Shown piece after piece: positions 1-24,475 of a stretch of 24,475 nt of DNA. Positions within the stretch are counted from its first letter, which is position 1. Every line of letters starts with the position of its first letter. A program made the position numbers and the translations under genes. A model generated the notes under the pieces. That model had not been told where the DNA came from. It worked only from the letters and a program-made list of their open reading frames with translations, and made no database searches. The stretch lies in the IMG/VR virus record IMGVR_UViG_3300034106_003785, positions 1 to 24,475 of that record, one strand, 5' to 3'. Source of the stretch: a virus.

Positions 1-276
1 TAAAAAGCCGTCTGGATATCGTTCTATTGGAATAACCAATGGGAACCTGTCGTAATATGGCAACGAATCTTTCGTCTTTGGATCATAATAATAAAAGTAC
101 ATACGACCTATGATAGACTGATTTTTAAATCGTTCACGGTCACTCATCAATTGACCTTTGGTGGGTCTGAGTGCTGGAACTTTGGACCTTAGCCACGCAC
201 GTGCTTCACGTGAACGTGGAGCATATCCAGATTTAGCAAGGGATTCCTTAATTCTATCAATGAGTCGTTTCGCCAT
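1..276 (-). CDS. Conserved T4-like phage protein, 3' end cut by window (possibly gp2/DNA end protector-like)
   Basis: This reading frame opens with ATG at 276 on the minus strand and runs without a stop off the left edge, so only about 92 N-terminal residues are present. The start is basic (MAKRLIDRIKES), followed by an Arg-rich stretch with SREARAWLRS, then an aromatic segment with MYFYYYDPKTKDSLPYYDRF and a PLVIPIE motif. I recall this YYDRFPL-type pattern from conserved proteins of marine T4-like phages, some labelled DNA end protector (gp2), but I am not sure of that label. It lies just downstream of the gp4 gene on the same strand with a 7-base gap. In T4 genes 2 and 4 are also neighbours, though in the opposite order, which gives weak support to a head-related role. 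The start is chosen because it is the first Met after the gp4 stop. Coding status is well supported; function is not. Confidence 0.75.
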   Translation of the reverse strand, partial: MAKRLIDRIKESLAKSGYAPRSREARAWLRSKVPALRPTKGQLMSDRERFKNQSIIGRMYFYYYDPKTKDSLPYYDRFPLVIPIERYPDGFL

Positions 277-280
277 CTTA

Positions 281-288
281 TATTTATC
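281..288 (-). promoter_or_regulatory. Late-promoter-like octamer GATAAATA (minus strand)
   Basis: Read on the minus strand, 288 to 281 gives GATAAATA, which fits the NATAAATA late-promoter octamer of T4-like phages. It overlaps the gp4 stop codon and ends only 4 bases before the ATG at 276. With normal T4 late-promoter geometry the transcript would start at or next to that ATG, so either the message is leaderless or the match is chance in an AT-rich gene junction. Confidence 0.3.
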
Positions 289-718
289 TGATACCTAGGT
301 GCTTTTCAGTCAAAATCTGAAACTGCCAACCGTGGTCTTTGCAGAACTCCTCGGCGGCATACCACTTGGCTTTGTTGATTTCGTATGTGATTGCTTCATG
401 AAGATATGTCTTGGTCTTGCGTTTTTGCGTTGGTGGTTGAGTTTGTTTCTCTGGTTTGACTTCTATGACGTAGGTCATAACCGTGCCGTCCGCTTTACGC
501 ATCTTGGCGATGAAGTCTGGAAAGTAACGGTGCTTTTTTCTGTCTACTGGACTATAATAGGGTATGGACAGTTCTTCCGAACCCCACCAAATGACGTTCG
601 GATTCTCATCTAAATAATTCATTACCTTTATCTCCCACGTAGACCTGTAGATGATGTTGTTTGCATCACCCTTGTACTTTTGCGGGTTTTTCGGTTTAAA
701 TCTCCCTTTATTTGACAT
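284..718 (-). CDS. 4: Head completion protein gp4, PD-(D/E)XK nuclease fold
   Basis: At 144 residues this matches the size of the T4 gp4 (gene 50/4) head-completion protein, which acts on the filled head before tail joining. The sequence shows a PD-(D/E)XK nuclease core: Glu29 in a TWE motif, Pro67-Asp68-Phe69 in YFPDF, and Glu86/Lys88 in VIEVKP, in the order and spacing expected of TnsA-like and T7 endonuclease I-like nucleases. The N-terminus is basic (KGRFKPKNPQKYKG) and could contact DNA. The C-terminal half (about 100-144) is helical, with a YEINKAKWYAAEEF stretch typical of this nuclease subgroup. The gene is divergent from the baseplate operon, and its start codon is overlapped by the plus-strand late promoter at 716-723. 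I see no clear minus-strand late promoter of its own. The family call is confident; nuclease activity is inferred from the intact motif. Confidence 0.88.
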   Translation of the reverse strand: MSNKGRFKPKNPQKYKGDANNIIYRSTWEIKVMNYLDENPNVIWWGSEELSIPYYSPVDRKKHRYFPDFIAKMRKADGTVMTYVIEVKPEKQTQPPTQKRKTKTYLHEAITYEINKAKWYAAEEFCKDHGWQFQILTEKHLGIR

Positions 719-723
719 AAATA
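716..723 (+). promoter_or_regulatory. Late promoter CATAAATA for the baseplate operon
   Basis: CATAAATA fits the T4-like late-promoter octamer (TATAAATA in T4, NATAAATA reported for marine relatives). With T4 geometry the start would be near 729, leaving a leader of about 22 bases that holds the AGGAA ribosome site at 741-745 ahead of the ATG at 751. It lies in the 32-base gap between divergent genes, and its first three bases (716-718) are the complement of the gp4 start codon. Confidence 0.7.
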
Positions 724-750
724 CTATCTAGTCAACGAATAGGAACTCCC

Positions 751-2010
751 ATGGCATTTTTCGGTCTATCAGACATCACCATATCAAAAGAAGATAATAG
801 AAGAGGACCTTTAGCACCACTGTTCACTACGGGTAGATTTGGTGGAACGGGTAATACTTTTCGATATCCTATAGACATTGGTAATTATGATAAAGCGCAT
901 TACATGATTATTAATATTCTCAGACAAAAGAATACACAGTATGAGGGCCTTGGAGTTCAACAAAATAATGTCAATCAAATAGGTAATTTTAAACCATCAA
1001 CCCCAGGACAGCAGAGTACATCTTTTGCTTCAAAAATTAATGGTGCTATTGATAATGCCATAAACAATTTTACAAGTGGTAAGACTTTATTTGGCAAAAA
1101 CATTTCTACCAGTTTTGGTGGTCCAACAAAACAAAGAGCGGCAGTAGACGTTGATCAAAATACTTACATTGATAAAGTAAAGGATATTGAGAATCAATCG
1201 TTGATTAAAACGACAGTTGAAACTGATGACACAATTGTTTTGTACATGCCAGACACTTTGCAGTATACCTTTGCACAATCATATTCTGAAGCAGCATTAG
1301 GTGATGAGATGGGTGGTAAAATAGCAGCAGCAGGTAAATCTATTTTAGAGGATTTGCAAAATGGTTTGGATCCAAAAGCTGCTGCTGAAAAAGGACTTAA
1401 AGGACCTGCTGCCACTGCTGCGATTCAAAAAGGATTTGAAGTCGCAGGTTCAAAAGTAATTGGTCAAAATTCTGCAAAAGCAGCGGCATTTCTAACACTC
1501 GGTGGTGTCAATAACCCAATGCTTGAAATGCTTTACTCTTCACCCGCCTTTAGACAATTTACTTTTGAATTTATGTTTTACCCACGTGATGAAAGAGAAG
1601 CATTGGAAGTTCAGAACATTTTGGAACGTTTGAGATTTCATCAAGCACCAGAAATTGATGGTGGCTCTGGTGGTTTACTTTTAATACCTCCTTCGGAGTT
1701 TGAACTTTCTTTTTATTACGGTGGTCGCCCTAATCCAAACTTGCCTGGTATTGGTCGTTGTGTTTTGACAAATATCTCTGTCAATTATGCACCTAATGGC
1801 TGGTCAGCATATGAGATGTTTGGTGAGAATGATCCCCGTTTAGGTCGTACAGGTATGCCAACTGCTATTCAACTGACACTTGAGTTTAAGGAAACAGTCA
1901 TTCTTACTAAAGCAAGTATGATTCGTGGTAATGGTGGGTATAAAGGTTCTCAATCAGTTGGAGATAAAATACAGAATCTTACTTCAACGATGTTTGGGGG
2001 GAAAAAATAA
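751..2010 (+). CDS. 48: Baseplate tail-tube cap protein gp48
   Basis: The protein has 419 residues (T4 gp48 has about 364). gp48 sits on the hub and, with gp54, starts tail-tube polymerisation. Supporting segments are the N-terminal FRYPIDIGNYDKAHYMII block (about residues 37-54) and the C-terminal block from about residue 262, with SSPAFRQFTFEFMFYPRD, a NGWSAYEMFGENDPRLGRTG stretch and LTLEFKE, which form the tube-like beta-barrel shared by gp48 and gp54 homologues. Residues about 60-210 are low-complexity and Ala/Gly-rich. No separate gp54 is visible, so this may serve as the only tube initiator-type protein here. ATG 751 follows AGGAA (741-745) at 5-base spacing and is the first gene after the late promoter. 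The gene ends in a G6A6 run (1996-2007) directly before TAA, 3 bases ahead of the next ATG. gp54 is the main alternative. Confidence 0.85.
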   Translation: MAFFGLSDITISKEDNRRGPLAPLFTTGRFGGTGNTFRYPIDIGNYDKAHYMIINILRQKNTQYEGLGVQQNNVNQIGNFKPSTPGQQSTSFASKINGAIDNAINNFTSGKTLFGKNISTSFGGPTKQRAAVDVDQNTYIDKVKDIENQSLIKTTVETDDTIVLYMPDTLQYTFAQSYSEAALGDEMGGKIAAAGKSILEDLQNGLDPKAAAEKGLKGPAATAAIQKGFEVAGSKVIGQNSAKAAAFLTLGGVNNPMLEMLYSSPAFRQFTFEFMFYPRDEREALEVQNILERLRFHQAPEIDGGSGGLLLIPPSEFELSFYYGGRPNPNLPGIGRCVLTNISVNYAPNGWSAYEMFGENDPRLGRTGMPTAIQLTLEFKETVILTKASMIRGNGGYKGSQSVGDKIQNLTSTMFGGKK

Positions 2011-2013
2011 CTT

Positions 2014-2676
2014 ATGGCAAAATATTTCAATTTTTTTCCAAAGACTTTATATTCTTTATCAAACAAATCAACTTCGGCTGATTCCATAACAAACATCATT
2101 GCACGATTTGGTTTTGAGAGTACATTAAAAGAAAACTCAAATATTTACTACCCATATGATATTCAAGATGGTGATACACCAGAAACAATTGCGAACAAAT
2201 ATTATGGTTCACCTGAAAGACACTGGGTAGTTCTATTATTCAATGACATTATTGACCCACAGTATGATTGGCCGCTTGATCAAAGAACGATTATTAAATA
2301 CATTAACGACAAATATACAGCGAATGGTTCCGCTAATGTTACATCACAAACAGGACTTGCTTGGTCACAGTCCAATACAAAGTCTTACTACAAAGTAGTC
2401 ACAAGAGTTACCAATAACGCTACGAAGAATACAATCAAAGAAAAAATAGAACTTGATGCAAACACATATGCTAATGTTGTTATATCAAACTCTACAAAAA
2501 CACTTCAAAGCGGTACAGTCATAGTAGAAACGGTGAGCAAGGAAACAGAAACTTATTATGATTATGAGGTAAACTTGAATGAATCAAAAAGAAGAATTCG
2601 TTTGCTAAGGTCGGAAATTGTTTCACAGGCTGGTTTGCTTGATGAGTTTAAACGAGTGATTAGTTCTAAAGAATAA
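2014..2676 (+). CDS. 53: Baseplate wedge protein gp53
   Basis: The protein has 220 residues (T4 gp53 has 196). gp53 clamps neighbouring wedges together around the hub. The recognisable core is at about residues 41-90: a YYPYDIQDGDT stretch, a LysM-like PETIANKYYG, then RHWVVLLFND and a YDWPLDQRTI segment, all typical of the Phage_gp53 family. The start MAKYFNFFPKTLY is also typical, since family members begin with a short F/Y-rich strand. The C-terminal half has a Tyr/Thr-rich beta region and ends in a basic helix (about 190-220, NESKRRIRLLRSEIV). ATG 2014 lies 3 bases after the gp48 stop in the same reading frame, so translation is probably coupled. The next gene starts 2 bases after the stop. 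Confidence 0.9.
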   Translation: MAKYFNFFPKTLYSLSNKSTSADSITNIIARFGFESTLKENSNIYYPYDIQDGDTPETIANKYYGSPERHWVVLLFNDIIDPQYDWPLDQRTIIKYINDKYTANGSANVTSQTGLAWSQSNTKSYYKVVTRVTNNATKNTIKEKIELDANTYANVVISNSTKTLQSGTVIVETVSKETETYYDYEVNLNESKRRIRLLRSEIVSQAGLLDEFKRVISSKE

Positions 2677-2678
2677 AA

Positions 2679-4028
2679 ATGTCAACAGTTAATCTCCCAG
2701 AAACGCCGTCAAAGTTCAACCTTAATGAACTTGCTATTGTAACTAAAACCGGAAAGTTGGATATATCTAAACTGTTTCAAGAACTTAACATCTTTGATTC
2801 TCTATTGTCACCGGTGATGACGGGTGCCGTTGTGATTATTGACTCAATTGGTCTTTCTCCCAAATTATTGTTTGATGGTTCAGAAGTTCTTCTGGTAAAC
2901 ATTGGTAAAGATACGGATTCGGATGCCTTTAGATTAAAAAAAGCATTTAGAATATACCGTCAAACAAATCGTGCAGCCTTAAAACAAAATGCGGAAACTT
3001 ACACTTTAGAGTTTGTTTCTGATGAATTTATTTTTTCCGAACAACAGAAAATAAACCAATCTTACAAAACAACTTATAGCGATGTTGTTAAGAAGATACT
3101 AGTCAATTATTTAAAGACTCCTGAACATAAACTAAACGGTGTTTTTCAAGACACAACGGGTATTCGTGATTTAGTTATACCAAATTTAAAACCCCTTGAA
3201 GCATTAGAATGGTGCGCCAAAAGAGCCGTAGATCAAAAAAGATCACCTAACTATGTTTTCTTTGAGAATAATTTGGGATTCAATTTTACATCACTTTCGC
3301 AACTTCTCACATCTGATACGTTATTTAAAATTAAATTTCCAGCCAAAAACTTAGAAGGTGTTCAAGCAAATCAAGAGTTGTTGAGCCCAAGACACTTTGA
3401 AGTTGTGAATCAATCAGACAAAATTAAAACAACAAGAGAGGGTGTGGCTGCCGGTACATTCATTGGTTTTGACCCAATTACTAGAACAATACAAAGTAAG
3501 CGTATTGGTTTTGAAGATCATTATAATGCCATGGATCATGGCAATGACACGGCTAACTTTTCACAGTCAAAAAATCGTGCGGGTGAAAAAGCAACCGAAG
3601 CATATGATTCTAAAAAAGTGTTAAACATTTTTGGTGCAAACATAAAAAACAGTGCTTACGTTAAGAAGTATGACCCAACTTCAATTTCAAAGATTGAAAC
3701 ACCAGAGGATTTTCTATTTGCACGAAAAGCAATCTTTGCTAATTTAATGAACAAACGAATTAAACTTGTCATGCCCGGTAACTTTCAGTTGACTTCGGGT
3801 TTTAATTTAAATGTTCGTGTGCCAGATTTTTCAAAAAAAGAAACTGGTTCTGAGAATGAAGACCGTTCATTGAGTGGTAAGTATTTGATTATTGCTTCAA
3901 GACATGTCATCAAATATGATATGCATGAAACAATTTTAGAACTTGCAACAACTTCAAACGAAACAGATTTTGTGCCACAGAGCGCACCAGAACAAAACAA
4001 AGCGGCAGAAAATTATGGAAGCTACTGA
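2679..4028 (+). CDS. Baseplate hub protein, gp27-like
   Basis: The protein has 449 residues (T4 gp27 has 391). It is called the hub torus subunit, which links the wedges to the gp5 spike, because of position and general character: it lies directly upstream of gp5, overlaps it by 14 bases, and is a beta-rich soluble protein with no signal or membrane segment. Visible landmarks are an LFQELNIFDSLLSPVMTGAV block near the N-terminus (about 32-51), a TYTLEFVSDEF block (about 107-117), NLKPLEALEWCAKRAVD (about 169-185), and a C-terminal beta segment with LSGKYLIIASRH (about 399-410). I recall such blocks from hub proteins annotated in marine T4-like phages. Sequence similarity to T4 gp27 is too weak to assert by eye. 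A T4-unrelated tail hub is the alternative, and a structure prediction would decide. Confidence 0.7.
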   Translation: MSTVNLPETPSKFNLNELAIVTKTGKLDISKLFQELNIFDSLLSPVMTGAVVIIDSIGLSPKLLFDGSEVLLVNIGKDTDSDAFRLKKAFRIYRQTNRAALKQNAETYTLEFVSDEFIFSEQQKINQSYKTTYSDVVKKILVNYLKTPEHKLNGVFQDTTGIRDLVIPNLKPLEALEWCAKRAVDQKRSPNYVFFENNLGFNFTSLSQLLTSDTLFKIKFPAKNLEGVQANQELLSPRHFEVVNQSDKIKTTREGVAAGTFIGFDPITRTIQSKRIGFEDHYNAMDHGNDTANFSQSKNRAGEKATEAYDSKKVLNIFGANIKNSAYVKKYDPTSISKIETPEDFLFARKAIFANLMNKRIKLVMPGNFQLTSGFNLNVRVPDFSKKETGSENEDRSLSGKYLIIASRHVIKYDMHETILELATTSNETDFVPQSAPEQNKAAENYGSY

Positions 4029-5046
4029 GAATAAAGATTTTGCTGGTAAAAACGGTTTCGTTTGGTGGGTTGGTGTCGTGGAAAAAATCAATGACCCACT
4101 CAAACTAGGTCGTTGTAGAGTTCGTTGCGCTGGCTGGCATACGGACAACAAATCTTTATTGCCAACAGATAATCTACCTTGGGCGCAATCATCTTTACCA
4201 GTAAATGCCAGAGACACATATCCACCCCGTGAAGGTGATATGGTATTTGGTTTTTTCTTTGATGGTGAAAATGCACAACAGCCTGTAATGTTGGGTGTCT
4301 TACCGGGCATTCCTCTTGCGGCTGCCAATGCACAAAAAGGATTTAATGATGCTAGAGTTTCTTCCGAACTACAAAGTTCACCAAGAACACCAGCATCAAA
4401 AACTTATAGTACAGATGGAAGCGGTATCAAGATTACAGAAAAATCTGCTGCTGAATCTTATCCAAGAATACTAGACGAACCAACGACATCACGATTGGCA
4501 CGTAATGATGAGAACATGTCAAAGACGTTTGTACAAGAACGTAAAGATAATGTAGTAAAATCTGTGCCAACTGCTACTAGCACTTGGACAGAACCAACAA
4601 CACAGTATGCTGCAAAGTATCCATACAACAATGTGACTGAAACTGAATCGGGTCACATTATGGAGTTTGATGATACTGTTGGTAAAGAACGAATTCAACT
4701 TGCACACCGCAACGGTTCATTTCAAGAATGGTTTCCTAACGGTGATAAAGTAGAAAAGATTACAAAAGACAATTATGAAATTGTGATGGGTAATGACCGT
4801 GTTTATATCATGGGTAAATGTTTTGTGACCGTGCAAGGTGATGCTGAGGTTTATGTGAAACAGAATGCTACGATTAAAGTGGACAAGAATGTTACAGCAA
4901 CTATTGGTGAAAACTTGTCGGCAACAGTAAATAAAAACGCAACTTTAAAGGTAAGTGGTAATTTTCAGGCAGACATTGGCGGTACATGTAAAATAACATC
5001 AGGTGGTAATATGACATTCAAGGCACCCAGAATTGATCTGAACTAA
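4015..5046 (+). CDS. 5: Baseplate central spike gp5, lysozyme domain absent
   Basis: The protein has 343 residues from ATG 4015, against 575 in T4 gp5. An upstream in-frame ATG at 3943 exists but would add a non-conserved Gln/Lys-rich 24-residue tail deep inside the hub gene, so 4015 is preferred. Residues about 14-110 form the OB-fold: FVWWVGVVEKINDPLKLGRC, CAGWH, and PREGDMVFGFFFDG followed by QQPVMLGVLPG. A polar linker (about 115-210) replaces the T4 lysozyme domain; no lysozyme-like sequence is visible. Residues about 213-245 hold the GHIMEFDDT...ERIQLAHRNG segment common to gp5/VgrG proteins. From about 253 to the end there are roughly 8-residue beta-helix repeats (KQNATIKVDKNVTATI and similar), the trimeric needle. 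It should bind the gp27-like hub above and the PAAR tip below. Loss of the lysozyme domain is, as I recall, also seen in cyanophage gp5. Confidence 0.88.
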   Translation: MEATENKDFAGKNGFVWWVGVVEKINDPLKLGRCRVRCAGWHTDNKSLLPTDNLPWAQSSLPVNARDTYPPREGDMVFGFFFDGENAQQPVMLGVLPGIPLAAANAQKGFNDARVSSELQSSPRTPASKTYSTDGSGIKITEKSAAESYPRILDEPTTSRLARNDENMSKTFVQERKDNVVKSVPTATSTWTEPTTQYAAKYPYNNVTETESGHIMEFDDTVGKERIQLAHRNGSFQEWFPNGDKVEKITKDNYEIVMGNDRVYIMGKCFVTVQGDAEVYVKQNATIKVDKNVTATIGENLSATVNKNATLKVSGNFQADIGGTCKITSGGNMTFKAPRIDLN

Positions 5047-5047
5047 C

Positions 5048-5254
5048 ATGGCACACGAATTTGTAATTCTTTTAAATGGTGAATTGAAAACATATACGAG
5101 GTATGAAGATATACCAGAAAAATTTGATAATGTAATTAAGTTTTTGCCTGAAATACCTGATGCACCACATACTCACGAACAACATGAGGAAATGGATGCT
5201 TGGAATGACAGATTAAAGGAATTGCTAAGAAGAGAAACGAATGACAACCAGTAA
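5048..5254 (+). CDS. Small acidic conserved hypothetical protein between spike and tip genes
   Basis: This 68-residue acidic protein begins 1 base after the gp5 stop and overlaps the next gene by 14 bases, so it is embedded in the spike operon. It has a beta-like start (EFVILLNGELKTYTRY), a central proline-rich EIPDAPHTHEQHEE patch that is His/Glu-rich (about residues 35-48) and could bind metal, and an amphipathic C-terminal helix (DAWNDRLKELLRRE). There is no membrane segment. I recall similar PHT..EH-containing small proteins at this position in marine T4-like phages but know no function. A spike assembly or trimerisation helper is a guess from position only. Confidence 0.75.
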   Translation: MAHEFVILLNGELKTYTRYEDIPEKFDNVIKFLPEIPDAPHTHEQHEEMDAWNDRLKELLRRETNDNQ

Positions 5255-5723
5255 TATTAGCATTATGATTTCTCCTGCTGGAGCGTCGAATTCGGATATA
5301 CTTCAAACAACTAGAGGAATAAGAAGTGTAAATGCAGTGATAACTGCTAATGCAAATGTAGGAGAAATTTTACAATCCGTAACGGCAACAATAGACACAT
5401 CGGAACCAGGAGTCAGAATCACTTCAGCGACAAATTCAGTTTCGATTGTGGGAACTTATGTTGATCCGTTTTTGGATTTTTTTACTTATATAGAAAGGGG
5501 TAGTAGCAATTTAATTGAAACACCCAAAATTGCTAGGGGTGCATCAAATTTACCACCCAATAAAGATTTTTATGAATTAGAACAGGATCAAAGATCATTA
5601 TCTACGAGAACTTATACGATTACTGTTTCTACAAGTTTAGCAACAAATAATTTTACAGTTACACATAATATAATAAACGATTTAGATAGCATTACTACCT
5701 TTGTTGGTTCATACTACAATTAG
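5241..5723 (+). CDS. Unassigned baseplate-operon protein, beta-rich
   Basis: This 160-residue protein lies between the spike gene and the PAAR tip gene. It is Ser/Thr/Asn-rich and predicted mainly beta by its alternating hydrophobic pattern: SVTATIDTSEPGVRITSATN (about 46-65), NSVSIVGTYVDPFLDFFTYI (about 65-84), and a terminal STRTYTITVSTSLATNNFTV region. A short internal echo is visible, RGSSNL at 86-91 and RGASNL at 99-104. There is no Cys, no signal and no membrane segment. ATG 5241 is the start that fits the tight operon, overlapping the previous gene by 14 bases, the same overlap as at the hub/gp5 junction. A structural protein of the hub or spike region is likely from its position. I do not recognise the family with confidence. 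Confidence 0.75.
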   Translation: MTTSNISIMISPAGASNSDILQTTRGIRSVNAVITANANVGEILQSVTATIDTSEPGVRITSATNSVSIVGTYVDPFLDFFTYIERGSSNLIETPKIARGASNLPPNKDFYELEQDQRSLSTRTYTITVSTSLATNNFTVTHNIINDLDSITTFVGSYYN

Positions 5724-5727
5724 GAGA
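5722..5727 (+). promoter_or_regulatory. Strong Shine-Dalgarno AGGAGA for the PAAR gene
   Basis: AGGAGA lies 4 bases ahead of ATG 5732 and overlaps the TAG stop of the preceding gene. It is one of the clearest ribosome sites in the window, supports the 5732 start, and suggests the PAAR tip is translated independently of its upstream neighbour. Confidence 0.7.
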
Positions 5728-5731
5728 AACT

Positions 5732-6019
5732 ATGCCTGCTGCAACAAGAATTGGAGATGCTGACGTTGCCCACTGTTCTGGGATGGTAAGAGCAGCCGGC
5801 TCAGGAAACGTTTTTGTGAACGGAAGACCGTGGTCAAGACAGGGTGATGTGAACACTGTGCATTTACTGCCGGGTTCACCATGCCCACCACATGCTGCCG
5901 CCATATCTTCGGGTTCCTCAACCGTAAAAGTAAATGGTAGAGGCGCTGGCCGTGTTGGAGATGCAATATCCGGTTGCACTTCCGTGGCTGCTGGGTCAGG
6001 TAATGTTTTTGCAGGTTGA
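5732..6019 (+). CDS. PAAR-motif spike tip protein (gp5.4-like)
   Basis: The protein has 95 residues, almost exactly the size of T4 gp5.4. PAAR proteins form a sharp metal-stabilised cone on the end of the gp5/VgrG needle and are the first part to touch the membrane. The start (MPAATRIGDADVAHCSG) and repeated VNGRPWSRQGD and VNGRGAGRVGD turns are typical of PAAR domains, and GSGNVFVNG near residue 24 is echoed by GSGNVFAG at the C-terminus. Candidate metal ligands are His14, His44, His54 and Cys82, with Cys15 and Cys51 nearby. There is no extension on either side, so no effector is fused to the tip. A strong AGGAGA site precedes it. Context just after gp5 and before gp25 fits perfectly. Confidence 0.93.
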   Translation: MPAATRIGDADVAHCSGMVRAAGSGNVFVNGRPWSRQGDVNTVHLLPGSPCPPHAAAISSGSSTVKVNGRGAGRVGDAISGCTSVAAGSGNVFAG

Positions 6020-6026
6020 ATAAATA
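6019..6026 (+). promoter_or_regulatory. Late-promoter-like octamer AATAAATA before gp25
   Basis: AATAAATA matches the late-promoter octamer but begins in the PAAR stop codon and ends 4 bases before ATG 6031. With T4 late geometry the transcript would begin at about 6032, essentially at the start codon. No Shine-Dalgarno sequence is visible in this 11-base gap. It may drive a leaderless message, or may be a chance AT-rich junction. Confidence 0.3.
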
Positions 6027-6030
6027 AAAG

Positions 6031-6453
6031 ATGTCAACTACAATCACATCTAACGAACCACAAATTCAAGTCGAAAGGTCTTATAAAGACTTGGATTTAA
6101 ACTTTACAGTACACCCTGTCAAAAAGGATATAAGTCGTCATTTGAACGAAAAGGCGATTATTAATTCTGTAAAGAACTTAGTTTCGACCAACTTTTATGA
6201 AAGACCATTTCAACCAGATTTAGGTTCAGCAATTCGTTCTCTATTGTTTGAACCAGTTGATTCTGTTTTTGGCGCTTCAATAGAAAGACGGTTATTTGAT
6301 GTTATTAATAATTATGAACCGAGAGTTTCAGTAGAATCGATTGTTGCGATTCCTGCTCCAGATGAAAATGGCTACAGAGTTTCAATGACTTTTTATATTG
6401 TTAATTTGCCTAACCCAATTACAATCAATTTCTTTTTAGAACGTATAAGATAA
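6031..6453 (+). CDS. 25: Baseplate wedge protein gp25
   Basis: The protein has 140 residues (T4 gp25 has 132). gp25 lies at the core of the wedge, contacts gp6 and provides the platform on which the contractile sheath docks; it is conserved from T4 to type VI secretion (TssE). Diagnostic parts are NFTVHPVKKDISRHLNEKAI at about residues 24-43, then SVKNLVSTNFYERPFQPDLG at about 46-65, and the conserved EPR motif at 96-98 (NNYEPRV). The end (NPITINFFLERIR) is the usual terminal beta strand. It is followed by gp6 after a single base, the normal pairing of gp25 with its partner. Its start has no good ribosome site, so translation may depend on coupling or a leaderless transcript. Confidence 0.95.
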   Translation: MSTTITSNEPQIQVERSYKDLDLNFTVHPVKKDISRHLNEKAIINSVKNLVSTNFYERPFQPDLGSAIRSLLFEPVDSVFGASIERRLFDVINNYEPRVSVESIVAIPAPDENGYRVSMTFYIVNLPNPITINFFLERIR

Positions 6454-6454
6454 A

Positions 6455-8512
6455 ATGGCTGAACCACTACAAGTTACCGAACTTGATTTCGATCAAATTA
6501 AACAGAATCTAAAGACTTACCTGAAGGGTCAGTCTGAGTTTACCGACTATGATTTTGAGGGATCTGGTCTGAGTGTTTTATTAGATATCTTAGCGTACAA
6601 TACGCATTACAATGCTTATTATTTGAACATGGTTGCCAACGAAGCATTCATGGATACCGCTTTGCTACGTGATTCTGTTATCTCACATGCTAAAGTTTTA
6701 GGATATGTTCCTTATTCAAGAAAAGCACCACGTGCGACAATTAATTTTACTGTTAATACCAGCACCAATGTTGCAAGCACATTAACAATACCAAAAGGTT
6801 TTTCTTTTTTATCCAATGAAATTGATGGCGTCAGTTATAATTTTGTAACTTTAGAAGAAATCAAAGTAAACAAATCAAATACAGATTTTACATTTCTGAA
6901 CTTGTCATTATATGAAGGTCAGTTAGTAACATATAATTATACTTACGATCAAACAACAAATCCGAAACAAATATTTTCTTTACCAGACACAAACGTTGAT
7001 ACATCCACTTTGTTTGTCTCTGTTCGCAATTCTATTTCAAATACAGACTCGGAAGTCTATACATTGGTTTCTGATGACTCAATCGCTACAACAACGTCTT
7101 CGGCTTACTATTTACAAGAAAATAGAGGTGAGAAATATGCTATCTATTTTGGTGATAATGTGATTGGTAAAAAATTACCTAATGGTGCAGTGGTCAGCAT
7201 TACTTATTTGATCACGAATGGCACCGGTGCAAACAAAGCAAATAATTTTGTTGCTACAGGTTTTCTTGCAGATTCTTTAGGCAATTCACAAACCGATTTT
7301 ATAATTGACCCAGTGAGTGAAGCCGCTGGTGGCGCTGAAAGAGAATCTGTAGACAATATTAAGTTTGCTGCGCCTTTACAGTTTACAACACAAAACCGTT
7401 TGGTAACGTTTCCTGATTACGAGGCTTTTATACAGAAAAACTATCCAGCAGTTGATGCTGTTTCTGTTTGGGGTGGAGAAGATGAAACACCACCCAAGTT
7501 TGGTGTTGTTTATGTTTCGCTCAAAACAAGAGAAAATTATTTTTTGTCGGACACCGAAAAACAACGTATTATTGATGAAATTATTAAACCAAAAGCAATT
7601 GTTGCAATTCAGACCGTAATACGTGATCCTGAATTTTTATATTTACTTGTTTCACCAACAGTCACATATGATGCTAGAAAAACTTCACTAACCGAGCAGC
7701 AATTAAAAGCAGCAATAAGAACCGCAATTTTATCATACAAGACAACTAACTTGGACAAATTTGATTCGCAATTTATACTTTCAAAAGTTCAAGACACCAT
7801 TGATTCAGTAGATACAAATTCTATTATAGGTTCAACAGTATTAGTTCGTTTAGAGAAAAGATTTGTACCAACTTTAAATGCATCCACACCATACACTATT
7901 AACTTCAACTCTTCATTGCGTAGGGGCACAATTGGTAACAAACTAACTTCAACAACTTTCACGGTTACAGATTCTAGCGGTGTTGACCGTGAAGTTCAAT
8001 TTGATGAAATTCCACAATCTTTTTCTGGCATTTCGTCTATTCAAGTTACGAATCCTGGTGCAGGATACACTTCTTCACCAATAATTAAAATTGAAGGTGA
8101 TGGTATTGGAGCAAATGCTTCGGCGGTTATTGTTAATGGTAGAATTCAGAGTGTCGAAATAACAAATCGTGGTATTGATTATACACGTGCTATTGTTACT
8201 ATTAGTGGTGGCGGGGGTTCTGGTGCAACTGCTTCAGTAGTCATTGATGGAAGAACTGGTACAATTCGTACGGTTTATTATGATTCTTTTGCTCAAAGAC
8301 AGGTAGTTGATGAGAATGCGGGAGAAATAGATTATGACGCTGGTATTGTTAAAATTTCAAACATCAATATAAAAGGAACACAATCTGTTGATGGTGATGT
8401 TCGCATTTCAATTGAGTCGGAAAAAGGTATTATAAGTACACAGAAAAATACAATAATCACGATAGACCAAGATGATCCAACATCAATTAGTACAACGTTA
8501 GAAACTGTATAA
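6455..8512 (+). CDS. 6: Baseplate wedge protein gp6 with GxGY repeat insert
   Basis: The protein has 685 residues (T4 gp6 has 660). gp6 dimers link the wedges into the inner baseplate ring and carry the baseplate J-like domain. The N-terminal block (about 9-95) is diagnostic: FDQIKQNLKTYLKGQ, DFEGSGLSVLLDILAYNTHY, NEAFMDTALLRDSVISHAK. The central block with EAAGGAERESVDNIKFAAPL and FPDYEAFIQKNYPAV (about 289-333) matches the J-like core. Residues 525-605 are a Gly-rich repeat, with NPGAGYTSSP and later a GGGGSGATAS turn, of a kind also found in the next three large genes. The stop codon overlaps the next start (TAATG at 8510-8514), so gp6 and gp7 are translationally coupled, as suits proteins needed in fixed ratio. 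Confidence 0.95.
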   Translation: MAEPLQVTELDFDQIKQNLKTYLKGQSEFTDYDFEGSGLSVLLDILAYNTHYNAYYLNMVANEAFMDTALLRDSVISHAKVLGYVPYSRKAPRATINFTVNTSTNVASTLTIPKGFSFLSNEIDGVSYNFVTLEEIKVNKSNTDFTFLNLSLYEGQLVTYNYTYDQTTNPKQIFSLPDTNVDTSTLFVSVRNSISNTDSEVYTLVSDDSIATTTSSAYYLQENRGEKYAIYFGDNVIGKKLPNGAVVSITYLITNGTGANKANNFVATGFLADSLGNSQTDFIIDPVSEAAGGAERESVDNIKFAAPLQFTTQNRLVTFPDYEAFIQKNYPAVDAVSVWGGEDETPPKFGVVYVSLKTRENYFLSDTEKQRIIDEIIKPKAIVAIQTVIRDPEFLYLLVSPTVTYDARKTSLTEQQLKAAIRTAILSYKTTNLDKFDSQFILSKVQDTIDSVDTNSIIGSTVLVRLEKRFVPTLNASTPYTINFNSSLRRGTIGNKLTSTTFTVTDSSGVDREVQFDEIPQSFSGISSIQVTNPGAGYTSSPIIKIEGDGIGANASAVIVNGRIQSVEITNRGIDYTRAIVTISGGGGSGATASVVIDGRTGTIRTVYYDSFAQRQVVDENAGEIDYDAGIVKISNINIKGTQSVDGDVRISIESEKGIISTQKNTIITIDQDDPTSISTTLETV
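8027..8269 (+). repeat. GxGY beta-repeat in gp6 (residues 525-605)
   Basis: Two tandem degenerate units of about 40 residues: SIQVTNPGAGYTSSPIIKI followed by an Ala-rich strand, then SVEITNRGIDYTRAIVTI followed by GGGGSGATASVVI. The pattern is a strand, a G-x-G/D-Y turn, a strand, a glycine-rich turn, then an Ala/Val strand. Similar units occur in gp7, gp8 and the DUF4815 protein. Confidence 0.7.
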
Positions 8513-11500
8513 TGACAGTAGATTTAAAAACATCGTTACTTGTAAATCGTCAAGTACCAGAATTTATTCGTGATGAATATCCAAAGTTCATCACCTTTTT
8601 GGAAGCATATTATGAGTTTTTGGAAACTCAGGCCAACACTGCAATTACTTCCAACAATCTGGTCACAACAGCAAAAACCTTAAGAAACATTAGAGATGTT
8701 GATGATTCTTTGGAAAGATTCGAAAAGAATTTTTATAATACGTACGGCGCATTAATACCATTAAACGTACAAGCAAACAAAGCACTGCTATTCAAACACC
8801 TCTTGCCTTTGTATCGTTCAAAAGGTTCTGAGAGTTCATTTAAACTTTTATTTCAACTTGTTTTCGGTGAAGATATTGATGTTATTTTACCAAAAAACAA
8901 CGTTCTTCGTGCATCTGCTAGTAACTGGCAAGTAGACAATAAGTTAAGAATCAATCCCGCTATTTCCAGTCGTTACATTGGTAATGGAACAAATAAAACT
9001 TTTTATTTGGCACAAATATCGGGTGAAGATGAGATAACTATTTTTGTCAACGATACACTTAAAATACCTAATGTTGATTATTTTATCAATAGAGAATATC
9101 GTCAATTAAACTTTGTAAATGCGCCTGCTGATGCCGCAGAAATATTGGCTGTATATGAAAATTTTGACATAACACTACTAAACAATCGAAAAGTTACAGG
9201 CATCACTTCACGTGCATCAGCAATTATTGAAACCGCAAGTAGAAGAATTATCTCAGATACTCTTAACTTGGGTTTACCTATTGAACTTTTAATTAATTTA
9301 AAATCTCTGAATGGTAATTTTTTAAATGGTGAAATTGTTACGATACCGATCAATGATGAAACTAATAATCTGTCAATTGATATTCGTGCATCGACCTTCT
9401 CTATCGTAAGAAATTTCAATTTAGTCAATGCAGGAAACAACTATAGCGTAGGTGATTCGGTTTTTGTATTTGGTGGTAATGCATCAGTTAATGCCTTTGG
9501 TACAGTTGAGAGAGTCATTACTGGTGAAATTGATACTATCAATGTAGTTCATGGTGGCGCAGTATTTACAAACGCATCACCAATTTCTGTTTATGGTAAC
9601 AGTTCATTCACAACGATGACTGTTGTTGTTGATAATATTGACACATCTGGTGCTAATGCAGCCAATTCATTTAAGGTATCTCCAGACGTAATATCAAATT
9701 TAAGTTTAAATGTTGATGGTACTGTTTACGTAAATAGTTCAAATTTTGGTGCAGTGTTTTCAAAATCAAACATAAGTGCTGCCAATTCAATTAATAGTGC
9801 CCTAAACTACGTCACACTTACTGTGGGTCCAATTAGTAATGTCAAGATTCTTTCTACTACGGTACCACTAACAGAAAAAAATTCAACATTTTTGGATGCT
9901 GCTGGCGCACAGTATGCAGCAAATGCTCCGTTTCGTTATTCAAAAAGTCTAAAGTCAATTGGTCGTTATCAAATTATTGACGGTGGTTTAAATTATCAAA
10001 TTGGCGATGAAGTTGTTTTTGGGTCTAATCCTCCCGGCACTTACGGTCAAATGGCTGCTGCTGTTGTTGGTAAAATTTCCGTTGGTGGTGCAATTCAAAG
10101 AATTGATTCAGCCAATGGTCGAATTCGTGGTGTTGCTGCCGTTGCTGCTGCGTGTAATGAAATTACTGGGACTGGAACTTTCTTTACACAAGATTTAAGA
10201 GTTGGCGACAAAGTTGATATTAACAATGAATCGAGAATAGTATCTAGCATTACCAATGACAATTCGGTTACTGTGTCTTCAGTCTTCACACATACAGCAT
10301 CAAATAAAAAAGTTGGTGTCTTTGATCGTTGGCCATTGGGTGGCTATGGCTACACACAAGGTAATTTTCCAATTATTTTGGTAAGTTCGAATACAGGTTC
10401 TGGAGCCAATGTTAAAATTGATTCATTGATCGGTGATGGTGAAAGATTGATTCCAACCGGTTTTACCGCTAACGGTCAAATCGTTTCAATTAAAGTCATT
10501 AATCCTGGTTCTGGTTATGAATATAATCCTACTGTGAGTATTGTTGGTGGTGATGGCACCGCAACAGCCACAGCAGAAATTGAACGTTCGTATGCTTCTG
10601 CACCCGGTCGTTGGACCACATCAGATTCTATTATCTCTTCTTTTGAAAGAAAAATTCAAGGTGAAGACTACTATGTTGATTACTCATATGTAATTTCTTC
10701 AAAAACAGAATTCAGCAAATATAAAACAATGCTGAAGCAGTTGTTGCATCCGGTTGGTATGGTTAACTATGCTCTGTTTAATAAAGAAAATGTTATTGAA
10801 CTCACTGATGTTTCTGTTCAAAGTTTTGCGGCAAACACGATTGCTGGTACGGTTAATGTTGGAAATGGTAGAGTAGTTGTTACGGGTAATAGTACAAAAT
10901 ATAATATTGCAAACACAAGAGGCATTTTGTCACTGGGTTCTTTGATTGCTGTGAATGGTGAAATAAGAAAAATTAATACAATTGTAAGCAACACATCTCT
11001 AATCACAACATCAAACATTTCAAATCTACGAATTGCAAATGCTGGTTCCGGTTATTCAAATGGTTATTTGACCTTTTCAAATGGTGGTGGTCAGATCACA
11101 AGTCTCACGATTACTGCAAATGGTTCTGGTTATGAAGACGGTTTCGTCACACTTTCCGGTGTAGATGAAGCAATACCTGCGGTTGCAAGTATCGAAACAC
11201 ATGCATCAAACGGTGCAATTAAAACTATTACGCTGGTAAGTGGTGGTTTGTATTCTAATAAACCAATTGCAATACCAGACAGCAATCCACATCGTGTTGT
11301 TTACGCAAACAGTATTGACATAATAGTTCGTGGTGAAGGTTATTCAAATGGCTGGTTAGTGTTCTCTGGTGGTTCACCATTAAGAGAAGCAAATGTAAGA
11401 TTAATTGTTCACCCGAACACCGTTGTCAATACTGTTGAAGTAATCGATTCTGGATTATATCAATCCACTCCGACTGCTAGACCAAACACCAATGCGAATG

Positions 11501-12828
11501 CTGTAATTTCTTCGGTCACCGTGACAAGTACGGGTAACGGACACTCAAATGGTGTTCTTGTAATTTCTGGGGGGGATCCAAGTCGCCCGGCGTTAATTCG
11601 TGTTGAAACATTCCCACAATTCTCTGCTCAAGTTAATTCGATTTCTGTAAATGCGTTTGCATATGGAGTTAATAGTTTCATTCAATTTGTTGGTGGTGGT
11701 GAAGATAACATACCCGCAAACGCTAGAATATACGTAACTACAGAAGGACTTGTACAAAATGTTACTCTATTCAGTAAAGGTTTGTATAAGGGTACACCAA
11801 TACCAGTAGCAAATGTTGGTAACGCCTCATTTATAATGCAGATGATCCCCCTGGATGGTCAAGTTCGCAAAATAACGATTGTCGATCCTGGTTTATATGC
11901 TAATGGTTCTTCACCCACGGCTGTTTTGAATAATTCACCCAACTCTGTGGTATCAATAACATCGAATACCGCAGAAAATATTTACGCTGGTGTGGCTCTT
12001 GCAAACGGCAGATTCGTATTTACTGGTGGTATTGCTGTAAGAGATGCCATAGCAACTTATAATGTGTTCCCGTCAAATGGTGTAATTAACATGAACTCCA
12101 TTTTGATTGTGGATGCGGGCTTATATCGTATTCCACCTTCAAACGTTACGCCAAATATTACTCCAGTTTCTATTACAGAAGTTCGTCCATTAATTGGTGG
12201 TTCAGGATATGTGAACGGTAATATCGTATTCTCGACCACACAATCGACGGCCAATCTTGTGGCGAATTGCACAGTAGAAGTAAATGGCGCATTCGGTGCA
12301 ATTGTTAGAACAACTATGCGTAACGTTGGACTGTATGCTAACGGTGCAGATATTATTGTTGTGGGTGTTTTGAATCCTGCTACGAATACGTTGCAAACGC
12401 CAACAACGGTGGCATCTTTCGGCATAGGATACAACGCCAACACTGGAAACGTGGCTAATTTGACACTCACAACAACCACAAACGTTGGTCAAACTGCTAC
12501 TGTAACACTTACAGCGAACAGCAATTCATACACAAACGCTGTGTTTACGATCACTCCTGTTGCGAACGATCAAACGAATGCTGTAATCACTGTTGGATTT
12601 ACTGGCAGAAACACAGCAGCCAATGCACTTGTTGAAGTTTATCCTGGTAATGGTGCCATCCGTAAAGTCACACTAAATAGCAATAGTGTTTTACAGGGTG
12701 TTGGAGAATACTATTACACTCCAGATGTTGCACCTAATAGTGCTGGTTCTGGTGCCGTCATTACACTCAATCCAGTGTCTTGGTATCAGACAGCCAACGC
12801 ACAAACAGCAATCATATTCAAGCAATAA
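8512..12828 (+). CDS. 7: Baseplate wedge initiator gp7-like, with long repeat C-terminus
   Basis: This is a giant 1438-residue wedge protein (T4 gp7 has 1032). Residues about 14-145 (EFIRDEYPKFITFLEAYYEF, then KHLLPLYRSKGSESSFKLLF and QLVFGEDIDVIL) resemble, as I recall, the T4 gp7 region around FEAFCEAYIQYLS and STKGIEASYKFLFKVLYNEE. Residues about 715-755 (GEDYYVDYSYVI, KTMLKQLLHPVG at about 738-749) resemble the T4 gp7 segment ending in FVHPVG. This phage therefore carries the T4 C-terminal wedge core, lacks the T4 N-terminal propeller-like part, and inserts GxGY-type repeats between and after the conserved blocks. Residues 843 to about 1420 are degenerate repeats marked by six GLY tripeptides. 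It is Asn/Ser/Val-rich and almost free of Cys. It starts within the gp6 stop and is followed by gp8, the T4 order. Confidence 0.85.
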   Translation: MTVDLKTSLLVNRQVPEFIRDEYPKFITFLEAYYEFLETQANTAITSNNLVTTAKTLRNIRDVDDSLERFEKNFYNTYGALIPLNVQANKALLFKHLLPLYRSKGSESSFKLLFQLVFGEDIDVILPKNNVLRASASNWQVDNKLRINPAISSRYIGNGTNKTFYLAQISGEDEITIFVNDTLKIPNVDYFINREYRQLNFVNAPADAAEILAVYENFDITLLNNRKVTGITSRASAIIETASRRIISDTLNLGLPIELLINLKSLNGNFLNGEIVTIPINDETNNLSIDIRASTFSIVRNFNLVNAGNNYSVGDSVFVFGGNASVNAFGTVERVITGEIDTINVVHGGAVFTNASPISVYGNSSFTTMTVVVDNIDTSGANAANSFKVSPDVISNLSLNVDGTVYVNSSNFGAVFSKSNISAANSINSALNYVTLTVGPISNVKILSTTVPLTEKNSTFLDAAGAQYAANAPFRYSKSLKSIGRYQIIDGGLNYQIGDEVVFGSNPPGTYGQMAAAVVGKISVGGAIQRIDSANGRIRGVAAVAAACNEITGTGTFFTQDLRVGDKVDINNESRIVSSITNDNSVTVSSVFTHTASNKKVGVFDRWPLGGYGYTQGNFPIILVSSNTGSGANVKIDSLIGDGERLIPTGFTANGQIVSIKVINPGSGYEYNPTVSIVGGDGTATATAEIERSYASAPGRWTTSDSIISSFERKIQGEDYYVDYSYVISSKTEFSKYKTMLKQLLHPVGMVNYALFNKENVIELTDVSVQSFAANTIAGTVNVGNGRVVVTGNSTKYNIANTRGILSLGSLIAVNGEIRKINTIVSNTSLITTSNISNLRIANAGSGYSNGYLTFSNGGGQITSLTITANGSGYEDGFVTLSGVDEAIPAVASIETHASNGAIKTITLVSGGLYSNKPIAIPDSNPHRVVYANSIDIIVRGEGYSNGWLVFSGGSPLREANVRLIVHPNTVVNTVEVIDSGLYQSTPTARPNTNANAVISSVTVTSTGNGHSNGVLVISGGDPSRPALIRVETFPQFSAQVNSISVNAFAYGVNSFIQFVGGGEDNIPANARIYVTTEGLVQNVTLFSKGLYKGTPIPVANVGNASFIMQMIPLDGQVRKITIVDPGLYANGSSPTAVLNNSPNSVVSITSNTAENIYAGVALANGRFVFTGGIAVRDAIATYNVFPSNGVINMNSILIVDAGLYRIPPSNVTPNITPVSITEVRPLIGGSGYVNGNIVFSTTQSTANLVANCTVEVNGAFGAIVRTTMRNVGLYANGADIIVVGVLNPATNTLQTPTTVASFGIGYNANTGNVANLTLTTTTNVGQTATVTLTANSNSYTNAVFTITPVANDQTNAVITVGFTGRNTAANALVEVYPGNGAIRKVTLNSNSVLQGVGEYYYTPDVAPNSAGSGAVITLNPVSWYQTANAQTAIIFKQ
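11038..12771 (+). repeat. Degenerate tandem repeats in the gp7 C-terminus
   Basis: Residues 843 to about 1420 of the gp7-like protein consist of about six or seven degenerate units, mostly around 75-95 residues. Each has a GxGY/H-SNG turn followed by a strand (GSGYSNGYLTFS, GEGYSNGWLVFSGG, GNGHSNGVLVISGG, GSGYVNGNIVFS), an Ala/Val strand pair, and a GLY-x-x-x-P turn (SGGLYSNKP, DSGLYQSTP, SKGLYKGTP, DPGLYANG, DAGLYRIPP, NVGLYANG). The units are diverged, not recent copies. Confidence 0.75.
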
Positions 12829-12831
12829 ATA
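12824..12831 (+). promoter_or_regulatory. Late-promoter-like octamer AATAAATA before gp8
   Basis: AATAAATA overlaps the gp7 stop codon (12826-12828) and ends 6 bases before ATG 12838. With T4 late-promoter geometry transcription would start at about 12837, one base before the ATG. There is no ribosome site in the gap. It is either a promoter for a leaderless message or a chance match. Confidence 0.3.
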
Positions 12832-12837
12832 TAATTT

Positions 12838-14409
12838 ATGACTTCAGTTACATCTAAAAAAATACCATATATCTCTGCGGTTCAGTTCAAAGAATCTTTT
12901 TTTGAACCTGCACCTGAGATTGGTTACGTTTTTGTTGGCAATCATTTGCCATATGCAAATGAAAGCAGCCCAAATCCAATCGTAGATTCAGTCAATGATG
13001 AGAAACTTACATGGGAAAATATAATTGCTGCCAAAAAAATTACTGGTAATGATGTTGAACTTGTTATACCTAAGTTATCTTGGACAGCAAATACAAAGTA
13101 CAAGCAATATGATGATTTGATTGACTTAGATGAGTTACTGACGGGAAACAACTCATTAAATGTCAAACCGATGTATGTTTATACATCTCAGCGTAACGTT
13201 TATAAGTGTCTATCGAACAATTCATCTGCAAATTCCACTGTAGAGCCTACTGGTGATTACACATCTTCGAATGGTAACATTGCAACTTCTGATGGTTATA
13301 TTTGGAAATACATGTTTAATGTCAAACCATCAAACAAATTTTTGTCCAGTGATTGGGTTCCAGCACCAACAAGTACAAGTCAATTAGACTATAACATAAA
13401 TCCGATTGGTGTTGTCAATGGTGAACTTACGACAATTGTTGTTGAAAATACCGGCTCAGGTTTTTACGAAAATAATGTAGCAGTTATACCTATTTTTTCT
13501 ACAGGTTGCACAAGACTAAATTTGGCCAACACAACAAACGTTGCGGCCAACATGTCAGTTTCGGGTACAGGAATAGCACCTGGTACATTTATTTCCAGAA
13601 TAGACGTACCTAATAATAACATATTTTTATCCACCGCAACAACTGCTGCTGGTGGTGGCAACACAACAGCAAATCAAATTGCACTGACAACACGAATCTT
13701 TATTGATGGTGATGGAACGGGTGCTGTGGCTGCTGCATCGATTAATGCAAATGGGTTTTTAACTAAAGTAACTGTAACTACAATTGGGATTAACTATTTC
13801 AGAGCCAATGCTTTTGTTTATGGCACAGGCTCAAACGCATCCATTCGTGTAATTCGTGATATGAAGTATGGTCATGCTTACAATCCTGCTAGAGAATTGG
13901 GTTCGAACAGTGTTATGGTGGTGTCAAGAATTGGTGAAATTGATTCTACTGAAAATGGTAAAATACCAGCGAATACAACTTTTAGGCAATATGGCATTTT
14001 TGTAAACCCTCATAAATATGGTGAATCAACTGTTGTATCACCCGCTAACGCCAGTCCGGTTGTTTCACAAGCGACTGTTTTGACATTAACTTCTGGTTCA
14101 AATTATTCTATTGATGAATTTGCATATCAAGGTTTACCAAATGACACTACGGCAGCAAATACAATTGCACACGGCTCAGTTTTAGATCAGTCGTTTGATC
14201 GAGTCAGACTTACAAACGTTCGGGGAACATTTAGAACAGGTGTATCTCTGAGGGGAGCAAGTTCTGGTGTTTCGGATCGTTTAATCGTAACCATACAAAA
14301 CCCAGAATTCGAACCATATTCTGGTGACATTCTGTATACAGAGAACGCTACAAAGATTACAAGAACTGAAGGTCAGGCTGAGAATATCAAACTTATTGTT
14401 AGATTCTAA
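12838..14409 (+). CDS. 8: Baseplate wedge protein gp8-like, with repeat insert
   Basis: The protein has 523 residues (T4 gp8 has 334). gp8 dimers bind gp7 and gp10 on the wedge. The N-terminal two-fifths carry gp8-type segments: FFEPAPEIGYVFVGNHLPYA (about 22-41), SWTANTKYKQYDDL (about 81-94), PMYVYTSQRNVYKCLSNN (about 111-128), and SDGYIWKYMFNV (about 151-162). The end is also family-like (SDRLIVTIQNPEFEPYSGDI, ENATKITRTEGQ, a small C-terminal beta segment). About 140 residues (196-335) between these parts are GxGY-type repeat material (VENTGSGFYENN, later TTIGINYFRANAF) with a Gly/Asn/Thr-rich insertion. This insert accounts for most of the extra length over T4. It starts 9 bases after gp7 and is followed by the DUF4815 gene after 10 bases. 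Confidence 0.85.
   Translation: MTSVTSKKIPYISAVQFKESFFEPAPEIGYVFVGNHLPYANESSPNPIVDSVNDEKLTWENIIAAKKITGNDVELVIPKLSWTANTKYKQYDDLIDLDELLTGNNSLNVKPMYVYTSQRNVYKCLSNNSSANSTVEPTGDYTSSNGNIATSDGYIWKYMFNVKPSNKFLSSDWVPAPTSTSQLDYNINPIGVVNGELTTIVVENTGSGFYENNVAVIPIFSTGCTRLNLANTTNVAANMSVSGTGIAPGTFISRIDVPNNNIFLSTATTAAGGGNTTANQIALTTRIFIDGDGTGAVAAASINANGFLTKVTVTTIGINYFRANAFVYGTGSNASIRVIRDMKYGHAYNPARELGSNSVMVVSRIGEIDSTENGKIPANTTFRQYGIFVNPHKYGESTVVSPANASPVVSQATVLTLTSGSNYSIDEFAYQGLPNDTTAANTIAHGSVLDQSFDRVRLTNVRGTFRTGVSLRGASSGVSDRLIVTIQNPEFEPYSGDILYTENATKITRTEGQAENIKLIVRF
13423..13842 (+). repeat. GxGY-type beta-repeat insert in gp8 (residues 196-335)
   Basis: Two degenerate units, LTTIVVENTGSGFYENNVAV and LTKVTVTTIGINYFRANAF, are separated by a Gly/Asn/Thr-rich stretch and a DGDGTGAVAAASI turn. 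The turn-strand pattern matches the units in gp6, gp7 and DUF4815. Confidence 0.6.
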
Positions 14410-14419
14410 AGGTTAATAA

Positions 14420-17400
14420 ATGGCACTAATTACAAATTTTAATCAAGATCCTTATTACGACGACTTTGACGATGATAAGAATTTTTATCGTGTATTATTC
14501 AAACCAGGTAATGCTGTTCAAGCACGTGAACTAACACAACTTCAAACGATAATTCAGGATCAAATTAAAAAATTTGGTGACCATATGTTTCAAACCGGTT
14601 CAATTGTTTCCGGGGGTCAAATTGTAATACAAAACACTGCTTATATTAACATTGCTTCAACATATTCAAACCAAGATATTTCTTATATTAACTTTGACAA
14701 ACAAACAATTCGTAATGCCGCAAATACAAAACGAGCATATGTCTTAAAGTCATATGGTGCAGACTCGACTGCTGGTCAGCCTATAACTTTTGTTATTAAT
14801 CAATTATATGGTGATCCTTTCACTGTAAATGAAACCATTTATACTCAAAATACTGACCCGTCTGTAATTACATATTATGCTAACACAGCATCAGCAAATG
14901 CTACAGGCAATAATCAATCATTTTCAGTTAATGAGGGTGTATTTTATTATGATGGTTTCTTCGTTAAAACGCAACCACAATCGGTTGCGGTAAACAAATA
15001 CACCCGTCAGGGTAATTCTATTGTTGGTTTTACTGTTTCTGAGGATTTGATTGACTATACGGAAGATACAAGTCTTCTGGATCCAGCACAAGGTTCTTCC
15101 AACTTTCAAGCACCTGGTGCAGACCGTTATAAAATTTTAATGACACTGGACAATCGTCCTCTTAACAGTATCGACTTAACGAGATTTGTTGAGTTAGCGA
15201 TTATTGAAAACGGTGTACCTCAAAAAGTTGTACAGACACCAATTTATGCCGCTATTGGTGATGAATTAGCACGAAGAACATCAGACGAATCTGGTGATTA
15301 TGTAATCAAAAATTTTGCAATTGCGGTTACAGACAGCACATCGAATTCTGCATTTGCTAATATCAGTCTTTCATCTGGTAAAGCATACATTAAGGGATAC
15401 GAATTTCAGACTGCTGCACCTACTATTTTTACCATAGCAAAACCTAGAACGACGGAAGCGGTATCAAATCGAAGAATCGGTACAGATTATGGTTACTACG
15501 TTTTTGCGAATGGCATGTACGGCAATTTTGCTACGAATCAGTACGGCACAGTCGATTTATCGTTATTAAATGGTGGTTTAATAACGCTTTATAGAGGGAA
15601 TCTATCGAACATTGTGAATACTACAATGGGTACCGCAAAAGTTAAATTATCCACATTCTATAGTGTATCGGGTAACACCGCCGAGAGTAATAACTACATT
15701 TATAAAGTTTATCTAACAGACATTAACACAACTTCAATTGGTTCAAATAGTGGATATGGCATTAATGCTACCGGTGGATCAACTTCGACTATTGTATTCC
15801 CGGATGGTTTCTGTTCAAACAATGACATTTACAAGGGTTTAACTTTAAGAATCGTTGGTGGTGCGCCCAACGGAAATCCAGGAGATAACGTATCGAGAGT
15901 TATTACTGATTATGTTGGCTCAACAAGAACTGCTACAGTTGACAGACCATATTCGGTGGCAGTTGGCACAGGACATCGCTTTATTTTAGATACACGATTT
16001 GATTCAGTAGAGGCATTGCTTGTCAGATCGGGAGCAAATATAGTTGCTTTTGCGAATATTTCACCACTCTCTAAAAATGAAACAGTTGGTGCGCCACCTA
16101 CATCTATCGTTACCACTGGTGGTTTGTATCAACCGGCAACAGTACAAGAAGCCAAAGCCGAACCTCTTCTTATTAGAATTGGTGAATTTAATATTGCAGA
16201 TAACACTATATCTGATTTTTCATATTCATATAAGAGACTATATCAGACCGTAACGTTTACTGCGGGTGTGTCACAAACCCTTTCACTGGGCACTGGTGAA
16301 TCTTTACAAAGTGCAACGACCACTGATGCTAAACAGAGATATTATCAAATTATTCCAACTGCATCTGGAACAAGTTGGTATCAAGTTGGAAGAACTGTTC
16401 CCGCTGAAAACTTTACTGTGGATTCGTCGGCAAGAACAATTTCCGTAACAGATGGTGCAAATATGACAGCGAACATTTATGCTGTTGTGAACGCATCAAA
16501 TCCAACTTCAAAAACAAAAACATTTATTAAAGCAAATACAACGCTTGTTGATCCAACATCTGGTAATCCACCTACGTCCGTTTTCGGCACAGGAGGTGGT
16601 TCCGGTAATACGACTGTTTATATTGCGCCGAATGATGGTCAAACAATTATTGCAGAATCGTTTGTACAGAGAAGAGCAGGTGTACCACAATATCTGTTTG
16701 TGACCGATGTTTATTCGATTAATGCAATTTTTGATTTTAATGGCACAACAATAAACACCACGAATTATAATGCCCTTGATAAATCAGAAGGATCTTCTGC
16801 GAATGTGACATCTCGTTATACATTGAACACCGGACAAAAAGATTCTTATTATGATTGGTCCTCAATTGTTTTAAGACCTGGACAAAATGCTCCAAGAGGT
16901 CCTTTGCTCGTTCGCTATAATCGATTCACATCAAATGGCTCAGGTTATTTTGATGTAGATTCGTATACAAGATTAGGTTCACAAGAAAATGGTGGATCTG
17001 GAATCGACTATGGACAAATTCCGTCGTTTACAGCACAAGAAGGAACAACAATTCTTTTAAAAGATTTTTTTGATTTTAGACCGACTCGTCGTGATGCGAC
17101 TTTACTTTCTTATGCTAACAATTTTATTTTGAATGTGGATGAAGCAGTTCTTGGTCCAAAAATTTCTGAACCCGGATTAGATATTGTTACGGACTATCAA
17201 TATTACTTACCAAGAATTGATCGTATCGTTCTGAATAAAAATAGAAATTTCCAAATTTTACAGGGCACACCTTCACTAACTCCAGTTGTTCCGACTGAAC
17301 CAGATGATTGTATGACGCTGTATATTTTGTCGTACACGCCATATCTTGCGACGGCAACAACAACTTCGATACAGTCAATCAGTAATCGTCGTTATACGAT

Positions 17401-20400
17401 GAGGGACATTGGAAATCTAGACAGACGTATTCAGAACCTAGAACTTTATACATCATTGTCAATTGCTGAACTTGCCACAATTAATAAGAGTGATAAAACA
17501 ATTCGAGATTCTGTTGGCGTATCTAGACCTAAAAATGGCATCTTTGTTGATTCGTTTGTTGACAGAGATGGAGGAAATATCATAGCAACAGATTTTAATG
17601 CTGCGATTGATATTGTAACTCGTACTTGCCGTGGTTCATACAATATTGCCTCAACAAGAGTGTTTTCAAATAATTCAACAGCAAACTTTAATGTTGAGGT
17701 GAATGGTCCGCTGATGATGCTTGCTTCTTCGACTACAACTTTTGTGTCGCAGAATAGAGCATCTAAGACAATGAACATCAATCCATTTAACATTGTCAAT
17801 TACATTGGTACAATTAAACTGGATCCGCCATCTGATGTTTGGAAATCAACAACACGTTTAGAAGCGCAAAACATCGATCTTTCCGGTGGAGAAGCGGCAC
17901 GTGATGCCTGGTCATCAATTCAAAGCACAACATGGGGTGCATGGAACACTCAGTGGACAACGACTGAAGAGATTATAAGCCGTGGACCTCAGATTGGTGG
18001 AGTACAAAATACGAATCAAAGATGGTCGGGTAACTTATTGTTGGCTGATCAAGAAAGAACTTTCTTGAATACTGTAAGAGAAACGCAAACATTAAATGCT
18101 TCACGTACAGGTATTCTTGCTCAAATTGTTCCTCAATCACTTACACAGTCGTTTGGAGACAGACTGATTGATTTAAGTATTGTAAGTTACATGAGAGAAA
18201 AGAATGTTCTTATTACTGCTGAAAAGTTTAAACCGTTCACAACACTACATGCTTTCTTCGATAATGTGAGTGTTGATGATAAGATTGCTAAGGTAAATCG
18301 TTTCAAAATGTTTGAAAACAATCTGAAATATCAGACACAGTTTTCAAATTTTGAGACAGTTACTTTTTATCAAGCGACATCAACTACATCTTTAGAAAGT
18401 ACAGATACTGTAATTGGAACTGGTGGTGTAACTCTCACATCGAACAATAATGCATTCATTTCAAATATGAATCCATCTGCATCATTTGGTTCATGGGATC
18501 AATGTGCCACGAATGGTATCTGGGTAAAAGGTAATGTGACGGGTGAGACTTACAGAGCAACAAACTGGTATCATAGCACAGGTCGTGTTTCTGCGGCAAC
18601 GTCAACAACAGTTACATTAGCATTCAGTGCTGGTGGTGCATCCGAAACTACTGATTATGTTGGCCAAAGAATGTACATTGTAAATGGTACAGGTAAGGGT
18701 CAATCTTCTATAATCACTGCGTATGATTCAAGTACAAGAATCGCAACGATTACTGGATCATGGGCAACAACTCCAGATACAACTTCTGTTTATACAATTG
18801 GTTTGTTGGAAACGACAGAAGAGGGTGCTTGCGCTGGCGTATTCTTAATACCTGGAGATACTTTCCGCACAGGTGAAAAAGTTCTTCGTTTAATTGACGA
18901 TGAGTTTAATAACATTGAAAATTCTCGTACAAATGGCGATGTGAGTTTCTATGCTCAAGGTATTGTTGATACGAAACAAGAAACTGCGGTAACTGTATTT
19001 ACGCCAACTGTAACAAGAAGTACCGTAAATGAGTCTTTCTCTTCATCAACTTCTTCGATCAAATCGACAACATCTACTGAAGTGCAAAGAAACGTTGTTA
19101 TTGGATGGTATGATCCTCTAGCACAAACATTCTTGATCAACCCAAATACTTACGCACAAGGTATCGTGATTGATTCGGTTCGTGTGTGCTTCAAGACAAA
19201 AGATTCTACAGCACCGGTGGTTTGTCAAATTCGTCCTGTCGTAAATGGTTATCCATCAGCATCAACAATTTATCCATATGCTGAAAAGACTTTAACACCA
19301 GATCAGGTAAATCTGACAACAATACCCGATCTTAATGATCCGAATAAGTACACCGAATTTAAATTTGATGTGCCTATTTTATTGTTGCCGGGTGAACACT
19401 CATTTGTTCTGGTATCCAACAGTAATGGTTATGAGTGTTTCATTGCAGAAATCGGCGCTACAGATTTACGTACAAGTGTGAAGATTTCTGAACAGCCTTA
19501 TACAGGTTCACTGTTCTTGTCGCAAAATGGTTCTACTTGGTCAGCGGAACAATTAAGTGACATTATGTTTAGTATTCGAAAGCGTGTGTTCAGTTCAACA
19601 GTTGGATATGGTTTCTTTGAATCGGACATGTCAGAATACAGTGCGAACTCTGTTTATGATGTTATGCAGGTAATGACAACCGATGCCGTTGTTGCTAATA
19701 CATCTATTTTGTATGACTTCGTATCTGAACAAGAAACTGGCGGCCAACATCAGTTGTTGCCTATTGTACCAAACGAAGATTACGAATGTGATGATGGTTT
19801 TGGTAGAAGAATATTAAGTACAACAACTGGTAATACAACATTCCAGTTAAGAGCAACTTTGAGAAGTACCAATCCTGATATTTCTCCGATGATTGATTTA
19901 ACTCGTTTGAATCTTCTGACGATTGAAAATAAAATTAATGTTCTGCCACTACAGAATACTGGATTTGTAATTACAAATGGTGGTTCAGGATATACTGGAA
20001 ATGCCACAGTGACGTTCACTTATCCAGCAGGAACTCCAGGTCCCGCTCAAGGTTCTGGCGCCGCTGCTGTTGGCATCGTTACGGGTGGTGTATTAACAAG
20101 AATTGAATTAACTAACCCAGGAACAGGATATATTGCATCTCCGACTATTACATTGAATGCCAGTGGTGGTGTGACTGCTACTGCAATTTACAACGGTGAA
20201 GATCGAGCATTAGGAGGCAACTCAGACGTTCGTTATATTACCAAAAAACTTCAATTAGTTCCTGGTTTTGAAGCGGGCGATCTTCGTGTTTACATGGATG
20301 CTTATCGTCCTGCTGGTTCTGGTATTCTTGTTTACTATAAGGTATTGTCTGATTCAGATACAGCAAGTTTTGATGACAACAACTGGGTTCTTATGACAGA

Positions 20401-20653
20401 GGGATCAGCAACGAACAATTTTGTCTCTGCGAATAAGTATGATTATGCTGAATTAGTGTTTGCCCCTGGTACATATGGATCTGGAATTTTTGATAACCGC
20501 TTGTCTTATACATCAGCAAGTGGTGGAACATATAGAGACTTCTCTCTGTTTGCAATCAAAGTCGTATTATATGGCACAGACAAAGTTAATGTTCCTAAGT
20601 TTTCGCAATTACGTGTAATTGCTTTACCAGCATCAACTTTATCGACGACATAA
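14420..20653 (+). CDS. Giant DUF4815-type virion structural protein, baseplate periphery
   Basis: This 2077-residue protein is the largest in the window. The N-terminal DPYYDDFDDDKNFYRVLFK followed by PGNAVQARELTQLQTIIQDQ (about 10-48) is the DUF4815 signature found in large tail proteins of marine T4-like phages. Further blocks are PSFTAQEGTTILLKDFFDFR (about 868-887), SNRRYTMRDIGNLDRRIQNL (about 988-1007), YMREKNVLITAEKFKPFTTL (from 1257), GWYDPLAQTF (from 1562), a jelly-roll-like region with LLPGEHSFVLVSNSNGYECF (about 1656-1675), and RYITKKLQLVPGF (from 1938). A GxGY repeat pair is inserted at about 1849-1924, just before the last block. By position after gp8 it could stand in for T4 gp9/gp10, which are not seen here, but homology is not claimed. 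ATG 14420 follows a weak AAAGG. Confidence 0.85.
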   Translation: MALITNFNQDPYYDDFDDDKNFYRVLFKPGNAVQARELTQLQTIIQDQIKKFGDHMFQTGSIVSGGQIVIQNTAYINIASTYSNQDISYINFDKQTIRNAANTKRAYVLKSYGADSTAGQPITFVINQLYGDPFTVNETIYTQNTDPSVITYYANTASANATGNNQSFSVNEGVFYYDGFFVKTQPQSVAVNKYTRQGNSIVGFTVSEDLIDYTEDTSLLDPAQGSSNFQAPGADRYKILMTLDNRPLNSIDLTRFVELAIIENGVPQKVVQTPIYAAIGDELARRTSDESGDYVIKNFAIAVTDSTSNSAFANISLSSGKAYIKGYEFQTAAPTIFTIAKPRTTEAVSNRRIGTDYGYYVFANGMYGNFATNQYGTVDLSLLNGGLITLYRGNLSNIVNTTMGTAKVKLSTFYSVSGNTAESNNYIYKVYLTDINTTSIGSNSGYGINATGGSTSTIVFPDGFCSNNDIYKGLTLRIVGGAPNGNPGDNVSRVITDYVGSTRTATVDRPYSVAVGTGHRFILDTRFDSVEALLVRSGANIVAFANISPLSKNETVGAPPTSIVTTGGLYQPATVQEAKAEPLLIRIGEFNIADNTISDFSYSYKRLYQTVTFTAGVSQTLSLGTGESLQSATTTDAKQRYYQIIPTASGTSWYQVGRTVPAENFTVDSSARTISVTDGANMTANIYAVVNASNPTSKTKTFIKANTTLVDPTSGNPPTSVFGTGGGSGNTTVYIAPNDGQTIIAESFVQRRAGVPQYLFVTDVYSINAIFDFNGTTINTTNYNALDKSEGSSANVTSRYTLNTGQKDSYYDWSSIVLRPGQNAPRGPLLVRYNRFTSNGSGYFDVDSYTRLGSQENGGSGIDYGQIPSFTAQEGTTILLKDFFDFRPTRRDATLLSYANNFILNVDEAVLGPKISEPGLDIVTDYQYYLPRIDRIVLNKNRNFQILQGTPSLTPVVPTEPDDCMTLYILSYTPYLATATTTSIQSISNRRYTMRDIGNLDRRIQNLELYTSLSIAELATINKSDKTIRDSVGVSRPKNGIFVDSFVDRDGGNIIATDFNAAIDIVTRTCRGSYNIASTRVFSNNSTANFNVEVNGPLMMLASSTTTFVSQNRASKTMNINPFNIVNYIGTIKLDPPSDVWKSTTRLEAQNIDLSGGEAARDAWSSIQSTTWGAWNTQWTTTEEIISRGPQIGGVQNTNQRWSGNLLLADQERTFLNTVRETQTLNASRTGILAQIVPQSLTQSFGDRLIDLSIVSYMREKNVLITAEKFKPFTTLHAFFDNVSVDDKIAKVNRFKMFENNLKYQTQFSNFETVTFYQATSTTSLESTDTVIGTGGVTLTSNNNAFISNMNPSASFGSWDQCATNGIWVKGNVTGETYRATNWYHSTGRVSAATSTTVTLAFSAGGASETTDYVGQRMYIVNGTGKGQSSIITAYDSSTRIATITGSWATTPDTTSVYTIGLLETTEEGACAGVFLIPGDTFRTGEKVLRLIDDEFNNIENSRTNGDVSFYAQGIVDTKQETAVTVFTPTVTRSTVNESFSSSTSSIKSTTSTEVQRNVVIGWYDPLAQTFLINPNTYAQGIVIDSVRVCFKTKDSTAPVVCQIRPVVNGYPSASTIYPYAEKTLTPDQVNLTTIPDLNDPNKYTEFKFDVPILLLPGEHSFVLVSNSNGYECFIAEIGATDLRTSVKISEQPYTGSLFLSQNGSTWSAEQLSDIMFSIRKRVFSSTVGYGFFESDMSEYSANSVYDVMQVMTTDAVVANTSILYDFVSEQETGGQHQLLPIVPNEDYECDDGFGRRILSTTTGNTTFQLRATLRSTNPDISPMIDLTRLNLLTIENKINVLPLQNTGFVITNGGSGYTGNATVTFTYPAGTPGPAQGSGAAAVGIVTGGVLTRIELTNPGTGYIASPTITLNASGGVTATAIYNGEDRALGGNSDVRYITKKLQLVPGFEAGDLRVYMDAYRPAGSGILVYYKVLSDSDTASFDDNNWVLMTEGSATNNFVSANKYDYAELVFAPGTYGSGIFDNRLSYTSASGGTYRDFSLFAIKVVLYGTDKVNVPKFSQLRVIALPASTLSTT
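19964..20191 (+). repeat. GxGY beta-repeat in the DUF4815 protein (residues 1849-1924)
   Basis: Two units, FVITNGGSGYTGNATVTF plus a Pro/Gly-rich GSGAAAVGIV strand, then RIELTNPGTGYIASPTITL plus GGVTATAIY. This is the closest match in the window to the gp6 and gp7 (INPGSGYEYNP) units. Confidence 0.7.
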
Positions 20654-20655
20654 TC

Positions 20656-20877
20656 ATGTTTGTACAAATTAAAGATAAGAAAAATTTAGTTCGTGATACG
20701 AGAAGTGGAGTTTTAATGAATACTGATCGTGAAGAATTTCAAGCATATTATGCTGAGAGGGATCAAAAAATAAAAGAACTACAAGAGAAACAGAACTTGG
20801 AAAATAAAGTAAATAAATTAGAAGAAGATATATCAGAAATTAAAAATCTTCTTCAACAACTTGTAACGAGAACATAA
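20656..20877 (+). CDS. Small coiled-coil protein of the fibre region
   Basis: This 73-residue protein has an N-terminal beta-like part (MFVQIKDKKNLVRDTRSGVL) followed by MNTDREEFQAYY, and a charged amphipathic helix over about residues 34-70 with heptad-like spacing (LQEKQNLENKVNKLEEDISE, then IKNLLQQL), so an oligomeric coiled coil is likely. I recall a similar small protein beginning MFVQ/K...LVRDT in marine T4-like phages, without known function. It sits 2 bases after the DUF4815 gene and 1 base before the fibre-like gene, so a joining or trimerising role between the two is possible. That is inference from position and the coiled coil only. Confidence 0.75.
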   Translation: MFVQIKDKKNLVRDTRSGVLMNTDREEFQAYYAERDQKIKELQEKQNLENKVNKLEEDISEIKNLLQQLVTRT

Positions 20878-20878
20878 G

Positions 20879-21799
20879 ATGGCAATAGATCAACTTTCAA
20901 CAGCCAATACTTTTGAAGAGTGGCTAACTACCACCTCTACCTTGGTGGCGGTAGCCAACAATCTAACCGACAATACGGGTGGTGGATTTTATGCTAACTC
21001 TTCAATTTTTATTGAAGGTTCTGCTGCTTCTCTGAATGTTCGTACACTGGCAAACATCAATACACTAAGAGCAAACACAGCAAATCTTGCCAACGTTCTT
21101 TTCTTAGATAATGATGTAACAGTACCAAGAGATATAACGATTGGAAGAAACGCCAACGTAATCGCAAACATAACTTCTGTTAATGTTACAAATAGGTTGT
21201 TTGTTGGTGGCGATACTTTCTTATACGGCAATCTGACCATTTCGGGTAATACGACTTTAGATGCCATTGGGTTTAACGATTTGGCTGTGGCAGGCAATGC
21301 TAATATTGCTCAAACTTTAGTTGTTGTTGGAAACACGTTTGCTTCAAATGTAACTATATCTGGTAACATTACAAGAGCAAATGTTACAACAACACTGAAT
21401 GTTGGTAGCAGTATCACAGCACCATTGGCAAACATTGCGAATATTGGATTATCATCTAGTTCACTTTCTGTTCCAGGAAACTTAACTGTAACCGGCACAA
21501 CTTCAAATATTACTCGAAACTTAGTTGTTGGTGGTAATATTGCTGTAGCGAATATCACAAGTAATGCGTATATTGGTGGTGACGCATTCATCTACGGTAA
21601 TTTAACAATCACAGGTAATACCACTTTAGATTCTATTGGTTTCAACGACCTAAGTGTTGCGGGTTCAATCAATGCGGCCAATTTAAATACAAGCACCGGC
21701 AATATTACAAATTTGGTCGGTCAAGCAAATACAGCAATTTATGGTGCAATTTCGGCGGCGATTGACTCATCAATTGCGTTTTCGATTGCCTTAGGCTGA
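20879..21799 (+). CDS. Tail-fibre-like virion protein with internal duplication
   Basis: The protein has 306 residues and is strongly Asn/Thr/Ala/Gly/Ile-rich with no Cys. The N-terminus (STANTFEEWLTTTSTLVAVA, then NNLTDNTGG) resembles the anchoring end of structural or fibre proteins in marine T4-like phages. From about residue 75 onward there are short beta repeats of the kind GNLTISGNTTL, NLTVTGTTSNI and NLVVGGNI, suggesting a trimeric beta-prism shaft. A 32-residue unit at 108-139 (FVGGDTFLYGNLTISG and on) recurs at 231-262 with 25 identical residues. The Ala/Ser-rich C-terminus (YGAISAAIDSSIAFSIALG) is typical of this protein type. It follows the coiled-coil gene after 1 base and is the last gene before a separate late promoter. 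It probably attaches distal adhesins to the baseplate. Confidence 0.75.
   Translation: MAIDQLSTANTFEEWLTTTSTLVAVANNLTDNTGGGFYANSSIFIEGSAASLNVRTLANINTLRANTANLANVLFLDNDVTVPRDITIGRNANVIANITSVNVTNRLFVGGDTFLYGNLTISGNTTLDAIGFNDLAVAGNANIAQTLVVVGNTFASNVTISGNITRANVTTTLNVGSSITAPLANIANIGLSSSSLSVPGNLTVTGTTSNITRNLVVGGNIAVANITSNAYIGGDAFIYGNLTITGNTTLDSIGFNDLSVAGSINAANLNTSTGNITNLVGQANTAIYGAISAAIDSSIAFSIALG
21200..21295 (+). repeat. Internal repeat copy 1 in the fibre-like gene
   Basis: Encodes residues 108-139 (starting FVGGDTFLYGNLTISG). Paired with the copy at 21569-21664: 25 of 32 residues are identical by hand count. Confidence 0.8.
21569..21664 (+). repeat. Internal repeat copy 2 in the fibre-like gene
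   Basis: Encodes residues 231-262 (starting YIGGDAFIYGNLTITG). Of the 25 residues identical to copy 1, 14 use a different synonymous codon, so this is an old duplication kept at protein level. Confidence 0.8.
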
Positions 21800-21806
21800 A
21801 TAAATA
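21799..21806 (+). promoter_or_regulatory. Late promoter AATAAATA for the distal adhesin genes
   Basis: AATAAATA fits the late-promoter octamer. With T4 geometry the start is near 21812, giving a leader of about 17 bases that holds AGAGGA (21819-21824) ahead of ATG 21829. Spacing and ribosome site both fit, so this is the second most convincing late promoter here. It begins in the stop codon of the preceding fibre-like gene. Confidence 0.6.
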
Positions 21807-21828
21807 CTGAAGGAAAACAGAGGATTTT

Positions 21829-22161
21829 ATGGCAAATACGTTTAGAAATCAAACACTCAAAGCCGCCGGAACTACGGCACAAAATGCTTACGCCGCTGGT
21901 GCCGGTGTACAAGCAACTGTCATTGGTATGACGATTGCTAATATTACTAATTCACCTATTTCTGCGAATGTCATTTTAAGTGGTGGAAATATTACTGGTA
22001 ATGTTTACCTAGTTCAAAGTGCTACAATTGCTCCAGGTGGTGCGTTAGTGCCCGTTGGTGGTGATCAAAAACTTGTTTTAGAAGCCGGAGATTATTTACA
22101 GGTTAACACTTCAATCGCATCTTCTGCTGATGTTATTACCTCAATTCTGGAGATTACTTAA
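21829..22161 (+). CDS. Small beta-rich structural protein A (110 aa)
   Basis: This 110-residue Ala/Gly/Thr-rich protein has no Cys and no membrane helix. Its pattern is a basic start (MANTFRNQTLKAAGTTAQNA), then VIGMTIANITNSPISANVIL, LVQSATIAPGGALVPVGGDQ and KLVLEAGDYLQVNTS, ending in a strand (SILEIT). This resembles small beta-sandwich virion proteins seen in marine phages. The 112-residue protein two genes downstream shares the same layout (SITIAN strand at the same position, and a late Gly-Asp or Gly-Ser turn), so the two are likely paralogues. It follows its own late promoter and a good AGAGGA site, and its stop overlaps the next start (TAATG at 22159-22163). Fibre or baseplate accessory role by context; the exact role is unknown. 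Confidence 0.7.
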   Translation: MANTFRNQTLKAAGTTAQNAYAAGAGVQATVIGMTIANITNSPISANVILSGGNITGNVYLVQSATIAPGGALVPVGGDQKLVLEAGDYLQVNTSIASSADVITSILEIT

Positions 22162-22589
22162 TGGCATACATTGGTAACAATCCTGATGTAAATGCTTTTA
22201 CGATAACCCTTGATAGTTATAGTGGTACTGGTGCTTGCACTCTATATACTTTAACTAGAAGTATCAGTGATCCAAATGCTATAGAAGTTGTTGTAGATGG
22301 TGTAATTCAAACACCAACAACATCTTATATTATTATAAGTGGTGTTTTGGCATTTGATGAAGCACCACCTGTGGGAACGAACAATATTACGGTTCGTTAT
22401 CTTGCACCAGTTGTGGTTACCTTTAATCAGGTCACGGCTTCACAAATACAACCAAACTCTGTAACACAAACAGCAATCGCAGTGAACTCTGTAACAAACG
22501 AAAAAATTGCAAACAACACTGTTACGGGCGAAAAAATCAGTTCACCAGCAGACATCTTTGATGATGCATTTTTATTTGGCGGAATGTAA
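22161..22589 (+). CDS. Fibre-like protein with decapeptide shaft repeat (142 aa)
   Basis: This 142-residue protein has two parts. Residues 1-88 resemble a small beta domain common in phage tail-fibre proteins: a start MAYIGNNPDV, then AIEVVVDGVIQTPTTSYIII, FDEAPPVGTNNITVRYLAP. Residues 91-130 are four consecutive 10-residue units, VTASQIQPNS, VTQTAIAVNS, VTNEKIANNT and VTGEKISSPA, a strict period of the kind that builds trimeric fibre shafts. The C-terminus (DIFDDAFLFGGM) is short and hydrophobic and may be a capping or docking tail. It is translationally coupled to the upstream gene and sits between the two paralogous small proteins. It is most likely a short fibre or fibre-tip adaptor. Its exact partner is unknown. 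Confidence 0.75.
   Translation: MAYIGNNPDVNAFTITLDSYSGTGACTLYTLTRSISDPNAIEVVVDGVIQTPTTSYIIISGVLAFDEAPPVGTNNITVRYLAPVVVTFNQVTASQIQPNSVTQTAIAVNSVTNEKIANNTVTGEKISSPADIFDDAFLFGGM
22431..22550 (+). repeat. Four decapeptide (30-base) repeats in the fibre-like gene
   Basis: Residues 91-130 follow the register V-T-x-x-x-I-x-x-N-S/T four times, the last copy ending in PA. The DNA copies are diverged. Confidence 0.75.
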
Positions 22590-22604
22590 AAAGGAAAAAC
22601 TCAA

Positions 22605-22943
22605 ATGGCAAGAGCATATAAAATTTTAGGTCAATCAAACCCATCAGCAAATGTATTGTCTACATTGTACACTGTACCCGCTGGTAACTCTTCAATTATT
22701 TCGTCAATTACTATTGCGAACTTAAATGAAAATGCGACTGTTGGGGGTGCATTTAGAATATCAGTAAACACATCAAGTGCTGCTGTTTCGAATGCTAGTT
22801 ACATAGCGTATGGCGTCAACGTGCCAGGTCGTGATGCGATTACGTTGACACTTGGCTTGACACTTAATGCGGGTTCAATTGTATCTGTGAATGCAAACAG
22901 TTCATTACTTGCTTTCTCAGCATTTGGCACAGAAATATTTTAA
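22605..22943 (+). CDS. Small beta-rich structural protein B (112 aa), paralogue of protein A
   Basis: This 112-residue Ser/Ala/Asn-rich protein has the segments YTVPAGNSSIISSITIANLN (about 22-41), a middle AFRISVNTSSAAVSNASYIA stretch, and LGLTLNAGSIVSVNANSSLL (about 83-102). The layout parallels the 110-residue protein at 21829: an IxSITIAN-like strand near residue 34, then a turn before the last strands. Proteins with the YTVPAGN..I..I.IAN pattern are common in marine phages and usually lie near tail fibres. AGGAAAAA (22592-22599) precedes ATG 22605 at usable spacing, so it is translated on its own. It lies directly upstream of the glycine-rich gene, so a role as its adaptor or trimer base is plausible but not shown. 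Confidence 0.72.
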   Translation: MARAYKILGQSNPSANVLSTLYTVPAGNSSIISSITIANLNENATVGGAFRISVNTSSAAVSNASYIAYGVNVPGRDAITLTLGLTLNAGSIVSVNANSSLLAFSAFGTEIF

Positions 22944-22956
22944 TTGGAATTTATAA

Positions 22957-24475
22957 ATGGCTCTAAATAGAATCTCCGTAAGTAGAGTATCTCTCAAACG
23001 AATGACTGTGCCAGGATTTGGCACTGCTGGTGGTAGTGGTGGCGATATTACACCAAGCGTTGGCGTTCAAGTGTTTAATGAAAGTTCAACTTGGACTGTG
23101 CCACAAGGTGTAACAACAATTGAATACCTTATTGTTGCTGGTGGTGGTAGTGGTGCTGGTGGCTATGCGGCGGGTGGGGGTGGTGCTGGAGGTTTTAGAA
23201 CGGGTGCGGGTATTACTGTAACGCCTGGCACAACTCATACAATTATTGTTGGTGCGGGTGGTGCGGGCACTCCTTCATATGCTGTTACTGGTGCAAATGG
23301 TTCAAATTCAGGAATCTGGTCTGCATCACCATTTCCTGCTATTTGGTCATCGGGTGGTGGCACAGGTGGAGCAGGGGGACCGGCTGGAGGTAGTTCTGGA
23401 CCCACTAACGTTAATGGTAGTTCTGGGGGTTCTGGGGGTGGCGGTAGCGGCAATTCAGGTGGTTCTGGAGGTTTAGGAAATATCGGTGGATATACAACCC
23501 CACCCGAAGGTGGTAATGGTTCCAATGGTTTCTTTTCACCGTCTGGTGCGGATAGGCTGGGTGGTGGCGGCGGTGGCGCAGGAAGTGTACCTACTTGGTC
23601 TGGTGCCAATGGCGCAGTTGGTTTATTCTCAACAATTTCTGGTGCTAATACTGCATATGCTGGTGGTGGGGGAGGTGCATATCCACAAGGCGTTCAAGCC
23701 GGTGGTGGAGGTTATGCCCCCTATGGAACATTAGAAGGAACTCCTTTCGGCGGTGGTGCTGGTCAAAAACAGGGCGGTTATCCTTTCTCTCCAACAGTCA
23801 TAAATGCTACAAGTGGAAATAATAATACTGGTGGTGGCGGAGGTGGTGGTAATAACCCAACTGGAGAATCGACGGGAAGTGGTGGTTCGGGTGTGGTCGT
23901 TCTCAAATGGACATTTGGTGACACAACAAATCAAGTTTTTGTTTTTTCAAATACATCACCATTTAGAATACCCGATGGTGTCACACAAATTGATTATTTG
24001 TTGATCGGTGGTGGCGGTGGTGGTGGAGTACAAGTAGGTGGTGGTGGGGGTGCCGGTGGAGTTATTACAGGCACAGGTTATCCCGTAGGTCCAAATCAAC
24101 TTTACACAATTCAAATTGGTGCGGGTGGCGGTGGTGCTTCTGGTGGAGTGCCAAGCACTACGATTGGTGCAAATGGCACGAATACTGTTCTCTCCGCAGG
24201 CAATACAGCAAACACTATTTTACTTACTGCTATTGGTGGTGGTTATGGTGGCAGTTTCCAAGCATTTCCTGCGGCCGCAGGTGGTTCTGGTGGAGGGGGT
24301 GGTGAGACTCCAACGAATTCAGGGGGCACACTAGGAACATTAACACACACTTCTCAAGGATTTGGTGGTGGTGTTGGTTCTCCTGGTAACATTGGTGGAG
24401 GCGGCGGTGGGGCTGGAGGTCTTGGTGCTGCGGCCATCAGTCCTCTTGGTGGCAATGGTGGTATAGGAATATTTT
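22957..24475 (+). CDS. Glycine-rich adhesin-like protein, two modules, cut by window end
   Basis: The frame is open from ATG 22957 to the window end (506 complete codons, no stop), so the gene is partial. After a short basic head (MALNRISVSRVSLKRMTVPG) come two modules. Module 1 (residues about 39-318) starts VFNESSTWTVPQGVTTIEYL, runs through long GGGG-rich tracts and closes with SGVVVLKW. Module 2 (from about 327) starts VFVFSNTSPFRIPDGVTQID and is still running. Each opens with a strand, a proline turn and an xxYLIxGGGG strand, the layout of the glycine-rich domain known from phage fibre ends. The glycine tracts could form a polyglycine-II bundle like the gp38 adhesin of phage S16, the receptor-binding tip of that phage. 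Host recognition is therefore the likely role. The start is weakly supported: only GGA at 22946-22948 and an AT-rich leader. Confidence 0.8.
   Translation, partial: MALNRISVSRVSLKRMTVPGFGTAGGSGGDITPSVGVQVFNESSTWTVPQGVTTIEYLIVAGGGSGAGGYAAGGGGAGGFRTGAGITVTPGTTHTIIVGAGGAGTPSYAVTGANGSNSGIWSASPFPAIWSSGGGTGGAGGPAGGSSGPTNVNGSSGGSGGGGSGNSGGSGGLGNIGGYTTPPEGGNGSNGFFSPSGADRLGGGGGGAGSVPTWSGANGAVGLFSTISGANTAYAGGGGGAYPQGVQAGGGGYAPYGTLEGTPFGGGAGQKQGGYPFSPTVINATSGNNNTGGGGGGGNNPTGESTGSGGSGVVVLKWTFGDTTNQVFVFSNTSPFRIPDGVTQIDYLLIGGGGGGGVQVGGGGGAGGVITGTGYPVGPNQLYTIQIGAGGGGASGGVPSTTIGANGTNTVLSAGNTANTILLTAIGGGYGGSFQAFPAAAGGSGGGGGETPTNSGGTLGTLTHTSQGFGGGVGSPGNIGGGGGGAGGLGAAAISPLGGNGGIGIF
23101..24475 (+). repeat. GGN-rich low-complexity coding DNA
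   Basis: Dense runs of GGT/GGC/GGA codons, for example 23563-23577, 23830-23850 and 24007-24028, give many short G-pairs on the plus strand, and proline-rich false reading frames on the minus strand. This is coding sequence of the glycine-rich gene, with repeats at the codon level. Confidence 0.8.

Follow-up and report, generated by a model that had tools for sequence, protein, structure and literature searches.

Glycine-rich receptor-binding tips are, to our knowledge, known as single heads. The parts of the Pam3 report considered here (PMC9608196) describe the tail-fibre protein gp24 of this cyanophage as a chain of helical docking, TNF-like and glycine-rich domains, the last two of which serve receptor recognition. 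The protein trimerises mainly via its long helical domain and it resembles gp38 of phage S16 over 52 residues, S16 gp38 having a beta-helix instead of the TNF-like domain (same sections of PMC9608196). Adhesins of the gp38 type, in T-even phages, S16 and PP01, present constant glycine motifs and hypervariable loops at a T4-like fibre tip; they contain a beta-helix domain and sit on gp37 (PMC12892980, in the portion used). In the Hafunavirus family, sections of PMC8651126 name a glycine-rich tail adhesin gene, located in a hypervariable region, as a key host-range determinant. Finally, pelagimyophage-type phages have a hypervariable host recognition cluster that spans VrlC to gp14 according to portions of PMC7029224, a source in which the word "glycine" is absent from the main text.

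Described here is an environmental T4-like phage lineage with several genes of mostly three such heads, which appear to recombine as slot-preferring cassettes; a literature search of limited scope returned no report of tandem glycine-rich tips exchanged between genes. The gene analysed below is likely to specify a host-recognition adhesin at the tail tip of an uncultured T4-like myophage (pelagimyophage or cyanomyophage kind), multi-headed and with heads exchanged as cassettes.

Tandem glycine-rich modules at the contig end

The window, i.e. the whole stretch of DNA that was analysed, has 24,475 bases and is the complete viral record (a whole contig). An ATG-started ORF of 506 aa begins at 22957 on the plus strand and is stop-free up to the contig end (Table 1). 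It contains both module openings quoted in the first-pass annotation. A profile built from related modules finds module 1 with 209.5 bits (aa 36-318) and the cut module 2 with 143.3 bits (aa 325-506). This profile matched none of 200 full shuffles and none of 79 reversed homologues. Glycine-fixed shuffles did match in 124 of 200 cases, with at most 47 bits, and module calls below about 50 bits (e.g. in L033, L036 and L044, where L numbers designate related loci on metagenome contigs) might thus reflect the glycine pattern alone.

The two modules align with a Smith-Waterman score of 292, against a mean of 188 (sd 14, maximum 240) in 500 glycine-fixed shuffles and a mean of 150 (maximum 188) in 500 full shuffles. 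The tandem repeat therefore exceeds mere glycine content, and the repeat symmetry proposed from the letters of the window is present as two profile-matched, related modules. At positions with glycine in neither module, 20 of 65 residues are identical in the frame (module aa 1-100) and 7 of 32 in the interior. Hence, the loops of the two modules are poorly related, in agreement with the earlier impression that they look unrelated. The description of the gene as having two modules holds for what is visible, but the contig ends inside the gene and two is thus a lower bound. An exact 26-base pattern taken from near the window end found no overlapping contig, so that the remainder of the gene was not recovered.

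Table 1. Positions of the adhesin gene, its parts and two neighbouring genes in the window
Feature	Position	Strand	Remarks
Gene A, glycine-rich multi-module adhesin gene (very probable function)	22957..24475	+	PF21722, phrog_2295; 3' end outside the contig
N-terminal anchor, aa 1-34	22957..23058	+	first 22 residues shared with L016
Module 1, aa 35-318, predicted TNF-like beta-sandwich and glycine-rich domain	23059..23910	+	profile, model
Module 2, aa 325-506, slot-2 type frame, cut by the contig end	23929..24474	+	profile
VrlC-like DUF4815 gene, 2077 aa	14420..20653	+	left border of the host recognition cluster
phrog_1276-like protein, 112 aa	22605..22943	+	directly upstream of the adhesin gene

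Family, predicted fold and type of tip

The sole Pfam match of the gene is PF21722 (Gly_rich_2), in two stretches and with 99.7 bits for a curated cut-off of 24.3; its PHROGs match, phrog_2295, has no function assigned. An AlphaFold2 model of module 1, made from an alignment of 49 modules, reached a pLDDT of 85.1 and a pTM of 0.88. Among solved structures it comes closest to the tail fibre of Pam3 (7ypx_A, Z 16.4, rmsd 2.5 A for 185 aligned residues) and then to the tail tip of Bxb1 (9d93_Qa, Z 15.3, 3.4 A for 195 residues); the glycine-rich domains of ALK and LTK come next (Z 6.7-9.2). The homologues are thus proteins of the tail and not of the capsid, as a receptor-binding tip would have it. 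In the predicted model the TNF-like sandwich is continuous with the glycine-rich domain, which is the arrangement expected of the Pam3 gp24 type. A full-length model of a three-module protein (L002, 878 aa) was poor (pLDDT 54.9, pTM 0.50, and below 50 in pLDDT at the N-terminus) and was set aside.

Across the 49 modules, glycine occupies 63 of 284 positions in at least 80% of sequences, forming 14 tracts, and 73 positions, between the tracts, are variable. The comparison of relatives thus bears out the expectation of hypervariable loops, and constant glycine motifs alternate with hypervariable segments as in gp38. Might the modules be gp38-type adhesins proper, i.e. polyglycine-II sandwiches capping a gp37-like fibre, the arrangement of T-even phages and of S16? 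The constant tracts and variable loops fit this, as does the 52-residue resemblance between Pam3 gp24 and S16 gp38 in the sections of PMC9608196 used. But over 185-195 residues the modules match Pam3 and Bxb1 in their TNF-like and glycine-rich fold, whereas S16 gp38 carries a beta-helix where the TNF-like domain would be. Furthermore, the window gene carries several heads in tandem, PF21722 remains its only Pfam match, and a beta-helix domain was not recognised here. The S16 gp38 chains are absent among the structure matches listed, which says nothing against a gp38 fold. Overall, we find a gp38 adhesin proper unlikely. From the first-pass annotation, the glycine-rich receptor-binding tip stands, and its attribution to gp38 gives way to a fold resembling Pam3 gp24 and the Bxb1 tail tip. 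Given the Gly_rich_2 matches, the predicted fold and the place after the VrlC-like gene, the protein is very probably a receptor-binding tip, of the Pam3 gp24 type rather than of a demonstrated gp38 type.

The resemblance to Pam3 gp24 (PDB 7YPX) includes the predicted TNF-like sandwich with its glycine-rich domain and, from the sections of the Pam3 report used, a conserved glycine stem with variable distal loops. Yet, these sections give gp24 one head per chain in a homotrimer and a long N-terminal helical domain, whereas here several heads share a chain and only 34 aa precede module 1. The tail-tip chain Qa of mycobacteriophage Bxb1 (PDB 9D93) has the same predicted fold, but the solved chain counts 230 residues and one head. 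Among cultured T4-like relatives, Methylophilales phage Melnitz and Pelagibacter phage HTVC008M have glycine-rich genes with PF21722 matches, but these have other N-terminal parts and, in the frames that matched, a single module per chain. The module profile also matches a gene of halovirus HF2 (E 2.7e-30), presumably the adhesin described in the sections of PMC8651126; it has one module, unlike ours, and belongs to an archaeal virus.

Cultured relatives were detected by profile searches, whereas tblastn of the protein (506 aa) returned no match in 50,697 phage records, probably because of the low-complexity filter. In a genome collection, 332 pattern stretches included no relative. A phmmer search against PDB sequences returned only a monobody (E 0.0034), which we dismissed as a chance match.

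Genomic setting and the constant anchor

The DUF4815 gene occupies the place of the HTVC008M "VrlC protein" by Pfam match and synteny, and the nearest cultured baseplate relatives are those of HTVC008M (41%) and Melnitz (40%). Five small genes separate it from the adhesin gene. We sorted the glycine-rich genes of the related loci by N-terminal pattern into classes A to D, which are labels of this analysis; the window gene belongs to class A. The single gene at the B/C position of L002, L003, L004, L011 and L020 was labelled B, with an N-terminus that resembles C, and L019 was labelled D despite differing neighbours. In the relatives, classes B and C lie downstream of class A, with class D in most cases placed ahead of neck-like genes, which we take to be neck genes.

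The 112-aa protein upstream of the adhesin gene has relatives that precede class A and D genes at other loci, and a weaker relative of 127 aa precedes class B. More small proteins of this type stand before glycine-rich genes in the window (21829-22161), in L007 (5047-5373) and in L002 (5534-5917). They could be adaptors, assembly partners or a chaperone pair of the adhesins. In L002, the neighbours of 127, 129, 139 and 318 aa gave no Pfam match to tail-fibre chaperones, a search that divergent chaperones could escape. In the B/C block, the last glycine-rich gene is succeeded by a conserved gene of 127-134 aa in L002 (8603-8992, phrog_7759) and, in the same place, in L003, L006, L010, L012, L016 and L018. 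The window also encodes a 306-aa protein (20879-21799) in which two internal stretches resemble each other (FVGGDTFLYGNLTISGNTTLDAIGFNDLAVAGN and YIGGDAFIYGNLTITGNTTLDSIGFNDLSVAGS); its bactofilin- and hexapeptide-like matches are all weak, and it may be part of a beta-helical fibre. A 95-aa ORF (5732-6019) may encode a PAAR-type spike tip, and a 144-aa protein near the neck genes of L009 (11177-11608), L013 (6562-6993) and L029 (11632-12063) may be of Dps/ferritin type.

Variation is concentrated in the heads, with conserved anchor and neighbours. The first 22 residues of the anchor are identical in L016 (three modules), differ by one residue in L012 (two), are mostly common to L042 (four) and exist as a looser variant in L003 (one); module 1 of the window is only 42.1% identical to its counterpart in L016 at positions not both glycine. 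The window and L037, which has four glycine-rich genes in the corresponding region, share 88.4% DNA identity over 13 kb and 97.0% identity in the VrlC-like protein, against 32.4% in their first glycine-rich heads at positions not both glycine. One might consider that the protein is a structural or decoration component of the tail or baseplate, that its heads bind virion proteins or nonspecific surfaces, and that loop variation is the product of drift and recombination. The glycine-rich domain is indeed widespread among viral proteins (246 hits in BFVD at E <= 0.001), and in ALK and LTK the fold serves to bind protein ligands. This is at odds with a gene lying in the host recognition cluster (as delimited in portions of PMC7029224), with solved relatives that are a tail fibre and a tail tip, and with variation centred on the heads, and we judge it decidedly improbable. 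Location, fold and the halovirus parallel, the latter as far as the sections of PMC8651126 go, make host recognition the best reading.

Slots and exchange of heads

After removal of repeated contigs, three modules are present in 21 of 22 complete genes from classes B, C and D, the exception being L021 with two. Complete class A genes have one module in L002, L003, L004 and L037, two in L012, three in L016 and L039, and four in L042. Two modules per gene are also found in other lineages (L024, L027, L028, L030 and L034); the module-alignment scan accounts for at least 13 loci, mostly from lineages other than this one. The three-module protein of L015 has an additional C-terminal domain of about 280 aa (7413-8264, phrog_1325) that is absent from the other complete relatives. 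At least seven contigs stop within a glycine-rich gene: the window (at 24475), L006, L011, L013, L017, L018 and L038. This is as expected for assembly breaks at repeats, and glycine-rich genes are probably under-represented in databases.

The tandem modules had been attributed to a duplication. Modules within one protein are on average 26.7% identical at positions not both glycine, less than same-slot modules of different contigs (31.8%) and similar to different-slot modules (26.8%); this set lacks L004 (near-identical to L003) and modules shorter than 170 aa. A recent local duplication is thereby ruled out, and the two copies would rather descend from old slot lineages. Of 28 slot-2 modules, 18 carry a frame motif typical of this slot, against 2 of the 55 other modules. 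The module-count, DNA-match, slot-frame and identity sets are all without the repeated contigs (L008, L010, L017, L040 and the overlaps of L014 and L037), the other lineages (L024-L028 and L030-L036), L043 and L044.

Nearest-neighbour pairs of modules mostly keep their slot. At 60% identity or more (positions not both glycine), slot is kept in 10 of 11 pairs (3.6 expected) and gene class in 4 of 11 (2.8 expected; 5 by hand count if the B/C-position genes are relabelled C). Among all 63 pairs the slot is kept in 50 (20.4 expected) and the class in 21 (15.9 expected), in a descriptive test that uses genes of classes A-D with a visible N-terminus and treats related modules as independent. This fidelity to the slot could have a structural cause, or simply reflect linkers whose sequences are specific to a slot and direct recombination. 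A more speculative and rather doubtful idea is that three heads per chain form a single-chain pseudo-trimer that replaces a Pam3-like homotrimeric tip. Its positions would no longer be forced to be identical, and each slot could therefore have its own head lineage; with slot-faithful exchange, this would give a combinatorial host-recognition repertoire. The two-module genes of other lineages and the one to four modules of class A weaken it.

We searched for whole-module DNA matches of at least 80% among 106 modules, naming modules by gene class (letter) and slot (digit). C1 of L006 matches D1 of L019 (98.5% over 851 bp), D2 of L019 matches A2 of L039 (91.9% over 786), and module 1 of the window (A1) is nearest to modules from other genes, B3 of L003 (86.9%) and B1 of L002 (84.2%). 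Identity in 50-base steps is low in the flanks: 32-52% upstream and 40-62% downstream for L006/L019, save for a single 82% step within the following linker, and 29-50% and 26-50% for the window and L003. Between the window and L002 the upstream values are 32-52%; on the downstream side, which leads into a likewise related slot-2 module, identity declines only slowly. The search gave 14 pairs, or 8 once L004 is merged into L003. Five of these differ in gene or slot, three of the five forming one triangle (window, L002 and L003), and three share both, given that the 5'-cut genes of L005 and L013 were named by their downstream neighbours. Hence, whole modules appear to move as cassettes between paralogous adhesin genes.

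That exchange is only apparent, through assembly artefacts at repeats, is very improbable: cassettes are indeed seen on metagenome contigs, where repeats can cause misassembly, at least seven contigs (window included) end inside such genes and the 98.5% pair comes from adjacently numbered data sets, but the L006 gene has its usual neighbours on both sides and the other exchange pairs, 84-92% identical with mostly synonymous changes, are too diverged for read collapse to be likely. In a check for diversity-generating retroelements, made on the type of codon change alone, synonymous changes are more numerous than nonsynonymous ones in five of the six module pairs, as in L005/L016 with 12, 10 and 86 differences by codon position; the youngest pair, L006/L019, has 9 synonymous and 10 nonsynonymous codons.

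We thus favour a multi-headed host-recognition adhesin working as follows. A short N-terminal anchor would fix the protein to the tail, and behind it would stand a row of heads of about 280 residues, as a rule three of them in this lineage. The predicted form of a head is a TNF-like beta-sandwich, its strands running out into stacked glycine tracts, and the variable loops between these tracts are the likely receptor contacts. Such phages would carry several paralogous adhesin genes between VrlC and the neck genes, and heads would be swapped whole between genes and phages and mostly land in an equivalent slot, which would reshuffle the binding surface but preserve anchor and slot frame. Should the heads have different receptors, a single virion could target several host surfaces, and these could be changed one by one, with consequences for host-range evolution in phages of aquatic bacteria. 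The precise module boundaries given here can serve expression and structure work.

The class A gene of L012 (2014-3858) and the class D gene of L021 (391-2172) have a similar first module (82.4% aa identity) behind different anchors, a likeness that suggests a further exchange between genes.
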